Assembly (NCBI RefSeq): GCF_900186535.1
Contig: NZ_FYDE01000004.1
Location: 310,001 to 374,000 of the forward strand
Source of the DNA: Marasmitruncus massiliensis
GTDB lineage: Bacteria > Bacillota > Clostridia > Oscillospirales > Ruminococcaceae
Length of the DNA: 64,000 nucleotides
Direction of reading: 5' to 3'
Below the pieces are notes generated by a model, which saw nothing but the letters and a program-made list of their open reading frames with translations, was not told where the DNA came from and searched no databases. Both the position numbers and the translations under genes were made by a program. This document shows, in pieces, positions 1 to 64,000 of this stretch (within the stretch, counting starts at the first letter, position 1; every line of letters starts with the position of its first letter).

Positions 1-88
1 AAAAACCAACTGCGACAATGACGGTGCAGATCCCATAGGTCACCGCGCTTTTTTTAATATCACGCAGCATTTTTCGAATCAGAAGCAT
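1..88 (-). CDS. ABC transporter permease, N-terminal part (FtsX/MacB-like), cut by window edge
   Basis: The reverse strand carries ATG at 86-88 followed by an open frame to the window edge. The 29 visible residues start MLLIRKMLRDIKKSAVTYG and then turn hydrophobic (ICTVIVAVGF), which is the usual opening of MacB/FtsX-type permeases: a short basic cytoplasmic segment and the first membrane helix. The start codon shares one base with the stop of the ATPase gene (TAATG), so the two are translationally coupled and very probably form one exporter. The extracytoplasmic domain and the other helices lie outside the window, so the substrate cannot be judged. Confidence 0.7.
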   Translation of the reverse strand, partial: MLLIRKMLRDIKKSAVTYGICTVIVAVGF

Positions 89-795
89 TACCATTCCAAT
101 TCCTCCACAGGCACGGGCGCCGGATTGTCAGCTACACGGTCAATTCTGCCATCTTTGACGTGAAAGACCCGGTCGGCCACCCTCGCCATTTCGGGATTGT
201 GCGTAATCGTTACAACGGGGCAGCCCAGCCGGTCCCGTACTTCCAGCAGCAGCCGCACGACTGCAATGCTGTTTTTGCTGTCCAGCGCACCAGTGGGTTC
301 GTCGCAGAGCAGAACGCCGGGGTTTTTTACAATTGCACGCGCAATGGATACCCGCTGCTGTTCCCCTCCGGAAAGCTGGGAAGGGAAATGGTTCCCTCTG
401 TCGGCAAGCCCCACCAGCTTCAGCACCTCTTTACAGTCCATCGGATCCTTGACGATGCTGGCTGCCAGTTCCACATTTTCGGCCGCTGTCAAAGATGGGA
501 TAAGGTTAAAGAACTGAAACACGAATCCGACTACGTCCTTCCGGTAGACTGCCAGCCGGTCACTGGAAAATTCGGTTAGCTCAGTATCCCGGTACCAGAG
601 CCGCCCTCCGCTGGGGCAGTCCATCCCGCCCAGCAGATTGAGCAGGGTGCTTTTTCCGGAGCCGGAAGGTCCGAGCACCACAACAAATTCCCGCTCCCTG
701 ATTTCAAAGGATGCGTCTGTGAGGGCGTTCACCGTTACGCCGTCCCCCTCATACCGCCTGGACAGGTTTTCCCCTTTAAGAATCATTTGGTTCAT
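88..795 (-). CDS. ABC transporter ATP-binding protein (MacB/LolD-like)
   Basis: A 235-residue cytoplasmic nucleotide-binding subunit that powers export by the permease encoded just downstream. Walker A GPSGSGKS is at residues 42-49, the Q-loop near 94, the signature LSGGEQQR at 141-148 and Walker B VLLCDEP at 161-167, so all catalytic motifs are intact. The LNLLGGMD and PTGALD signatures are typical of the LolD/MacB/SalX group (lipoprotein, macrolide or antimicrobial peptide export). The frame is open further upstream, but I chose the ATG at 795 because AGGGAGA lies seven bases before it; the longer version would run inside tetR. It overlaps the end of the tetR gene by 20 bases, so regulator, ATPase and permease form one operon. 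Substrate unknown. Confidence 0.9.
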   Translation of the reverse strand: MNQMILKGENLSRRYEGDGVTVNALTDASFEIREREFVVVLGPSGSGKSTLLNLLGGMDCPSGGRLWYRDTELTEFSSDRLAVYRKDVVGFVFQFFNLIPSLTAAENVELAASIVKDPMDCKEVLKLVGLADRGNHFPSQLSGGEQQRVSIARAIVKNPGVLLCDEPTGALDSKNSIAVVRLLLEVRDRLGCPVVTITHNPEMARVADRVFHVKDGRIDRVADNPAPVPVEELEW

Positions 796-1408
796 CTGAT
801 TTCTCCCTACATAAAATCCCGTTTTGTAAAATGTCAAATACGGCTTTTACCCTGCGGGTGCAGGTTTCACGGTCCCCCGATGCATAATACTCTTTTACGA
901 TCGTGATGCCGATTGAGATGTACATCTCCATTACCAGATTCAGATCGACGCCTTCGCGGATATTCCCCCTGCTCCGGTCTTTTTCCAGATAAGCAATGAA
1001 TTCATTACTTACCGAACGCATTTTTGTGATGATATTTTGAATAAAATCGCTGCTGTCCTGTATCATCAGCAGACCGATGCGGTTATAGGCCGGACATCGG
1101 TCAAGCCAGTCAAAGATATCCGGGATGGATGTGAGTATTCCTTCTATAAATCCGGCTTTGGACTCTGGTGACTGATATTGCGAAAGTATCTCCAGTTTCT
1201 CTTTTGCAATCTGTTCCAGTACATACAGATAAAGGTCCTCTTTATCGTTAAAATACTGATAAAAACTGCCGCGCGGGATTCCGGCGGCCTTTATAATCCG
1301 GTTGATGGACGCATCCGTAAAGCGGTATTCGGAAAATTCCGCCACCGTAGCGTCATAAATACGCTTCTGCTTGTCTTCCGGCAGACGGAAAAATGTTGCA
1401 TTCGGCAT
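776..1408 (-). CDS. TetR-family transcriptional regulator
   Basis: A 210-residue one-component repressor. The N-terminal helix-turn-helix is clear: KQKRIYDATVAEFSEYRF, then DASINRIIKAAGIPRGSFYQY followed by FNDKEDLYLYVL, the usual TetR recognition region. The rest is an all-helical ligand-binding domain that cannot be assigned. I start it at the ATG at 1408, preceded by AAGGA five bases upstream; the upstream in-frame ATG at 1444 lies inside an operator. It heads the ABC exporter operon, overlapping the ATPase gene, and two palindromes sit in its promoter, so it most likely represses itself and the exporter until a toxic ligand binds. Confidence 0.9.
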   Translation of the reverse strand: MPNATFFRLPEDKQKRIYDATVAEFSEYRFTDASINRIIKAAGIPRGSFYQYFNDKEDLYLYVLEQIAKEKLEILSQYQSPESKAGFIEGILTSIPDIFDWLDRCPAYNRIGLLMIQDSSDFIQNIITKMRSVSNEFIAYLEKDRSRGNIREGVDLNLVMEMYISIGITIVKEYYASGDRETCTRRVKAVFDILQNGILCREKSDEPNDS

Positions 1409-1428
1409 AAAATCCTTCTTTCTAAGAT

Positions 1429-1444
1429 ATGACAAGGGTGTCAT
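1429..1444. promoter_or_regulatory. TetR operator 2
   Basis: Second copy of the operator core, ATGACA-AGGG-TGTCAT, between the -10 box and the tetR start codon. Two copies of the same palindrome flanking the -10 region support negative autoregulation, possibly cooperative. Confidence 0.7.
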
Positions 1445-1453
1445 TTCAAGTTA

Positions 1454-1482
1454 AGTATACCATAGAGAATCTGATATGACAA
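1454..1482 (-). promoter_or_regulatory. Sigma-A promoter of the tetR-ABC operon
   Basis: On the reverse strand, TTGTCA (1477-1482) and TATACT (1454-1459) are separated by exactly 17 bases. The -35 box lies inside the upstream palindrome, so bound repressor would block RNA polymerase. Confidence 0.75.
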
Positions 1483-1500
1483 GAGTGTCATATCAGATTC
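1467..1500. promoter_or_regulatory. TetR operator 1 (15-bp-arm palindrome)
   Basis: Perfect inverted repeat with 15-base arms: 1467-1481 and 1486-1500, separated by AGAG. The core is ATGACA-N4-TGTCAT. It covers the -35 box of the tetR promoter. The same core recurs at 1429-1444. Confidence 0.8.
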
Positions 1501-1514
1501 CGCGGATATTTTAA

Positions 1515-1545
1515 AACTCCCCCGCGGCAATTGCCACGGGGGAGT
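1515..1545 (-). terminator. Rho-independent terminator of the yqeC-yqeB-xdhC operon
   Basis: Inverted repeat AACTCCCCCG ... CGGGGGAGTT with further pairing in GGCAATTGCC. On the reverse strand it is followed by TTTTAAAA, just beyond the xdhC stop. Confidence 0.8.
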
Positions 1546-1559
1546 TCGTATAAAATTGA

Positions 1560-2609
1560 TTAACGGAACGAATCACCTGAAATGGGGTCGAGCAAAACCC
1601 TGATTACTCCGCCGCAGACCATACCTGCCTGCGTGGCGTCTTTATTTGTCATGCTGCACTCCATAACGCGGGGACGCCGCCCCCGAAGAACCTCCGGAGC
1701 GGCGGCGATTACCGAGGCTTCACCGGCCCCGCCGCCAACGGTGCCGTAGAGGTTGCCGTCACTGTCAGCCAGCAGTTTTGCCCCGACCCCTCTGGGCGCG
1801 GATCCCTCCTTCTGCAAAATGGTGGCAAGCACCATTGGAACACCTTTCGCAAGAGCATCCAAAGCAGCGGGCGGAATACTGCCGTCGGATGCGCCGCTGC
1901 GCACCTCAATCATCTGCGCCGCAATGCAGACGGCGATTTCCGCGGGCGTCTGCGCGCCGATTTTCAGCCCGATGGGCGCGTAAACCTGATTTAAAAGCTC
2001 CCGGCTGTAGCCTTCCTTTTCCATCTGTTCCATCACAATTCCGACCTTGCGGCGGCTGCCGATCATCCCCACATAGGCAAAGCGCTCCCTGAGGATTTTT
2101 TCAAGGCAGAGCCTGTCATCCCGGTGCCCGCGTGTGATAATGACAAAATAGGTATTGTCTGTATAACTGATCTTGTCCAAGGCGGAATCAAACGGTTCGC
2201 AGACGATGCTTTTTACGATGGGAAATCTTGCCGGATTGGCAAATTCCTCGCGGTCATCAATCACTGTCACATCAAAATCCAGCATGCTGCCCAAATTTGC
2301 CAGCGGCAGCGCGATATGCCCCCCGCCGCAGATAACCAGTTTCTGGCGGGAGGTCAGGCGCTCCAGCAAAAGCTCAAATCCATCCAGTTCGGTTAAGCGG
2401 GGGAGCGCACCGGCACCGGCTTTTTCAAAAACTGCCGGCCAGTATCCTGAAAGGCTTTCGTCTGAAGCAGTGATTTCCCCATCTGCCCAAAATGCCTTCT
2501 GCGCGGACGCTTTTATCCCGCTGTACTCACCGGATACAACCGTCGCCTGTACGACGCTGCCTCCCGCCAGCAGCAGGCGGGACAGCTCTTTATAGTATTC
2601 CTTGCGCAT
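1560..2609 (-). CDS. XdhC/CoxI-family molybdenum hydroxylase maturation protein
   Basis: A 349-residue accessory protein of the XdhC family, which helps load sulfurated molybdenum cofactor into xanthine-dehydrogenase-like enzymes. A Rossmann fold with the motif VICGGGHIALPLANLG begins near residue 92, followed by VTVIDDR and GMIGSRRK. The CoxI-type segment (VLATILQKEGSAPRGVGAKL, GTVGGGAGE, GMVCGGV) comes after it, from about residue 258 to the end. In classical XdhC the CoxI segment is N-terminal; here the N-terminal 80 residues hold only a weak echo of it (VVQATVV). The gene overlaps yqeB by 20 bases and is the last of the LysR-yqeC-yqeB-xdhC operon, so a role in maturing a selenium-dependent molybdenum hydroxylase encoded elsewhere is the likely function. 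Confidence 0.85.
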   Translation of the reverse strand: MRKEYYKELSRLLLAGGSVVQATVVSGEYSGIKASAQKAFWADGEITASDESLSGYWPAVFEKAGAGALPRLTELDGFELLLERLTSRQKLVICGGGHIALPLANLGSMLDFDVTVIDDREEFANPARFPIVKSIVCEPFDSALDKISYTDNTYFVIITRGHRDDRLCLEKILRERFAYVGMIGSRRKVGIVMEQMEKEGYSRELLNQVYAPIGLKIGAQTPAEIAVCIAAQMIEVRSGASDGSIPPAALDALAKGVPMVLATILQKEGSAPRGVGAKLLADSDGNLYGTVGGGAGEASVIAAAPEVLRGRRPRVMECSMTNKDATQAGMVCGGVIRVLLDPISGDSFR

Positions 2610-3399
2610 GTTCCTTCCTCCGTTTTAAAAATAGCACGGCTTCCAGCGCGCCGCCGCCGAGGGCGCGCGCTTTGTCCGAAATTGTACGGCAGTATTCCGG
2701 AATACCGCGGGGGTCAATATCTCCGGACTTCATCCCGCGTACGACCGGAGTCCCTGCGGGCAGCATCCCCCGGACAACGCCGTCCAGAAGGGCGAACACG
2801 GGAGTCCCTCCGACCCGGGCCACAGGTTCCCCCTTTTTCACCAGATCACCGATCTGCCGGATTGGTACAAATAAACCGTCCTGCGGTGCGCGGATAATGC
2901 GTTCGGTCGTAAATCCGCCGATGTTGCCGGGCACCCCCGTATTGGGAGCCGCGCTGCCTTCATAAAAAACGCGCCCAAGATTGTGCCCGCGCTTGGTTTC
3001 GACAACCGCGTGGCAGTCGACCCCGGCGGTAAACCCCGGGCCCAGCGCCACGACAATCGGCGCGTCACGCATGGTTGTTCCCAGATTTGATTTTGCAATC
3101 ACCGCATCGATGACCGCGTCAAACGGAAGTTCGTTCAGAATTTTAGCTGCGGGGTCGGCAATTACGGCAATATCCCCGGATTGTACGATTTTCACGGCGC
3201 TTTGGACAGTGTCTGCCAGACGGGCAGTAACCCCTTCGATTTCGGCGCTGCCCTCGTAAACCGCGCGGGAAAAAGCCACGGTACAGCGCACGGTGGTGGG
3301 CTGCGCAATTTCGGTCATGACAACCTGTATGCCACATTGGTGGAAACGGTGGGCTACCCCGCTGGCGAGATCACCCGCCCCTTTAATCAGTACCAGCAT
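2590..3399 (-). CDS. yqeB: Selenium-dependent molybdenum hydroxylase system protein, YqeB/EF2563 family
   Basis: A 269-residue protein beginning MLVLIKGAGDLASGVAHRFH, the recognisable start of the EF2563/YqeB family, with a GAGDLASG nucleotide-binding-like loop. Later segments KSNLGTTMRDAPIVVALGPG, HAVVETKRGHNLGRV and NTGVPGNIGGFTTERIIRAP are characteristic, and a biotinyl-like GD(L)VKKGEPVARV segment lies near residues 185-197. The biochemical role is not established; comparative genomics links the family to selD and to selenium-containing molybdenum hydroxylases. It overlaps yqeC upstream and xdhC downstream, so expression is coupled. E. coli YqeB is roughly twice as long. Confidence 0.85.
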   Translation of the reverse strand: MLVLIKGAGDLASGVAHRFHQCGIQVVMTEIAQPTTVRCTVAFSRAVYEGSAEIEGVTARLADTVQSAVKIVQSGDIAVIADPAAKILNELPFDAVIDAVIAKSNLGTTMRDAPIVVALGPGFTAGVDCHAVVETKRGHNLGRVFYEGSAAPNTGVPGNIGGFTTERIIRAPQDGLFVPIRQIGDLVKKGEPVARVGGTPVFALLDGVVRGMLPAGTPVVRGMKSGDIDPRGIPEYCRTISDKARALGGGALEAVLFLKRRKEHAQGIL

Positions 3400-4087
3400 G
3401 ATTGTTTTTAACCTCCTGCCTGAGAGATAGAATCAAAATCCGCTCTATTCCGCCGGCCCGCAGCCGCTTTGCAGCCTGTTCCGCCTGAGACCGTTCAAAC
3501 TCATGATCGGCCTGATTCAGGAGCACAACAGGATTCCAGCGCCGGTAACCGGCCAGAAGCAGTTTTGCGATGATCTCCGGTGTAACCGGTTCGTCGGGCA
3601 GCAGCCCCAGAGTTTCCTGTGCAAGCAGCGCGCGATGGCATACCGCCTGAAGAGGTTTGCCCAGTGCCGAAAGCCCCGCAACCGCAATTACCAGGTTGCA
3701 GCCGGGAACAATTACCGGTTCTGTGGAGCTTGGGAATTTAACCGGCAGCATGCGAGACCCATCCGCTTCGATCAGAACCCTGTCTGCGTTTTTACAGATA
3801 GAATCCATCACTGCGGCGGAAGGCGCAGATAGTTTTCCATTTGGCGCGGGAGTTCCAGCTACGATTATTCTGCCGGACGGCAGCGGTATTTGCAGACCTG
3901 ATGATAACAGAAAGTCCGGCTCGCAAGGCTGCAGGATATGCGTAGTCGTAGTCAGCACGGTTTTATCTCCGGCCGCCGCACATTCCCGCGCAAGCGCATA
4001 TAGCAGGGTAGTCTTGCCGCCGGAGCCGACAATCGAGATGACCCGATGCTGCGCACCGATTCCGAGCTTCCGCGTCAATGTTTCCAA
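3383..4087 (-). CDS. yqeC: Selenium cofactor biosynthesis protein YqeC
   Basis: A 234-residue putative GTPase-like protein of the YqeC family. The P-loop-like ISIVGSGGKTTLLYALA is at residues 18-34, with a VLTTTTHI segment after it and RVLIEADGSRMLPVKFPS further on; both are family hallmarks. The exact reaction is unknown; the family co-occurs with YqeB and SelD and is proposed to work on the labile selenium cofactor of molybdenum hydroxylases. The start is TTG at 4087, with AGGGGG seven bases upstream; no ATG is available in a sensible place. It overlaps the end of the LysR gene and the start of yqeB. Confidence 0.85.
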   Translation of the reverse strand: METLTRKLGIGAQHRVISIVGSGGKTTLLYALARECAAAGDKTVLTTTTHILQPCEPDFLLSSGLQIPLPSGRIIVAGTPAPNGKLSAPSAAVMDSICKNADRVLIEADGSRMLPVKFPSSTEPVIVPGCNLVIAVAGLSALGKPLQAVCHRALLAQETLGLLPDEPVTPEIIAKLLLAGYRRWNPVVLLNQADHEFERSQAEQAAKRLRAGGIERILILSLRQEVKNNHAGTD

Positions 4088-5004
4088 CTGGTTTCCCCCT
4101 TTGCCTGGTGATAGGCGAGCACAAAATCCGCGAAAGCCTTTGCCTGCGGGGAAAGATGTTCGTTTTTCCGGCAGACAAGATAAAGCTTGCGGGTCATGGC
4201 AATGCCTGAAGGGGGGAACGCCAGCAGCATTCCAAACCGCTCAAAATCAGCCGCGGCGCGTTTGGAAATGACCGAAATACCCATCCCTTCGCTGACAGCA
4301 TGCTTGATGGCTTCCGGGTCTTCCATTTCAGCGGCAACATGCAGCTTGTCCGTATGCAGGCCAAAATCGTTGAGAAACTGCTCAAATTCCCGGCGTGTAC
4401 CGGACCCGCGTTCGCGCAGGATAAACGGCTCCTGCGTCAGGGAGTCCAACGGGAATCCTCCTTCTCCCAGCGCGCGGAATTTTGGGGTGTTGGGTGTGAT
4501 AACCACCAGTTCATCCTCCGAAAATTCCCAGAAGCTGCAATGCGATGCGTCAATGACGGCGCCGGTCATGCCAATCTGAGCTTCGCCGTCCGCTATACGC
4601 CGCGCTACCGAGGCGCTGTCACAGTGGGTAATGCGAAAAGCAACATCGGCATGCTCTTTGCGGAAGGCAGTCATCACTTCCGGGAGAATATACTGCGACG
4701 GAACTGTGGAGGCCGCAACCGACAGCGTCCCCTTCAGCTGTACCGTGGGCTTGGCGGACATGGCCGCAATGGCGTCGTCCCGGAGGCGAAGGATATTCTG
4801 CGCGTAAACATAAAGGCGTTTGCCCGCATCAGAGGGATACACCTCTTTTGTAGAGCGTACAATCAGCTTGATGCCCAGCTCCTTTTCCAATGTGCGGATA
4901 TGTGCGCTGATTGTCGGCTGGGTCAGAAACAATCGCTCACCGGCCTTGGAAAAACTTCCGAGGCTGATGACGGCGGCAAATGCCTCCAGCTGTTTAAAAT
5001 CCAA
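4075..5004 (-). CDS. LysR-family transcriptional regulator of the selenium/molybdenum locus
   Basis: A 309-residue LysR regulator. The winged helix-turn-helix (FSKAGERLFLTQPTISAHIRTLEKELGIKL) is near the N-terminus and is followed by a two-lobed effector domain with the typical GxGxR loop (LRERGSGTRREFE) and MGISVISKRA. I place the start at TTG 5004 (Leu-Asp-Phe-Lys-Gln-Leu), the normal LysR opening, with GGGGTGA just upstream; six more codons to TTG 5022 are possible. It is the first gene of the maturation operon and lies divergently from selD, so it probably controls both directions. The effector is unknown. Confidence 0.85.
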   Translation of the reverse strand: MDFKQLEAFAAVISLGSFSKAGERLFLTQPTISAHIRTLEKELGIKLIVRSTKEVYPSDAGKRLYVYAQNILRLRDDAIAAMSAKPTVQLKGTLSVAASTVPSQYILPEVMTAFRKEHADVAFRITHCDSASVARRIADGEAQIGMTGAVIDASHCSFWEFSEDELVVITPNTPKFRALGEGGFPLDSLTQEPFILRERGSGTRREFEQFLNDFGLHTDKLHVAAEMEDPEAIKHAVSEGMGISVISKRAAADFERFGMLLAFPPSGIAMTRKLYLVCRKNEHLSPQAKAFADFVLAYHQAKGETSWKH

Positions 5005-5189
5005 ACACTCACCCCCACTCAATTTTCTGACGCGATTTATTGAAATTTTCTATAAATCATTGCAAAAATAAGTCGCTGACAGCTCAAAATCCCCGTGATT
5101 TATAACCGTTCGTGAAAAAATAAGTATGATTTTTTTATTATTATAACAAATAGCAATCGAAAAGTCACGTTGTTTTCCACAAAACACAC

Positions 5190-5218
5190 TTGAGTTTTAG
5201 GGAAAATTCGGGTATACT
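5190..5218 (+). promoter_or_regulatory. selD promoter
   Basis: TTGAGT (5190-5195) and TATACT (5213-5218) with a 17-base spacer, about 23 bases before the selD start. The 5023-5189 stretch upstream is AT-rich and would hold the LysR binding site and the divergent promoter; I could not delimit either. Confidence 0.65.
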
Positions 5219-5241
5219 GCAAGTTGAGAGGAGGGGAGAAT

Positions 5242-6282
5242 ATGTCTGACGAGAGAAAGCGCCTTACGCAGATGACCAGCTCAGCCGGTTGAGCGGCTAA
5301 AATCGGACCGGGTGTCCTTGCACAGGTTCTGTGCAGCTTGCCAAAATTCAGCGACCCCAATTTAATAGTCGGCTTTGACACCAGTGATGACGCCTGCGTA
5401 TATCAGATCAGTGAGGAACTGGCGATGGTGCAGACAGTAGATTTCTTCCCGCCTGTGGTGGACGACCCTTATTCGTTCGGGCAGATTGCTGCGGCAAACG
5501 CGTTAAGCGATATTTATGCCATGGGGGCAAAACCTGTTCTTGCCATGAATCTTCTTTGCTATCCGACCTGCCTTTCCAAAGAGATGGTACAAGCCATTTT
5601 GCAGGGCGGCGCGGAAAAAGTGGCGGAAGCAGGAGCGGTTCTGGCGGGAGGCCATACGATTCAGGATCCGGAACCCAAATATGGGCTTTGTGTCAGCGGT
5701 TTTGTAAATCCTAAAAAGGTGTTGACCAATACCGGAGCAAAGCCCGGCGATCAGTTGATTCTTACGAAGCCGCTTGGCATCGGCGTCATGACAACCGCCG
5801 CCAAAGCGGACCTGCTTACCGCGGAAGAATTTGCGCCCGCGGTTAAGAGTATGGCTGCCCTCAATAAGGCCGCGGGAGAAATCATCACCGGCTATACCAT
5901 TCATTCCTGCACCGATGTAACCGGATTTGGCCTGCTTGGCCATGCATATGAAATGGCTGCGGGCAGCAATGTTTCCATCCGGATTCATTCCGGCGAGGTT
6001 CCGATTCTGCCAAAGGCACTGGAACTGGCAGATATGGGGATTTTGCCTGCGGGAGCCTATGCAAACAGTTCTTATGTGGAAGCGCATGTATTGTTTCATA
6101 AAGATGTGCCGCGTGTGCGCTGCGATCTTTTGGCTGACCCGCAAACTTCGGGCGGACTGTTGGTCGCCGTCCCGAAAGAAGAAGCACCGGAGCTGCTGCT
6201 GCGTCTGGAAGAGGCAACTCCATGGGTGCGTATCATTGGTGAAGTAAGCAGCCGGCAGGAAAAAGCAATCTATGTAGAATGA
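5242..6282 (+). CDS. selD: Selenide, water dikinase (SelD), itself a selenoprotein (Sec17)
   Basis: Makes selenophosphate from selenide and ATP, the selenium donor for selenocysteine-tRNA and other selenium uses. The gene starts at ATG 5242 behind GAGGGGAG and reads MSDERKRLTQMTSSAG, then TGA at 5290-5292, then AAKIGPGVLAQVL. This aligns directly with E. coli SelD, where residue 17 is the catalytic Cys; here codon 17 is UGA, so selenocysteine takes the active-site position. The second Cys of the E. coli motif is Ala here. The remainder is full length (346 residues) with GFDTSDDACVY, the NALSDIYAMGAKP loop, AGGHTIQDPEPKYGL and DPQTSGGLL. A conventional call would start at TTG 5338 and lose the active site. 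SelA, SelB and SelC must be encoded elsewhere in the genome. Confidence 0.95.
5293..5340 (+). promoter_or_regulatory. Bacterial SECIS element of selD
   Basis: Directly after the UGA, GCACA (5320-5324) pairs with TGTGC (5330-5334) around the five-base loop GGTTC. Bacterial SECIS elements lie in the coding sequence just 3' of the UGA, with a small apical loop carrying G/GU for SelB binding. The loop is 33 bases past the UGA, within the usual range. Confidence 0.75.
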
Positions 6283-6316
6283 AAAATCACGCACCGGTTC
6301 GGTGCGTGATTTTTTT
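6283..6316 (+). terminator. selD terminator
   Basis: Hairpin AAAATCACGCACC / GGTGCGTGATTTT followed by a T run, directly after the selD stop. Confidence 0.9.
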
Positions 6317-6375
6317 GCAAAAACCTCTTGCGCTTTGGCCGGGTGTTTGCTATAATACCATAGTGCTCAATATTT

Positions 6376-6462
6376 GCCGGTATGATGGAATTGGCAGACG
6401 TGCTGGACTCAAAATCCAGTGGTAGCGATACCGTGTCGGTTCGACCCCGACTACCGGCACCA
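6376..6462 (+). tRNA. tRNA-Leu (anticodon CAA)
   Basis: Class II tRNA of 87 bases with encoded CCA. Acceptor arms GCCGGTA (6376-6382) and TACCGGC (6452-6458); anticodon stem CTGGA/TCCAG with loop CTCAAAA, anticodon CAA; T arm GTCGG-TTCGACC-CCGAC. It marks the left border of an integrated element: a divergent copy of its 3' half is at 11109-11164. Confidence 0.95.
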
Positions 6463-6480
6463 TAATTAAAGGTAGAAAAA

Positions 6481-6510
6481 GATGTCATCGGCAGAAATGC
6501 CGATGACATC
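6481..6510. repeat. Perfect 13-bp inverted repeat
   Basis: GATGTCATCGGCA (6481-6493), loop GAAA, TGCCGATGACATC (6498-6510). It lies 19 bases past the tRNA and lacks a T run, so it is an RNA hairpin or a protein site rather than a terminator. Confidence 0.6.
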
Positions 6511-6520
6511 GCCATTTGTA

Positions 6521-6553
6521 GCCCTTTCTCTTAGAAAAAAGGGCGTTTTTTTA
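6521..6553 (+). terminator. Terminator downstream of tRNA-Leu
   Basis: GCCCTTT (6521-6527) pairs with AAAGGGC (6538-6544), followed by a run of T. It would end the tRNA-Leu transcript. Confidence 0.7.
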
Positions 6554-7005
6554 TCAGTCATTTTCGTGGATGTCATTTCACTATTTTTCGGTAAGCAGTG
6601 TATTTGAACTAACACGAAAGGTACTTTGTGGATAAAATAGACTACATATAGTAACAAAATTTAAAAGAACATAAAGTAGCGCCCTTTTTGAAAAATAACA
6701 AGTAGCCCAGTATTCAAGCCGCTTTTAAGCTATTGCTAAAAAGGGCGCCACTTACAAAAAATAATATAAAACGGATAAGGCATTGATTTCTAATGAACGA
6801 AGTCAATGCCTTTTTTGCGTTTATAGAGGAACGGAGGAATTTTATTGAAAAAGTGATGGAAACATCAAGTTGCATTTCTAAACAAAAGGTAGCGCTCTTT
6901 TTCAGCTACCTAAAATCAAATAAATATGTGAACAGTACGAGCGGTCGATTTTGAGGATTTTTCCTCGAGTTGACCGCTCTTTTTAGTTTACGGAAAGGAT
7001 ATAAA
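6554..7005. other. Noncoding, hairpin-rich stretch at the island's left end
   Basis: No convincing gene. It contains an 11-base inverted repeat GCGCCCTTTTT (6679-6689) / AAAAAGGGCGC (6738-6748), a terminator-like hairpin AAGGCATTGA / TCAATGCCTT with T run (6777-6816), a short hairpin AGGTAGC / GCTACCT (6888-6911), and another terminator-like hairpin GAGCGGTC / GACCGCTC followed by TTTTT (6939-6983). The motif AGTAGCGCCC / GGTAGCGCTC recurs, suggesting related small RNA or leader units. Confidence 0.5.
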
Positions 7006-7236
7006 ATGCTTGTACAATACAAACGAAACAAACAACCTGCCTGTTATAACTCAAATTGCTTAGTCAGCACTGACAGACCTGAAGCACTCCTATCACCCAC
7101 TGGCCCATTTAAAAGTTGCGGAAATTGTCACTATGCATCACATGGATTTGTATGTTACAGCCAGGAGGGAGATTGCTTAAAGACAGATATGCAAAAAATC
7201 AATAAAGGAGGAAAAGATTATGCGAGCAATAATTGA
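7006..7236 (+). CDS. Small cysteine-rich hypothetical protein
   Basis: A 76-residue ORF starting at ATG 7006, with GGAAAGGA seven or so bases upstream. Cysteines come in a loose pattern (ACYNSNC, KSCGNCHY, FVCYSQEGDC), suggesting metal binding or a small zinc-ribbon-like fold. I do not recognise the family. It overlaps the start of the broken ardA by 17 bases, an arrangement common in the accessory cargo of conjugative elements. It may be intact although its neighbours are decayed. Confidence 0.5.
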   Translation: MLVQYKRNKQPACYNSNCLVSTDRPEALLSPTGPFKSCGNCHYASHGFVCYSQEGDCLKTDMQKINKGGKDYASNN

Positions 7237-7963
7237 ATGCATTTATAAAAACAATTATCAAAACTCAAGCTTTCCCAGCAAGGAAAAGGAACTGCAACTT
7301 TTATGTGATAGCCTTGGAATTGCTAACACATAAAATACTGAAATCAAGATTGGAAAAATCCATAACGATGAAAAGATGACAACTCTACTCTCGGGCAAAA
7401 CAGTAAATCTGGATGAAATCAACTTTCTTGCAAAGCGTTTGGACAGCTTTGATGCAAACGAACTTACCACATTCTATGCAGTAGCTTATGCCCAAAAATC
7501 TGAAAGTCTTAAAGACCTCATAAACCTTACCTTTAACACACACTGTTATAGCGTAGTATCCGATTTCAGCGAACTAAATGCAGTAGGCAAACAGATGTAT
7601 CTAACGGAGCAAGGGGCAGTAAATCTGATGGAATTGCAGAACTTTGACGGACAAGGATACTTTGAGAAAATAATCCAAAACAATTCTAATCCAAGAGTTA
7701 CCTCATACGGAATTGTCTATCGTAATAAAAATGAATATGAACACATTTATGACGGAAAGCACTTCCCCCAGTATAATTGAAAAGAAAATATGGGAACCGT
7801 TACAATCGCCAAAGGCAATGAGCAAGAATACCTGTATCTCCCCTTTGAGGAAACTGAGCTTGCTAAAACACTTCAAAGACTTTGCACAAAGAATATTGAA
7901 GAATGTGAAATTGAATTTGACAGTGAATTTCTATCTGTCAGCAAGGCGAAAAAGCATTTGTAG
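7220..7963 (+). pseudogene. ardA: Disrupted antirestriction protein gene (ArdA-like)
   Basis: The frame opens at ATG 7220 (MRAIIECIYKNNYQNSSFP) and meets TAA at 7331-7333. It continues in the same frame with SGKTVNLDEINFLAKRLDSF, MKDLINLTF-like and SYGIVYRNKNEYEHIYDGKHFPQY segments, which resemble the ArdA-type antirestriction proteins of firmicute conjugative elements. That frame stops at 7780. A further family-like segment (EYLYLPFEETELAKTLQRL) follows in another frame to TAG 7961. One nonsense change and one frameshift therefore break it. ArdA proteins mimic DNA and protect incoming elements from type I restriction; this copy should be inactive unless the central part (7376-7780) is expressed alone. 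Confidence 0.6.
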
Positions 7964-7984
7964 TTTATTTAGCCGAAATTTTTG

Positions 7985-8068
7985 CCGAGAAACTTCCATA
8001 GCTTAAAGACTTCTCCCCCCGCAATCTTCGCAGAATGCGTGACTTTTACAAAACATATGATGTATAAC
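7985..8068 (+). pseudogene. Possible DUF1016/YhcG-like N-terminal fragment
   Basis: Just left of the IS481 element one frame reads FSPRNLRRMRDFYKTYDV and stops. This resembles the FxxxNLRRMRxFY motif of DUF1016 N-terminal domains. It is only about 20 residues long and ends at the insertion sequence, so it may be a gene cut by the insertion. The assignment rests on a short motif. Confidence 0.25.
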
Positions 8069-9175
8069 TAAGAGTCATGTCTAACAGATGAAGCGAATTC
8101 CAACACGGTATCAAAAGGGCGTTTCCCACGGTTTCTGTAACCCCTGTGAGGTCGTTGGGTGTTATAGTGGACGAGCCACTGGTCTAAGTCCTCCTGCAGC
8201 GCCTCCACATTTTCATAAAAGTTCTCACGGAAAGCAATACGAAAAAACTCGTCCAGCACAGTCTTATTGAAGCGTTCAATAAAGCCGTTGGTTTTGGGGG
8301 ATTTGACCTTTGTCCGCCGGTGCTCGATGTCGTTTAGGGCAAGGTAAAGCTCGAATGGATGGTTCTCGGTTCCACAGAACTCCCTGCCATTATCGGTCAA
8401 AATGGCACCGACAGATAGTCCGTGTTTCTGATAAAACGGGAGCACATCATTATGGACCAGCGCAGCGGCACACTCCGGCTTTTTGCCGGTATGAAGGAAT
8501 CCAAAGGCATAGGAGCCGTATGTATCAACGCAGGCATGCAGATATACTTTTCCGACCCCTTTCAGGTTACCGACAAACATGGTGTCCTGGCACAAAAGTT
8601 CACCTGGGTGCGACGATTCCACATGCCGTTCCTTGAAACAGGGGTTGTATTTTTCTATCTTAGCCACCCTGCTCGGCAGTCAACTCTATGCCTGTCTCCA
8701 GATGGCGTTCTTCCACCTTGAGCCAGCGATCGTAGACACTCGCCATGTCATTGCGGGTGAGGATCTTTTGTACGGTAGGAGAACTGACCGAAATCCCTTG
8801 CAATTTCAAAAAATCAGACAGTTTCACGCAGCCCCAGGACGCATGAGCGAGGCTGCATTTCAGAATAGCAGCTTCTGTTTCGGGGGTTGTCTGATTGGGC
8901 TGCGACTTGGGAATAGGCGGCATGTCCTTGAGCCCCTCCAGCCCATGCGTCTGAAATCGCCGCTTCCATTCATAGAAGCTCGTCCTGTCCATACCCCCGC
9001 GACGGCATGCTTCAGAGATATTCCCGAGCATCTCGGCCATTTCCAATACGCTCAGCCGCTGCTTTGCTATTTTGATTGTCGGATCTTTTTCTACAATCTT
9101 TCCTGCCATCTTTCCTGCCATCTTTATCTCCTCCAACATCAATATATCATCTGTTTTGATGTTAGACAAGACCAT
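8068..9175 (-). pseudogene. IS481-like DDE transposase, frameshifted
   Basis: The N-terminal reading frame (to 8660) has helix-turn-helix segments (RLSVLEMAEMLGNISEACRR, SFYEWKRRFQTHG). The C-terminal frame (from GTG 8667) has the DDE catalytic core: LCQDTMFVG, AILTDNGREFCG and TNGFIERFNKT, with Asp, Asp, Glu. The two frames join at a GGG run: one base fewer would read straight from TAEQ into VAKIEKYNP. A single-base insertion is the simplest explanation. The C-terminal frame stops at 8068, ten bases beyond the proposed terminal repeat. Not expected to be active as one polypeptide. Confidence 0.75.
8078..9168 (-). mobile_element. IS481-family-like insertion sequence
   Basis: The candidate ends are matching inverted repeats TGTCTAACA (8078-8086) and TGTTAGACA (9160-9168), giving 1,091 bases around a transposase reading left. 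No clear target duplication is visible. The element truncates the LysR fragment on its right and perhaps a DUF1016-like gene on its left. Confidence 0.55.
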
Positions 9176-9204
9176 TAGTCATACACATAAATAATATTTA
9201 TGAT

Positions 9205-9708
9205 ATGCTTAAAAATTACGAGGTAGATTTACCTGTTGTCGAGGGGAAAGTTCAAGATACCAGCATTAATTCACTTCTACTTGACACAGATTCGTTAATG
9301 TTGGTCGTGTCAAACAATAACCCCTTGGCAAAAAAAAGCATGGTGACCATAAACGAGTTAAAAAAACAGCCCTTAATTCTTCGCAGACCGTCATCAGGAA
9401 CAAGAAACCTGTTTGCGGCCCACTTGGAAAGCAACAACATGTTACTTGATGATTTTAATGTCACTTTGGAAGTTGATAATATTGCCACAATTAAAGACCT
9501 TATACGGCGAGATGTAGGAGTTTCTATTCTTGCACGAAGCGTGTGCCTTGATGAATTAAAGAAAGGGGAAATTACCGTATTGCCTATTGAGAATCTCAGC
9601 ATGATTCGAGAAATTAATATTTTATATCACAACGATTTTAAGCATGTGGATATTTTGCAGAGTATTATAAAGGAATACAATAAGGTGGTAAAATTTTATG
9701 CCTCATGA
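9205..9708 (+). pseudogene. LysR-family regulator, C-terminal fragment
   Basis: About 167 residues matching the second half of a LysR effector domain: DLPVVEGKV, LMLVVSNNNPLA, the LRRPSSGTRNLF loop and DVGVSILARSVC. The DNA-binding half is missing, and the IS481-like element ends only 36 bases upstream, so insertion or an associated deletion removed it. The frame is open upstream to near the IS end, consistent with truncation rather than a true start. Confidence 0.7.
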
Positions 9709-9792
9709 AGCCACTTACGCAAAACGGCAAGCAGGGCAAGTGTATTGGCACTTGCACATTTTTGAGATTTTCCCTTACGAGAAAACACTCTG

Positions 9793-9867
9793 CTGGATGG
9801 CGACCATATCATCGACTTTCCCATCAAACCGCATGATTTGAGCCGTTATGACGAGGTGCTGTTATGA
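9793..9867 (+). pseudogene. istA: istA transposase, C-terminal remnant
   Basis: The frame LDGDHIIDFPIKPHDLSRYD ends EVLL and TGA at 9865-9867, a tail resembling IS21 IstA proteins (P-x-x-L-x-x-Y-D). It overlaps the istB start codon. Confidence 0.5.
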
Positions 9868-10655
9868 CGGAACTGACGATGGAACGCCTCAAAGAAAACC
9901 TCGAAAGCCTTAAGATGAAAAACACGCTGGAGATACTGAACAATTATCTTGAGAGAGCTGTAAAGAACGAGCTCAACATCGTGGAGGTGCTCGACCATAT
10001 CTTTGCCGAGGAGGCGCTGTCAAAACGGCGGCGCGCCTATGAGAAGTAGGTACAGATGTCCGGTTCCCCCATCAAAAAAACATTGGAAGATTTTGATTTT
10101 AGTTTCCAGCCTTCCATTGATAAGCGCCAGATTGAGGAACTAGCCACCATGCGCTTTCTGGGAAACGGAGAGAATATCGTCTTTCTCGGCCCGCCCGACG
10201 TGGGCAAGACTCATCTGGCCTCAGCACTGGGGCTGGTTGCCGCCAGGCATCGATTCTTCACTTATTACATCAACTGCCACACCCTAATTGAACAACTCAA
10301 AAAGGCCCATTTTGAAAACAGGCTGCCGGACAAACTCAAAACTCTGGGCAAGTACAAAATGCTTATCATTGACGAGATCGGCTATCTCCCGATGGATATT
10401 CAGGGGGCGAACCTGTTCTTTCAGCTCATCGCCAGACGATATTAGAAAGCATCCACGGTCTTTACCTCAAACAAAACATTCTCCCAATGGAACGAGATCT
10501 TCGCCGATGTCACCATTGCCTCCGCAATCCTCGATCGTGTCCTGCATCACTGTACCGTCGTAAATATTAAGGGCGAGAGCTACCGCCTCAAAGAGCGAAA
10601 GGAATACAGGAAGCAGAAGCAGCACATTGTCAACACCCTCTTCGAGCAGGGGTAA
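9864..10655 (+). pseudogene. istB: istB helper ATPase, two in-frame amber codons
   Basis: A full-length IstB frame of 263 codons (MTELTMERLKENLESLKMKN to NTLFEQG) interrupted by TAG at 10047-10049 and TAG at 10443-10445; the reading frame is unchanged throughout. The first probably replaced CAG, the second GAG. The Walker A motif is also damaged: GPPDVGKTH instead of the usual GPPGVGKTH. IstB is the AAA+ partner that stimulates IstA transposase, so three independent lesions point to long neutral decay. Confidence 0.85.
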
Positions 10656-10738
10656 AATAATTTTTCAACATTTCCTAACCTCTATTTTCCTGCATTTTTT
10701 AACCGGCGAAAACCTGCAAATTCAAATCGGTGTTGACA

Positions 10739-11108
10739 ATGACGGCATATATATGGCAGAGCATGCAAAGGAGGGCAAGATTAGCCATTTCATGGCATAC
10801 GCGCAACCTCCTAAATGTTTGCTTTTAAATACTTCCGATACTCTTCATAGTGCTGACTCTTGTCAATAGTAGAAGACGGCTGCACGAATTTGAAAAAATT
10901 ACGATACCAAGAGGGAATTCCATTATGCAGTTCTCTGAAAAGTTCTCTTATTTCTGTAAAAATGAAATCTCTTCTAGAAAAATCGAAAACCACATTATTT
11001 ACTTAATAAATAGAACTGGTGAAAACCGTTTGAAAATGCAGGTTCTTACCAGTTCCATATACCAATATTTACTTGCAAACTCGAGTAACTTCTATTGAAT
11101 GGAGACTT
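10739..11108. other. No recognisable gene; right end of the island
   Basis: AT-rich DNA between the IS21 remnant and the tRNA-Leu fragment. Short open frames exist on both strands (for example reverse 10811-10993), but none has a convincing ribosome binding site or a recognisable motif. Confidence 0.5.
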
Positions 11109-11164
11109 CTCAATATCCAGTGGCAGCGATACCGTGTTGGTTCGATCCCCAACTATCGGCACCA
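11109..11164 (+). repeat. Displaced tRNA-Leu 3' half (attachment-site remnant)
   Basis: 56 bases from CTCAA to CACCA match the anticodon loop through the CCA end of the tRNA-Leu at 6376-6462, with six substitutions and one inserted base in the T loop. Two substitutions compensate each other in the T stem (GTTGG/CCAAC against GTCGG/CCGAC), so it derives from a once functional tRNA-Leu. No 5' half precedes it. This is what integration at a tRNA 3' end leaves behind. Confidence 0.8.
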
Positions 11165-11170
11165 GGTTCA

Positions 11171-11217
11171 AACTTTCACAAATCCCTTATTTAAGAGGAT
11201 TTGTGAAAGTTTTTTTA
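11171..11217 (+). terminator. Terminator after the tRNA-Leu fragment
   Basis: AACTTTCACAAATCC (11171-11185) pairs with GGATTTGTGAAAGTT (11197-11211) followed by a T run. Its position suggests it is the original terminator of the interrupted tRNA gene. Confidence 0.85.
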
Positions 11218-11481
11218 GTTCCCAACGCCGCTTGGTGTTACGAAATTATTAAAATTCAATCTGCAGTTCAAATGTGCGCAGATGTTTGCCGCCGTGCCAG
11301 GGTTATTTGCGTTACAGTATGCTCTTTTTCAAAGCACCGTTGGAGTCATGTTCCTGATTTGTGGATTTTTTCCGAATCCAAACATGCAATTGATTGCTAT
11401 TCTTTATGGAAAAACAGACAAACTATCTGTGGAGAGATGCCGTTATGTCTGAAGCATTTCTTAACTAAGGAGGAGCATCAA

Positions 11482-14400
11482 TTGCAGATCTTGTTGAAAG
11501 AAATTAATTTTTATATAGAGTCACCGTCTCTGCCGGTTATTCTACTGATCTTAATTTCACTGTTCTGTTTTGTTTTATTCATGCTGTATCACCGGTTTAG
11601 CCATTTTGGTAAAAAAGTAAAGTTTTCGGATTGTTCCCGGGGAGAAGGAGATAATCCGGGTCCGAACGAGTGGGAGAAGCAGATGCTTGATCTGGCAGAA
11701 AGCCACAGTCAGATCAGATTGACCGGATATAGCTTTGTTCTGAATGATTATAATCAGGCCGCCTATAAAGAACTGAACAAAATCAGAAACAGCATCTCTG
11801 CCGTATCCGCCGATATGATTTCCCTGATACCGGCAGCGCGCTGGCTCTTTGACAATTTCCAGATGCTGTACCGGGAAATTAAAAAAGTACATGCTTTGGG
11901 AACAGGCTATGCCGTATTGCCAGTCCTGAAAGGAAAGGAATACCATAACTTTCCCCGTATTTATGTTGTGGCAAAAAAGATGGTAGCTCTTTCCGGCGGA
12001 CACCTGAGTAAAGAAACTATTTCCGTGATGCTGAAGGCTTATCAGCAGAAGATACCGCTTACGGACAAGGAAATCTGGGTTTTGCCGGAAGTGCTGGGCT
12101 TTTGCCTTCTTGAAGAGATCATTGCAATCGCGGATGAAATTCTTTATACGATTGATGTGAAGTCGAAGGCAGAAAAATTTCTCCGGGATAAACTGGCAGA
12201 TCAGCAGGGGCTGACCGATGTATCAGCATTGCTTTGCGAAATAGAGGATCACTTAAAGCGAAACTACTCATTTCATGCCCATGTACTATATCTGCTGAAA
12301 AATATGTCCTTTGATGAGGCTTCCATACAAAGATATCTCGAATATCATTTTGCATCCCCGGGAAGACAGGTGAAGACCTCCGGTATCTTTCTGGAGGAAG
12401 GAAAGATTGAATCCTTTCTTGAGACAAATATCCGAACTTTGATTGTCAGCCTGAGGGATATCAATGAAGTGGATGAGGAAAAATTTTTTGAGGAATATTC
12501 CTGTCTGGAGCAAATTTTATCACAGGATCCGGACGGTGTTTATCAAAAGATGGATTTGGAATCCAAAGGCATGTACCGTGGAGTCATTGTGAAGTTATCG
12601 CTCCGTTATCGGCTGATGGAAGAAAAGATAGCGAAGGACTGCCTGGAACTGGCGGTTCAGGGGAGGGAGGGTCTGCATTGTTCCCATCATGTGGGGACCT
12701 ATCTTTTGAGTAAGGGCTATCCGATTCTGAAAGCTAAGACATTAGGAAAACCGATCCCCAAAAGCATAAAGAAAAGGAAGAACGTAAAGGGCTTCCTTTA
12801 TTTCCTAAGCCTGTTCCTTGTTACTGCGGGGCTGAGTGCCTGTCTGCTCTATACTTTCCGAGCCCTTGGCGGGTTGCAGGATACCAGCCGGCATATCATT
12901 ACGCTTCTGGCGGCAATGCCGCTGTTGATCGGTATTTCCATAGAGATTACAAATTTTATATTTACCAGAAGAATCGTAGTCAAGAAGATTCCTTCTCTGA
13001 ACTATCTGAAGGAAATACCGAAGGAAGCAAGAACCTTTGTGGTCATGCCGGTTATTGTCTCCTCGAAGGAACAGGGTCTGGAATACATGGAGCGTCTTCA
13101 AAAGCATTATCTGGCAAACCGGCAGCCGAACCTTTACTTTGCATTGCTGCTGGATTTTGAGGATTCTCCGGACCAGTTCATGCCAAAAGACGAGGCGATT
13201 GAACGCGCTCTTGCTGCACGTATGAAGGAACTGAATGAGCTCTATCCGTCGGAATACCAGCGATTTTCCCTGTTCTTCCGCTGCCGCAAATGGAATAAAG
13301 CGGAGAACTGCTACATGGGATGGGAGCGTAAGAGAGGGAAGCTGGAAGAGTTTAATAACCTTTTGAATGGAGAAGGAAAGGAGAATACTACCTTTTCTTC
13401 TGTTTACTGCGACCAAGAGCTTCTTACCACCTTCCGGTATGTGATTACACTGGACGCGGATACAAATCTGATCCGTGACAATGCCGCGAAACTGGTCGGA
13501 CTGATTGATCATCCTTTAAATAAACCAATTCTGGATCTCGCCGATCAAAAGGTGAAGGAAGGCTATGTCATCATACAGCCCTCGGTAAGAAATCACATCG
13601 TAGATAAGAATGGCAGCAGGTTTACAAAAATCTTCGAAGGAGAATCGGGCCTTGCCCATTATGGAACCGTAATATCGGATATCTATCAGGACATTTTTGA
13701 TGAGGCAATTTATACCGGAAAGGGCATCTATGATATAAAAGCCTTCCACAAGGTGCTTCAAAATAAGGTGCCGGAAAACCGGATTCTCAGTCATGACCTT
13801 TTTGAAAGCTGCTATGCGCGGACGGCTTTTTCCAGTGCAGCCAAGATTATGGACAATTTCCCAAACAGCGTTTTATCCTTCACCAAAAGGGAACACCGAT
13901 GGCTGCGCGGGGACTGGCAGTTGCTGCCATGGCTGTTTACGAAAAAGGCACTGAATGGGGAAAACTTATGCGCATTATCAAAATGGAAAATCTTTGACAA
14001 CCTGAGAAGAAGCATGGTTCCTCTGAGCAAGACTCTGTTTATCTTGCTAAATCTGGCATGGATGCCAAAAGCACATTATCTTTGGTTACCCTTTGTTTTC
14101 TTCAATGATCTATTTGCCCTAGTAATTCGGCTGTTTGCAGTGATCACCCAGAAACTGATCTGGCCGAAGCTCACGATTGTTTATAAAAGCTTCTTAAAGG
14201 AACTTTCCGTAATGCTGGAAAGAGCATTCCTGGAGTTTACAATCACTCCCTACCGTGCTTATATCGCATCCGACGCAATTGTCAGAACTCTATATAGAAT
14301 GTTTATCAGCAAAAAAAATCTGCTTCGCTGGAATACGGCCGAAGCGGTGGATGCCTCCATTGTCAATACCAGAAAAGGATATTTTCTCAGCATGTGGAGC

Positions 14401-17400
14401 TCTCTTGTTCCGGCGCTTGCGCTTGTGATCATTTTATTGATGGGATATTTGAACCCCGCAGGAATGATTCTGACAGCAATCATTATTGCCGGCTGGAGCA
14501 TTGCTTTTGAAATCGCATACCGGATCAGTCAGCCGGAAAACAAGCTTCGTAGGAGCGATAAAGCACAGGACAGTGAGCTGCTTCTGGATACTGCGCGCAG
14601 AACCTGGCTGTTTTTTAAGGAGTTTTCCACGAAGGAAAATAACTGGCTCTGCCCGGATAATTATCAGATTTCAAAGGCTGAAAAAGTCAGCGATAAAACA
14701 TCGCCGACCAATATTGGACTCCAGTTTCTGGCAATCCTGTCAGCCAGAGATTTGGGGTTTGAAACGCTGAGCTCTACGGTTGAAGCCGCGGAAAATCTGA
14801 TGGAAACGGTTCAGAAAATGCTGAAATGGAAGGGGCATCTCTATAACTGGTATCATATTAAATCCCTGGAGGTGCTCAATCCTGCCTATATATCAACCGT
14901 AGACAGCGGGAATTTTCTGGGACATCTGGTCGCCCTGAAAAACGGCCTTTTGGAGCAGATCGACAAGCCGGTTTATCCGGACAATTTTCTGTCCGAACTT
15001 CGGATTGCGGTTGAGAACAGCAATGAGGAAATTCAGCTGAGAACAGGCAATTCTGCCGGATACAGGCTCAGCACCGGGTATCAAAGCATAGGGAAACTGA
15101 TCAAAGACATTGCGGACATCTGGGAAAATTTAAATGAGAGGAAGCTGAGACCATCTGCGGATTACCGCTGGACCAGACATTTGATGAACCTCATTGAGAG
15201 TACTGTCAATGAGGCCGCAGCCTTGAAACTCAAGGAAGAGGGTTTTTCCTCTTATCCTGTGCTTAGCCGTGTCGCAGCGGAGGATAATAGCTTTGCGAAT
15301 AGCATGATTAATCGAATCAAAACACTCTGCAATACCATAGACTGCATGTTAGCAAATGCTGATTTCCGTTTCTTATTTAACGAAAAGAGAATGCTGTTCC
15401 ATATCGGGTATCATGTATCCTCGCACACGCTGGATGACGGATGCTATGACCTGATGGCGTCGGAATCAGCACTCACAAGCCTTCTGGCGATATCCATGGG
15501 GCAGGTGCCGTTAAAACACTGGTATAAACTGGGAAGGCCGCTGACCCTTGTTAAGGGCATTCCATGTTTTGTATCCTGGAGCGGTACGATGTTTGAATAT
15601 CTGATGCCGAATCTTGTATTCAAAGAATATGAAGACTCCGTCTACGCACAGACTTCCAGGGCGGCGGTGCTGCAGCAGATAAAGTACGCAAAGGAGGCGG
15701 AGATCCCCTGGGGAATATCAGAATCCCAGTATTATCGTTTTGACTTGAACTCAAATTACCAGTACAAAGCCTTCGGTGTTCCGAAGATAAGACTCCAGCC
15801 GGTCCGTAAGAATTCCCTGGTAGTTGCTCCCTATGCAACGATGCTGGCGCTGGACATCGCAGAAGACGAATGCATCAGCAATTTAAAACGGCTGAAAGAG
15901 TTAGGCGCCTTTGGCGTTTTCGGTTTCTATGAGTCCGTTGATTTTAACTTACCGAATTCTGTGGAACTGACGCCTTACTGTATTGTAAAGTCCTATATGG
16001 CACACCATCAGGGGATGAATCTGGCCGCCATTAATAATTATCTGAATGAGGGCATCCTTCGGGAGAGATTTCATGCGGAGATGATGATCAAGGCTTCGGA
16101 AGTCCTGCTGGAAGAAAAACGCCAGGCCTATTTGATTTCCATTGCCAGACAGGGATATACCATAAAAATAGGAAATCCCCTTTTTAAAGAAGATCGTTAC
16201 AGTAACCGGTATGTCAACAGTGCAGGCGTGAATTCTCCGGTTGTGAATTATCTGTCCAATGGTAAGTACTCGCTGATGATCACTTCAGATGGGGACGGCT
16301 TCAGTAGATATGAGGACCGGATGCTTTACCGCTGGCGATCGGATATTCACGCGAACACAGGTAATTATATCTATGTCAAGGACATGAAGCAGGGAAAGTT
16401 CTGGAGTACCGCCTATCATCCTACAAGAACGGAACCGGAGGAATACCAGGTGATTTTCTGTCCCCACCAGGCGGAATTTAAACGCAGAGACGGGGATATC
16501 TCGTCAGACATGATTGTCAGCCTGGATGCGGATCATAACTTTGAGATACGCAAGGTTACATTTACCAATCACGGGAATGAGGAAAAGCAACTGGAAGTGA
16601 CCAGTTATCTGGAGGTGGTGGATGATACCTATCCGGCGGAGTTAAGCCATCCTGCGTTCAATAAGCTCTTTCTGGAAAGTGAGTATCTGGAAGAGCAGGA
16701 AATCTTCCTCGCGAAAAGACGGCGGAAGAAGGAGGATGATGCTCCTTATGTGATGCACATGGCAAGAGCAGGAACCAAACTATGTAAAAAATTAGAATAT
16801 GAAAATGACAGGAAACGCTTTATTGGAAGAAACAATACTCTGGAGAATCCGGATTCTGTGGTTAACAGCATTGCTTTTTTCAATAATTCGGGCTTTTGTA
16901 ATGACCCGATCATGAGCCTGCGGGCACAGTTCTGTATAGGAGCAGGTGAAACCGCCTGCATTTCTTTCGTTACCGGGGTGTGCGGCAGTAAGGAGGAAGC
17001 AATAAAAATAGCAGGGGAATTGAATGTAAGCTACCGGATTGATGATATTCTGGAGAAGTTCAGGCTTCAAAAGAACTTGGAGCTAAAGTATCTGGAGATT
17101 ACCAGAACCCAACTGAATGCCTTTCAGGATCTGATCAGCCCGGTCTTCTATTCTGCGGGTATCTACCGGGGACCGGATGAAACTATAAGACGGAATTCTA
17201 TGAACCAGAGCTCCTTATGGAAATTCGGCGTATCCGGCGATAATCCTATTCTGCTATTAATGGTTCGGTCCATTGAAGAGGAAAGACTTGTGAAGGATGT
17301 ATTGAAGGCTTACGAATATCTGAGAGTAAACCGTGTTATGGTGGATCTGGTTGTCTTGATTGATTCCAGACACGGTTATCTTCAGGAGGTGGATGAATTA

Positions 17401-17598
17401 ATCAATGATATGACAAGCTCTCTTCGAATTTATGATTCCGGAAACGAGAAGCCGAGCTTTTTTACACTGCATACGTATGAGATGAAACCGGCAGAGATTG
17501 ATTTGCTGTATACGGTAGCGCGGGTTGTATTTTCAGCGAAGACGGGGATTTATTTTACCAATGTAAAAGAAAATCCGTATGAGTTACGTGAGAAATAG
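11482..17598 (+). CDS. Cyclic beta-1,2-glucan synthase, first part (GT84 + glucoamylase-like + GH94 N-domain)
   Basis: About 2,038 residues matching the first 70 percent of NdvB/Cgs-type cyclic glucan synthases. In order: a membrane helix near residues 14-33; a cytoplasmic helical region; helices near 435-455 and 470-495; a GT84 glycosyltransferase with ITLDADTNL (Asp658/Asp660) and HRWLRGDWQ; more membrane helices; a glucoamylase-like domain (CPDNYQISKAEKVSDKTSPT, YMAHHQGMNLAAINNYL); and beta-sandwich and linker parts of the GH94 region (MITSDGDGFSRYEDRML). The product would build UDP-glucose-derived beta-1,2-glucan at the membrane. I start it at TTG 11482, eight bases after AAGGAGG; the frame is open further upstream, but that part runs through a tRNA fragment and terminator. 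The missing C-terminal third is the next gene. No glucan-export neighbour is seen. Confidence 0.85.
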   Translation: MQILLKEINFYIESPSLPVILLILISLFCFVLFMLYHRFSHFGKKVKFSDCSRGEGDNPGPNEWEKQMLDLAESHSQIRLTGYSFVLNDYNQAAYKELNKIRNSISAVSADMISLIPAARWLFDNFQMLYREIKKVHALGTGYAVLPVLKGKEYHNFPRIYVVAKKMVALSGGHLSKETISVMLKAYQQKIPLTDKEIWVLPEVLGFCLLEEIIAIADEILYTIDVKSKAEKFLRDKLADQQGLTDVSALLCEIEDHLKRNYSFHAHVLYLLKNMSFDEASIQRYLEYHFASPGRQVKTSGIFLEEGKIESFLETNIRTLIVSLRDINEVDEEKFFEEYSCLEQILSQDPDGVYQKMDLESKGMYRGVIVKLSLRYRLMEEKIAKDCLELAVQGREGLHCSHHVGTYLLSKGYPILKAKTLGKPIPKSIKKRKNVKGFLYFLSLFLVTAGLSACLLYTFRALGGLQDTSRHIITLLAAMPLLIGISIEITNFIFTRRIVVKKIPSLNYLKEIPKEARTFVVMPVIVSSKEQGLEYMERLQKHYLANRQPNLYFALLLDFEDSPDQFMPKDEAIERALAARMKELNELYPSEYQRFSLFFRCRKWNKAENCYMGWERKRGKLEEFNNLLNGEGKENTTFSSVYCDQELLTTFRYVITLDADTNLIRDNAAKLVGLIDHPLNKPILDLADQKVKEGYVIIQPSVRNHIVDKNGSRFTKIFEGESGLAHYGTVISDIYQDIFDEAIYTGKGIYDIKAFHKVLQNKVPENRILSHDLFESCYARTAFSSAAKIMDNFPNSVLSFTKREHRWLRGDWQLLPWLFTKKALNGENLCALSKWKIFDNLRRSMVPLSKTLFILLNLAWMPKAHYLWLPFVFFNDLFALVIRLFAVITQKLIWPKLTIVYKSFLKELSVMLERAFLEFTITPYRAYIASDAIVRTLYRMFISKKNLLRWNTAEAVDASIVNTRKGYFLSMWSSLVPALALVIILLMGYLNPAGMILTAIIIAGWSIAFEIAYRISQPENKLRRSDKAQDSELLLDTARRTWLFFKEFSTKENNWLCPDNYQISKAEKVSDKTSPTNIGLQFLAILSARDLGFETLSSTVEAAENLMETVQKMLKWKGHLYNWYHIKSLEVLNPAYISTVDSGNFLGHLVALKNGLLEQIDKPVYPDNFLSELRIAVENSNEEIQLRTGNSAGYRLSTGYQSIGKLIKDIADIWENLNERKLRPSADYRWTRHLMNLIESTVNEAAALKLKEEGFSSYPVLSRVAAEDNSFANSMINRIKTLCNTIDCMLANADFRFLFNEKRMLFHIGYHVSSHTLDDGCYDLMASESALTSLLAISMGQVPLKHWYKLGRPLTLVKGIPCFVSWSGTMFEYLMPNLVFKEYEDSVYAQTSRAAVLQQIKYAKEAEIPWGISESQYYRFDLNSNYQYKAFGVPKIRLQPVRKNSLVVAPYATMLALDIAEDECISNLKRLKELGAFGVFGFYESVDFNLPNSVELTPYCIVKSYMAHHQGMNLAAINNYLNEGILRERFHAEMMIKASEVLLEEKRQAYLISIARQGYTIKIGNPLFKEDRYSNRYVNSAGVNSPVVNYLSNGKYSLMITSDGDGFSRYEDRMLYRWRSDIHANTGNYIYVKDMKQGKFWSTAYHPTRTEPEEYQVIFCPHQAEFKRRDGDISSDMIVSLDADHNFEIRKVTFTNHGNEEKQLEVTSYLEVVDDTYPAELSHPAFNKLFLESEYLEEQEIFLAKRRRKKEDDAPYVMHMARAGTKLCKKLEYENDRKRFIGRNNTLENPDSVVNSIAFFNNSGFCNDPIMSLRAQFCIGAGETACISFVTGVCGSKEEAIKIAGELNVSYRIDDILEKFRLQKNLELKYLEITRTQLNAFQDLISPVFYSAGIYRGPDETIRRNSMNQSSLWKFGVSGDNPILLLMVRSIEEERLVKDVLKAYEYLRVNRVMVDLVVLIDSRHGYLQEVDELINDMTSSLRIYDSGNEKPSFFTLHTYEMKPAEIDLLYTVARVVFSAKTGIYFTNVKENPYELREK

Positions 17599-17621
17599 TA
17601 GTCTTCAAGGAGGAAGAGGCT

Positions 17622-20054
17622 TTGGACACAGGATATGCGCCAACAGCACAGGAGAACGAAACAGAGGGTTATGAATTTTTTAACGGCTTCGGGGCGTTTG
17701 CCTGTGGAGGCAGAGAATATGAAATTCTGCTGGAGGGGGATAACAGACCGCCGGCACCCTGGATTAATGTTATCTCAAACAAGAGCTTTGGATTCCAGAT
17801 ATCGGAGTCGGGCGCGGGCTTTACCTGGAGTATTAACAGCAGGGAAAATAAGCTTACGCCCTGGTCCAACGATCCCGTAAGTGACAGAGCCTCCGAGGCA
17901 ATCTATATTTTGGACGAAATAACCGGCGAGGTAATAACTCCCATGTCCCTCGGAAGGTCTGACCGGGGCATTTACCGGGTAAGGCATGGTTTTGGATATA
18001 GCAGGTTCCTCCATGATGAGGCACTCGTTGATCAGGAGCTGACCGTTTTTACCCCTTTGGATGAGTCATTGAAGCTATGGAACCTTAAGCTGACGAACCG
18101 TTCGGATAAAGTGAAATATCTGAGCCTGACCTATTATGTGGAATGGGTGATGGGCACGCACAGGGAGCATACCAATCCCTATATTCTGACCTCCTATGAC
18201 AATGAGCATGAATGTTTATATGCAAAGAACATCTATACCATGAATTTTCAAAACACCTATTCCTACCTGTTCTCCAGTGAAACGATCGCCGGTTATACCG
18301 GCGACAGACAGGAATTCCTGGGGCAGAGGGATAGTATCCGGGAACCGCGGGGAGCGGAAGTCAAGCTATCCTGCAATACCGGTGTATGCTATGATCCCTG
18401 CGGAGCAATTCAGGTATCCGTTGCGATACAGCCGCAGGAGAGCAAGACGGTGCTGTTCGGGCTTGGGCAGAGCAGCAGCCTTCACGAGATATACAAAATC
18501 AGATACAAGTACAGGGATATAGCCGCCGCTGAAAAGGAGCTTGACAGGGTGAAAGCCTACTGGGACGAATTATTGGGGACAGTTCAGGTCAGGACGAAGG
18601 ACAGGGCGGTCGATATCCTTGTGAACGGCTGGCTGCTCTATCAGACGGTGTCCTGCCGCATCCATGCAAAAGCAGGTTTTTATCAGTGCGGAGGAGCTTA
18701 TGGATACCGGGATCAGCTTCAGGATGCCCTTTCGCTTCTTGTTGCAGATGCAGGTATTCTGCGCAGGCAAATTCTGATTGCCTGCAGCAGGCAGTTTGAG
18801 GAAGGGGATGTCCAGCATTGGTGGCATCCTCCGATGGGGATCGGGGTAAGAACGAGAATATCCGATGATTTACTGTGGCTGCCTTATTGCACCGCCGCCT
18901 ATATCCGAGGCACCGGAGATGCCGCAATTTTAAAGGAACTGGTGCCTTACATCAAGGGCCCGGTGCTTAAGGAGGGGCAGCAGGATATCATGTTTACCCC
19001 GGAAATATCCGAGTGTTCCGAAAGCGTTTATGAGCATTGTAAAAGAGCCATCGACCGGGCCCGCTTCGGAGAACATGGACTTCCTCTCATGGGAGGAGGA
19101 GACTGGAACGACGGTATGAATGAGGTGGGCGCGCTGGGGAAGGGAGAAAGTGTTTGGCTGGCCTGGTTTTTGTATACCGTACTGGGCGACTTCATTCCCC
19201 TGTGCGATCAGGAAGGCGACAGAGCCTACGGCCAGGGACTGGAGCAGAAACGGGAAACCCTGCTTCAAAGCGTTGAAGAACATGCCTGGGACGGGGAGTG
19301 GTATCTTCGGGCCTTTTATGACGACGGCTCGAAGCTCGGTTCCAAGGAAAACGATGAATGCAGGATAGATTCCATCAGCCAGTCTTGGAGCGTGATATCC
19401 AGGGGGGCGAAAAAGGAACGGGCAAAAACAGCAATGCAGTCGGCGTGGCGTTATCTGGTAAGAGAGGAGGATGCCCTCTCCCTGCTTTTGGCGCCGCCCT
19501 TTAATAAGACAAGCAAAAACCCGGGCTATATCAAAAATTATATCCCCGGCATACGGGAGAATGGAGGCCAGTATACCCATGCGGCGATCTGGCTGGCGAT
19601 CGCCGCATCGATGCTGCATGACTATAACATGGCACAAACCCTGTTCACTATGCTCAACCCGATTTACATTACGCAAAACAGAAAGGATGCGCTCAGGTAC
19701 GAGAAGGAACCATATGTAATGACGGCGGATATATCCCTCAGCCAGCCCTATACCGGAAGAGGCGGCTGGAGTTGGTATACCGGTTCTGCGGGCTGGATGT
19801 ATCAGGGGCTGTTAAACTGGTTTCTGGGCATCCGCAAAGAGGGAAATGAACTGGTCATTGATCCGGCGACACCTGCAAGTTTTGGGGATTTTACCATTGA
19901 ATATAAATATGGAAGGTCTCTCTATGAGATCAGGGTTGAAAGCAGAAGTAAGGGAATGCTGACAACGGAAACAGTCACTCTGGACGACAGGTTAATTCAG
20001 GGAAACAGAGTATTGTTGGAGGATGACGGAGAAAAGCATCTGATTATTGTATAG
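17622..20054 (+). CDS. Cyclic beta-1,2-glucan synthase, second part (GH94 phosphorylase-like domain)
   Basis: 810 residues equivalent to the C-terminal third of NdvB/Cgs. It opens with YEFFNGFGAFACGGREYEIL and APWINVISNKSFGFQISESG, the start of the GH94 beta-sandwich, followed by TPWSNDPVSD and the helical catalytic barrel with YGYRDQLQDAL, WWHPPMGIGVRTRISDDLLW and GGDWNDGMNEVG (Asp494 and Asp497; the catalytic acid of GH94 lies in this motif). In cyclic glucan synthases this domain trims chains by phosphorolysis and so sets ring size. The gene is in a different frame from its partner, 23 bases after it, and has its own AAGGAGG eight bases before TTG 17622. Together the two products (about 2,850 residues) equal one full-length synthase. 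Confidence 0.85.
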   Translation: MDTGYAPTAQENETEGYEFFNGFGAFACGGREYEILLEGDNRPPAPWINVISNKSFGFQISESGAGFTWSINSRENKLTPWSNDPVSDRASEAIYILDEITGEVITPMSLGRSDRGIYRVRHGFGYSRFLHDEALVDQELTVFTPLDESLKLWNLKLTNRSDKVKYLSLTYYVEWVMGTHREHTNPYILTSYDNEHECLYAKNIYTMNFQNTYSYLFSSETIAGYTGDRQEFLGQRDSIREPRGAEVKLSCNTGVCYDPCGAIQVSVAIQPQESKTVLFGLGQSSSLHEIYKIRYKYRDIAAAEKELDRVKAYWDELLGTVQVRTKDRAVDILVNGWLLYQTVSCRIHAKAGFYQCGGAYGYRDQLQDALSLLVADAGILRRQILIACSRQFEEGDVQHWWHPPMGIGVRTRISDDLLWLPYCTAAYIRGTGDAAILKELVPYIKGPVLKEGQQDIMFTPEISECSESVYEHCKRAIDRARFGEHGLPLMGGGDWNDGMNEVGALGKGESVWLAWFLYTVLGDFIPLCDQEGDRAYGQGLEQKRETLLQSVEEHAWDGEWYLRAFYDDGSKLGSKENDECRIDSISQSWSVISRGAKKERAKTAMQSAWRYLVREEDALSLLLAPPFNKTSKNPGYIKNYIPGIRENGGQYTHAAIWLAIAASMLHDYNMAQTLFTMLNPIYITQNRKDALRYEKEPYVMTADISLSQPYTGRGGWSWYTGSAGWMYQGLLNWFLGIRKEGNELVIDPATPASFGDFTIEYKYGRSLYEIRVESRSKGMLTTETVTLDDRLIQGNRVLLEDDGEKHLIIV

Positions 20055-20076
20055 TTAGCATATCCGCGCACAAGAG

Positions 20077-20121
20077 AAACCCACTCGTGGATGTCATGCC
20101 TGACTTCCTGCGAGTGGGTTT
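20077..20121. terminator. Bidirectional terminator
   Basis: AAACCCACTCG (20077-20087) pairs with CGAGTGGGTTT (20111-20121), between the convergent glucan synthase and clpP genes. Confidence 0.75.
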
Positions 20122-20137
20122 ATTAGGCAATGCATCA

Positions 20138-20731
20138 TTACCTGCGGGAAAATAGGATTCCGTCAATTAATCCATATGCCTTTGCCTGCTCAGCTGACAT
20201 ATAATAATCTCTTTCCATATCCGCTTTGATTTTCTCGAGCGGCTGACCTGTAAGCCTGCTATAGATCTCATTCAATTTCTCTTTTGTTTTTTCAAGCCAG
20301 TCACTATGGATTTTAATATCTGTGGCCTGCCCCTGCAGTCCTCCGGATATTGACGGCTGATGAATCAGGACTTCACTGTTTTCCAGTGCAAAACGCTTAC
20401 CTTTCGTTCCAGATACCAGCAACAAGGAGGCTGCGCTCCCTGATTGACCTACGCTGATGGTGGAAACGTCGCATTTGATATAGTTCATTGTATCCATGAT
20501 TGCGAACCCGTCCGTTACGGAACCACCGGGGCTGTTTATATAGAAATGAATATCTTTGTCACAGTCAACAGATTCCAAGAAAAGCATTTGTGCTATAATC
20601 AAGCTTGCTGATTCATTTGTTACCATGCCGTTAAGCATTACAATGCGGTCATTGAGCAGTCTCGAGAAAATATCATAAGAGCGTTCTCCTCGGGTTGTTT
20701 GCTCAATTACCATTGGTACAAGATTGCTCAT
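20138..20731 (-). CDS. ClpP-family serine protease paralogue
   Basis: A 197-residue ClpP homologue, the proteolytic chamber subunit that works with Clp ATPases in the cytoplasm. The catalytic triad is intact: Ser99 in VGQSGSAAS, His124 in VLIHQP and Asp175 in ERDYYMS. The segments [17 protein letters not shown] and [12 protein letters not shown] are typical. The region round the nucleophile differs from housekeeping ClpP (GQSGSAAS in place of GQAASMGA), suggesting a specialised paralogue. No ClpX is adjacent. The start is ATG 20731 with GGAGG six bases upstream. It follows the AraC-type gene by only nine bases, so that regulator probably controls it or shares its signal. Confidence 0.85.
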
Positions 20732-20740
20732 ATTACCTCC

Positions 20741-21133
20741 TTATGCGGCTATATTCGTGATATTATTGAAATAGTAACTGAGATTGATAACATTGTTGAA
20801 TTTACCACTTCCATATAATCTGCGGTATTTTCCCGGCGTCAGACCGTAAATCCGCATAAAGGCTCTTGAAAAGGATTCCTGAGAAGCATACTGGTATTTC
20901 AAGGCAATATCAATAATTGGCTGGCCTGTCTGGACAAGCTCTTCTGCAGCCCTCTCCATCCGCCTTCTGGTTATATATCTGGCGACAGATTCTCCTGCTA
21001 TTTTGTGAAAAAGCCTGTGGTAGTGATATTTTGACAGATAGACTTTTTGCGCAAGATCGTCGAGATTAATTTTGCCATCGAGATTTTTTTCAATATACTC
21101 AAGTGAATCATGCACTTTTGAGCGGTAATCCAT
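20741..21133 (-). CDS. AraC-family regulator, DNA-binding domain only
   Basis: 130 residues comprising almost only the double helix-turn-helix of AraC proteins: INLDDLAQKVYLSKYHYHRLF, then PIIDIALKYQYASQESFSRAF and GLTPGKYRR. No sensor domain is present, as in SoxS/MarA-type activators. The start is ATG 21133 with AAAGGAG upstream. It is co-transcribed with the ClpP paralogue downstream. Confidence 0.85.
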   Translation of the reverse strand: MDYRSKVHDSLEYIEKNLDGKINLDDLAQKVYLSKYHYHRLFHKIAGESVARYITRRRMERAAEELVQTGQPIIDIALKYQYASQESFSRAFMRIYGLTPGKYRRLYGSGKFNNVINLSYYFNNITNIAA

Positions 21134-21230
21134 ATACTTTCTCCTTTCAAGAATCTATCATTATTATATACCCCGCAAGAAATTTGTTCTTGACAATTTT
21201 TGCTCAAATCAATTTATTTATATTTCTAAT

Positions 21231-21398
21231 TTATGGAAGCGGGATTTTCTCACCTTCGCCTGCGGGCAGTGAGATCAGTCTGCCACTATCTGCGCCTGCA
21301 TCTACGAAGCCTGCCAGAAACACCAGAGGAACGCGATAAGGATTTACTGATAAACTGTCGAGAACAGATTCTTCCTGCAATTGAAATAAAGATTTCAT
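21231..21398 (-). CDS. Possible 55-residue protein or gene fragment
   Basis: Reverse-strand ORF from ATG 21398 to TAA 21231: MKSLFQLQEESVLDSL, then NPYRVPLVFLAGFVDAGADS and a Gly/Pro-containing tail. The PLVFLAGFVDAG part is reminiscent of the first strand and loop of PAC2-family proteins, but the rest does not continue like one. No good ribosome binding site precedes it, so it may be the remnant of a longer gene. The rest of 21134-21532 holds the araC and glycosyltransferase promoter regions with nothing else I can identify. Confidence 0.3.
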   Translation of the reverse strand: MKSLFQLQEESVLDSLSVNPYRVPLVFLAGFVDAGADSGRLISLPAGEGEKIPLP

Positions 21399-21532
21399 AT
21401 TTATAGAAATATCAATGAGTTTCGCATATGCATATATTAATGGGATGAAGATCCGGTGAATCGGCAGGGATATGTCCAGGTTTCTGTTTGATATTTAGCC
21501 GGCCGACAAATTCAGGTAAGGAGAACAGGAAA

Positions 21533-22798
21533 ATGAGTACAGAACCGATTCCCGCGGAGCAAACCGAAAAAGCAGAAGATGCGGTGTCTCCGCTGGTAAG
21601 TATTGTGGTGCTGGCGTACAATCATCTGGATTACACCCGGCAGTGTATAGAAAGTATTTACCGCTATACATCCCACATTGATTTTGAACTGATTACCATT
21701 AATAACGGTTCCTCGGACGGAACAGAAGAATATTTTAACAGCCTGCCCAACAAAAAGAAAATCAGCTTTCAGGAAAATATCGGCGTATGCAAGGCGTTTA
21801 ATTATGGATTCAGAATAGCGGAAGGCAAATACACAATGAATGTCAGCAATGATGTTGTGGTCACTGCTCACTGGCTTGACAACCTTCTGATCTGTTTGGA
21901 ATCCGACCCGAAAATCGGTATGGTGGTACCGATCTGTGATGCGTCATGCAATTATCAGCAGATCAATTTGCCTTTTCAGACAATGGAGGAAATGCAGCAG
22001 GTTGCCGAGCGGTACAATGTCAGTAATCCCGATTTGTGGGAGGAGCGGCTGAAAATGACGGTCTATGCGGCCATTTTCAGAACGGAAATCCAGAAGGCGC
22101 TGGGCGGCTTTGATGAGGATTTTAATCCCGGATGTTACGATGACGACGCCATCTGTTTCAGCATCAGAAGAATGGGTTATAAGACGATTCTGGCAAAGGA
22201 TACGTTTGTCCATCATTTTGGTTCTCATACTTTTAATGCGGAATATACCAAAGACGAAAAACTTGCGGTCCGAAACAAAAGGCTGTTTTTCGGGAAATTC
22301 GGGGTGGATGCCTATGTAGCGGGATTGATCGATTTTAACGTGCTGAATGTCCTGGACTACAGCTGTAAAAGTGGGGTCAATATTCTGGGGATCGGGGGTT
22401 CTTTCGGAACAACCGTTCTGCAGCTGAAAAATGCATGTAAAAGCTATGGCTGCAAGGATGTGGGCCTTTACTATCTTTCTGAACAAAGTAGTAATATGAC
22501 AGAGCTGAAAACCATATGCAATGAATGTGTTCAAGGTTCAGCGGATGATGTTCAGACATGTTTCGGCAGCAGGCAGTATGATTATATTGTAGTGGAAAGT
22601 GACTCGACCACGCTCCGCAATAAAGAAGGATTGTTTACCATCCTTTATGGCCTTTTAAAATCCGGCGGTCAATTGGTATGTACGGCGGCAAACCCGGACG
22701 TTCTCTATGAAATCATGGGCATCCATTACTGTCTGGGCGCTGCTTTTAATAAACAGATCAACAACTATTATTATCTGTCGTTTACCAAACCGGAGTAA
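21533..22798 (+). CDS. Family 2 glycosyltransferase with C-terminal methyltransferase-like domain
   Basis: 421 residues. The N-terminal half is a GT-A glycosyltransferase: SIVVLAYNHLDYTRQCIESI, ELITINNGSSDGTEEYF, YTMNVSNDVVVT and GCYDDDAICFSIRRMGYKT. The second half, from about residue 270, resembles a reduced Rossmann methyltransferase: VLDYSCKSGVNILGIGGSFG, DYIVVESDSTTLRNKEGLF and LLKSGGQLVC. The glycine-rich loop is not a canonical SAM motif, so this half may only bind or be structural. The start is ATG 21533, with AAGGAG upstream; an in-frame ATG at 21488 has no such signal. It stands alone with its own terminator, so the glycan it helps build cannot be named. Confidence 0.8.
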   Translation: MSTEPIPAEQTEKAEDAVSPLVSIVVLAYNHLDYTRQCIESIYRYTSHIDFELITINNGSSDGTEEYFNSLPNKKKISFQENIGVCKAFNYGFRIAEGKYTMNVSNDVVVTAHWLDNLLICLESDPKIGMVVPICDASCNYQQINLPFQTMEEMQQVAERYNVSNPDLWEERLKMTVYAAIFRTEIQKALGGFDEDFNPGCYDDDAICFSIRRMGYKTILAKDTFVHHFGSHTFNAEYTKDEKLAVRNKRLFFGKFGVDAYVAGLIDFNVLNVLDYSCKSGVNILGIGGSFGTTVLQLKNACKSYGCKDVGLYYLSEQSSNMTELKTICNECVQGSADDVQTCFGSRQYDYIVVESDSTTLRNKEGLFTILYGLLKSGGQLVCTAANPDVLYEIMGIHYCLGAAFNKQINNYYYLSFTKPE

Positions 22799-22817
22799 TC
22801 GCTGCGCAAGTAGATTG

Positions 22818-22862
22818 AAGGGTATGAAACCTGTGCTGAACAGGGCTCATACCCTTTAGTTT
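22818..22862 (+). terminator. Terminator of the glycosyltransferase gene
   Basis: AAGGGTATGA (22818-22827) pairs with TCATACCCTT (22847-22856), followed by TAGTTTT. Confidence 0.7.
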
Positions 22863-22933
22863 TGCCTTGATGGAGGCAAAAATTGTCTGCTGGATTTTCG
22901 GACGCTATCCCATGTGAAGGTAACAAAATTTTT

Positions 22934-22992
22934 ATATTGACCGATTCGGTTTATCGTGTTATACTGACGCCATAAACCGAATCGGTCAATAT
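22934..22992 (+). promoter_or_regulatory. Promoter and TetR operator of the resistance-like operon
   Basis: Two perfect 21-base arms, 22934-22954 and 22972-22992, are inverted around 17 bases. Each arm holds the core ACCGATTCGGT. The -35 box TTGACC (22937-22942) lies in the left arm and the -10 box TATACT (22960-22965) in the centre, spacing 17. Repressor binding would cover the whole promoter. Confidence 0.85.
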
Positions 22993-23012
22993 TAATCTTA
23001 GAGGGTGAGCGG

Positions 23013-23624
23013 ATGGAAAAATTTAAAGAACTTCCAAAAGAAAAGCAACTGCCCATGATTGATGCTGCGTTGAAGTGTTTTGGGAAATATGGCTATAAAA
23101 AGGCGTCCATGAAAGATATTGCCCAAAATAGCGGAGTATCCAAGCCAATGCTGTTTCACTATTTTGGGACGAAAAAGGAATTATATAGATTCCTTACGGA
23201 ATATGCGAGGAATGTTATGCTTGACGGCTATAAACGTGACGAAATTGATTCCTATGATGACTTTTTCGAGCGTTTAATTGTTGCATCTGAAATGAAAATG
23301 GGAATACTGGAAAAGTACCCGCACCTATCACAATTTATCGTCAGTATGTTTAAAGAAACGGATAGTGAAGTTGCGGAGATTACAAATTTAATGATGCCCG
23401 ATGCTCAGAAATTTTCATATAACCTCGTCGTAAAAGACGGGGACATGAAAAAATTTAAAAAGGGCGTCGATATCAATATGCTTATGCGCCTCATTTTCCT
23501 TATGGCGGAAGGGTACGCATATGAGGTATCCGGGGGGAATTCCGATTTCAGCAATGTATCGGAGGAACTGAAAAACATGATGCGCATGCTGAAAAACAAT
23601 CTATATCGGGAGGAATATTTATGA
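23013..23624 (+). CDS. TetR-family transcriptional regulator
   Basis: 203 residues. The N-terminal helix-turn-helix reads KKASMKDIAQNSGVSKPMLFHYF followed by GTKKELYRFL, a standard TetR motif; the C-terminal helical domain ends KNNLYREEYL. It is the first gene behind a large palindrome and overlaps the next gene by four bases (ATGA), so it very likely represses its own operon, encoding an Rph-like enzyme and an ABC exporter. The inducer is unknown; a rifamycin-like or other amphipathic drug would fit the neighbours. Confidence 0.9.
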   Translation: MEKFKELPKEKQLPMIDAALKCFGKYGYKKASMKDIAQNSGVSKPMLFHYFGTKKELYRFLTEYARNVMLDGYKRDEIDSYDDFFERLIVASEMKMGILEKYPHLSQFIVSMFKETDSEVAEITNLMMPDAQKFSYNLVVKDGDMKKFKKGVDINMLMRLIFLMAEGYAYEVSGGNSDFSNVSEELKNMMRMLKNNLYREEYL

Positions 23625-26101
23625 TGTATATCTTTAAAATCCACGATAGGGAAGCCGCTTCGCTTTCTATGTCAGGTGGCAAGGGCGCGAGCCTCGCAAG
23701 GCTGTCCCGGCTGCCCTCGGCGAACGTACCCGGCGGCTTTATCATCACAACGGAGTTTTTTAAGAAATACATCCTTCCAGTTGTAAACGAAGCGCAAAGC
23801 AATGTGAAACGCGCCGTAGCCGAACTGACTTTGCCTGCCGAAGCGAAGGAACTGATTCAATCCGCGTATGCGGACATGGGCGGTGACATTTCGGTCGCCG
23901 TTCGTTCGTCCGCCACGGCGGAGGATTTGCCGGACGCTTCCTTCGCCGGCCAGCAGGATACCTATTTGAACGTTTCCGGCGTTGAAGCTGTAGAAAAAGC
24001 GGTGATCAACTGCTTTGCCTCTTTGTATAACGAGCGGGCGATTTCTTACCGGGCAAAAAATAAGTTTGATGAGAGCGAAGTCCAAATGGCGGTGGTTGTT
24101 CAAAAAATGGTGGATGCAAAGGCGGCGGGTGTTATGTTCACCGCCGACCCAATGACCTCCGATCGCTTTACAATTGCGATTGAAGCGGTGGAAGGATTGG
24201 GTGAGGATTTGGTGTCCGGGCGCAAGACGCCCATTACATGGACGATCAAGGATGGTATAAAGCAAAAGAGCGGCGGCAATCCCTGTTTGAATGAAGCGCA
24301 GATAACCGCCCTCGCAAACATCGGGAAAGAGATTGAACGCGAATACGGCTGTCCGCAGGATATTGAATGGTGTTTTGACGGCGAGCAATTCCATATCGTC
24401 CAATCCCGCGCAATCACGACGCTTTTCCCCTGCCCGCCTTCGCCGGACGGGTTCAAACGCTGTTTCATTTCGGTTGGACATCTGCAAATGATGACCGACA
24501 TCATCATGCCGTTGGGTATGTCCCTTTGGGAATTGATGTCAAAAACCGTGAAGGTTACGGAAATCGGAGGGCGCCCGTATATGGAGATCACGCATAACTT
24601 AAACAGTCCGGTTGGCAGGGCGCTGGTGCGGCAAAAACTGTCTAATTCCGATGAACTGATGAACAGTGCTTTCAATCAGGTTTTGGCAAGGAAGGAGTAT
24701 ATCCAATCCATACCGAAGGGGCAAAAAAGCGACTTTGCCATACCAAAAGGTGTTGGCAGAAGTTTTTTAGCGGGATTAAGAATCTATCGAAAAAATGATC
24801 CGTCTGTCATTGACGGCTATAACCGCCGCATGGAAGCCTTAATTAATAAGACGAGAAATAGGATTTCAAAGCTGAGTGGCGGGGCGATGATCGAGTATAT
24901 TTTGAATGACACGGATAATTTGATGAAAAGTCTGTTTGACCCGGAAGGCTTTGGGCCGCTTATGGTTGCTTTCTTCCTCACAAAACCGATCGATAAAGCG
25001 GGGAAAGTCCTGCTTGGACGTGACAATATAAGCGTTGATGTGTCAAAATCCATAAAGGGAAATATCACTTCCGAAATGGGGTTTTACGTCAGCCATATCG
25101 CGGACGCGGCGCGGGATTTCCCGGACGTTGTGAACTATCTTGAAACGTCGGGAAATTCATTCAGCCTTGACGAATTAAGGAAACGGCAGGGCGGCGGTGA
25201 AGCCGTAAAGGCGTTCGAGGCGTTTTTCTCCCGGTATGGAATGCGCTGCCCCGGAGAAATCGACATCGCGAAACCGCGGTTTGCCGAGGAACCGTCGAAA
25301 ATTCTTTCGACCGTGCTGGCGGACATAAAGCTGCCCAAAGGGCATGCCGCACAAAAGTTCGAGCAGGGGAAGCAGGAAAGCGAAACGGCGGTAGAAGCGC
25401 TTGTTTTTGCAGCCCAACAAAAATGGGGCGCGCGAAAAGCGAAAAATCTGGCAAAGCGGCTGTCTTTTTACCGTAATTTTTTAGGCCTGCGCGAATCGCC
25501 GAAATATTACTGGATGAAGCGGTATTGGGAGTATAAACAGGCAATTATGCGGGAAGCCGAAAAGTTTGTCCGCGCAGGTAAGCTCAGACGCGTCGAAGAT
25601 GTCTACTATTTGCGCCTTCCGGAACTCGCCGATCTGTTCGCCGGAAAATATGAGCCCGATTACGCGAAAATTGATGCACTGCGCGCGGATTATGAAAGGT
25701 ACGCCGCGCTGACTCCGCCGCGCCTTATTTTTTCCGATGGCGAGGTAGTGGAAGGCAAATATAAGCGCAAGGCTCCCGAAGGGGCGCTGCCCGGACTTGC
25801 CGTATCAAGCGGGGTAGCCGAGGGGCGTGCGCGGGTCGTCCTTGACATAAAGGATGCGGAAAAAATAGAAAAAGGCGATATTCTTGTGACGAAATTCACC
25901 GATCCAAGCTGGACGCCGGCATTTATCTCCATTGGCGGGTTGGTTACGGAGGTAGGCGGAATGGCTACCCACGGCGCGGTTATCACGCGTGAATACGGAC
26001 TGCCCGCCGTTGTCGGCGTGATCGACGCGACAAAACACATTAAAGACGGGGACCGGATTCGTGTAAACGGCAATATGGGATATGTTGAGTTTTTGAAATA
26101 A
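23621..26101 (+). CDS. PEP-synthase-like phosphotransferase, related to rifampicin phosphotransferase
   Basis: 826 residues with the architecture of rifampicin phosphotransferases: an N-terminal ATP-grasp domain (GGKGASLARLSRL near residue 21, AVRSSATAEDLPDASFAGQQ near 90, VVVQKMVDAKAAGVMFTADP), a variable central substrate domain beginning ISVGHLQMMTDIIMPLGMSL, and a C-terminal phosphohistidine domain with TEVGGMATHGAVITREYG (swinging His784). The final segment GLPAVVGV resembles Listeria-type Rph closely. Such enzymes move the ATP beta-phosphate onto the drug through the histidine. Other PEP-synthase-like proteins share the same ends, so the substrate remains a guess. It sits between a TetR gene it overlaps and an ABC exporter, consistent with drug or metabolite detoxification. 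Confidence 0.75.
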   Translation: MMYIFKIHDREAASLSMSGGKGASLARLSRLPSANVPGGFIITTEFFKKYILPVVNEAQSNVKRAVAELTLPAEAKELIQSAYADMGGDISVAVRSSATAEDLPDASFAGQQDTYLNVSGVEAVEKAVINCFASLYNERAISYRAKNKFDESEVQMAVVVQKMVDAKAAGVMFTADPMTSDRFTIAIEAVEGLGEDLVSGRKTPITWTIKDGIKQKSGGNPCLNEAQITALANIGKEIEREYGCPQDIEWCFDGEQFHIVQSRAITTLFPCPPSPDGFKRCFISVGHLQMMTDIIMPLGMSLWELMSKTVKVTEIGGRPYMEITHNLNSPVGRALVRQKLSNSDELMNSAFNQVLARKEYIQSIPKGQKSDFAIPKGVGRSFLAGLRIYRKNDPSVIDGYNRRMEALINKTRNRISKLSGGAMIEYILNDTDNLMKSLFDPEGFGPLMVAFFLTKPIDKAGKVLLGRDNISVDVSKSIKGNITSEMGFYVSHIADAARDFPDVVNYLETSGNSFSLDELRKRQGGGEAVKAFEAFFSRYGMRCPGEIDIAKPRFAEEPSKILSTVLADIKLPKGHAAQKFEQGKQESETAVEALVFAAQQKWGARKAKNLAKRLSFYRNFLGLRESPKYYWMKRYWEYKQAIMREAEKFVRAGKLRRVEDVYYLRLPELADLFAGKYEPDYAKIDALRADYERYAALTPPRLIFSDGEVVEGKYKRKAPEGALPGLAVSSGVAEGRARVVLDIKDAEKIEKGDILVTKFTDPSWTPAFISIGGLVTEVGGMATHGAVITREYGLPAVVGVIDATKHIKDGDRIRVNGNMGYVEFLK

Positions 26102-26118
26102 TAAAGGAGGCCTTCGCA

Positions 26119-26991
26119 GTGAATGCAATTGAAATTAAAAACCTGACCAAACGCTATGGGGAACACAGAGGCATTGAAAATGTCAGCTTCTCAGTAGAGG
26201 AAGGCGAGATTTTTGGCTTTATCGGCCCGAATGGGGCGGGTAAGTCTACTACCATTCGCACTCTTCTGGCGTTAATTCACCCGACATCCGGCAGCGCGGA
26301 GATTTTTGGCAGGGACTGCATGAAACAAGCTGCGGAAATCGCGAGAGATGTAGGGTATTTGCCCGGCGAGTCCGCCTATTATGAGAATATGACGGTTGGG
26401 GAACTGGTACGATACGCGGCGGACTTGTACGGAAAAAAGTGCGACGGCAGAATTGGGGAGCTTTCCAAACGCCTGAATCTTGACTTGTCCCGTAAAATTG
26501 CTGACTTATCTTTGGGCAACAAAAAGAAAGTCGGGATTGTGTGTGCTCTGCTGCATTCGCCTAAACTCATCATATTAGATGAACCTACCAGCGGCTTAGA
26601 CCCGCTGATTCAGCAGGAGTTTTTCAATATTTTGAAAGAAGAAAATCAGCGAGGGGCAACGATCTTCTTTTCGTCCCATGTTCTGTCGGAGGTGCAAAAA
26701 ATCTGTGACCGCGTGGCGATTGTGAAAGAGGGTAAAATGATCGGCGTACAAAAAATCAGTGAGCTTCGGGCAAACAGCCATAAAAAGATCAGCGTTACGG
26801 CAGATGATATCCCCATAGGGCATTTTAATCTTGGAGGCATTACCAATTACCAACAAGACGGCAGCACCGCAACATTTATGTTTATGGGGAACATCGCGGA
26901 TATTCTGGCGAAACTGTCCGCCTTGAATGTACATGATTTGTTCATCGAGGAACCGACACTGGAAGAAGTCTTTATGCATTATTACAGATGA
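26119..26991 (+). CDS. ABC transporter ATP-binding protein (ABC-2 type exporter)
   Basis: 290 residues. Walker A GPNGAGKST starts at residue 36, the signature is LSLGNKKKVGI (a common variant of LSGGQ) and Walker B is LIILDEPTSGLDP, followed by the FFSSHVLSEVQKICDRV switch region. The C-terminal extension fits drug/bacteriocin exporters. The start is GTG 26119, eight bases after AAAGGAGG. It precedes two permease genes by a few bases, forming a three-part exporter in the TetR operon. Confidence 0.9.
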   Translation: MNAIEIKNLTKRYGEHRGIENVSFSVEEGEIFGFIGPNGAGKSTTIRTLLALIHPTSGSAEIFGRDCMKQAAEIARDVGYLPGESAYYENMTVGELVRYAADLYGKKCDGRIGELSKRLNLDLSRKIADLSLGNKKKVGIVCALLHSPKLIILDEPTSGLDPLIQQEFFNILKEENQRGATIFFSSHVLSEVQKICDRVAIVKEGKMIGVQKISELRANSHKKISVTADDIPIGHFNLGGITNYQQDGSTATFMFMGNIADILAKLSALNVHDLFIEEPTLEEVFMHYYR

Positions 26992-26998
26992 GGTGTAT

Positions 26999-27799
26999 AT
27001 GATGACGATATTCAGGTATGAACTGAAACAATTAAAGAAAAATATCATCATTTGGGCACTGTCGATGGGCGTGCTGATCTTCCTGATGCTGCCGACTTAT
27101 ATTGGTTTTACTTCGGGCGGCGACCCTTTGATGGCGGAGGCGATGAACAACAATCCTTTGTTTGAGGCTTTGGGAGTTGGCACCGCTTTTGTAATGACTC
27201 CACTTGGTATGTTCAGCTTTTTGGGCAGCTTTGCTATGATAGCGGCGGCGATTCATGGAATGAGTATCGCTTTTTCGTCGCACACAAAGGAATATGAGAG
27301 CAAATCGGCAGAATTTTTACTGACGAAACCGCATTCGCGAGGCGAAGTTTTCTGGGGCAAGTTTTTTGCCTGTACGGTGGACAGCCTGCTTGTAGGAATC
27401 GCTTATACAGCAGGAGCGGGGTTAGCACTGCTGACGGTTAAAAATGTAAGCATTGATTGGCGGGCGTTCCTGCTTATCGCGGGGTCGCTGGTGTTGGTTG
27501 AGTTGATGTTTGTGGTTTTTGGAATAGTCGCAGGGACGTTTTTTTCAAATGTACGCACCCCTGTACTCATGTCATCGTGCGTTATGCTTGCGCTATTTTG
27601 CCTGAGCACCATGTCAATGAAAATCAATCAGCCAATATTGGGCTATTTAACGCCGTTTGCGTTTTTTAAGCCTATGAATACCGTTAAGACTGGATTTTAC
27701 GAGTGGAATTTTGTGGTGTGGTATGTTGTGCTTGGCGTGGGGTTGCTGCTGACCAGCTACAGAAAATTTCTGAAAAAAGACGTCGTGTTTGGAGGTTAA
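26999..27799 (+). CDS. ABC-2 type transporter permease
   Basis: 266 residues with about six membrane helices (for example IIIWALSMGVLIFLMLP, LLIAGSLVLVELMFVVFGI, VVWYVVLGVGLLLTSY) and the short N-terminal interfacial helix MMTIFRYELKQLKKN typical of ABC-2 permeases. The segment SAEFLLTKPHSRGEVFWGKF is the conserved cytoplasmic loop of this family. The start is ATG 26999 (or the adjoining ATG 27002), eight bases after the ATPase stop, with GAGGTG upstream. Confidence 0.85.
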   Translation: MMTIFRYELKQLKKNIIIWALSMGVLIFLMLPTYIGFTSGGDPLMAEAMNNNPLFEALGVGTAFVMTPLGMFSFLGSFAMIAAAIHGMSIAFSSHTKEYESKSAEFLLTKPHSRGEVFWGKFFACTVDSLLVGIAYTAGAGLALLTVKNVSIDWRAFLLIAGSLVLVELMFVVFGIVAGTFFSNVRTPVLMSSCVMLALFCLSTMSMKINQPILGYLTPFAFFKPMNTVKTGFYEWNFVVWYVVLGVGLLLTSYRKFLKKDVVFGG

Positions 27800-27801
27800 G
27801 T

Positions 27802-28602
27802 ATGAAAGCAATCTATTTAAAAGAGCTGAAATTAACGCGAAAAATGACGATTATTTGGCTTGCGTTAATCGTGATACTTACGGGATTTGCGGCGATAGAG
27901 TTTGTTATGCTGAAAGATGCGATGGCGGAAATTGCCGCGCTGGCAGACAGTTTCCCCAAAATCGTATTGATTTTATTCGGGATGAATGGGGCGAGAGTGG
28001 ACACAGCCTTAGGCGCTTATCAGTGCATGGTATATTGGACCAACCTGCTTGCTTTCTTCTTTGCGGGATTCTTAGGGGTGTATGCTGTTGCGAGAGAAGA
28101 AAAGTTTGGTACGAGTGAGTTTTTGTTTTCAAAACCATATAAGCGTTCAAATGTCATTTACGCGAAGATTTGGGCGGCTGTTACAAACCTTGCGATATTT
28201 GCGCTCACTGTTGGAATCATGTCATATTTGTGCATCATTCTTCCGCTTGGCGATATGAGCATAGTCGGCACGCATATTATCACAACTGTCGGAATGTTTA
28301 TCACGCAGATTGTGCTGTTCGCCATAGGGCTTTTCATTTCGAGCTTCGCGAAAAACTATAAAACCGCAAGTCTTTTTACGATGCTCACGATTGTGTCATT
28401 TTATGTGATTAGCTTTGTGCTTGATTATATCGGCACCATAAATTTCTTAAATTTTCTAACACCGGTGAGATATTTTGAAGTGATATCGGTTTCGAAAAAC
28501 GGGTTAAGCTTTTTTTACATTCTGCTTTCTTTGATCATTATTTTGGGTAGCTGTTCTGCAGCAAGCAGACTTTACACAAGAAAAGATCTGCGCGCCTTGT
28601 AA
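27802..28602 (+). CDS. ABC-2 type transporter permease, second subunit
   Basis: 266 residues, clearly related to the preceding permease: N-terminal KAIYLKELKLTRKMTIIW, the loop TSEFLFSKPYKRSNVIYAKI, and five or six hydrophobic helices. The start is ATG 27802, right behind GGAGGTTAAGT and two bases after the previous stop, so the pair is translated together and probably forms a heterodimeric membrane channel for the ATPase. Substrate unknown. Confidence 0.85.
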   Translation: MKAIYLKELKLTRKMTIIWLALIVILTGFAAIEFVMLKDAMAEIAALADSFPKIVLILFGMNGARVDTALGAYQCMVYWTNLLAFFFAGFLGVYAVAREEKFGTSEFLFSKPYKRSNVIYAKIWAAVTNLAIFALTVGIMSYLCIILPLGDMSIVGTHIITTVGMFITQIVLFAIGLFISSFAKNYKTASLFTMLTIVSFYVISFVLDYIGTINFLNFLTPVRYFEVISVSKNGLSFFYILLSLIIILGSCSAASRLYTRKDLRAL

Positions 28603-28988
28603 AAAATGTAGTCTGGCTGGCAGCAGGTCGGATTTGGCTTTGATATTTATTACATTTACTTTTATGAACCGCTGGAGTGCAATCGGGGGGCAGACCTCCA
28701 TGTCTGACATTGGAATCGCAGTTCTGACATTTGCCGAATTCGTTTATTGCCAATGGTATTTTAAACGAGAAGCCTGAAAAACAATGATCTTCTTTTTGGC
28801 AAGTGATTAAAAAATCAGAAACATGTTGCGGAGATTGCGATTTCTTCATACTGCGTTTATAATGAAGGAAAGCGCTGCCGTTGGGAAGTAATTTGTATGA
28901 AGGCTTGAAAACGACAGACACTAATCGTATAGAAACAGTTCGGCAAAATGATTGAAACAAGAGCCGTGAAAACTGTAAAGGAGAAACG
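28603..28988. other. Intergenic region before the serine dehydratase genes
   Basis: No certain gene. A forward frame from TTG 28634 to TGA 28777 would encode 47 residues with a hydrophobic start (LALIFITFTFMNRWSAIGGQ) and a tail EFVYCQWYFKREA; its ribosome binding site is weak, so it may be a small membrane protein or a remnant. The rest should hold the sdaAB promoter, which I could not fix. Confidence 0.35.
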
Positions 28989-29657
28989 ATGACATTTATC
29001 AGTGCGTTTGACGTGATTGGCCCTAATATGATCGGCCCCTCCAGTTCCCATACAGCCGGTGCGGTTTCCATTGCACTGCTGGCGAAAAAAATGCTTCCCG
29101 GAAAGGTGAAAAGGGCGAAGTTTACGCTGTATGGCTCTTTTGCTGAGACTTATCGGGGGCATGGAACCGACCGCGCGCTCTTAGGCGGAATTATGGGATT
29201 CGCAACCGACGATCTGCGCATCCGGGATTCCTTCCAAATTGCGGATGAAACAGGTCTGGAATATCAATTTTACGCGGATGAACGGGAAAAAGGCACGCAT
29301 CCCAATACGGTGGATATCCGGATAGAGAACGAAGAAGGCACGGTTTTAACCGTTCGCGGAGTATCTACCGGAGGCGGAAAAGTTAAGATTATTCGGATTA
29401 ATCAGGTGAAGGTTGAATTTACGGGAGAATACAGCACATTGATTGTAGTCCATGACGATAAGCCGGGGCTGGTCGCGCATATTGCCAGGTGCCTCAGCGA
29501 AAGCAATGTGAATATCGCGTTTATGAGGCTCTACCGGGAGGATAAAGGCGCCGTCGCGTATTCTGTCATAGAATCGGATGAAAAGATCCCGCAGCAGGTT
29601 TTGGATGCCGTCCGAAGCAACCCACGTGTGCATGATGTCATGCTGGTGCAGATATAG
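28989..29657 (+). CDS. sdaAB: L-serine dehydratase, iron-sulfur-dependent, beta subunit
   Basis: 222 residues of the two-subunit, iron-sulfur L-serine dehydratase of Gram-positive bacteria, which deaminates serine to pyruvate and ammonia. The N-terminus SAFDVIGPNMIGPSSSHTAG is the conserved substrate-binding region of the family, followed by YGSFAETYRGHGTDRALLGG. A C-terminal ACT domain (STLIVVHDDKPGLVAHIARC) probably mediates allosteric control. GGAG precedes the ATG. It lies 12 bases before the alpha-subunit gene. Confidence 0.95.
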   Translation: MTFISAFDVIGPNMIGPSSSHTAGAVSIALLAKKMLPGKVKRAKFTLYGSFAETYRGHGTDRALLGGIMGFATDDLRIRDSFQIADETGLEYQFYADEREKGTHPNTVDIRIENEEGTVLTVRGVSTGGGKVKIIRINQVKVEFTGEYSTLIVVHDDKPGLVAHIARCLSESNVNIAFMRLYREDKGAVAYSVIESDEKIPQQVLDAVRSNPRVHDVMLVQI

Positions 29658-29669
29658 GAGGATATGATC

Positions 29670-30557
29670 ATGCAGAGCGCAGATTTTATCAGTGGAGCCG
29701 AACTGTTGGGGCTTTGTGAAAAGAAAAAATGCCCGATTTCCGCAGCTATGCGGGAGCGGGAGATACAATTGACGAATGCAGGCCGTGATGAAATTGACCG
29801 GCGGATGCATACGGCGCTGTCCATCATGAAAAACGCCGCCCATCAGCCGCTGGAGGAACCGGTAAAGTCAATGGGCGGCCTGATCGGCGGCGAATCCGCC
29901 AAATTGCTTGCCGCAAAAAAACAGGGGAAATCCATATGCGGTCCGGTGCTTTCTGCGGCGGTCACTTATGCGATGGCTGTTTTGGAGGTCAACGCATCGA
30001 TGGGGTTGATTGTTGCGGCTCCGACGGCCGGGGCCTCCGGCGTGATTCCCGGGGTTTTGCTGTCATTGCAGGAAGAATTCGGACTTTCTGATGAGCAGCT
30101 TATGGATGGGCTGTTTACGGCGAGCGCGGTTGGCTATCTGATTATGCGCAACGCGTCGGTAGCAGGAGCGGAGGCGGGCTGCCAGTCGGAGGTAGGCTCC
30201 GCTTCAGCAATGGCGGCGGCAGCTGCCGTTGAGATCATGGGGGGATCGCCCGACCAGTGCCTGAATGCCGCATCCGCCGCACTTTCCAATTTGCTGGGGC
30301 TGGTGTGCGACCCGATAGCGGGTTTGGTGGAATACCCTTGCCAGAACCGGGACGCCGTCGGCGCGTCCAATGCGCTTACCTGTGCGGAAATAGCGCTGAG
30401 CGGAATTAAGCAGGCGGTCCCTTTTGATGAAATGGTGGATGCCATGTATCATGTCGGCCGTGCGCTCCCGTTTGAATTACGGGAAACCGGGATCGGTGGC
30501 TGCGCCGGAACTCCTTCGGGATGCAGGAAAGCCTGTGAAATTTTTCAGGGCAGATAA
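29670..30557 (+). CDS. sdaAA: L-serine dehydratase, iron-sulfur-dependent, alpha subunit
   Basis: 295 residues carrying the [4Fe-4S] cluster. Cysteines lie in AGAEAGCQSEVGSASAMAA, in GLVCDPIAGLVEYPCQNRD and in GGCAGTPSGC; three serve as cluster ligands and leave one iron site for serine. I prefer ATG 29670, eight bases after GGAGG, to ATG 29664, which is too close. It forms an operon with sdaAB, and a strong terminator overlaps its stop codon. Confidence 0.95.
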   Translation: MQSADFISGAELLGLCEKKKCPISAAMREREIQLTNAGRDEIDRRMHTALSIMKNAAHQPLEEPVKSMGGLIGGESAKLLAAKKQGKSICGPVLSAAVTYAMAVLEVNASMGLIVAAPTAGASGVIPGVLLSLQEEFGLSDEQLMDGLFTASAVGYLIMRNASVAGAEAGCQSEVGSASAMAAAAAVEIMGGSPDQCLNAASAALSNLLGLVCDPIAGLVEYPCQNRDAVGASNALTCAEIALSGIKQAVPFDEMVDAMYHVGRALPFELRETGIGGCAGTPSGCRKACEIFQGR

Positions 30558-30593
30558 AACAGCAAAGCCGCCTTCGGGCGGCTTTGCTGTTTT
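30556..30593 (+). terminator. sdaAB-sdaAA terminator
   Basis: Perfect 17-base arms (30556-30572, 30577-30593) closed by the stable TTCG tetraloop, ending in GCTGTTTT. Confidence 0.9.
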
Positions 30594-30638
30594 AGGCGGC
30601 TTCGCTTTTTACTGAAATTGCAGGAAAGAGCAAAGCCG

Positions 30639-30857
30639 TTATTTTGATAGCTGCTTAATAATGTCGGATGGCGATTGGCCGGACTGTTTCACCAGTTGGT
30701 ACAGGGCTTCCTTTTCCGCTTTTTCTTTTGAAGCCAGCAGACTTTTTTTCTTTGTGTTTAGTTCGGTAATTCTTGACTGATAAAGTTCTATCTTGGACTG
30801 GATTTCCGCGACCTGACTGTCGATTGATTCCGGTGTTCTTTTTACCCCGCGAGGCAT
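30639..30857 (-). CDS. Small coiled-coil protein
   Basis: 72 residues, MPRGVKRTPESIDSQ followed by a heptad-rich helix (IQSKIELYQSRITELNTKKK) and a C-terminal LYQLVKQSGQSPSDIIKQL. The last part resembles small helical proteins such as DUF4315, but I am not sure. ATG 30857 has AGGAG eight bases upstream; the in-frame GTG at 30866 is too close to it. It stands alone; function unknown. Confidence 0.65.
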   Translation of the reverse strand: MPRGVKRTPESIDSQVAEIQSKIELYQSRITELNTKKKSLLASKEKAEKEALYQLVKQSGQSPSDIIKQLSK

Positions 30858-31000
30858 ATTGATCACTCCTGTTCCAATTTTATTTTACTATAGTATAGTC
30901 ATAGGAGAGAAATAAATATGCGCGAATGATGCGGTTTTCGTAAAAAATAGAAATAAAAATAGTTTCATGATCATGAAGGACGCTAGATAGAAACGAACAG

Positions 31001-32470
31001 CTAATCACAGACAAATACATAACTTCCTGTATGATCAGATTGGAATACTATCACGAGACCGTCCTTGGTACTTCGGACCTTTGCACCTGTACTGACGTAA
31101 TTTCCGTCTTTCATAAATAGAAGATCAATATTTTTTTTGCCTTTTAAATCTTCCGGAACCTGTATATAGAACAGCATTGGAGCATTGTTCTGAATCTGAA
31201 AAGAAACGGGATCCCCTTCAGCGGAATCAAACGCGATCTGATATTCCGCTTTTACGTCCTGTTTTGGTGCCGTTTGGCCAAATACAATTCGGTTGACACG
31301 GTTTCCGGAAAATTTTATATTAGAAGTCCCGGGAGATGTTTTCAAACGGGTGAGCATACCATATGCTTTGAGAAAATTTCCTTTTTCATCATATGCGATA
31401 TTTGATATGCCATACTGGCTTAAAGCATTTGCATACATTGATTCCAGCCTGCCGATACTGTCTGACGGAATTCTAAACTGCTGCAGAGGAGAAGCAGATA
31501 GATATTCCAGATAGGTGTTTTCAAGTGCGGACAGATAAGCATCTTTGCCCAGAACAGCTGCCTGACTGTATAACCGCTCCGTTTCAGAAACAATCTGATA
31601 GATTGCGGCATCAATTGAAAAATCCGCGCTTGCACTTTCACTGACATTGCTGTTTTGATCCTGTACACAAAAATCCAGATGATATGTTTTTTCATCTGCT
31701 AATGTTAAAGTATACTCATTATTCTGGCCCTTTTGTAATGTCTGCCAACTGTCATTAATGTTTACCAGAACAGCATGCAGGTTCCAGGCATCCTTTGGAA
31801 CAATCGTAATTGTTACCGGGCCTGAATAGATATCCTGTACTGCGGGCAGCGCGCTTTTGACCGTAATTGCCGGCGGTTCGGGTTCCCTGTAATTGACGGA
31901 CGGTTCAATGTTTGCCAGCCATTGATAGAAGGTCGTCAAAGTATGTTTTGCATAGGCAGGGAAACGCAGCCTTTGTTCGGCGGAAAGCTGGTTATACCTT
32001 TTTTTCAGGGAAAGAATCAAAGCTTTATTTTTTGCAACCATTTCATCGGTGGTGGTATTCAGATTCGGCAGGGCGTTTACTTCGTCTACAAGTTTTGCAA
32101 GCTGTCCATCAATTGAAAAATGAATTTGTTTAATCGTACTGGCCTTTGTCCGGTTGTCCTCGATCCGGAATTGGTAAGAATAGTTTCCATCCTCGGAAAA
32201 AGAAACATAAAATCCGTCTTTTCGGCGGTCCGGCAGCTTCATCCAAATTCCATTGTAATCAATAAAAGCCAAAAGTTCCTCGGAGTCACTTTTTGGCTGA
32301 AGATTGATTGTCACAGTGCTTGCATAAAGGTCCGTATTCGAAATTTTATTTCCGGTTACAGCAATATCAAAATCTGTTATGGCATCGGCAGCATCCACAT
32401 GAAAGAACCAACTTGTGAAGAAAATGGCCAGAAGAAAAAAACAAGAAAAACAACGAAACAGTTTTGCCAT
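31001..32470 (-). CDS. Secreted protein with duplicated Ig-like/helical module
   Basis: 489 residues with a clear signal peptide (KLFRCFSCFFLLAIFFTSWF, cleavage probably after VDA). The body contains two similar units. Each has a beta-rich part with an Ile/Val-x-Asn-aromatic centre (LAFIDYNGIWMKLPD and LHAVLVNINDSWQTLQK), a repeat ending in FSIDG or FSIDA, and a helical bundle (VDEVNALPNLNTTTDEMVAK; SETERLYSQAAVLGKDAYLS) with a conserved QxRxP turn. A further beta domain (KSSGTS-like, PVSFQIQNNAPMLFYIQVP) closes it. I do not recognise the family; a surface or cell wall role is likely. Start at ATG 32470 with GGGAG upstream. Confidence 0.75.
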   Translation of the reverse strand: MAKLFRCFSCFFLLAIFFTSWFFHVDAADAITDFDIAVTGNKISNTDLYASTVTINLQPKSDSEELLAFIDYNGIWMKLPDRRKDGFYVSFSEDGNYSYQFRIEDNRTKASTIKQIHFSIDGQLAKLVDEVNALPNLNTTTDEMVAKNKALILSLKKRYNQLSAEQRLRFPAYAKHTLTTFYQWLANIEPSVNYREPEPPAITVKSALPAVQDIYSGPVTITIVPKDAWNLHAVLVNINDSWQTLQKGQNNEYTLTLADEKTYHLDFCVQDQNSNVSESASADFSIDAAIYQIVSETERLYSQAAVLGKDAYLSALENTYLEYLSASPLQQFRIPSDSIGRLESMYANALSQYGISNIAYDEKGNFLKAYGMLTRLKTSPGTSNIKFSGNRVNRIVFGQTAPKQDVKAEYQIAFDSAEGDPVSFQIQNNAPMLFYIQVPEDLKGKKNIDLLFMKDGNYVSTGAKVRSTKDGLVIVFQSDHTGSYVFVCD

Positions 32471-32590
32471 AGAAAACTCCCGCAATTATAAGAATCAACT
32501 ATTTACTCGACACTTATTCTTATAATTAAAGACAAATCCTTAAATTTCCCTGGTGTATTACGATAATAGCTGCTTCTGTTGTGCTGGAAA

Positions 32591-32639
32591 TAAAAAAAGT
32601 CCTTGTAAACTAGCTCATGAAGCCAATCTACAAGGACTT
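32591..32639 (-). terminator. Terminator of tRNA-Leu(GAG)
   Basis: Reverse strand AAGTCCTTGTA ... TACAAGGACTT followed by TTTTT, immediately 3' of the CCA end. Confidence 0.85.
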
Positions 32640-32721
32640 GGTGCGGCAGATGGGACTTGAACCCACACGCTCGCGCACACGCCCCTCAAACGTGCCTGTC
32701 TGCCGATTCCAGCACTGCCGC
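32639..32721 (-). tRNA. tRNA-Leu (anticodon GAG)
   Basis: Reverse-strand class II tRNA with encoded CCA. Acceptor arms GCGGCAG / CTGCCGC, anticodon stem CACGT/GCGTG with loop TTGAGGG (anticodon GAG), T loop TTCAAGT. Not interrupted by any element. Confidence 0.95.
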
Positions 32722-32781
32722 ACATTTTAATATATGTCGAAAGTTCCCAAAAAAGGGGCAGAAACTCACTCGACGAAGTAT

Positions 32782-32810
32782 ATCTTAGCATATTGAATAT
32801 AAGATGTCAA
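32782..32810 (-). promoter_or_regulatory. Promoter of tRNA-Leu(GAG)
   Basis: Reverse strand TTGACA (32805-32810) and TAAGAT (32782-32787), 17-base spacer. Confidence 0.6.
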
Positions 32811-33141
32811 GAAAAAAACTCTATTTTTCAATAGAAACTGACCAAACGAATACGGCATCTGGGATTAAGAGCATGGACCCATATATTCATCACAAATGGT
32901 ATAATTAATAAAAAGCGATTAAAAAAGGCGTAAAATAAGAACCTTTTTTAATAAATTTCCTATTACTGGATAATAATATGGTTAATAAATGGTTGAAAGG
33001 TGGAGGAAAAAAGGCTGAATGCCTTATTTCATCGGAACATATCTGTTGAAAACTCAGTGGAAAGTGTTTATAACTTTCTGTATAACGCCCTTTTATAAAG
33101 TTTGGAGATCTTATATAGAATTTTACCGGGCCTTTTTTGGC
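32811..33141. other. AT-rich intergenic region without an identified gene
   Basis: No convincing ORF on either strand. A GGTGGAGGAAAAAAGG tract around 32998-33013 resembles a ribosome binding site but is followed by no credible start and frame. Confidence 0.5.
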
Positions 33142-33170
33142 TTTACAGTTACGCCCTGGTGATGTATAAT
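33142..33170 (+). promoter_or_regulatory. Promoter of the SGNH hydrolase operon
   Basis: TTTACA (33142-33147) and TATAAT (33165-33170) with a 17-base spacer, 58 bases before the start codon. Confidence 0.65.
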
Positions 33171-33227
33171 AAGGGCTGTCCAAACAGCCAACAGGATCTG
33201 CGGACGATACCGCTTTAGGAGTTTGCT

Positions 33228-34181
33228 ATGTCTTATAATAAATCAATGAAAATCAACCGAAAACGTAGAAAAAACTCGGTTTTACCGGTCTTTCTGTTGC
33301 TGCTGGTCGCTCTTGCAGTTTCCCTTGCGATTGCCGGTGTCTGGCAGGCGGCAACAGGAGAAGCACATGCGTCTTCTGCGGAAAGTTCATCCTCACAGCC
33401 GTCTTCAGAGGCGGCCTCTTCTGTTTCTGAGCCATTGGAATCCTCCTCCGTACCGATATCGCAGCCGGAACCGGAAACCGAACCGGCATTTGAACCGGTT
33501 CAGGGAATAGTCCCTAAGACGGAGCGAATCGACAATCATTATTTTGACGATGCGGTGTTTGTAGGGGATTCTATTACGACCGGAATTGAACTTTACGGAA
33601 TGATGGAGAACACCGATGTGCTGGCCGGCACGGGAGTAAACCTTTTGACCGTTTATACCGCGCAGGTGGTAAAGCTGGATGATGGCAGCCGGATCACCAT
33701 CATGGATGGGCTGAAGAATAAACAGTATAGCAAGGTTTATATCATGCTCGGCGGAAACGAAGTACGCGATGAGGCTAAAGAGCAGTTTATTAAGAACTAT
33801 TCCAGGGTCATCGACGACATTCGCAAGCTTCAGCCAGACGCAACACTTTATATCCAGTCAATTACGCCGGTTACGAAAGTGAATAACTACAAAATGGATA
33901 ACCAGCGGATTGATGAGTTTAATGAGGCGCTATTAAATTTATGTTTGGAAAAGGACGCTTATTATCTGAATGTTGCCGAATGCATGAAGGATGAAAATGG
34001 AATGCTGCCGGATGCGGCTTCTCCGGCTGACGGAATGCACTTCGGGCCGGAATATTATAATAAGTGGTTTGATTATTTAATGGAGCACACGGTTACCCGA
34101 AGTGATAAAGATCACACGGATGACAGTTCTTCCGCGATCGAAACCGCGTCCTCTACGAAAGAACAAGATCAAAAAGCATAA
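33228..34181 (+). CDS. Membrane-anchored SGNH/GDSL-family hydrolase
   Basis: 317 residues. A basic N-terminus (NRKRRK) is followed by a membrane helix (residues 17-39), then a Ser/Glu/Pro-rich linker (about 48-95) and an extracellular SGNH domain. Catalytic blocks are present: FVGDSITTG with the nucleophile Ser115, MLGGNEV (block III Asn) and ADGMHFG (Asp and His of block V). Such enzymes remove or transfer acyl groups on surface glycans. A further Ser-rich tail follows. It is paired with the DUF4358 lipoprotein gene 13 bases downstream, a combination seen in Clostridia next to acyltransferases, though none is present here. Confidence 0.85.
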   Translation: MSYNKSMKINRKRRKNSVLPVFLLLLVALAVSLAIAGVWQAATGEAHASSAESSSSQPSSEAASSVSEPLESSSVPISQPEPETEPAFEPVQGIVPKTERIDNHYFDDAVFVGDSITTGIELYGMMENTDVLAGTGVNLLTVYTAQVVKLDDGSRITIMDGLKNKQYSKVYIMLGGNEVRDEAKEQFIKNYSRVIDDIRKLQPDATLYIQSITPVTKVNNYKMDNQRIDEFNEALLNLCLEKDAYYLNVAECMKDENGMLPDAASPADGMHFGPEYYNKWFDYLMEHTVTRSDKDHTDDSSSAIETASSTKEQDQKA

Positions 34182-34194
34182 GGAGAATTGAAAA

Positions 34195-34665
34195 ATGAAA
34201 AAACTAGTGGCTGGTGTATTGGCTGCTGTGGCTTGCATGATGATGTTTTCTGCCTGTGGAAAAGGCAGCACCCAGAAAGAGCCGGCGACTGCCGATGTGG
34301 CAAAGGCGGTAGTGGATCAGCTTACTTTCCGTGACGAGCTGATGGTGCTGGATGATAAGCAGGTGGATGTGATCTATCGGCTGGAAGAAGACAAAATTGC
34401 CGAAAAGACCTGCTATGTAAGCGGTTCGCGCGCAACAGCTGAAGAGGTGTCCGTTTTTAAGGTGAAAGATACCGCTGATGTCCAGATGGTGAAAGACGCA
34501 ATTGAGGAACGAATTGAAGACCAAAAAATAGCCTATGAAAATTATGTCCCCGAAGAGATGGTCAAAATCAATGGCGCAGTGACATATCAGCAGGGAAACT
34601 ATGTGATTCTGGTAATGGCTGATGATACTTCTTCAGTGGAAGACATTTTTAAGAAGCAATTTTGA
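34195..34665 (+). CDS. DUF4358-family lipoprotein
   Basis: 156 residues with a lipoprotein signal: VLAAVACMMMFSACGKG, the lipobox ending in Cys21. The mature part contains VDQLTFRDELMVLDDKQVDV, which marks DUF4358, and FKVKDTADVQMVKDAIEERI. Function unknown; the family often accompanies SGNH hydrolases and polysaccharide O-acyltransferases, so a partner role for the preceding enzyme at the outer membrane face is likely. RBS AAGGAG. Confidence 0.85.
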   Translation: MKKLVAGVLAAVACMMMFSACGKGSTQKEPATADVAKAVVDQLTFRDELMVLDDKQVDVIYRLEEDKIAEKTCYVSGSRATAEEVSVFKVKDTADVQMVKDAIEERIEDQKIAYENYVPEEMVKINGAVTYQQGNYVILVMADDTSSVEDIFKKQF

Positions 34666-34681
34666 AGGTTCAACCTATCCT

Positions 34682-34709
34682 AACGCCGGATTGATTCCGG
34701 CGTTTTTTC
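34682..34709 (+). terminator. Terminator of the SGNH-DUF4358 operon
   Basis: AACGCCGGA / TCCGGCGTT followed by TTTTTCTTTT. Confidence 0.9.
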
Positions 34710-34809
34710 TTTTAATTTCTGGTATTTTGCCTGATTCCACTGTATTTGACCAATTAAAACGATTTTGGTCGTTTATAGATAATTATTGCAGAATATCTAT
34801 GAAATACGC

Positions 34810-34837
34810 TTGCATTCAGATGATTATATGCTATAAT
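34810..34837 (+). promoter_or_regulatory. corA promoter
   Basis: TTGCAT (34810-34815) and TATAAT (34832-34837), 16-base spacer. Transcription would begin near 34844, giving a leader of about 180 bases before corA. A 5' hairpin (AGGCG 34843-34847 / CGCCT 34874-34878 enclosing ATGGGA/TCCCAT) sits at the predicted RNA start. Confidence 0.65.
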
Positions 34838-34902
34838 AAATAAGGCGTATATGGGAATGCTCCCATTATAAAGCGCCTCATTTAAATTTTGGAGGTGTAG
34901 AT

Positions 34903-34992
34903 GTGAACCCTGACCCGGGAAGTATAAATGCTCCCAGTACGATCAGATTTAGTCAAAAATTCAATATGGGCAGGGGATTCGTCACACCGTAG
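34903..34992 (+). CDS. Putative 29-residue leader peptide of corA (MNPDP start)
   Basis: GTG 34903 follows a strong GGAGG (34891-34895) by seven bases and opens a 29-codon frame ending TAG 34990-34992. The peptide starts Met-Asn-Pro-Asp-Pro-Gly-Ser and ends GRGFVTP. A Pro/acidic start of this type in E. coli MgtL (MEPDP) destabilises the translating ribosome when magnesium is low. Its last seven codons overlap the first arm of the antisequestering hairpin in front of corA. Alternatively the frame is fortuitous, but the ribosome binding site, position and sequence all argue for a regulatory uORF. An ATG-TGA minimal ORF overlaps at 34901. Confidence 0.6.
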   Translation: MNPDPGSINAPSTIRFSQKFNMGRGFVTP

Positions 34993-35015
34993 CACCATCC
35001 CCTGCGAAAGGGGAT
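34970..35015 (+). promoter_or_regulatory. Mutually exclusive hairpins controlling the corA ribosome binding site
   Basis: Arm 1 GCAGGGGAT (34970-34978) can pair with arm 2 ATCCCCTGC (34997-35005) over nine bases. Arm 2 can instead pair through ATCCCC (34997-35002) with arm 3 GGGGAT (35010-35015). Arm 3 contains the corA Shine-Dalgarno AAAGGGG (35007-35013), nine bases before ATG 35023. Arm 1 lies in the end of the leader ORF, whose stop falls in the loop between arms 1 and 2. Translation to the stop would mask arm 1 and close the sequestering hairpin. Confidence 0.6.
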
Positions 35016-35022
35016 AAGTGCG

Positions 35023-35958
35023 ATGCTTAACTTTTATAAAACTGTTGACAATCGTATTATCAGAATCGACGCGCCGGAACCTGGCTGCTGGATATCGGTC
35101 GTCAGTCCCGTAGAATCGGAGGTAGCATTTTTAACCAAAGATTTGGGGGTAGAAGCCGATTTTGTCCGTGCTGCCCTTGATGAAGAGGAAAGCTCCCGTA
35201 TCGAAACGGAAAACGGCCAGACGCTGGTGATTATCGACTATCCGTCTGCCGAGGAACAAGCGGATGAAAACAAAACGATTTTATATACGACGCTTCCAAT
35301 GGGCATTATTATGACGCGTGACTATGTGATTACGGTTTGCATTGAGGATAATCTAACGATTGAGGACATGGCACAGGGCCGGGTAAAAGCTCTGCAAACC
35401 TCTTTGAAAACCCGTTTTCTATTATTAACGCTGTTAAAAATCGCTACAAGGTTTCTGCAATACCTCAAGCAGATCGATAAGATTTCTTCATCCACCGAGC
35501 AGCGGCTGCATCAGTCGATGCGGAATAAAGAATTGATTCAGTTGCTTGGACTGGAAAAATCGCTTGTTTATTTTTCTACTTCGCTGAAATCGGATGAAGT
35601 AACACTTGAAAAAATCCTGCGCGGAAGGATCATCAAACTCTATGAAGAGGATGAGGATTTGCTGGAGGATGTGCTGATCGAGATTAAGCAGGCAATTGAA
35701 ATGTGCAACATCTATTCAGGTATTTTGTCAGGTATGATGGATGCCTTCGCGTCGGTTATTTCCAACAATCTGAATATTGTCATGAAGGTATTGACCTGCA
35801 TCACAATCATTATGGCAATTCCGACCATGATATTCAGTTTCTACGGAATGAACGTTTCCAGCCTGCCTTTTGCAAACACGTGGTTTCCATTGGTGCTTTC
35901 CATCGCGGCATCGGCTATCGCAACGGTGATTCTGATGAAAAAAGATATGTTTCATTGA
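35023..35958 (+). CDS. corA: CorA-family magnesium transporter
   Basis: 311 residues, the normal length for Gram-positive CorA, a homopentameric channel for magnesium (sometimes cobalt or nickel). The cytoplasmic N-domain is followed by a long helix and two C-terminal membrane helices; the signature FYGMNV lies at the end of the first (LTCITIIMAIPTMIFSFYGMN), and the acidic/polar outer loop SSLPFANTW precedes the last helix. The tail KKDMFH is basic. The gene is monocistronic, with a complex leader containing a uORF and competing hairpins, and a terminator right after it. Confidence 0.95.
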   Translation: MLNFYKTVDNRIIRIDAPEPGCWISVVSPVESEVAFLTKDLGVEADFVRAALDEEESSRIETENGQTLVIIDYPSAEEQADENKTILYTTLPMGIIMTRDYVITVCIEDNLTIEDMAQGRVKALQTSLKTRFLLLTLLKIATRFLQYLKQIDKISSSTEQRLHQSMRNKELIQLLGLEKSLVYFSTSLKSDEVTLEKILRGRIIKLYEEDEDLLEDVLIEIKQAIEMCNIYSGILSGMMDAFASVISNNLNIVMKVLTCITIIMAIPTMIFSFYGMNVSSLPFANTWFPLVLSIAASAIATVILMKKDMFH

Positions 35959-35985
35959 TCTACCGCTAAGAATTGACAGTTCATT

Positions 35986-36014
35986 AAAAACGCCCGCGAT
36001 ATGCGGGCGTTTTT
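35986..36014 (+). terminator. corA terminator
   Basis: AAAAACGCCCGC / GCGGGCGTTTTT. Confidence 0.9.
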
Positions 36015-36142
36015 AATTCGTAGTGGGAAGCGATGCAAAATCGGAGGATTTTGCACGCGTACTACACAATAAGATTTCTGAGTTGCGGGGTTGCATAAAA
36101 GTTCGGAGACGGTGTTTCAGTGGCTGTAAGGGGATTATCAAA

Positions 36143-37030
36143 ATGGAAATCAAAGCCTGCCGGTTATGTCCGCGGGAATGCGGTGCGAATCGCTCAAAGG
36201 GGCTGGGTGCCTGCGGGGGAGGCTCTTTTGTAAAAGTGGCAAAAGCCGCATTGCATCAATGGGAAGAACCATGCATCAGCGGAAGTAACGGCTCTGGGAC
36301 AGTCTTCTTTTCCGGATGCCCCCTGCGCTGTTGTTTCTGTCAAAATTATCAATTAAGTGCGCAGAACTTTGGAAAAGAAATCACTACGCAGCGGTTAGCG
36401 GATATCTTTTTAGAGCTACAGGATCAGGGCGCGCATAATATCAATCTCGTAAATCCGACTCATTATGTCCCATGGATCATTGAGGCGCTTGGGATCGTCA
36501 AACACAGGCTGCATCTGCCAGTGGTATATAATTCAGGCGGGTATGAGCGCTGCGAAACATTGCGCATGCTGGACGGCCTGGTAGATATCTATCTACCAGA
36601 TTTGAAATTTGCGGAGTCTGACAGGTCAAAACGTTATGCGGGAGCGCCGGATTACTTCGATGTGGCAACCTCCGCAATTCTGGAAATGTACCGTCAGGTG
36701 GGCAAAATTGCTTTCGATCAGGATGGTTTGCTGAAGAAAGGCCTCATTATACGGCATCTTGTATTGCCAAAGGGCAGATTTGACTCTGTGGCTGTTTTGA
36801 CATGGATTGCACAAAATCTGCCGAAGGAAAAGATTTTGCTTAGTCTTATGAGCCAATTTACGCCGTTTTACCGTTGCGCAGAGTTTCCGGAAATCAACCG
36901 CCGGATCAGTACATTTGAATACAACCATGTGTTGTCAAAAGCGCAGGAGCTGGGCCTGAAAGGATATATGCAGGAAAAAAGCTCTGCAAAAGAGGAATAT
37001 ACGCCTCTGTTTGATTTAAGCGGAGTATGA
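36143..37030 (+). CDS. PflX-like radical SAM protein
   Basis: 295 residues. The radical SAM motif CxxxCxxC is SGCPLRCCFC (Cys59, Cys63, Cys66). An N-terminal cysteine motif (CRLCPRECGANRSKGLGACG) resembles that of the uncharacterised pyruvate-formate-lyase-activating-enzyme-like family PflX. NLVNPTHYVPWIIEAL and PDLKF are typical of that family. Substrate unknown; no glycyl radical enzyme is adjacent. I start at ATG 36143, after AAGGGG; the frame runs 40 codons further upstream, but these are not family-like. Its end overlaps the convergent small membrane protein gene by 15 bases. Confidence 0.85.
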   Translation: MEIKACRLCPRECGANRSKGLGACGGGSFVKVAKAALHQWEEPCISGSNGSGTVFFSGCPLRCCFCQNYQLSAQNFGKEITTQRLADIFLELQDQGAHNINLVNPTHYVPWIIEALGIVKHRLHLPVVYNSGGYERCETLRMLDGLVDIYLPDLKFAESDRSKRYAGAPDYFDVATSAILEMYRQVGKIAFDQDGLLKKGLIIRHLVLPKGRFDSVAVLTWIAQNLPKEKILLSLMSQFTPFYRCAEFPEINRRISTFEYNHVLSKAQELGLKGYMQEKSSAKEEYTPLFDLSGV

Positions 37031-37267
37031 CTGTGCAATCTTGCCTACAGGCATTGGAGCGGGTTTTCTGCGCCTGAACATACACCGCCGCTTTTTACTG
37101 AGCCTTTGCAGGAATATAGACAGACATTCAAATAAAGCGGCTTGCGCACAGAATTGATAGAAGCCGATACTGTCCGTTTCAAATGCGCCTGCTGTTCCAA
37201 TCATAAAAAGTACACTGACTATTGAAAGCGCCTGTAAGAGAAAGCGGGTACGAAAATAAACTGCCAT
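37016..37267 (-). CDS. Small membrane protein, divergent from an S24-type repressor
   Basis: 83 residues from ATG 37267: MAVYFRTRFLLQALSIVSVL and a second hydrophobic stretch (FYQFCAQAALFECLSIFLQR), ending with a very basic tail (KKRRCMFRRRKPAP). The ribosome binding site (GGTGA) is weak. Two short helices and a cationic end recall small stress or toxin-like membrane proteins, but no family is recognised. It is transcribed from a promoter containing an ACAAC-N8-GTTGT palindrome, divergent from the LexA-like repressor, which probably controls it. Confidence 0.55.
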   Translation of the reverse strand: MAVYFRTRFLLQALSIVSVLFMIGTAGAFETDSIGFYQFCAQAALFECLSIFLQRLSKKRRCMFRRRKPAPMPVGKIAQSYSA

Positions 37268-37336
37268 AATATTCACCACTTTGATGTTTTTATAGAACCT
37301 TGAGAGCGGTTCATTCAAATATGTTTTACTGCTTAT

Positions 37337-37365
37337 ACTATACAACAACCTATTGTAGTTGTCAA
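37337..37365 (-). promoter_or_regulatory. Promoter and operator of the small membrane protein
   Basis: Reverse strand TTGACA (37360-37365) and TATAGT (37337-37342), 17-base spacer. The spacer contains ACAAC (37345-37349) and GTTGT (37358-37362), an inverted repeat suited to an XRE repressor. Confidence 0.6.
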
Positions 37366-37399
37366 TGCTTTTTTCACAACAAAATAGTTTGAAACAGTC

Positions 37400-37429
37400 T
37401 TGACATGTAACAACCAAAAGAAGTATAAT
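37400..37429 (+). promoter_or_regulatory. Promoter of the S24-type repressor
   Basis: TTGACA (37400-37405) and TATAAT (37424-37429), 18-base spacer containing one more ACAAC half-site, which suggests autoregulation. Confidence 0.6.
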
Positions 37430-37524
37430 ATTTTCAAATTAGTGTATGAAATCTATATATTTTTATCATTACAAGCCGATTCTGCATGGATGGGCATTCA
37501 GATGGAAACCACGGAGGATAAGCG

Positions 37525-38136
37525 ATGTTTTCAGATCGATTAAAGGCGCTTCGGAAGAGCTGTAAGATGTCCCAGGGGTCTTTGGCTTCGGAATTGGGAA
37601 TCAGCCAGCAGGCGGTCGGCAAATGGGAAACCGGACGATCAACCCCCGATCCAGTCACGCTAAAGGCGATTGCGGATATTTTTCATGTCAGTGCGGATTT
37701 CCTGCTCGGGAGAGAAGAGGTTTCCATTAAGGTGCAGGCCGGCAGCTCTGCCGGCGAAGTGCAGGTGCCTGTTCTTGGCAGAGTAAAGGCCGGATACGGG
37801 GCATTGGCATTTCAGGAGGACTATGGCACAGAGCCTGCTAATGTCGGCCGCCCGTCGGATTATTTCTATTTGATTGTCCATGGCGACAGTATGGAACCGC
37901 GCATTCACAGCGGTGATTTGGCACTTGTTCACAAACAGCAGAATGTGGAAAGCGGGGAACTGGCAGTAGTGCTGGTTGATGGCGAAGAGGGGACACTAAA
38001 GCGTGTGATTAAAAAGGAAGGCGCAGTGATTCTGCAGCCCTTCAATCAGTCCTATCAACCCCAGATTTTTATGGGGGAAGAAATTGAACAGCTAATAATT
38101 GTCGGGAAAGTCGTGGAAACAAAAACAAAATGGTAA
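37525..38136 (+). CDS. XRE-family repressor with S24 (LexA/CI-type) autoprotease domain
   Basis: 203 residues. The N-terminal XRE helix-turn-helix (SQGSLASELGISQQAVGKWE) is followed by an S24 peptidase domain: self-cleavage site Ala89-Gly90 in GRVKAGYG, nucleophile Ser122 in HGDSMEP and general base Lys159 in GTLKRV. All key residues are present, so it should cleave itself when RecA is activated, as phage CI and HdiR-type repressors do. Canonical LexA has a different winged helix-turn-helix, so this is not the main SOS repressor. Start ATG 37525 with GGAGG upstream. The likely target is the divergent small membrane protein; no prophage genes are present. Confidence 0.9.
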   Translation: MFSDRLKALRKSCKMSQGSLASELGISQQAVGKWETGRSTPDPVTLKAIADIFHVSADFLLGREEVSIKVQAGSSAGEVQVPVLGRVKAGYGALAFQEDYGTEPANVGRPSDYFYLIVHGDSMEPRIHSGDLALVHKQQNVESGELAVVLVDGEEGTLKRVIKKEGAVILQPFNQSYQPQIFMGEEIEQLIIVGKVVETKTKW

Positions 38137-38151
38137 TGCCTTAACTAAATT

Positions 38152-38194
38152 AAGCCCGCAGTCAGTATAAAAGCTGACTGCGGGCTTGTTTTTT
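38152..38194 (+). terminator. Terminator of the S24-type repressor
   Basis: AAGCCCGCAGTCAG / CTGACTGCGGGCTT followed by GTTTTTT. Confidence 0.9.
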
Positions 38195-38213
38195 CATCCG
38201 GTAATCAGAGTTT

Positions 38214-38242
38214 AAAAAGCGCCGCCCAATGGGCGGCGCTTT
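38214..38242 (-). terminator. rny terminator
   Basis: Reverse strand AAAGCGCCGCCC ATT GGGCGGCGCTTTTT, five bases after the rny stop. Confidence 0.85.
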
Positions 38243-38247
38243 GCATA

Positions 38248-39804
38248 TCATTTTGCGTATTCAATAGCACGGTTCTCACGAATGCAATGGACCTTAATCT
38301 GTCCGGGATAATCCAGTTCATTTTCAATTTTCTTGACAATTTCACGTGCAACAATGGCCATCTGGTCGTCAGATACCACATCAGGCTTCAGCATAATGCG
38401 AATTTCACGGCCGGCCTGGATTGCGTAGCATTTCTCCACACCCTCGAAAGTGTTCGCAATTTCTTCGAGTTTTTCAAGGCGTTTGATATAATTTTCAAGG
38501 TTTTCCCGGCGTGCACCGGGGCGGGCTGCCGAAATGGCATCTGCGGCCTGTACAAGACAAGCGACGATTGTTTTCGGCTCGACGTCATTGTGATGTGCCT
38601 CAATGGCATGAATAATTTCAGGATTTTCCTTGTATTTTCTGGCAAGATCGACACCGATCTGGACATGAGATCCCTCAATTTCGTGTGTCATTGATTTTCC
38701 GATATCGTGAATCAGCCCGGCACGGCGTGCCTGCGTTTCATCTGCCCCCAGCTCTGCCGCCATCATACCGGCAAGCTGAGAAACTTCAATGGAATGGCTA
38801 AGTACGTTCTGCCCATAACTGGAGCGGTAACGCATACGGCCAAGCAGTTTGACAAGTTCAGGATGCATACTGTGAACACCGCATTCCATGACAGCGCGTT
38901 CACCGTCCTGCTTAATCTTGTTCTCAATTTCCCGGCGGGCCTTTTCCACTGTTTCCTCAATGCGGGCGGGATGAATACGCCCGTCCTGAATCAGACGCTC
39001 CAACGCTACCCTCGCAACCTCGCGTTTGACAGCGTCGTGGCTGGAAAGCGTAATAGCTTCAGGGGTATCGTCGATGATCAGGTCTACGCCCGTAAGGGTT
39101 TCCAGCGTACGGATATTGCGGCCCTCGCGGCCGATAATCCGTCCCTTCATTTCATCACTCGGCAGCGGAACAACAGAAACGGTAATCTCCGCCACATAAT
39201 CGGCGGCACAGCGCCCGATCGCTGCGGAAATAATTTCGCGGGCTTTCTGGTCGGATTCATCTTTGAGCTGCATTTCAAACTGGTTGATTTTCAGCGCTTT
39301 TTCATGTGTTAATTCGCCCTCCAGATTTGCGAGCAGATAATTTTTTGCCTGTTCGGCAGTAAATCCTGAAATTTTTTCGAGCATGTCAAACTGATGTGTT
39401 TTTACCTGTTCGGCTTCCTGCAGTTTGACATCGGCCTCTTTGATCTTGTTTTGCAGGGCTTCTTCTTTTTTCTCCAGATTATCAAGTTTTCTGTCAACGG
39501 ATTCCTCTTTTTGCTGAATACGGCGTTCCAGACGCGAAACCTCCGAACGTCGCTCTTTCAGCTCCTTTTCGGAATCCTGTTTCAGTTTGTAAATTTCGTC
39601 CTTTGCTTCAATAATAGCCTCTTTTTTCTTTGTCTCCGAGGATTTAATTGCGTCGCTGATGAGTCTTTTTGCTTCTTCTTCGGCAGAACCAAGAACGGCT
39701 TCCGCCGATTTTTTTCTGTACTCCACTCCAAGGAAAAACGCTATGACAGCACCAACCAAAAACGCAACAATCACACAGATAACGAATGTGACTGTTCCTG
39801 GCAT
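38248..39804 (-). CDS. rny: Ribonuclease Y
   Basis: 518 residues, the usual length. An N-terminal membrane helix ([20 protein letters not shown]) anchors it, followed by a long coiled coil (about 40-170), a KH RNA-binding domain ([20 protein letters not shown]) and an HD hydrolase domain with [16 protein letters not shown] and EAHHNDV. RNase Y starts the decay of most mRNAs in Gram-positives. It is monocistronic here. Confidence 0.95.
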
Positions 39805-40034
39805 GAGTTAGAATAACCTCCTTCATTATGCAATTATCAATGTCCGCATTCCGGATACCGCGAAGGAAGCCGGAAAGAATATTTTCAGGCGCACCCATGA
39901 ACCTATAAATCGATCTATAAATGTTCGTGAAGTCTATCTATAAAAAAATTTACAAATTATGAAGTGCCATAAAACATACTGCATGACACTCCTATTTTAT
40001 ATGGATTATGTATAGTTGTCAAGAAATTTTCTTG
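39805..40034. other. Divergent promoter region between rny and thrS
   Basis: No gene. AT-rich, with repeated ATCTATAAA elements around 39910-39950. It should contain the rny promoter, which I could not fix. Confidence 0.5.
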
Positions 40035-40063
40035 TTGACAACAAACCAGAGCGGTGTTAGTAT
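40035..40063 (+). promoter_or_regulatory. thrS promoter
   Basis: TTGACA (40035-40040) and TAGTAT (40058-40063), 17-base spacer, directly before the T-box. Confidence 0.6.
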
Positions 40064-40074
40064 CTAATATAGAA

Positions 40075-40325
40075 GATTAATACCGCAAAAATGCGATGAC
40101 AGGGAATGCTGCCTGGCCAGATGCACCGCAGAGAGGCGCGCAAAAGCTGAAAGCGTGCTGTGCAGAACCCCGCAGAGACCGTCCCTTGAGCGTGTGCGAT
40201 GAGCATGACGGCTGATCCCGTTACAGATCAACGAGTGGTGCGCGGCTATGCGTACAATTCGGGTGGAACCGTGGAGTTTTTGACTTCATCCCGTATGTAA
40301 TTGCGGGATGAAGTCTTTTTATTTG
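40075..40325 (+). promoter_or_regulatory. T-box riboswitch of thrS
   Basis: A structured leader of about 250 bases containing the T-box sequence GGGTGGAACCG (40261-40271) and a terminator (GACTTCATCCCG 40282-40293 / CGGGATGAAGTC 40304-40315, then T run). Uncharged tRNA-Thr pairing to the specifier and the T-box bulge would stabilise the antiterminator. A threonine codon ACC occurs in the stem I region near 40124, but I could not confirm it as the specifier. Confidence 0.9.
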
Positions 40326-40362
40326 GATTCGTTCAGAATCAAATCGGAAAGGAAGTTGTCTT

Positions 40363-42267
40363 ATGATTCAAGTAACATTAAAGGGCGGCGTCATAAAAGA
40401 ATTTGAGGCCGGAGTCACTGCGGCCGATGTGGCAAAAAGTCTGGGCGCAGGACTGTATAAGGCGGCTTGCGCCGCGAAAGTCAACGGGGTTACCGTCGAT
40501 CTGCGCACCCCTCTGCAGGAGGACTGTGAGCTGGCGATTCTCACATTTGATGACGCGGACGGCAAAAAGACGTTCTGGCACACCGCTTCCCATATTTTGG
40601 CACAGGCGGTCATGCGCCTGTATCCCCAGACCAAGTTCACCATCGGCCCGGCGGTCGACAACGGCTTCTACTATGACTTCGACGTCGAGAAGCCCTTTAC
40701 CCAGGAGGACCTCGAGAAGATCGAAAAGGAAATGGCGGCGATTGTTAAGAGCGGCATTGAGATCGAACGGTTTGTACTTGATGTGCCCGCGGCGAAAGAA
40801 CTGATGAAAAATCAGCCCTATAAGCTGGAACTGATTGAGAAACACGCGTCCGAGGGTGGCCCCATCAGTTTTTATAAGCAGGGCGATTTTACCGATCTGT
40901 GTGCCGGCCCGCATCTGATGAGCGTGGCGCCGGTCAAAGCGGTCAAGCTGATTCAGTGCACCGGCGCCTACTGGCACGGCGACAGCAGTCTCCCAATGCT
41001 CTGCCGCGTATACGGAACCGCATTCCCCAAAGCAAGTGAGCTTCAGGGCTATCTGGATATGATGGAAGAAGCAAAGAAGCGGGATCACCGCAAGCTGGGC
41101 CGCGAGCTTGACCTGTTCGACATCTACGAGGAGGGCCCGGGCTTCCCCTTTTTCTTCCCCAAGGGCATGGTGCTGCGCAATACGCTGGAGAGTTTCTGGC
41201 GCGAGCTGCATAAGGCGCACGGTTATGAGGAGATCCGTACCCCGCTCATTTTGAGCGAGGAGCTCTGGCACCGTTCCGGACATTGGGACCACTATAAGGA
41301 TAACATGTACACCACTAAGATCGACGAGAAGGATTACGCGATCAAGCCGATGAACTGCCCGGGCGGTATGCTGGTCTACAAGCGAAAGCTGCACTCCTAC
41401 CGCGACCTGCCGGAACGCATGGCCGAGCTCGGCATTGTACACCGCCACGAGCTTTCCGGTGCGTTGCACGGTCTGATGCGGGTACGCTGCTTTACCCAGG
41501 ACGATGCGCATATCTTCATGACCCCGGACCAGACCGAGGAAGAGGTGCTGGGCGTCATCCACCTGATCGACAGCATCTACAAGGTTTTCGGCTTCGAGTA
41601 TTTTCTGGAGCTTTCCACCCGTCCGGAGGACTCGATGGGTACCGGGGAGCAGTGGGAGATGGCTACCAACGCCCTGCGCAACGCCCTGGAAAAGAACGGC
41701 AAGCCGTACACCATCAACGAGGGAGACGGTGCGTTCTATGGGCCGAAGATCGATTTCCACCTGCGCGATTCGATCGGGCGCACCTGGCAGTGCGGCACTA
41801 TCCAGCTCGACTTTCAGATGCCTGAGCGTTTTGACCTGACCTATACCGGCAGCGACGGCGAGAAGCACCGTCCGGTGATGATCCACCGCACTGCCTTCGG
41901 CAGCATCGAACGGTTTATCGGCATCCTTACCGAGCATTACGCGGGCGCGTTCCCGCTCTGGCTTGCCCCGGTGCAGATCAAGGTCCTGCCGATCACCGAC
42001 GATCATATCGCCTTTGCAGAGCAGGTCATGGAGCAGCTGAAGGGCGCGGGTCTGCGCGTCGAGATGGACAGCCGCAACGAGAAGGTCGGCTATCGTGTGC
42101 GTGAGGCGCAGCTCCAGAAGATTCCATATATGCTCGTAATCGGCGACAAAGAAGTGGAAGCGGACTCGGTCGCTGTCCGTTCCCGCCGCGACGGCGACCA
42201 GGGCGTCATGAAAGTGAATGATTTTATGGCGATGGCAGTAAAAGAGGTTGCCGACAAAGTGAAATAA
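40363..42267 (+). CDS. thrS: Threonyl-tRNA synthetase
   Basis: 634 residues, standard length. Order: TGS domain (IQVTLKGGVIKEFEAG), the editing/SAD domain with HTASHILAQAVMRLYP and YYDFDVE, the class II catalytic core (MNCPGGMLVYKRKLHSYRDL, RHELSGALHGLMRVR, TQDDAHIF, DFHLRDSIGRTWQCGTIQLD, HRTAFGSIERFIGIL) and the anticodon-binding domain. It charges tRNA-Thr and clears mischarged Ser-tRNA. Much of the gene uses GC-rich codons more than its neighbours. Regulated by the upstream T-box. Confidence 0.97.
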   Translation: MIQVTLKGGVIKEFEAGVTAADVAKSLGAGLYKAACAAKVNGVTVDLRTPLQEDCELAILTFDDADGKKTFWHTASHILAQAVMRLYPQTKFTIGPAVDNGFYYDFDVEKPFTQEDLEKIEKEMAAIVKSGIEIERFVLDVPAAKELMKNQPYKLELIEKHASEGGPISFYKQGDFTDLCAGPHLMSVAPVKAVKLIQCTGAYWHGDSSLPMLCRVYGTAFPKASELQGYLDMMEEAKKRDHRKLGRELDLFDIYEEGPGFPFFFPKGMVLRNTLESFWRELHKAHGYEEIRTPLILSEELWHRSGHWDHYKDNMYTTKIDEKDYAIKPMNCPGGMLVYKRKLHSYRDLPERMAELGIVHRHELSGALHGLMRVRCFTQDDAHIFMTPDQTEEEVLGVIHLIDSIYKVFGFEYFLELSTRPEDSMGTGEQWEMATNALRNALEKNGKPYTINEGDGAFYGPKIDFHLRDSIGRTWQCGTIQLDFQMPERFDLTYTGSDGEKHRPVMIHRTAFGSIERFIGILTEHYAGAFPLWLAPVQIKVLPITDDHIAFAEQVMEQLKGAGLRVEMDSRNEKVGYRVREAQLQKIPYMLVIGDKEVEADSVAVRSRRDGDQGVMKVNDFMAMAVKEVADKVK

Positions 42268-42280
42268 CAAATTTGTCCGC

Positions 42281-42323
42281 ATGCCCGCTCTTTGCTTATA
42301 AACAAAGAGCGGGCATATTTTTG
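42281..42323 (+). terminator. thrS terminator
   Basis: ATGCCCGCTCTTTG / CAAAGAGCGGGCAT followed by ATTTTTG. Confidence 0.9.
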
Positions 42324-42332
42324 TCGTACGAA

Positions 42333-43024
42333 AACTCCCGGCTGTGCCGGGAGTTCAAAAAAGCTTTAGCGATGAGTATAGCAAAAAACCTCCTTTTGAT
42401 ATAATGAAGCTGCGGTCTGCCAACTGCAACGAGACATATCAAAAGGAGGAACATTCGACATGAAGACGAATGATATAGATAGTTTAAATCATACGAGCTG
42501 GAATTGCAAATACCATATAGTGTTTGCCCCAAAGTATCGAAGAAAAGTAACATACGGAAATATGCGGGCTGAGATAGGAAAAATACTGAGGGAGTTATGT
42601 AACTGGAAACAGGTGGAGATCATAGAAGCGGAGGTGTGTCCGGACCATATACACATGTTGGTGAAAATACCACCGAAGATGAGCGTTTCCGGATTCGTAG
42701 GATTTCTCAAAGGAAAGAGTACCTTGCTGATATTTGAGCGGCATGCGAATTTGAAATACAAGTATGGAAACCGGACATTCTGGTGCAGGGGCTATTTTGT
42801 GGATACGGCAGGGAAGAATGATAAAGCAATAGCCCAATATATCAAAAATCAACTGGAAGAAGATCAGGTTGAAGACCAGATGACACTCAAGGAGTACGTA
42901 AACCCGTTTACGGGTAGCAAGTAACAAACTTTTGCAATTGGCAGACCGTACCAGCGCCTTGAGGCGCAGCTAGTAAAACAGGGCTTTGCCCGCATATGGA
43001 GAACCCCCGGCTTTGCCGGGGGGT
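42333..43024 (+). mobile_element. IS200-type insertion sequence
   Basis: About 0.7 kb, the usual IS200 size, with one HUH transposase gene. The ends are subterminal hairpins rather than inverted repeats: AACTCCCGGC / GCCGGGAGTT on the left (42333-42355) and AACCCCCGGC / GCCGGGGG on the right (43002-43022). No TnpB gene. It landed just after the thrS terminator. Confidence 0.8.
42460..42924 (+). CDS. tnpA: IS200-family transposase TnpA (HUH/Y1)
   Basis: 154 residues. The HUH metal-binding motif is DHIHMLVK (His63, His65), and the catalytic tyrosine should be in the C-terminal helix, probably the Tyr of IAQYIKNQ. The opening NCKYHIVFAPKYRRKV is typical. TnpA moves the element as single-stranded DNA at the replication fork. 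The frame is complete, with AAAGGAGG upstream, so the element may still be active. Confidence 0.9.
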   Translation: MKTNDIDSLNHTSWNCKYHIVFAPKYRRKVTYGNMRAEIGKILRELCNWKQVEIIEAEVCPDHIHMLVKIPPKMSVSGFVGFLKGKSTLLIFERHANLKYKYGNRTFWCRGYFVDTAGKNDKAIAQYIKNQLEEDQVEDQMTLKEYVNPFTGSK

Positions 43025-43096
43025 AACTATTATCTATTTTACAAACAAAACATAGATTTGTATTTATGAAGACAAAGATTGTTCACAGGAAACCAC

Positions 43097-43125
43097 TTGC
43101 CTTAAAAGTTGATTTGAGATATAAT
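43097..43125 (+). promoter_or_regulatory. Promoter of the M23 peptidase gene
   Basis: TTGCCT (43097-43102) and TATAAT (43120-43125), 17-base spacer. Confidence 0.6.
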
Positions 43126-43247
43126 AATGACCTACATATATTTTATAAATACATCCGCCGCCGTGTCTAATTGCGCGCGGCTTGAATGATGCGGCTTTCA
43201 GCTGATAAAATTGAGGGCTTTGGACCCACTAAAGCGGCCGAAAGGAG

Positions 43248-45281
43248 ATGATGTGCTTGGCAAAACGCAGGAACAAGCGGAACAATCAAAACCGCTTTTC
43301 TGGCGAGAAACTGGGGGAGGCCGCCCGGCGTGAACATGACCGGGAAGCACAGGACTCCACCCACGATGATATGGCTGAGCTTGTTTTAGAAGAAGAGCCT
43401 TCGCTGCTTACTGAAAAAGATGAATTATTTGGACAAGCTGAGATAGAACCGTCGGAACTGATGGAGTTGGAGCATCCCGAGCCGGCAGAACCTGAACAAA
43501 CGGAACACATTGATCAAATTGAACAGAAACCGGATTTGAAGCCGGATCAGCCTGATGATTCGCGCCATGAGACGGCGGATGCGCTGCCCAACAGGTTTTG
43601 GGTGGTTTTTTATGTTGTTTTTCGATACTGTTATTTTGTAGGAGTCCAACTGATACGGTTTGTCCGCCACCGTTTGCGCCGTGGTTCCGTTTATTTTCAT
43701 AGATTTGAAAACAGTTTCAAACGCAGACGTGAGATGCATCGCCGTTCCCTCAAATGGTGGTTTCGAACAAAGTACCGCGAAATCTGCACCCCGTTTTGGG
43801 AACTTCGGGATAAGTACCACACATTCCGGACGGAGCTTGCCAACGCAAAGAAAAATGGTGCCGAAGGTCAGTTTGCCATATTGTGCCGCATGTTTGGGAC
43901 GGCTCTTTTTCACCTCTGGCGCGGGATACTCTTTTTGCTGAGATGGTTGGCGCCTGTTGCCGGCGCTTTTGTGCTGCTCTATGTAATTCAGACCTATCAG
44001 AATCAAACATTGGCCTTAAAGGTCGAATATAACGGGGAAGACCTTGGCTATATCATGGATGAGGCGGTTTTCAATGAAGCTGAAAACGCCATGAAGGGAA
44101 GAATTATAAACGAGACTTACATAAAGCCGAAAGATATTGTTCCTCAATTTGAACTTTCCGCTGTGGACCCGGGCGAACTTCTTTCTGTGGATGAACTTAC
44201 CAATAAATTAATTCGTGCATCCGGTAATAAAATTGAGGAAGCAACAGGACTTTATATTCAAAGCCGTTTTATCAGCGCTGTCCGCGAGGGAGACGGGTTG
44301 CTTGATTTTCTGAACGGCATGCTGGAAAAATACAGCGAATCTAGTATGGACCCAACCACCACCGTCCAATTTGTTAAAAAGGTGGAAATTAAAAAAGGGC
44401 TCTATCCGGCAAGCTCCATCCAGCCTTTGGAAGAACTGGAGAAAAAACTCAGCGGCGAAGAGCGCGGCGAGAAACGGTATATTGTTGAAGAAGAAGATAC
44501 GCCGATACGAATTGCTTATAAAGCGGGCATTACGCTGAACCAGCTGAAAAATCTGAACCCCGGTGTGGAAGAAAATCTGCTGATCGGTGATTCCCTGCTG
44601 ATTTCACAATCTGTTCCTTTTATGGGTGTGAAAGTAACCAAACTGGAAAAACATGAAGAGGAAGTGGAGTACAAGGTTCAGCAGGAGACCGACCCCAAAC
44701 GCAATATCGGTTATACGGAAGTGAAGCAGGAGGGGGAAAACGGATTAATTGAAGTGACCGACCAGGTGGTATTGATTGATGGAATTGAAACCGAAAGGAC
44801 TGCCGTCAACACAGTAACGCTGAAAGAGGCGGTTGATCAAATTATCATAGTGGGAGGAAACAAACCGCTGCAGTTTATTCCAAGCATTGCTTCCGGCAAG
44901 ATTCCGTCAGGTACCTTTGGATGGCCGGCTGCGGGCGGATCGATCACCACGGGCTTCTTAGGCTATTATGGACATACCGGAAGTGATATCACGTTCTCCG
45001 GCTGCTATGGTTCACCGGTCTATGCTTCTCTGGACGGGCAGGTAGTCACGGCCGGCTGGCGCGGGGCATATGGTTATTGTGTCATTATCAACCACGGAGG
45101 CGGCATCCAGACGCTGTATGCACATTGCAGCAAGCTGTATGTAACGCCAGGCCAGCAGGTATCGAAAGGCGAGCAGATTGCCGCCATCGGCCGTACAGGA
45201 AACGCAACAGGGCCTCATCTGCATTTTGAAATCCGCATTAATGGTACCCCGGTCAATGCGGCACCGTATTTATACGGCTAA
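43248..45281 (+). CDS. Membrane-anchored M23 peptidase with LysM and G5 domains
   Basis: 677 residues. A long, charged cytoplasmic N-terminus (acidic about 40-105, very basic about 135-180) precedes one membrane helix (about 230-252, LAPVAGAFVLLYVI). Outside follow a linker domain, a LysM-like segment (YIVEEEDTPIRIAYKAGITL, about residues 408-455), a G5 domain (EEEVEYKVQQETDPKRNIGY) and the M23 domain with zinc ligands in YGHTGSDIT and HLHFEI and the AGWRGAYGYCVIINHGGG core. It probably cuts peptidoglycan cross-bridges, or scaffolds the wall. Start ATG 43248 with AAAGGAG overlapping; TTG 43257 is also possible. Confidence 0.88.
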   Translation: MMCLAKRRNKRNNQNRFSGEKLGEAARREHDREAQDSTHDDMAELVLEEEPSLLTEKDELFGQAEIEPSELMELEHPEPAEPEQTEHIDQIEQKPDLKPDQPDDSRHETADALPNRFWVVFYVVFRYCYFVGVQLIRFVRHRLRRGSVYFHRFENSFKRRREMHRRSLKWWFRTKYREICTPFWELRDKYHTFRTELANAKKNGAEGQFAILCRMFGTALFHLWRGILFLLRWLAPVAGAFVLLYVIQTYQNQTLALKVEYNGEDLGYIMDEAVFNEAENAMKGRIINETYIKPKDIVPQFELSAVDPGELLSVDELTNKLIRASGNKIEEATGLYIQSRFISAVREGDGLLDFLNGMLEKYSESSMDPTTTVQFVKKVEIKKGLYPASSIQPLEELEKKLSGEERGEKRYIVEEEDTPIRIAYKAGITLNQLKNLNPGVEENLLIGDSLLISQSVPFMGVKVTKLEKHEEEVEYKVQQETDPKRNIGYTEVKQEGENGLIEVTDQVVLIDGIETERTAVNTVTLKEAVDQIIIVGGNKPLQFIPSIASGKIPSGTFGWPAAGGSITTGFLGYYGHTGSDITFSGCYGSPVYASLDGQVVTAGWRGAYGYCVIINHGGGIQTLYAHCSKLYVTPGQQVSKGEQIAAIGRTGNATGPHLHFEIRINGTPVNAAPYLYG

Positions 45282-45321
45282 ACTATTTTAGGTTCAATCT
45301 GTTCTGTTTATTAAAATGAAG

Positions 45322-45360
45322 ACAGCTGAGCGGGAATTGCAGTTCCGCTCAGCTGTTTTT
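45322..45360 (+). terminator. Terminator of the M23 peptidase gene
   Basis: ACAGCTGAGCGG / CCGCTCAGCTGT followed by TTTTT. The remaining bases before murA (45361-45598) hold only a candidate -10 box TATAAT at 45505-45510. Confidence 0.9.
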
Positions 45361-45598
45361 TGACGGCGAACGAATGAAAAAAATATTTAAAAGATGGATC
45401 GCTCCGGGTTTTGATTAATCGCTCTGTCATCGGCCCAAGATTATGTGTGAGAATTTTCGGATGAAAAGACAAAAAATGCTCTTTTAATTTAGATGCTGTG
45501 GTGGTATAATATAACTGTTGCAATATGCGTGTAACACGTTTGCATCGTTTCGGGGCCTGCCCGAAATGAGGGGAAAACCGCCGTGGAGGTTTTGTAAT

Positions 45599-46882
45599 TT
45601 GGAAAAATTTATCATTGAAGGCCCAACCCGCCTGTGCGGTGAAGTAACGGTGAGCGGTGCAAAAAACGCCGCGGTAGCAATTATTCCGGCGACGATTCTG
45701 GCACAGGGAAAATGTGTCATTGAAAATATTCCAAATATCAGCGATATTACTGTTTTATTTAAAATTCTACGTGCGATGGGAGCAACCGTACGCGTATTGA
45801 ATAGGTCTACTGTAGAAGTGGATACCACTTATATTGGCGAGCCGGTCGTTCCTTACGAGCTGGCTCGCTATATGCGTGCTTCTTATTATATGCTGGGTAC
45901 GCTGTTGACCCGCTGCAACCGGGCAAGTGTTTCCATGCCGGGCGGCTGCAATTTCGGCGTGCGCCCGATTGATCAGCACATGAAAGGCTTTGAAGCACTG
46001 GGTGCTCATGTCTCCATTGACAGCGGTATGATTAATGCGCAGGCGGACATGCTTTTAGGCGCGCATATCTATTTTGACGTGGTTTCCGTGGGGGCAACCA
46101 TCAATGTCATGCTTGCGGCGGTCAAAGCCAAGGGCATTACAATTCTTGAAAACTGCGCGAAGGAGCCGCACATCGTTGACCTTGCCAACTTTTTGAACTC
46201 TATGGGCGCGGATGTCCGGGGAGCCGGCACCGATGTCATTAAGATTCATGGCGTGGATATTCTGCACGGGACAACCTATTCCATTATTCCGGACCAGATT
46301 GAAGCGGGAACCTATATGGTTGCGGCAGCCGCAACCGGCGGGGATGTGCTGGTGAAAAATGTGATTCCAAAGCATCTGGAATCCATTATTGAAAAGCTGG
46401 AAAAAGCGGGCGCTGTGATAACAGAATACGATGATGCTGTCCGTGTTGCCAGAGACGGCGAACTGAGCAAGGTCAACCTCAAAACAATGCCGCATCCCGG
46501 GTTTCCGACGGATATGCAGCCGCAGATGACGGCGTTGCTTTCCATGGCATCCGGAACGAGCATCGTGACAGAGGGTGTATGGGATAACCGTTTCCGTTAT
46601 GTCGATGAGCTGCGCCGGATGGGCGCGCTCATTCAGGTGGACGGCAAAGTCGCGGTTGTGGAAGGGGTTCCTCAGCTGACCGGGGCGCCTGTCCGCGCGG
46701 TGGATCTGCGTGCAGGAGCGGCAGTACTGATTGCCGCTATGGCTGCAAAGGGCACGACGGAAATAGAGGATATTGAACATATTGAACGTGGCTACGAAGA
46801 TATTGCAGACAAGCTGACAGTGCTCGGCGCAAATGTAAAAAAGATGATTGTGCCGGAGAAACCTTTGCAGGCCGCATTGTAG
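45599..46882 (+). CDS. murA: UDP-N-acetylglucosamine 1-carboxyvinyltransferase (MurA)
   Basis: 427 residues, full length. Catalyses the first committed step of peptidoglycan synthesis, adding enolpyruvate from PEP to UDP-GlcNAc. The catalytic loop is SMPGGCNFGVRPIDQH with Cys117, which is also the fosfomycin target. Other blocks: GAKNAAVAIIPATIL and HPGFPTDMQPQMTALL. The start is TTG 45599, eight bases after GGAGGT; the frame is open 27 codons further upstream without family similarity. Confidence 0.95.
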   Translation: MEKFIIEGPTRLCGEVTVSGAKNAAVAIIPATILAQGKCVIENIPNISDITVLFKILRAMGATVRVLNRSTVEVDTTYIGEPVVPYELARYMRASYYMLGTLLTRCNRASVSMPGGCNFGVRPIDQHMKGFEALGAHVSIDSGMINAQADMLLGAHIYFDVVSVGATINVMLAAVKAKGITILENCAKEPHIVDLANFLNSMGADVRGAGTDVIKIHGVDILHGTTYSIIPDQIEAGTYMVAAAATGGDVLVKNVIPKHLESIIEKLEKAGAVITEYDDAVRVARDGELSKVNLKTMPHPGFPTDMQPQMTALLSMASGTSIVTEGVWDNRFRYVDELRRMGALIQVDGKVAVVEGVPQLTGAPVRAVDLRAGAAVLIAAMAAKGTTEIEDIEHIERGYEDIADKLTVLGANVKKMIVPEKPLQAAL

Positions 46883-46957
46883 CTTGATTTAAAGTGCCAG
46901 CGGATAAAACCTTATGGAGGATGTCCGTTCGCCGTACTGATTTTACCGGGAGGACAC

Positions 46958-47752
46958 ATGGCAAGATTTTGTTCGCTGTTCAGTGGTTCAAGCGGCAACA
47001 GCACCTATATCAGTTCATCAGACACCGCGATCCTGATCGATGCGGGACGTTCCTGCAAACAGCTTCTCGAAGCGATGCAGGCACGAGAAATTGACCCAAA
47101 ATCAATACGCGCAATTCTGGTGACTCATGAGCACACCGACCATATCAGCGGGCTGCGCGTGCTGCTGAAAAAATTGAAAATACCGGTTTTCGCTTCCGCG
47201 GAGGTTTTACAGAAACTGGATTGGGATCATCTGCTGGAATCGGAAGCGGATGTCCGCCCCCTGGAAGGGGGGACAAGATTTACCGTGGGCTCGCTGGAAA
47301 TTGATTCGTTTGATACGCCGCATGACAGTGTACACAGCTTCGGATACCGGGTATCCACTCCGGACGGCCGGAGGCTGATTGTAGCTACCGATATGGGGTA
47401 CATACGCGAAAATGTTCGCGAAATGCTGACCGGATGTGATCTTGTGATGCTTGAATCCAATTATGACCAGCGGATGCTCAGTGCGTCCGATTACCCTTAT
47501 TATCTCAAACAGAGGATTGCTTCTAATCTGGGACATCTTTCCAATGAGGACTGTTCCGAGGAACTGATCCGCCTTGTGCGCACCGGAAGTACCAGATTTA
47601 TACTGGGGCATCTGTCGCAGAATAACAATCTGCCTGAACTGGCTTATCAGACCGCTTATTCCAATTTTGAACTGCATGGCATGCGCGAGGGCGTGGATTA
47701 TACACTTCAGGTGGCGCCCCGTTCCAAACCGTCAGAGATGGTAGTGTTATGA
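46958..47752 (+). CDS. walJ: Metallo-beta-lactamase-fold protein YycJ/WalJ
   Basis: 264 residues. The MBL motif is THEHTDHISG, preceded by FSGSSGNSTYIS and ILIDAGRSCKQ, the signature of YycJ. YycJ is an exonuclease-like MBL protein implicated in mismatch repair and usually found in the walRK operon; here it stands with rlmH instead. GGAGG precedes the ATG. Its end overlaps rlmH by four bases. Confidence 0.92.
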   Translation: MARFCSLFSGSSGNSTYISSSDTAILIDAGRSCKQLLEAMQAREIDPKSIRAILVTHEHTDHISGLRVLLKKLKIPVFASAEVLQKLDWDHLLESEADVRPLEGGTRFTVGSLEIDSFDTPHDSVHSFGYRVSTPDGRRLIVATDMGYIRENVREMLTGCDLVMLESNYDQRMLSASDYPYYLKQRIASNLGHLSNEDCSEELIRLVRTGSTRFILGHLSQNNNLPELAYQTAYSNFELHGMREGVDYTLQVAPRSKPSEMVVL

Positions 47753-48231
47753 TTACCGCCCGCATACTTGCGGTAGGCAAAGTAAAAGAGGCGTGGATGC
47801 GGGACGGATGTGCGGAATATTTAAAACGTCTTGGCCTTTGGAGCGACGTTTCAGTCGTTGAAGTGGACGAATTCCGGCTTCCGGAAAATCCGTCTCCCGC
47901 CCAGATCGCAGAATGTATCGAAAAAGAGGGCGCGCGGATTTTGGATAAGACCCCCAGAAATTCCAGGCTCGTTGCCATGTGCATTGAAGGCAGGCAGTTT
48001 GCTTCGGAACAGTTTGCGGCGTGGATTTCGAAGTCTGCCGTAGATGGCTGTGGAGATTTTACGTTCGTAATTGGAGGGTCTTACGGCCTTTCCGATCAGG
48101 TTAAAAAACGTGCGTCGCTGCTGCTGTCCATGTCTTTGATGACATTTCCGCATCAGCTCGCGCGGGTTCTGTTATTGGAACAGCTTTACCGCGCATTTTC
48201 AATTCATGCGAATGCAAAGTATCATAAATAG
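47749..48231 (+). CDS. rlmH: 23S rRNA pseudouridine-1915 N3-methyltransferase (RlmH)
   Basis: 160 residues, standard for RlmH, a SPOUT methyltransferase dimer acting on helix 69 of 23S rRNA. Motifs: ARILAVGKVKEAWMRDGCAE at the N-terminus, FVIGGSYGLSDQVKKRA (knot region) and LMTFPHQLARVLLLEQLYRA at the end. The ATG overlaps the walJ stop. The yycJ-rlmH pairing is common near walRK in Firmicutes. Confidence 0.95.
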   Translation: MITARILAVGKVKEAWMRDGCAEYLKRLGLWSDVSVVEVDEFRLPENPSPAQIAECIEKEGARILDKTPRNSRLVAMCIEGRQFASEQFAAWISKSAVDGCGDFTFVIGGSYGLSDQVKKRASLLLSMSLMTFPHQLARVLLLEQLYRAFSIHANAKYHK

Positions 48232-48243
48232 GAAAAATAATTG

Positions 48244-48280
48244 AGAGGCTCCATTGATTTTATCAATGGAGCCTCTTTTC
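48244..48280. terminator. Bidirectional terminator after rlmH
   Basis: GAGGCTCCATTGA / TCAATGGAGCCTC followed by TTTTC, between convergent genes. Confidence 0.85.
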
Positions 48281-48283
48281 AGA

Positions 48284-48436
48284 TTACTTTTTCATATATT
48301 GCGCCAGCGCGCGGGCCAGGCGCTCCGCCTGTTCATCGGACATCTCGGTTTCTGACTTCCTGGTTAACCGCTTTTCGGCGGGCGTTATTTGCTTCGGCGG
48401 TTTTTCAACCCTCTTCTTTTTGCTGAACAGTCCCAT
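48284..48436 (-). CDS. Small hypothetical protein (50 residues)
   Basis: ATG 48436, preceded by AAAAGGGGG, to TAA 48284: MGLFSKKKRVEKPPKQITPA, then EKRLTRKSETEMSDEQAERL and ARALAQYMKK. The N-terminus is very basic (MGLFSKKKR), followed by an amphipathic helix. The terminator is directly downstream. No family is recognised, but ribosome binding site, terminator and compact composition support a real gene. Confidence 0.65.
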   Translation of the reverse strand: MGLFSKKKRVEKPPKQITPAEKRLTRKSETEMSDEQAERLARALAQYMKK

Positions 48437-48511
48437 TGCAAAGCCCCCTTTTCTTTATATTACCATTTAGAAAAAAGAAAGGCAAGACAAGGGGGGACGG
48501 ATAGAATCTGT

Positions 48512-49066
48512 TTATTTGCCGTTTAAAATTCGTTTGATATTGTCCTCAATTTCTGAAATTCCCGTTGTGGGTTCATAACGGACAATCACTTCCCCGTTTT
48601 TACCGATAAGGAATTTGGTGAAATTCCATTTGATGTCGTTGCCCTCAGCGTAATTTTCGTTTTCCGAAGATAAGATTTCATCCAGCTTTTTGCCGATCGG
48701 GTGTTTTAAATCGAACCCCTGAAACGGCTTTTGGGATGTTAAATAGGCAAACAGAGGCGACGCACCGGCCCCGTTTACCTCTACTTTTGCAAACATCGGA
48801 AAGCTGACGCCGTAGGTCAGCCTGCAAAATTCCTGAATTTTTTCATTGCTTTCCGGTTCCTGATTCAAAAACTGGTTGCAGGGGAATCCAAGAATGACGA
48901 AGTCCCGATCCCGGTAACGGCTGTATAGCGACTCCAGCTCTTCATATTGCGGGGTGAACCCGCATTTGCTGGCTGTGTTGACAATCAAAACCAGCTTTCC
49001 TGCATAATCGGAAAGGGAGATTTCTTTCCCATCAATCGATTTTACGGTAAACTCATGAATACTCAT
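48512..49066 (-). CDS. Glutathione peroxidase-family thiol peroxidase
   Basis: 184 residues. The active site NTASKCGFTPQYEELE has Cys35 where some homologues have selenocysteine; LGFPCNQFLNQEPES carries the resolving Cys and Gln, and KWNFTKFLIGKNGEV the Trp and Asn of the tetrad. It detoxifies peroxides, probably with thioredoxin. I start at ATG 49066 with GAGAGG upstream; a further 12 codons are open. The organism makes selenoproteins (selD), yet keeps cysteine here. Confidence 0.93.
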   Translation of the reverse strand: MSIHEFTVKSIDGKEISLSDYAGKLVLIVNTASKCGFTPQYEELESLYSRYRDRDFVILGFPCNQFLNQEPESNEKIQEFCRLTYGVSFPMFAKVEVNGAGASPLFAYLTSQKPFQGFDLKHPIGKKLDEILSSENENYAEGNDIKWNFTKFLIGKNGEVIVRYEPTTGISEIEDNIKRILNGK

Positions 49067-49164
49067 GCTGCACACCTCTCTTTTCAGTAGTATGTGTTGC
49101 ATGGTTTTGAACTATGCGATTTTTACAGATCAGTAAAAATCTGGGTACCCAATAGAAAATCTGT

Positions 49165-50109
49165 TTAGAGATTTCTGGCAAAACCGCGGATCAGCTCGGC
49201 AGAGCGGTGGAATTTCTCCAGTTCGGTATCGGTCAGATGGAGTTCCACAATCTCTTTTACGCCGGTTCTCCCCAGAATTGCCGGAACGCCGCAAAACACG
49301 TTCCGTTCGCCGTATTCTCCGTCCAGCAGGGTCGAGATGGGGATAATCCTGTTTTCATCCTGCAAAATAGATTTGATGATGCCGGCCGCGGTGGTGGCGA
49401 TGCCATAGTAGGTGGTTCCCTTGCGCTTCAAAATTTCCCAGCCTGCGCCAATCGTGTCATGGACGAGCTGGTCAAGGTCCACCCCTTTGAACCGATCCGG
49501 ATTGTCCCGCAGGATTTCGGCGAAGGTTTTTCCGCCCACCGTCACGCGGGACCACGCGACCATCTGGCTGTCGCCGTGCTCTCCCAGCGCGTAGGCGTGG
49601 ACGCTGCGCGGATCGATCTGCACCAGATCTCCGATCAGGTTTTTTAGACGAGCGGTGTCAAGCGCGGTTCCGGTTCCGATTACCTGACTTTTCGGAAGGC
49701 CCGAGAGCTTATAGACATACTGCGCAATGATGTCCACTGGGTTGGAAATGATTAAAAAGATGCCGGTAAATCCGCTCTCCATAATGGGCGAGACGATTGA
49801 CTCGATAATTTTTTTGGAAGCACCCAGTGTATCAAGTCTCGTCTGGCCTTCACGAGGTGGAGCGCCGGCGGTAATCACCACAATGTCCGCGTCGGCACAG
49901 TCGCTGTAATCGCCGACATTCACTTTTACATTTCGGTTCAGATAGTCGATGCCATGGCGCAGGTCCATCATTTCGCCGCGGGCACGCTCTTTATTCAGAT
50001 CGATCAGCAGTACTTCGTCGCAGGCGCCCTGTGTGACCAGGCTGAACGCAGTGGACGATCCTACCAGTCCCGTACCAATGATCGCTACTTTGCTTCGGTT
50101 GATTGTCAT
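49165..50109 (-). CDS. ldh: L-lactate dehydrogenase
   Basis: 314 residues. NAD-binding GTGLVGSSTAFSL at the N-terminus, DLRHGIDY, the substrate-binding arginine in GQTRLDTLG, and catalytic His in GEHGDSQMVAWSRV. This is the LDH pattern (not malate dehydrogenase). It recycles NADH by reducing pyruvate. AGGGGAG precedes the ATG. Confidence 0.93.
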   Translation of the reverse strand: MTINRSKVAIIGTGLVGSSTAFSLVTQGACDEVLLIDLNKERARGEMMDLRHGIDYLNRNVKVNVGDYSDCADADIVVITAGAPPREGQTRLDTLGASKKIIESIVSPIMESGFTGIFLIISNPVDIIAQYVYKLSGLPKSQVIGTGTALDTARLKNLIGDLVQIDPRSVHAYALGEHGDSQMVAWSRVTVGGKTFAEILRDNPDRFKGVDLDQLVHDTIGAGWEILKRKGTTYYGIATTAAGIIKSILQDENRIIPISTLLDGEYGERNVFCGVPAILGRTGVKEIVELHLTDTELEKFHRSAELIRGFARNL

Positions 50110-50177
50110 AAAATTCTCCCCTTTATCTCAATTGTCTCTTTCAGTATACCCTGATTTTAATTTGCTTTTCAACCACT

Positions 50178-51524
50178 TCAGCCGATCAGGTGCTTGGAAC
50201 GCCATTTACCGCTGCGCCAGCGCAGGTATGACACCACCCCGCGGAAACCTTCGTCAATCGTCATCGCAATCCAGATACCCGGCAGTCCGAACCCCAGAAT
50301 TTTGCCCAGCAGGAACCCTCCTCCAACCGCAACCGTCCAGACGGTCGTCACATTCAGGCAGATCGGGAAACGGATGTCGCCGGCTGTCTGCAAAGCGCGG
50401 AACAGAACAATATTGGCGGCGCGCCCCTGTTCCAGAAAGATTTCGATCAGCATAATGGTTTTGCACATCTTCAGTACCTGCGGATCGCTGGTAAACAGCC
50501 CGAACAGCGGCAGGCAGAACAGATAGAGCAGCAGTGAAATCATAAATGAAACAGCCATGGAAACGCGCAGCGTGGAATTCACACGCTGATCGGTCTCTTC
50601 TGTGCGCCGTGCTCCAATCAGGTAACCCACAACAATCTGCGTTGCCTGCGCAATTGCCGAAGTGAAAATATAGGACAGCATCGCGAACATATTGCAGTAC
50701 GCGCGGGCGGTAATCACAAAGACAGGCAGGGTATTGCACATTGCCTGGATAAAAAGCTGCGTCATATTGTAAGAGATCGATTCGCCGCCGGATGGAAGCC
50801 CGATTTTCAGCAAAAGCGTCAGCTGTTTATGGGGGAAGGGCCGCAGATGTGACCAACTGATTGGTGCGGCAATGAATTTGCGGAACATCCAGATAATGAT
50901 GCCTGCCCCAATCAGGCGGGACAGGTTGCTGGAAACAGCGGCTCCCGCGACGCCCATCATCGGAATGGGCCCAAAGCCGTTGATCAGAACAAAGTTTCCG
51001 GCGATATTCAGCAGGTTGATAATAATGGAGATCATCATTGTCTGCCGCGTCATGCCGTTTGCCCGGAAAAACGCTACAAACGTAAGATAAACAGCCTGAA
51101 GCGGCATCCCGATGCCGATGATGCGCAGGTAGCTCACGGACTCTGCCATCAACTCGCGCGGCACCCCCATCAGGCTGAAAATCTGCCCGGAAAATCCCGA
51201 AAGCCCCGCACTGATGACAAGGGAAAGCAAAAAATTGACCAGCAGGGAGATCGTATAGGTCTGCGCCACGCGATGGGTGCTTCCCGCGCCGATGTATTGC
51301 GTGATTAAAATGGTAGCTGCCATGGAAATCACGGAAAAGGAAATCAGCAGCAGGTTTGTAATCACGTTTGCGTTTCCAATCGCGGCAACAGCGGTGGAAG
51401 AAGTTTTTGCGACCATCAGTTGGTCGACATTGCTGACCAACATCTGCAAAACCAATTCCACAAAAATTGGCCAGGTGAGCCCCAAAAGGTAGCTTCGGGA
51501 ATTAATTTTTTTGATGTCTTCCAT
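50178..51524 (-). CDS. MATE-family multidrug efflux transporter
   Basis: 448 residues with about twelve membrane helices in two homologous halves, as in MATE antiporters. Typical segments: LGLTWPIFVELVLQMLVSNV, VDQLMVAK, and INGFGPIPMMGVAGAAVSSN. It exports cationic compounds with sodium or proton. Substrate unknown. It lies between ldh and htpG, with separate signals. Confidence 0.9.
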   Translation of the reverse strand: MEDIKKINSRSYLLGLTWPIFVELVLQMLVSNVDQLMVAKTSSTAVAAIGNANVITNLLLISFSVISMAATILITQYIGAGSTHRVAQTYTISLLVNFLLSLVISAGLSGFSGQIFSLMGVPRELMAESVSYLRIIGIGMPLQAVYLTFVAFFRANGMTRQTMMISIIINLLNIAGNFVLINGFGPIPMMGVAGAAVSSNLSRLIGAGIIIWMFRKFIAAPISWSHLRPFPHKQLTLLLKIGLPSGGESISYNMTQLFIQAMCNTLPVFVITARAYCNMFAMLSYIFTSAIAQATQIVVGYLIGARRTEETDQRVNSTLRVSMAVSFMISLLLYLFCLPLFGLFTSDPQVLKMCKTIMLIEIFLEQGRAANIVLFRALQTAGDIRFPICLNVTTVWTVAVGGGFLLGKILGFGLPGIWIAMTIDEGFRGVVSYLRWRSGKWRSKHLIG

Positions 51525-51631
51525 ATGTCCTGCAACCTCAGTTTTCTCCGGTGATTTTTATGCCCTAAAAGGCCGGCAGACATCATTATAGCGGTTTCAG
51601 CACCATTGTCAATATAGAAGCCTGATAAAAT

Positions 51632-51664
51632 AAGCGCGAAAACGTTCTGAACGTTTTCGCGCTT
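51632..51664 (-). terminator. htpG terminator
   Basis: AAGCGCGAAAACGTTC / GAACGTTTTCGCGCTT, 16-base arms, seven bases after the htpG stop. Confidence 0.75.
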
Positions 51665-51671
51665 ATATGAA

Positions 51672-53567
51672 TTATTTTTCCGCCATCAGGTCGCAGATGG
51701 CATTGGAAAATTTTACGGGATCTTCAATCGGCATGCCCTCAATCAGCAAGGCCTGTGTGTAGAGAAGATCGGCATAGGTTTTGATCTTTTCCTGATCGCT
51801 TTCAAAGAGCTTCTGCATGGAGGCAAACACGGGGTGGGAGGCGTTGATTTCCAGCACGCGTTCCGCTTTCACCTTGTTGTCGCCCGGCATCGTGTTCAGC
51901 ACCTTTTCCATTTCCAGAGACAACGCGCCCTGGCTGGAAAGGCAGACAGGATGCGACTTCAGGCGGGAGGAGAGGCGTACGTCCTTCACTTTGTCTTTCA
52001 GGGCGTCTTTCATACAGGACAGCAGGTCCTTATTCTCTTCATTTTTCTGCTTAGCCTGTTCCTTCTCCTTCTCGTCCTCAAGACCGAGATCGCTGTCGGA
52101 CACGGAACGGAACTCTTTCTTTTCAAATTCGAGCAGCATTTTAAGCGCGAATTCATCGACGTCTTCCGTCAGATAGAGGATTTCATATCCATTGTCGCGA
52201 ACCAGTTCGGTCTGCGGCAGACGGTCAATCTTTTCCACGGTGTCTCCGCACGCATAATAAATGTATTTCTGCGATTCTTTCATGCGGCCGACGTATTCGG
52301 AAAGCGTGACGAGCTTCTTTTCACTGGAAGAATAGAAGAGCAGCAGATCGGAGAGCAGGTCTTTTTTTGCGCCATAATCGCCGTAAACGCCATATTTCAG
52401 CTGAAGGCCGAAGTTCTTGTAGAACGCTTCATACTTTTCACGTTCGTTCTGCAGCATGGAAAGCAGTTCGGAATGGATTTTTTTCTCCAGGCGCCCGGCG
52501 ATCAGCTTGAGCTGGCGGTCATGCTGGAGCATTTCGCGGGAGATGTTCAGGCTCAAATCCTGCGAATCGACAAGCCCTTTCACGAAGCTGAAGCAGTCGG
52601 GCAGAAGGTCGGCACACTTCTCCATGATGAGAACGCCGCTGGCATAAAGCTGCAGTCCCTTTTCGTAATCGCGGCTGTAATAGTTAAACGGCGCGCGGGC
52701 GGGGATAAACATCAGCGCCTGATAGGTCGCGCTGCCTTCCGTACTGCTATGGATGATGCGGGCGGGATTCTCATAATCAAAGAATTTTTCTTTGTAAAAC
52801 TCGTTGTAATCCTCATCAGTCACTTCGGATTTCATTTTTTTCCAGATCGGCACCATGCTGTTGAGCGTCTCGTTTTGGAGATACTGCTCATATTCCGGCT
52901 TATCCTCCGGGCAGCCTTCCTTCAGGCGGGAAGCGGGCATGTCCATCTTAATAGGATACCGGATGTAATCCGAATATTTCTTCACGATAGCGGAGATCCT
53001 GTGCGGATCCAAAAATTCGTCGTAGTTGTCGTCTTCCGTATTTTCCTTGATCTTCAGGGTAATTGTGGTTCCGTGCTCTTCTTTTTGGCACGGCTCAATT
53101 ACATACCCGTCGGCTCCATGGCTTTCCCAGCGATAGGCTGTGTCCGAACCGAACTGTTTGCTTTCCACCGTTACGCAGGACGCGACCATAAACGCGGAAT
53201 AGAAGCCGACCCCGAACTGGCCGATGATGTCTACGTCTTCTTTGGTTTCATTCTCCTGCTTAAACTGCAAAGAGCCGCTCCTGGCGATCGTCCCAAGGTT
53301 GTTTTCCAGTTCTTCCTGACTCATGCCGCACCCGTTATCCTGAATCGTAAAAATGCGGTTTTCTTTATCCACGGCGAGCCGGATAGAAAAATCATCCCGG
53401 GAGAGCCCGGTGTTTCCATCGGTCAGCGAACGGTAATACAGCTTATCGATCGCGTCGGAAGCGTTGGAAATCAATTCACGCAGAAAAATTTCCCGATGCG
53501 TATAGATTGAATTGATCATCAGGTCCAAAAGACGCTTCGATTCAGCTTTGAATTCTTTCGTTTCCAT
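51672..53567 (-). CDS. htpG: Molecular chaperone HtpG (Hsp90)
   Basis: 631 residues. The GHKL ATPase domain shows [46 protein letters not shown] and GTTITLKI; middle and dimerisation domains follow. A highly acidic insert ([16 protein letters not shown]) is near residue 500. HtpG refolds client proteins in the cytosol. I start at ATG 53567; the frame is open 17 codons upstream. A perfect CIRCE lies 41 bases upstream, so HrcA should repress it until heat shock. Confidence 0.95.
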
Positions 53568-53607
53568 CCCAAATCCATCCTTTATCTTCATATAGTAAAA
53601 ACAAGAT

Positions 53608-53634
53608 TTAGCACTCATTTATATTGAGTGCTAA
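53608..53634. promoter_or_regulatory. CIRCE operator (HrcA binding site)
   Basis: TTAGCACTC (53608-53616), nine bases, GAGTGCTAA (53626-53634): an exact match to the CIRCE consensus, directly upstream of htpG. Confidence 0.97.
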
Positions 53635-53812
53635 CCTTACTATAATACACGGATGGAAAAAAATCAAGTATAAATTGTAAACAAATCCAGTAAGCCCCGT
53701 AGATACCGGGACCGGCCGGATTTTAAGGAATGCCTTTACGGCCAGCCGGAGAAAAACAGGCGTAGTAAAATGCATCTTACGCGGCAGTATTCTCAGCAAA
53801 ATACACGCATTG

Positions 53813-53839
53813 TTTGCCTATCTATTTTGCATAGGCAAA
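53813..53839. promoter_or_regulatory. Perfect palindrome TTTGCCTAT-N9-ATAGGCAAA
   Basis: Nine-base arms (53813-53821, 53831-53839), and a third half-site TTGCCTAT at 53845-53852. It is upstream of the candidate promoter of the LacI operon and looks like an activator or repressor site, of a different type from the LacI operator. Confidence 0.6.
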
Positions 53840-54006
53840 GGAATGTTGCCTATCTTTTTCTACGAAAACGCCAAAAGCACCTGTTTTTTTATTGACTTAG
53901 TCCCTCGAAATAGGATATAACTAAAGCAAGAGATAGATTAACGATTGCCTGTGAAAAGAAGTTGAAATTTTCTAGTTTTGTTAATCTATTTTATTTTATC
54001 TATATA

Positions 54007-54034
54007 AGCAAACGATTACCGGTTAACGTTTGCT
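54007..54034. promoter_or_regulatory. Probable LacI-family autoregulatory operator
   Basis: AGCAAACG (54007-54014) and CGTTTGCT (54027-54034), inverted around 12 bases, between the candidate promoter and the LacI gene. The central CG-rich palindrome ACCGGT fits LacI proteins. Confidence 0.55.
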
Positions 54035-54060
54035 GATTCTATAAGGAGGACTTGGTAATC

Positions 54061-55083
54061 ATGGCGGAACAATACGCGACTCTCAAAGACGTGGCCAAAC
54101 GCGCCGGAACCACCGCGGCTACCGTTTCGTACGTGCTGAACAACTCGAAAAAACGTTACATCAGCGAAGAAATGCGCCGGCGGGTCGAAGAGGCCGCCCG
54201 CGATTTGCATTACGTCAAGAGCAGCGCTGCCAGCAGCCTGCGCGGTAAAAAACGCAAGATCATCGCGGTGCTTGTCCCGCAGTTCCAAAACCAGCTTTTT
54301 ACTCAAATAATGCTGAGCATTGAAAATGTGGCGGATAGTTTTGGCTATATCCTTTCGATCTGCAATACCTTCGACGACCCGGAACGCGAGGCGGAAATCA
54401 TTGACCGCATGCAGGCGCAGCGGGTAGACGGTTATATCATAACCCCTACGGCGCGCGGCGGCGAAAATACCCGACAAATCCGTCAGATGGGCGTGCCGCT
54501 CGTAGTGGTCGACCGTTCGCTTGACATTGACGAAGAATATTTCTGGGTTTCTTCCCAGAACTACGAAAGTATCCAGCTGGCAATGGATCAGTTTTTGCAG
54601 TGCGGCCACCGCAGGATTGCCTATATTGGCTGGAATGCCGATTTCGGTGGCCTCCAGATGCGCCAGAAAGCTTACCGTGACGCGCTGGAAGCGGCAGGAA
54701 TCCCGGAGGAAGACGGAATCATCTACAACGGACAGTTTACAGAGGAGGACGGCGCGCGGCTGACTGAACAGGCGCTGCGGGAACATCCTGATGCAACCGC
54801 CCTGCTCTATGCCTATAACATCCAGGCGCGCGGCGGCGTACAGTACCTTGCAAAGAATCATATCCTGCCGGGGAAAGACATTTCGGTGATTATCGTCGGT
54901 TCGCCGGACTGGGCGCGCACCGGTTCAAATGATTTTACCTGTGTGGATCTCGGGGGTATCGGCCTTGGCAGGATGGCCGCCGAGATGCTCTTCAGGATTA
55001 TTGAAAGCGAAAAACCCATTCGCCCGCATACCCGGATACAAAGCTGTTCTCTCATGGAGGGCAGTTCGGTATATAAACTATAA
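54061..55083 (+). CDS. LacI-family transcriptional regulator
   Basis: 340 residues. N-terminal helix-turn-helix and hinge (TLKDVAKRAGTTAATVSYVL; RGKKRKIIAVLVP), then a periplasmic-binding-protein-like effector domain. It is the first gene of the TctC-B-A / oxidoreductase operon, so it probably senses the imported compound or a breakdown product. The start is ATG 54061, 11 bases after GGAGG; TTG 54052 is too close to it. The effector cannot be read from sequence. Confidence 0.9.
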   Translation: MAEQYATLKDVAKRAGTTAATVSYVLNNSKKRYISEEMRRRVEEAARDLHYVKSSAASSLRGKKRKIIAVLVPQFQNQLFTQIMLSIENVADSFGYILSICNTFDDPEREAEIIDRMQAQRVDGYIITPTARGGENTRQIRQMGVPLVVVDRSLDIDEEYFWVSSQNYESIQLAMDQFLQCGHRRIAYIGWNADFGGLQMRQKAYRDALEAAGIPEEDGIIYNGQFTEEDGARLTEQALREHPDATALLYAYNIQARGGVQYLAKNHILPGKDISVIIVGSPDWARTGSNDFTCVDLGGIGLGRMAAEMLFRIIESEKPIRPHTRIQSCSLMEGSSVYKL

Positions 55084-55095
55084 GGAGGATTCAGA

Positions 55096-56124
55096 ATGGA
55101 AAAAAAGAAATCAATCCTGATCGTGGCGGCTATCGTTGTTGTGGTGGTTGTGGCCGGGCTTATCGCCACAAACTTTTTCAACAAAGAAGACAAGTACCCC
55201 TCGCGCGACATCAATATGGTCGTGCCGTGGAATCCGGGCGGGTCCACCGACCTGACCGGCCGCGCACTGGCCGACGCCATGGGCAAAAACATGGGATGCA
55301 ACATCGTTGTCACCAACACCCCAGGCTCGGGCGGCTCAGTTGGTACATTAACGGTCATGAAGGCCGAGAAAGACGGCTATAACATCCTTGCCAACGGCAT
55401 GCTGTCCCTCTCTACGCTGCCGGTGCTCGGCTATGCCGACACCACTCCGAAAGACTGGGATTTCTACCTTGCCACCTTTACTCCGAATGTGCTTGCCGTG
55501 CGCAAGGACTCTCCGTACCAGACCGCGCAGGATCTGCTTGACGCAATGAAAGCGAACCCCGGCGAGATCACCGACGGTACCGGCGGTATGGGCTCCGGCG
55601 GTCACGTTGGCATTGAAGTGCTCTGCGCGACGACCGGCCTTCAGTATAAGCACGTCCCATATGAGGGCGGCGGCAAAGCTGTTACCGCTGCGCTTGCCGG
55701 AGAAGTAGACTTCACCAGCCAGCTGCTCGTCGAAATGCAGGATATGTTTATTTCGGGCGATATGCGCGCACTCGCGAACTTCTCAGCCGAGGACATCACG
55801 CTTGAAAACGGGACAGTAATCCCTTCGATTCTGAAAGTTGTCCCTGAATTGGCCGACCGCCTCCCGATGGGCGAGACGACCGGAATTGCTGTCCCGAAAG
55901 GCCAGCCGGAATATGTCACCGCCGCTCTTTCCAAGTCGTTCTCTGAAGCACTCCAGAATCCGGATTTCCTCGCTTTCTGCAAGACGAAAGGCTTCCTTGT
56001 CAACGGCATGCAGGGCGAAGAGGCGGCTGCCTATATGGATAAACTGTCGTCTACTGTTACATGGACGCTGTATGACTGCGGTGTTGCTACAATTTCTCCC
56101 GAAAAATTCGGTATTTCGCGCTGA
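55096..56124 (+). CDS. Tripartite tricarboxylate transporter substrate-binding protein (TctC/Bug)
   Basis: 342 residues. Binding-protein features of the Bug family: VVPWNPGGSTDLTGRALAD, NTPGSGGSVGTLTVMKAEKD, GTGGMGSGGHVGIEVL, and HVPYEGGGKAVTAALAGEVD. It captures carboxylates outside the cell for the TctA/TctB pair. The N-terminus (KKKSILIVAAIVVVVVVAGL) is a plain membrane helix without a lipobox cysteine, so the protein should be an anchored rather than lipid-modified binding protein, unusual for a Gram-positive. AGGAGG precedes ATG. Confidence 0.9.
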   Translation: MEKKKSILIVAAIVVVVVVAGLIATNFFNKEDKYPSRDINMVVPWNPGGSTDLTGRALADAMGKNMGCNIVVTNTPGSGGSVGTLTVMKAEKDGYNILANGMLSLSTLPVLGYADTTPKDWDFYLATFTPNVLAVRKDSPYQTAQDLLDAMKANPGEITDGTGGMGSGGHVGIEVLCATTGLQYKHVPYEGGGKAVTAALAGEVDFTSQLLVEMQDMFISGDMRALANFSAEDITLENGTVIPSILKVVPELADRLPMGETTGIAVPKGQPEYVTAALSKSFSEALQNPDFLAFCKTKGFLVNGMQGEEAAAYMDKLSSTVTWTLYDCGVATISPEKFGISR

Positions 56125-56142
56125 AAACTCTTTAGGTGATGC

Positions 56143-56184
56143 ATCCAAAGGGGAAATGTGCTGTAAGCGATTTTCCCTTTGGAT
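56143..56184 (+). promoter_or_regulatory. Intercistronic hairpin after the binding-protein gene
   Basis: ATCCAAAGGG (56143-56152) pairs with CCCTTTGGAT (56175-56184). No T run follows, so it most likely protects the tctC message from 3' decay and raises binding protein over TctA/TctB. Confidence 0.55.
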
Positions 56185-56296
56185 ACCGGCCGGATTCGGA
56201 ATAAGGCGTGTTTTGCACGCCGTATTGGAAAACGGTTAGATTTTGAAAAAGGTCTGACTGTTTTTCTATAGATAACCTTTTAAAGGAGCTGATTTT

Positions 56297-56779
56297 ATGG
56301 AAAATGAGAGAAAGCAGTTTGATTTCCTCTCATCGATCATAATGTTTGCATTATCGGTCTATGTCATTCTTGCCGGCATCGGGATTTATCACAAAGCCGG
56401 CAAGCTCTTTTATGTTTCCCCGGCGCTGGTTCCAACCATGCTGGGTTTCATGCTCTGTTTGCTTTCGGTAATACTCTTCTTGAGCAGTATTCAGGATGGC
56501 GGCATATCCGTTCGCATCGCAGAGGTAAAAAGCTACTTTTCAGGAATCTTAAAAGATAAAAATACCATGCGCATGCTGATCGGTGTACTGCTGATGGCGC
56601 TTTACACTTTTGTACTGCTCGACCTGCTGCCGTTCTGGCTGTCGACCTTTTTATTCATGCTCCTGCTGATGTTCTTCCTTGATGCAGGTTCCCTTACAAA
56701 AATTCTTGTCATTACAGTACTCTGCTCCGCACTGATCGTACTTCTATTTCAGGTATGCTTCCGCGTGCCGCTGCCGTAA
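56297..56779 (+). CDS. Tripartite tricarboxylate transporter small subunit (TctB)
   Basis: 160 residues with four membrane helices (for example FLSSIIMFALSVYVILAGIG, TMRMLIGVLLMALYTFVLLD), which is the TctB topology. It joins TctA to form the membrane part of the transporter. ATG has AAAGGAG upstream; tctA begins 15 bases after its stop. Confidence 0.85.
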   Translation: MENERKQFDFLSSIIMFALSVYVILAGIGIYHKAGKLFYVSPALVPTMLGFMLCLLSVILFLSSIQDGGISVRIAEVKSYFSGILKDKNTMRMLIGVLLMALYTFVLLDLLPFWLSTFLFMLLLMFFLDAGSLTKILVITVLCSALIVLLFQVCFRVPLP

Positions 56780-56794
56780 GGGGGAAAGATATAT

Positions 56795-58294
56795 ATGGCT
56801 TTGACCTATCTCGCGCAGGCGCTGGGGAACGTTCTGATGCCGTTGAATCTCGGCGTTTTGATCATCTCCACATTCGCCGGTCTTATCATGGGAATGCTTC
56901 CCGGACTCAGCGCAACCATGGCGGTAGCTCTCCTGACCGGACTTACCTACAGCCTGTCTCCGACCAGCGCAATCATCTCGCTGATCGGCGTCTATGTCGG
57001 CTCGATCTCCGGCGGCTGCCAGGCGGCTGTCCTGCTCAACATCCCCGGCACCCCGGCCAGCGCGGCAACCGCGCTTGACGGATTCCCGCTCGCAAATCAG
57101 GGCAAGGGAGGGCTTGCGATCTTCCTTTGCACCGCATCTTCCTGCCTGGGCACTTTGGTCAGCGTGCTCTGCGTGCTGACTCTGACCCCGTTGCTTACCA
57201 AGCTTTCGCTGCAGTTCGGCAGTTGGGAATTCTTTCTGCTCAGTATCTTCGGCGTTATCATCTGCGGAAATCTGACCTCCAAGGGCAGTGCGGTGAAGGG
57301 CTGGATTTCCGGTGTCATCGGTCTGCTGATCGCGCAGGTTGGGCTTGACCAGATCGATGCGTTTCCGCGCTTCTCCTACGGAAACGTCAACATCATGGCG
57401 GGGCTTGCGCTGATTCCGATCATGATCGGGCTGTTCGGCTTCCCGGAGATCATCAAAGCATTTAAAAAAACCGAGGAGCATATCCTTACCTATTCTCCCT
57501 ACAAATTTAAAGAAGGGCTTGCGATTCTCAAAAAGCACATTGTTGCCATTATTCGTTCGTCTTTCATCGGCGTGGGCGTCGGTATTATCCCGGGTGTCGG
57601 CGAGGACGTTGGCGGCTGGCTCTCCTATTGGGCAACCAAATCGAACAGCAAGCATCCTGAAAACTTCGGCAAGGGCGAATACGCGGGCATCATTTCGGCC
57701 GAATCAGGCAATAACTCCTGCATCGGCGGCGCCATTATCCCGATTCTTTCGCTGGCCGTTCCCGGAAGTGCTCCGGCGGCGGTTCTGCTGGCGGCTTTCA
57801 TGATGCACGGCTACCGTCCCGGGCCGCTTCTCATGAATGAAAGCCCTGAGTTCCTCTATCAGGTGGTCGTTGACCTGGCGCTTGCGGCGATTGTCATGTT
57901 TCTGCTGGCTCTGGTTATCGCGAAATTCTCCGTGCGCATCCTCGGCGTCAAGAAGGAAATTCTCATGCCGATTATCTATGTGCTCTGTGTTGTCGGCTCG
58001 TTCGTCATCAACCACATCACATTCGATGTGAAGGTCATGTTCTTCTTCGGGCTCGCAGGCTTCTTCCTCGCATGGGCGGAATATCCGGCCGCGCCGTTCC
58101 TGTTGGGTGTGATTCTTGGCTCGATGACCGACTCGAACCTGCGCCGCGCGCTGACCATCTCGAACGGCAGCTTCATGCCGATGTTTACACGCCCGATCAG
58201 CCTGATCTTCATTTTTGCCATCATCTGCCTGATTCTTTCGCAGTTTGGCGTATTCAGAAAGCTTAAGAAAAAGATGTCCGCCAAAGCGGCGTGA
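56795..58294 (+). CDS. Tripartite tricarboxylate transporter large subunit (TctA)
   Basis: 499 residues, about eleven or twelve membrane helices in two inverted halves. Each half has the TctA signature: GMLPGLSATMAVALLTGLTY and GVGVGIIPGVGEDVGGWLSY. GTPASAATALDGFPLANQGK is also conserved. It carries the substrate across the membrane with a cation gradient. The substrate may be a tricarboxylate, sugar acid or other carboxylate; the neighbouring dehydrogenases favour a sugar acid or polyol derivative. Confidence 0.93.
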   Translation: MALTYLAQALGNVLMPLNLGVLIISTFAGLIMGMLPGLSATMAVALLTGLTYSLSPTSAIISLIGVYVGSISGGCQAAVLLNIPGTPASAATALDGFPLANQGKGGLAIFLCTASSCLGTLVSVLCVLTLTPLLTKLSLQFGSWEFFLLSIFGVIICGNLTSKGSAVKGWISGVIGLLIAQVGLDQIDAFPRFSYGNVNIMAGLALIPIMIGLFGFPEIIKAFKKTEEHILTYSPYKFKEGLAILKKHIVAIIRSSFIGVGVGIIPGVGEDVGGWLSYWATKSNSKHPENFGKGEYAGIISAESGNNSCIGGAIIPILSLAVPGSAPAAVLLAAFMMHGYRPGPLLMNESPEFLYQVVVDLALAAIVMFLLALVIAKFSVRILGVKKEILMPIIYVLCVVGSFVINHITFDVKVMFFFGLAGFFLAWAEYPAAPFLLGVILGSMTDSNLRRALTISNGSFMPMFTRPISLIFIFAIICLILSQFGVFRKLKKKMSAKAA

Positions 58295-58322
58295 CGCAGC
58301 GATAGAAAGGGGGGAGCCTGTT

Positions 58323-59438
58323 ATGAAAAAGTTAAAAATCGGTATCTGCGGCAGCGGATTCGCAGCCGAACTGCATGTCGAAGCCTACCGTCTGACACAC
58401 GGGTACGAGCCTTGCATCTGCGCGGTGGCGTCCCCGTCGCAGCGTGCGGTGGAATTTGCCGAAAAGCATGGCATTCCGCATACCTATACGAGCCTGGAAG
58501 AGATGCTCGATCATGAGCGGCTCGATCTGGTGGATATCTGCACGCCGCCGAACCTGCACGTTCCAATGATTAAAACCGCGCTGGCCGCCGGCTGCCATGT
58601 GATCTGCGAAAAGCCGCTCACCGGCTGGTTTGGCGACCCCAGAACTCCTGATATGCTGGAAAAGGTAACCGGGGAGCTTGATAGTCTCAAATCTGCGGTA
58701 GAACAGAGCGGAAAGCAGTTTTGCTATGCGGAAAACTTTGTCTATGCCCCGGCGGTTCAGAAAAGCCGTCGACTGCTTGAAGCGACGGGTGATAAAGTGC
58801 TGTTTTTGCGCGGCGAGGAATCGCACAGCGGTTCGCACGCACCGCACGCCGCACTTTGGAGCGCGAACGGCGGTGGCTCGCTGATCCGGCAGGGCTGCCA
58901 TCCGCTCACTGCGCTGCTCTATTTGAAAGGCTGCGGGGTGCGCAGCGTAATCTGCGATGTCGGCAGTCTGGTACCGGAACTTACTGAAGAGGAGCGTCGG
59001 AATATCCATGCGCGTCCGCAGGACGTGGAGGATCTGGCGAACCTGCTCCTTACCTTCGAGGATGGAACCAAAGGCAGTGTCACCGCGGGCGATCTGATTC
59101 TCGGCGGGGTGCGCAATTCAGTTGAAGTGTTCACCACCGGCGGGGTACATCTCTGTAACCTCTCGCAGAGCGACCAGATGCGGGTTTACCATGTGGACGA
59201 TACAAAGCTGCAAAATGAATCTTTTACCGAGAAGGTCGAAACCCGCCGCGGCTGGCAGTCGATCTTTCTGGATGAATCTTATGCTCGCGGTTATGTGGGC
59301 GAATTGCAGGATATTTTGGAGTGCGCGGCGGGGGACAAGGCAACGCCCGAATCGGATTTTGCGCTCGCTTATGAGACGATCCGGGTGACTTATGCCGCGT
59401 ACCAGTCCGCGCTGGAGGGAAAAAGGGTTACCCTCTGA
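58323..59438 (+). CDS. Gfo/Idh/MocA-family oxidoreductase (first of three)
   Basis: 371 residues. N-terminal Rossmann fold with GICGSGFAAELHVEAYRL, and CEKPLTGWFG containing the conserved Lys-Pro. The C-terminal domain has GGGSLIRQGCHPLTALLYLK, with a His typical of the catalytic set. NAD(P)-dependent oxidation or reduction of a sugar-like substrate is expected. I start at ATG 58323 with GGGGGAG upstream, 28 bases after tctA. Confidence 0.88.
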   Translation: MKKLKIGICGSGFAAELHVEAYRLTHGYEPCICAVASPSQRAVEFAEKHGIPHTYTSLEEMLDHERLDLVDICTPPNLHVPMIKTALAAGCHVICEKPLTGWFGDPRTPDMLEKVTGELDSLKSAVEQSGKQFCYAENFVYAPAVQKSRRLLEATGDKVLFLRGEESHSGSHAPHAALWSANGGGSLIRQGCHPLTALLYLKGCGVRSVICDVGSLVPELTEEERRNIHARPQDVEDLANLLLTFEDGTKGSVTAGDLILGGVRNSVEVFTTGGVHLCNLSQSDQMRVYHVDDTKLQNESFTEKVETRRGWQSIFLDESYARGYVGELQDILECAAGDKATPESDFALAYETIRVTYAAYQSALEGKRVTL

Positions 59439-59478
59439 TTATCCGGGCAAAATGCCCGATCAAAAAGGAGAGTTTCTC

Positions 59479-60630
59479 ATGCTTGGAATTGCAATTTTGG
59501 GCGCTGGGGATATCGCGAACGTCCATATCGAAGCCTATCAGGCGCTGCATAATCGCTGTGAGATCCGCGCACTTGCTGACATTTTTCAGGATAAGGCCGA
59601 GGCAAAATGCCGGAAATACGGCCTTGCCTGTGATGTGGTTGCCGATTATCATGAGCTTCTGGAGAGAAAGGACATTGATCTTGTATCGATCTGTCTGCCG
59701 CCCTCTGCCCACTGCGAAGCGGTGGTAGATTTTCTGCGTGCCGGGAAACATGTCCTCTGTGAAAAGCCGATGGCGCCTTCACTTGAGGAGTGCGACCGGA
59801 TGATTGCCGCCGCGAAAGCAGGCGGCGCGAAACTGGGCGTCGTGGCTCAAAACCGCTTTAAGCCCGACATCATGCGCACCAAGAAGCTGATCGACAGCGG
59901 CGTTTTGGGGCAGATCTATTTCGCGCAGGCAAATTCGCTCTGGTGGCGTGGAGACAACTATTACAATCTCTGGTGGCGCGGTACCTGGGAGAAGGAAGGC
60001 GGCGGCTGTACCTTTATCCACGCGGTGCACCATATTGATCTCTTCCTTTGGCTGATGGGAGATCTTGCGGAAGTTTCCGCCATGGTTTCAAACCAGAACC
60101 ATCAAAACAGCGAGGTCGAGGATGTTTCGATTTCCACTCTGCGTTTTCAGAGCGGCGCAGTGGGCGCGGTAATCGCTTCGCTGCTGCACCATGGTGAGGA
60201 ACAGAAAATCATCATTGACGGCGCGAACGGCTCGATTGAGATCCCACACAAGGCGATGGCCAGCCGGCAGAAGTCCAATGGTTATCCAGAGCCGGATAAC
60301 GAGATGCAAAAAAAGATGGAAGATCTATTCGGGAGCTTCCCGGACCTCAAATACCGCGATCACTGCGGACAGATTGAGAACATGATCACCGCGATTGAAA
60401 CCGACTCCAATCCGCTCATCACCGGTGTGGATGGACGCAGGACGATCGAATTGATTACGGCGGTTTACCAATCGGCATTCACGGGCGAAAAAGTGACGTT
60501 CCCGATGGGCGAGAAGGACCTCTTTTATACTAGGAAGGGGCTGTTAAGCAAGGCCGTCAGATTCCATCAGAAGACAAAGAGTGTCGAGAATTATGCAGAT
60601 ACCGGTATCCAGGTCGGCGGCACACTTTGA
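59479..60630 (+). CDS. Gfo/Idh/MocA-family oxidoreductase (second of three)
   Basis: 383 residues. AILGAGDIANVHIEAYQALH forms the nucleotide loop, CEKPMAPSLEECDRMI carries the Lys-Pro pair, and GGGCTFIHAVHHIDLFLWLM the catalytic histidines. Start ATG 59479 with AAAAAGGAG eight bases upstream. It is more canonical than the other two copies and is probably the main dehydrogenase of the operon. Confidence 0.9.
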   Translation: MLGIAILGAGDIANVHIEAYQALHNRCEIRALADIFQDKAEAKCRKYGLACDVVADYHELLERKDIDLVSICLPPSAHCEAVVDFLRAGKHVLCEKPMAPSLEECDRMIAAAKAGGAKLGVVAQNRFKPDIMRTKKLIDSGVLGQIYFAQANSLWWRGDNYYNLWWRGTWEKEGGGCTFIHAVHHIDLFLWLMGDLAEVSAMVSNQNHQNSEVEDVSISTLRFQSGAVGAVIASLLHHGEEQKIIIDGANGSIEIPHKAMASRQKSNGYPEPDNEMQKKMEDLFGSFPDLKYRDHCGQIENMITAIETDSNPLITGVDGRRTIELITAVYQSAFTGEKVTFPMGEKDLFYTRKGLLSKAVRFHQKTKSVENYADTGIQVGGTL

Positions 60631-60644
60631 GAAGGGGAATGTAA

Positions 60645-61748
60645 ATGCAGAAAACAGATGGAATGAATTATGCGCCTGTTTCACAGGGAAAGGTGGAGGT
60701 GGTCTGCAAGCCGGGCGAATTTAACTTTGCCGCAATTGGGCTTGACCACGGCCATATTTTTGCGATCTGCAACGGCCTGCTGGAGGCGGGCGCAACGCTG
60801 ACAAAAGTCTGGGACTCCGACCCCCAAAAGGTGCGGGAATTTCTCGCTCGCTACCCACAGGCCAGCGCCGCTGAAAGTGAAACGGAGATTCTGGAAGACC
60901 CGGCCGTACAGATGGTAGTGAGCGCCGTGCGGCCCTGCCGCAGGTGTGAGCTGGGGCTTTCGGTTATGGCGCACGGTAAGGACTTTTTTGTGGATAAACC
61001 CGGGATGCTTACCGCGGCGGAGCTTGCTGCCGTGCGTGCGGGCTGCGAAAAAACCGGCAGAAAATATGTAGTCTATTATGGGGAGCGCATTCATGTAGAG
61101 GGTGCGGTATTCGCGGAAGAATTGATCCGGTCCGGCACGATCGGCCGGGTGCTGCAGGTGACCATTCTGGCTCCGCATCGCCTGAATCGACCGATCCGCT
61201 CCGACTGGTTTTTTGAAGAAAGCCAAAACGGCGGTATTATTACCGACCTTGGCAGCCATCAGATTGAACAGTTTTTAACCTATTGCGGAGCCGAAAGCGC
61301 TACCGTTCTTCAAAGCGCGGTGGCTAACTACGCCAACCGCGACAAGGCTCATTTTTACGACTTTGGCGAAGGGGTACTGCTTGCCGAAAACGGCGCGACG
61401 TGCTATTTCCGGGTCGACTGGTTCACACCGGACGGCATGTCCGCATGGGGGGATGGCCGTGTATTCGTCATGGGGGACAAGGGCTCCATTGAGATTCGTA
61501 AATATCTCGATGTAGCGGTTTCCGAGCAGGGAGACCATGTCATCTGGGTAGATCAGCAGGGGGAACATCGCGAGCAGGTAACCGGCAAGACCGGCTTTGT
61601 CTTCTTCGGCAGGCTGATCCGCGACTGCCTGCACCGCACCGAAACCGCGATCACGCAGGCACATACCTTCGAGGCAATGCGGCTGGCAATCGAGGCACAG
61701 GACAAGGCAATGAAAATCGGTCCGGCTGTCCGGACCGGCATAAACTAG
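60645..61748 (+). CDS. Gfo/Idh/MocA-family oxidoreductase (third, divergent)
   Basis: 367 residues. Overall fold as for the family: VDKPGMLTAAELAAV (Lys-Pro) and GGIITDLGSHQIEQFLTYCG. The usual Gly-rich dinucleotide loop is altered: FAAIGLDHGHIFAICNGLLE, so the cofactor mode may differ. Similar HGHIF-type members are known among sugar dehydrogenases and lyases. AGGGGAA precedes ATG, 14 bases after the second gene. Last gene of the operon. Confidence 0.85.
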   Translation: MQKTDGMNYAPVSQGKVEVVCKPGEFNFAAIGLDHGHIFAICNGLLEAGATLTKVWDSDPQKVREFLARYPQASAAESETEILEDPAVQMVVSAVRPCRRCELGLSVMAHGKDFFVDKPGMLTAAELAAVRAGCEKTGRKYVVYYGERIHVEGAVFAEELIRSGTIGRVLQVTILAPHRLNRPIRSDWFFEESQNGGIITDLGSHQIEQFLTYCGAESATVLQSAVANYANRDKAHFYDFGEGVLLAENGATCYFRVDWFTPDGMSAWGDGRVFVMGDKGSIEIRKYLDVAVSEQGDHVIWVDQQGEHREQVTGKTGFVFFGRLIRDCLHRTETAITQAHTFEAMRLAIEAQDKAMKIGPAVRTGIN

Positions 61749-61772
61749 AACAAAACAAATACGCTATTAAAC

Positions 61773-61818
61773 AAAAGGATGGCAGTCCCCATCGTGCACA
61801 GGGACTGCCATCCTTTTT
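61773..61818. terminator. Bidirectional terminator between TTT operon and V-ATPase operon
   Basis: AAAAGGATGGCAGTCCC / GGGACTGCCATCCTTTTT, with T runs on both strands. Confidence 0.9.
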
Positions 61819-61871
61819 CGCTTTTGTAGCGGTAAAATATAGGTCAAAACCTGCATTTTACCGGAAGCAGA

Positions 61872-62546
61872 TTACGCGATTTCCTCGTTCTGCCGTTCTT
61901 TGTAATGGTGCGCCTGCTCAAGCATCATGTCTTTGACCTTCATAAGCCTGATCTGTGTGGAACGCTCATTTTCGTCCAGCTTCATGGTGATATACTTGAT
62001 TTTGTCCTGCATATCCGGAATCATCACGTGTTCCAGCGCGTTGACACGCCGGCGGGTCTTTTCGATTTCGGCGGCCATGAGCTGGCAGGATTTTTCGCAT
62101 TCAGCAAGCCGGAGCATTTCCGGAAGAATATCTGCCAAAGATTTTACCGCACTGTCCAGATCAGCGGAAGTGAACGCGTAACCGTAGGAATAGATGTTGT
62201 TTGCGTCTGCTGTGCGGGTCTTATACTCAAATACGGGGATTTCAACGCTCATGACGTTGCGGTTGGAAGCCTCAAGATAGACTTCCTGCATCGGCGCCAT
62301 TAAGGCGACGTTGAGCACCTCGTCGTTCATACCCGCGCGAGCCAGCACAAAATTTTTGTTGGCGGCGGCAATTCCCGCTTCTACCTTTTCGCGCAGGACC
62401 TTATTTTCGCGGACAAGGTCGAGAAACTGACGCATCAGCTCATCCCGCTTGTCTTTGAGCAGTTTGTGTCCGCGTGTGGCGGTAACCAGCTTCTTTTTCA
62501 GACGGGTCAGCTCCATACGCGTTGGGTTTACATTGGTATTCGCCAA
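61872..62546 (-). CDS. atpD: V-type ATPase subunit D
   Basis: 224 residues. The N-terminus NPTRMELTRLKKKLVTATRG followed by HKLLKDKRDELMRQFLDLVR is the subunit D signature, and the protein is mostly long coiled coil, as expected for the central rotor stalk. TTG start with GGGGTGA upstream. It follows atpB by 34 bases in the operon. Confidence 0.93.
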   Translation of the reverse strand: MANTNVNPTRMELTRLKKKLVTATRGHKLLKDKRDELMRQFLDLVRENKVLREKVEAGIAAANKNFVLARAGMNDEVLNVALMAPMQEVYLEASNRNVMSVEIPVFEYKTRTADANNIYSYGYAFTSADLDSAVKSLADILPEMLRLAECEKSCQLMAAEIEKTRRRVNALEHVMIPDMQDKIKYITMKLDENERSTQIRLMKVKDMMLEQAHHYKERQNEEIA

Positions 62547-62580
62547 GGGTTGTCACCCCTTTCCCGTAGAATTCAAAGCA

Positions 62581-63951
62581 TTATTTGCCGTAATACTGGT
62601 CGAGAAACTCGTCCTTGATACGTTTCAGCTCGCTTCGCGGCAGGATATTCAGAAGTTTCCAGCCAATCGCAAGCGTATCCTCGATGTCGCGGTTGGTGTT
62701 ATAGCCCTGAGAAACATATTCCTGCTCGAACTCATCCGCAAATTTCGCATACAGCTTGTCGATATCGGTAAGCGCCGCCTCGCCGAGGATGACCATCAGC
62801 TCTTTTGCGTCTTTACCGCGGGAATAAGCCGCGAACAGCTGGTTCATCGTGTTCGCATGGTCTGCGCGGGTCTTGCCCGCGCCGATACCCTTATCTTTCA
62901 GACGGGACAGGGAGGGAAGCACATCGATCGGCGGCGTAACGCCTTTGCGGTACAGCTCACGGGAAAGGATGATCTGGCCCTCGGTGATGTAGCCGGTCAG
63001 GTCGGGGATCGGGTGCGTCTTATCATCCTCGGGCATTGTCAGAATCGGAATCATGGTGATGGAACCGGATTTGCCTTTCTGACGTCCGGCCCGCTCATAC
63101 AGCGATGCAAGGTCGGTGTACATGTAACCCGGATAGCCGCGGCGTCCCGGAACCTCTTTACGCGCCGCCGAAATCTCACGCAGGGAGTCGGCGTAGTTGG
63201 TGATATCGGTCAGGATGACCAGAACATGCATGTTTTTCTCAAATGCAAGATATTCCGCGGCGGTCAGCGCCATACGCGGAGTCGCGATACGCTCGACAGC
63301 CGGGTCGTTTGCAAGGTTCATGAACATGACCGCGCGGTCAAGCGCACCCGTTTCACGAAAGCTCTCGGTGAAGAAGTTCGCTTCCTCAAAGGTAATGCCC
63401 ATTGCGGCGAAAACGACCGCGAAAGGCTCGTCGGTTCCGCGTACCTTCGCCTGACGCGCGATCTGTGCGGCAAGGTTGGCGTGGGGCAGGCCGGAAGCGG
63501 AGAAGATCGGCAGTTTCTGGCCGCGGACCAGGGTGTTCAGGCCGTCAATTGCGGAAACGCCGGTCTGGATAAACTCCTGCGGGTAGTTTCTGGCGGCGGG
63601 ATTCATCGGCAGGCCGTTGATGTCCATACGTTTATCCGGCAGGATTTCCGGGCCGCCGTCGATGGGGCGCCCAAGGCCGTCGAACACGCGGGAAAGCATA
63701 TCCTCCGAAACCCCCAACTCCATGCTGCGCCCGAGGAACCGGACGCGGGAATTGGAAAGGTTGATACCGGTGGAGCTTTCAAACAGCTGAACCAGTGCGT
63801 TGCTGCCGTCTATCTCCAGCACCTTGCAGCGGCGCTTTTCGCCGGAAGCAAGCTCGATTTCACCCAACTCGTTATAAGTGACGTTCTCAACGCCGCGCAC
63901 CAGCATCAGAGGACCGGCTACCTCTTGAATCGTACGGTATTCCTTCGGCAT
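62581..63951 (-). CDS. atpB: V-type ATPase subunit B
   Basis: 456 residues, the non-catalytic nucleotide-binding subunit. It starts [20 protein letters not shown]; other family blocks are [40 protein letters not shown] and SALTRIL-like [19 protein letters not shown]. Walker A is absent, as normal for subunit B. In fermenting Clostridia this enzyme usually pumps protons or sodium at the cost of ATP. The ATG overlaps the stop of subunit A. Confidence 0.95.
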
Positions 63952-64000
63952 TAGAATTCCTCCTTCTGCTTGGCAAGCTCAGCGATTTCATTGGAGAGCG
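63951..64000 (-). CDS. atpA: V-type ATPase subunit A, C-terminal end (cut by window edge)
   Basis: The last 15 codons ([15 protein letters not shown], then TAA) read into atpB through a TAATG overlap. The position and the helical tail fit subunit A, the catalytic subunit that normally precedes B. Only the tail is seen. Confidence 0.75.

Follow-up and report, generated by a model that had tools for sequence, protein, structure and literature searches.

The corA gene in the 64,000-nucleotide stretch of Marasmitruncus massiliensis DNA that we analysed (the window) is preceded by a leader that probably acts as a ribosome-operated translational attenuator. A short upstream open reading frame (uORF), the peptide of which carries an acidic residue and a proline at positions 4 and 5, begins within the first of four RNA arms (A0 to A3), the last of which holds the Shine-Dalgarno (SD) sequence of corA. 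The acidic-proline pair would slow the ribosome while it covers A0, and low Mg2+ is the simplest signal for this delay, because chains with early acidic and proline residues translate poorly at low Mg2+ in E. coli and Salmonella, as is the case for MgtL. The peptide core, the mutually exclusive pairings of the arms and the co-variation of these pairings emerge from comparison of the leader sequences of related bacteria. The leader is present as a single copy in its genome, and its parts are listed in Table 1.

Table 1. Coordinates of the corA leader and its parts within the window
Feature	Position	Strand	Description	Basis
Candidate -10 box	34832..34837	+	TATAAT, with TGC just before it	sequence and likeness to four relatives
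5' hairpin	34843..34878	+	AGGCGT...GCGCCT, at the putative transcript start	folds
uORF Shine-Dalgarno	34891..34895	+	GGAGG	sequence
Arm A0	34894..34916	+	SD spacer, start codon and NPDP codons	folds
uORF / leader peptide	34903..34992	+	MNPDPGSINAPSTIRFSQKFNMGRGFVTP; GTG start, TAG stop, 29 codons; core M-x-x-[D/E]-P	
Arm A1	34968..34988	+	includes arm 1, GCAGGGGAT, 34970-34978	folds
Arm A2 (anti-SD)	34992..35005	+	includes arm 2, ATCCCCTGC, 34997-35005	folds
Arm A3	35009..35021	+	corA SD AGGGG and spacer; includes GGGGAT 35010-35015	folds
corA	35023..35958	+	CorA-family Mg2+ transporter, 311 aa	Pfam CorA, 168.9 bits, E 2.1e-49

The peptide core of the uORF and its distribution

The initial annotation had pointed out the GGAGG, the GTG at 34903, a 29-codon frame starting with MNPDP, and three short arms with the uORF stop between arms 1 and 2, all of which we recovered at the same places; the stop is the TAG at 34990-34992, and the peptide opens with Met-Asn-Pro-Asp-Pro. 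For comparison, corA loci were drawn from samples at four taxonomic levels (genus, family, order, class) as well as from named species, with the paralogous or duplicate loci L002 and L013-L016 excluded, and 250 loci were reduced to 214 by shared 12-mers. Among the loci are 80 stretches fetched for matches that had no locus yet, hand-picked for genus spread. The corA starts that the script had placed inside the gene in L143, L144, L164, L225 and L226 were left as they are and count as noise.

The motif was called when an SD-preceded ORF, at most 260 nt upstream of corA, begins with M-x-x-[D/E]-P. Such a uORF precedes corA in 128 of the 214 non-redundant loci, compared to a mean of 1.3 and a maximum of 5 motif loci in dinucleotide shuffles (n = 40) of the 214 loci, and the identical test, applied to the upstream regions of 370 other genes in the window and in the longer of the fetched loci, found the motif in none. 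The MgtL-like uORF in front of a Mg2+ importer that the initial annotation described is conserved, and the check on relatives that it had suggested for the uORF start finds the acidic-proline pair kept at residues 4 and 5 in the same 128 loci.

The distance between Met and the acidic-proline pair is two residues in these 128 loci, and each of the other gaps between 0 and 10 residues occurs in at most four loci. When Pro5 is present, residue 4 is Asp in 119 loci and Glu in nine, with no other residue occurring there in more than three; when Asp or Glu occupies position 4, residue 5 is Pro in 128 loci, and no alternative is seen in more than six. By contrast, residue 3 is Pro in just 56 of the 128 leaders, so that PDP, originally suggested as the conserved start, has to be given up as the core and only D/E-P is constant. 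An acidic residue at position 2, where the EPDP of E. coli MgtL starts, is present in only 13 of the 128 leaders. The acidic codon 4 is GAC in 103 leaders, GAT in 16, GAG in five and GAA in four, proline codon 5 is CCT in 66, CCG in 35, CCC in 19 and CCA in eight, and the uORF starts with ATG in 63, GTG in 51 and TTG in 14, these tallies being off by one owing to a single mis-started leader (L100). All four Asp/Glu codons, all four proline codons and three start codons therefore occur at the core.

Outside the core, the leader peptide varies in both sequence and length (11-66 codons). The uORF stop lies anywhere from 143 nt before corA to 116 nt inside it, and in 14 of the 128 leaders (with L100 corrected) it is found at +16 or later relative to the corA start. 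In Ruminococcus relatives such as L101, L102, L106 and L117, the uORF runs into corA in another frame and stops 29-116 nt after the start of the gene, so that its full translation would cross the corA start. An in-frame [CG]GA-AGT element (Gly/Arg-Ser codons) is located 3' of the D-P codons in 32 of the 128 leaders, at uORF codons 6-10 (34918-34923 in the window) and always in frame 0, compared to a shuffle expectation of 3.6; in the Ruminococcus relatives it is replaced by GGGCGAGCG. This element is perhaps an RNA structure or a slow codon.

In the genus sample, 10 of 11 genomes have the motif upstream of corA; the corresponding counts are 61 of 80 for the named contigs, 37 of 55 for the family, 37 of 46 for the order and 15 of 58 for the class, the samples sharing some genomes. 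The motif is thus sparser at the level of the class. Both Clostridia and Erysipelotrichaceae carry it, for example Anaerotruncus colihominis DSM 17241, Merdimmobilis hominis Marseille-P2769T and Angelakisella massiliensis, and the leaders of Thomasclavelia saccharogumia and Amedibacillus dolichus begin with MSPEP. In the wider phylum, the strict motif was found in at least four of 28 newly fetched loci, two of which share one peptide, a count that is a lower bound as several corA starts were set inside the gene; four further leaders of this set begin with MDDP.

The strict motif is missing in 86 of the 214 loci, 10 of which carry it once a looser SD, spacing or distance is allowed. A corA locus of M. 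hominis An559 (L119) is without the motif. Bacterium 1XD42-1 (L012 / L051) is the sole member of the genus in which no M-x-x-[D/E]-P ORF was found within the 260 nt from corA that were checked, perhaps as the result of a recent loss. Moreover, L190, L249, L110 and L121 possess other acidic-rich short ORFs (MADDVGR, MDEVPKVES, MADGVGHD) with no M-x-x-D-P, which may represent variations on this device.

Alternative pairings of the four arms

A TTGCAT (34810-34815) is located sixteen nucleotides 5' of the candidate TATAAT, and a TTGCAA-type box together with a TATAAT/TACAAT box is common to the relatives L003, L006, L008 and L009. To judge from these boxes, the transcript would start near 34845, upstream of the uORF. 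A promoter consensus scan yielded nothing at threshold before the corA leader, because TTGCAT poorly matches TTGACA. The 5' hairpin has counterparts in some relatives only and is absent in L009. If transcription started inside this hairpin, the uORF SD may become the partner of GCGCCTC (34873-34879); in the best fold of an RNA cut at 34845, 34873-34879 pairs with 34892-34898, where the uORF SD and the beginning of A0 lie, and the remaining A0 is still on A1. The sole terminator-like site in 34660-35100 of the window is at 34682-34704, 5' of the leader, which speaks against an intrinsic-terminator attenuator in the window.

Folding was thermodynamic, with the co-transcriptional order ignored. 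In the best fold of the window leader, A0 (34894-34916) pairs with A1 (34968-34988), and A2 (34992-35003) pairs with A3 (35009-35021); the alternative A1:A2 helix has nine base pairs, formed by 34970-34978 and 34997-35005. The region 34830-35040 is more stable than expected by chance (z = -4.19, with 0 of 200 shuffles equally stable), as to a lesser extent is the region from the putative transcript start (34845-35040; z = -2.82, 2 of 200 shuffles), and the 3' part alone (34928-35040) is ordinary in stability (z = -0.36). The switchable ribosome-binding-site hairpins described in the initial annotation do exist and co-vary, but there are four arms instead of three, and the sequestering hairpin is longer than described, with 11 pairs (GCAC 34992-34995 with GTGC 35018-35021, and ATCCCCT 34997-35003 with AGGGGAT 35009-35015).

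As a MAFFT alignment of 10 genus leaders misaligned the arms, swap tests and listed helices were used instead; in the swap tests, the pairing of an arm with its native partner was set against its pairing with the partner arms of as many as 60 other leaders. For A0:A1, the pairing energy is -20.9 kcal/mol with the own partner vs -14.7 kcal/mol with swapped partners (p 1e-17, 123 leaders), and the preference persists when A0 is limited to -10 to +3, 5' of the D-P codons (p 1e-14), or to the seven-base spacer (p 7e-10). The arm A2 likewise prefers its own SD arm (p 4e-11). For A1:A2, examined in 70 of the 123 leaders, the values are -15.4 vs -10.5 (p 7e-11), the arms in this test having been placed via their other pairings. 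The control sequence 5' of the uORF SD gave no co-variation in the swap test (p 0.93). Co-variation of the arms among relatives, which the initial annotation had put forward as a check, thus holds for three pairings.

The best fold contains both helices of the OFF state, A0:A1 and A2:A3, in 103 of the 123 leaders. Across this set, the two helices are mutually exclusive with A1:A2 (examined in 70 leaders), and the ribosome-binding site lies in the last arm. The sequences of the arms are variable; besides the coding motif, one G at +19 is kept in 102 of the 123 leaders.

Ribosome position and access to the corA Shine-Dalgarno sequence

According to folding models, the position of the ribosome on the uORF would govern access to the corA SD. 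In these models, a ribosome footprint was masked codon by codon along the uORF, and the cost of opening the corA SD was computed. The leader sets comprise 127, 124 or 123 of the 128 leaders, as the uORF start had to be far enough upstream; L100 was omitted from the statistics on ribosome and seven-base masking, and corrected for the swap tests. In the window leader, opening the SD costs 13.5 kcal/mol when the leader is free vs 3.6-5.9 kcal/mol with the P-site at codons 1-8. With A0 masked, the SD hairpin is still the best fold, the cost falling from 13.5 to about 4 kcal/mol and not to zero. A ribosome in the middle of the uORF leaves the SD buried in the model, and one with its P-site at codon 29 or the stop also frees it, at a modelled cost of 2.6-2.9 kcal/mol.

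The median opening cost of 124 leaders is 6.3 kcal/mol when free vs 2.8 kcal/mol with the P-site at codon 5, compared to 3.2 vs 2.9 kcal/mol once the sequence from codon 5 to the SD has been shuffled. Accordingly, the median gain is 2.8 kcal/mol in the real leaders vs 0.09 in the shuffled ones (p about 1e-17), and 46% of the leaders gain more than 3 kcal/mol vs 5% after shuffling. In the set of 127 leaders, a P-site anywhere from codon 1 to codon 7 frees the SD, the free value is regained at codons 9-19, and the cost drops again from about codon 20, where the footprint approaches the downstream arms. Masking of seven bases at a time in 124 leaders places A0 between about -10 and +14 relative to the start of the uORF. 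The first arm therefore overlaps the uORF start, and a ribosome located there frees the ribosome-binding site in the folding model.

We propose the following mechanism. In a ribosome-free leader, A0 would sit on A1 and leave A2 free for A3, which holds the corA SD, and corA would be OFF. A ribosome that initiates and lingers on the first uORF codons would cover A0, upon which A1 would take A2 and the SD would be released (ON). Once the ribosome has moved beyond about codon 8, A0:A1 would re-form and corA would return to OFF. The acidic-proline pair at residues 4 and 5 would slow or destabilise the ribosome exactly where A0 is covered, and low cytoplasmic Mg2+ would prolong the occupancy of the first codons, through pausing or through abortion and re-loading, to give more CorA. 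We infer that the uORF is translated, that the ribosome pauses at D-P and that Mg2+ is the signal, the last by analogy with mgtQ, MgtL and CorL and from the nature of the downstream gene. The sign of the regulation suits an importer, as the initial annotation had already argued.

The initial annotation itself had assumed three arms and another order of events, in which ribosome drop-off at low Mg2+ frees arm 1 for pairing with arm 2 and turns corA ON, and full translation masks arm 1 and turns it OFF. We regard this order as unlikely, although its arms are present and co-vary, and although the uORF overlaps the corA start in some relatives, where full translation should hinder corA; an inverse expression of corL and corA in E. 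coli (PMC11552253) would also agree with it. However, arm 1 is not free in the absence of a ribosome as had been supposed, but pairs with A0, and the empty leader is predicted to be OFF through A0:A1, with the corA SD buried at 13.5 kcal/mol in the window leader and at the median of 6.3 kcal/mol among the relatives. Drop-off of the ribosome alone would thus give OFF, and ON needs a ribosome that lingers at, or repeatedly re-loads onto, the start. Moreover, the ribosome at the stop codon, which had been supposed to mask arm 1 so that the hairpin forms, covers arm 2 (A2) as well when terminating in the window model (2.6-2.9 kcal/mol).

The same pairings would also allow a device made of RNA only, in which the loading of a ribosome opens A0, GACCC is kept for pairing, and the signal is the general capacity for initiation and not Mg2+. 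RNA pairing may indeed explain part of the conservation of the D-P codons, because they sit in A0 and Asp is mostly encoded by GAC (103 of 128), and the co-variation of A0:A1 is strong; moreover, a proline codon of mgtQ has been reported to count via pairing alone (PMC8092293). Nevertheless, the in-frame spacing from the start codon is fixed, Asp and Glu replace each other, and all proline codons are interchangeable. In addition, the six bases of the D-P codons are mostly unpaired in the free fold of 37 of the 123 leaders (mean pairing probability <0.5) and the codons are still present there, a result that is suggestive only, as the leaders had been selected for carrying GAN-CCN. A purely RNA-based device is accordingly doubtful, and the ribosome-operated attenuator with its acidic-proline chain remains our preferred reading.

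Relation to known Mg2+ leaders and implications

Destabilisation of the ribosome by the nascent chain is known to serve as a Mg2+ sensor in a handful of enterobacterial leaders. The system closest in architecture to the attenuator proposed here is mgtQ of Salmonella, an 8-codon ORF between mgtC and mgtB, for which stems 1:2 and 3:4 vs stem 2:3 were demonstrated by mutation. Loss of the start codon lowers mgtB translation, replacement of the acidic residues by Ala increases mgtQ and decreases mgtB, and mgtB rises when a silent change of the proline codon breaks stem 1:2; for ON, the ribosome has to dwell on the first codons, and its absence does not suffice (PMC8092293). As in mgtQ, the leader has four arms, with the ribosome-binding site buried by 1:2 and 3:4 and free with 2:3, a proline codon of the uORF is part of arm 1, acidic codons come early, and a Mg2+ transporter follows, the control being of translation, which is predicted here. 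However, mgtQ is an intergenic element within an operon of enterobacteria, encodes 8 residues with acidic ones at 2 and 5 (Asp2, Glu5) and proline at 4, and precedes a P-type ATPase gene, whereas the Firmicutes element is a 5' leader of corA with 11-66 codons and the acidic-proline pair at 4-5. Given its location outside an mgtC-mgtB operon and its acidic residue at position 4, the corA leader does not belong to mgtQ.

The CorL/corA leader of E. coli and Salmonella (PMC11552253) and the corA motif RNA (PMC6429828) likewise place a uORF and alternative structures before corA. CorL differs in being Rho-dependent and reportedly has one proline and fewer proline or acidic residues (PMC11552253), and the corA motif is reported from Gammaproteobacteria only (PMC6429828), whereas the present host belongs to the Firmicutes, and the leader is thus not a member of it. 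In MgtL, low Mg2+ promotes ribosome drop-off at EPDP, which EttA counters (PMC11282234), and the output is Rho-dependent transcription termination (PMC11282234, PMC11552253), compared to the predicted SD access in the corA leader. The D-P pair of the corA leaders may be a weak destabilising signal, because DPEE was the minimum motif for clear EttA dependence in E. coli (PMC11282234). The annotated record of E. coli K-12 MgtL begins with MEPDP, and its Asp4-Pro5 is at the same position as in the corA leaders. Both have an early acidic-proline pair at the same place and a Mg2+ importer downstream, and no further likeness was seen; MgtL has two acidic residues and lies upstream of mgtA, whereas the corA leaders usually have one acidic residue.

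Attenuators of four-arm geometry are used for amino-acid and antibiotic sensing. A leader peptide that senses charged tRNA-Pro or tRNA-Asp, the state of EF-P or an antibiotic rather than Mg2+ would share this geometry, and mgtP responds to charged tRNA-Pro (PMC8092293). We consider such a function very improbable, as there are only one or two early proline codons, next to an acidic residue that always occupies one early position, and the motif is found in none of the 370 other genes of the fetched loci. Least likely of all is a riboswitch that senses Mg2+ by direct binding to RNA, with an incidental ORF: stable alternative folds are present, and M-box (ykoK) and gammaproteobacterial corA RNAs are known elements, but neither the window nor a set of 20 corA loci gave an Rfam riboswitch match, the arms are variable with little conserved outside the coding motif, and the peptide core is conserved in frame.

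The M-box resembles the proposed attenuator in controlling Mg2+ transporters in Firmicutes, but it is a direct Mg2+-binding aptamer, which was not detected here: covariance models of the M-box, NiCo and the other Rfam metal riboswitches gave no match. The two matches above the Rfam gathering score in the window are both located away from the leader, the region 34660-35080 has sub-threshold matches only at a relaxed E-value (best 0.074), and the three Rfam matches in the 20 corA loci are two tRNAs and RAGATH-18. The view of the initial annotation that the leader is no known Firmicutes element is in line with the lack of any Rfam riboswitch at this place. Elsewhere in the window, an Rfam STnc490 match (42333-42445, + strand, 64.4 bits) follows a thrS-like ORF (40363-42267) and directly precedes a 154-aa transposase-like ORF (42460-42924); this site is probably the 5' region of an IS200-type element.

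A scan of 14 loci (17 fetched) for the leader in front of MgtE, with guessed gene starts, gave one weak match (M-x4-E-P) and did not support its presence there. Among 11 genomes of the genus Anaerotruncus, one has an MgtE match above the cut-off; because most of these genomes are without MgtE, CorA may be the chief Mg2+ importer of most Anaerotruncus. The genome with the leader also carries a gene for L31; in the MgtL system, bL31 and EttA counter the destabilisation of the ribosome at low Mg2+.

Searches of an open-access library and passages from three surveys of noncoding RNA yielded no description of such a leader in Firmicutes. What would be new is the phylum in which a Mg2+ transporter has a leader that destabilises the ribosome, and its place before a transporter family unlike that of MgtL and MgtQ, with a predicted output at the level of translation. 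On balance, we lean towards the view that these leaders form an undescribed Mg2+-sensing M-x-x-[D/E]-P class in several Firmicutes classes, in which the ribosome is the sensor, by way of an early acidic-proline chain that times a four-arm gate on corA; that the solution of MgtL and MgtQ was here reached independently or descends from a very old ancestor; and that many gut Clostridia control their Mg2+ mainly in this way. If the leaders work as proposed, nascent-chain Mg2+ sensing would be far older than the enterobacterial examples or would have evolved repeatedly. More than 100 natural variants, with the same residue positions and a free remainder, could then be used to probe the minimal Mg2+-sensitive nascent chain, which would be one acidic residue and one proline at positions 4-5. 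The leaders would also offer a natural reporter of Mg2+ in Clostridia and reveal a circuit that controls Mg2+ uptake in many gut bacteria that are still uncharacterised.
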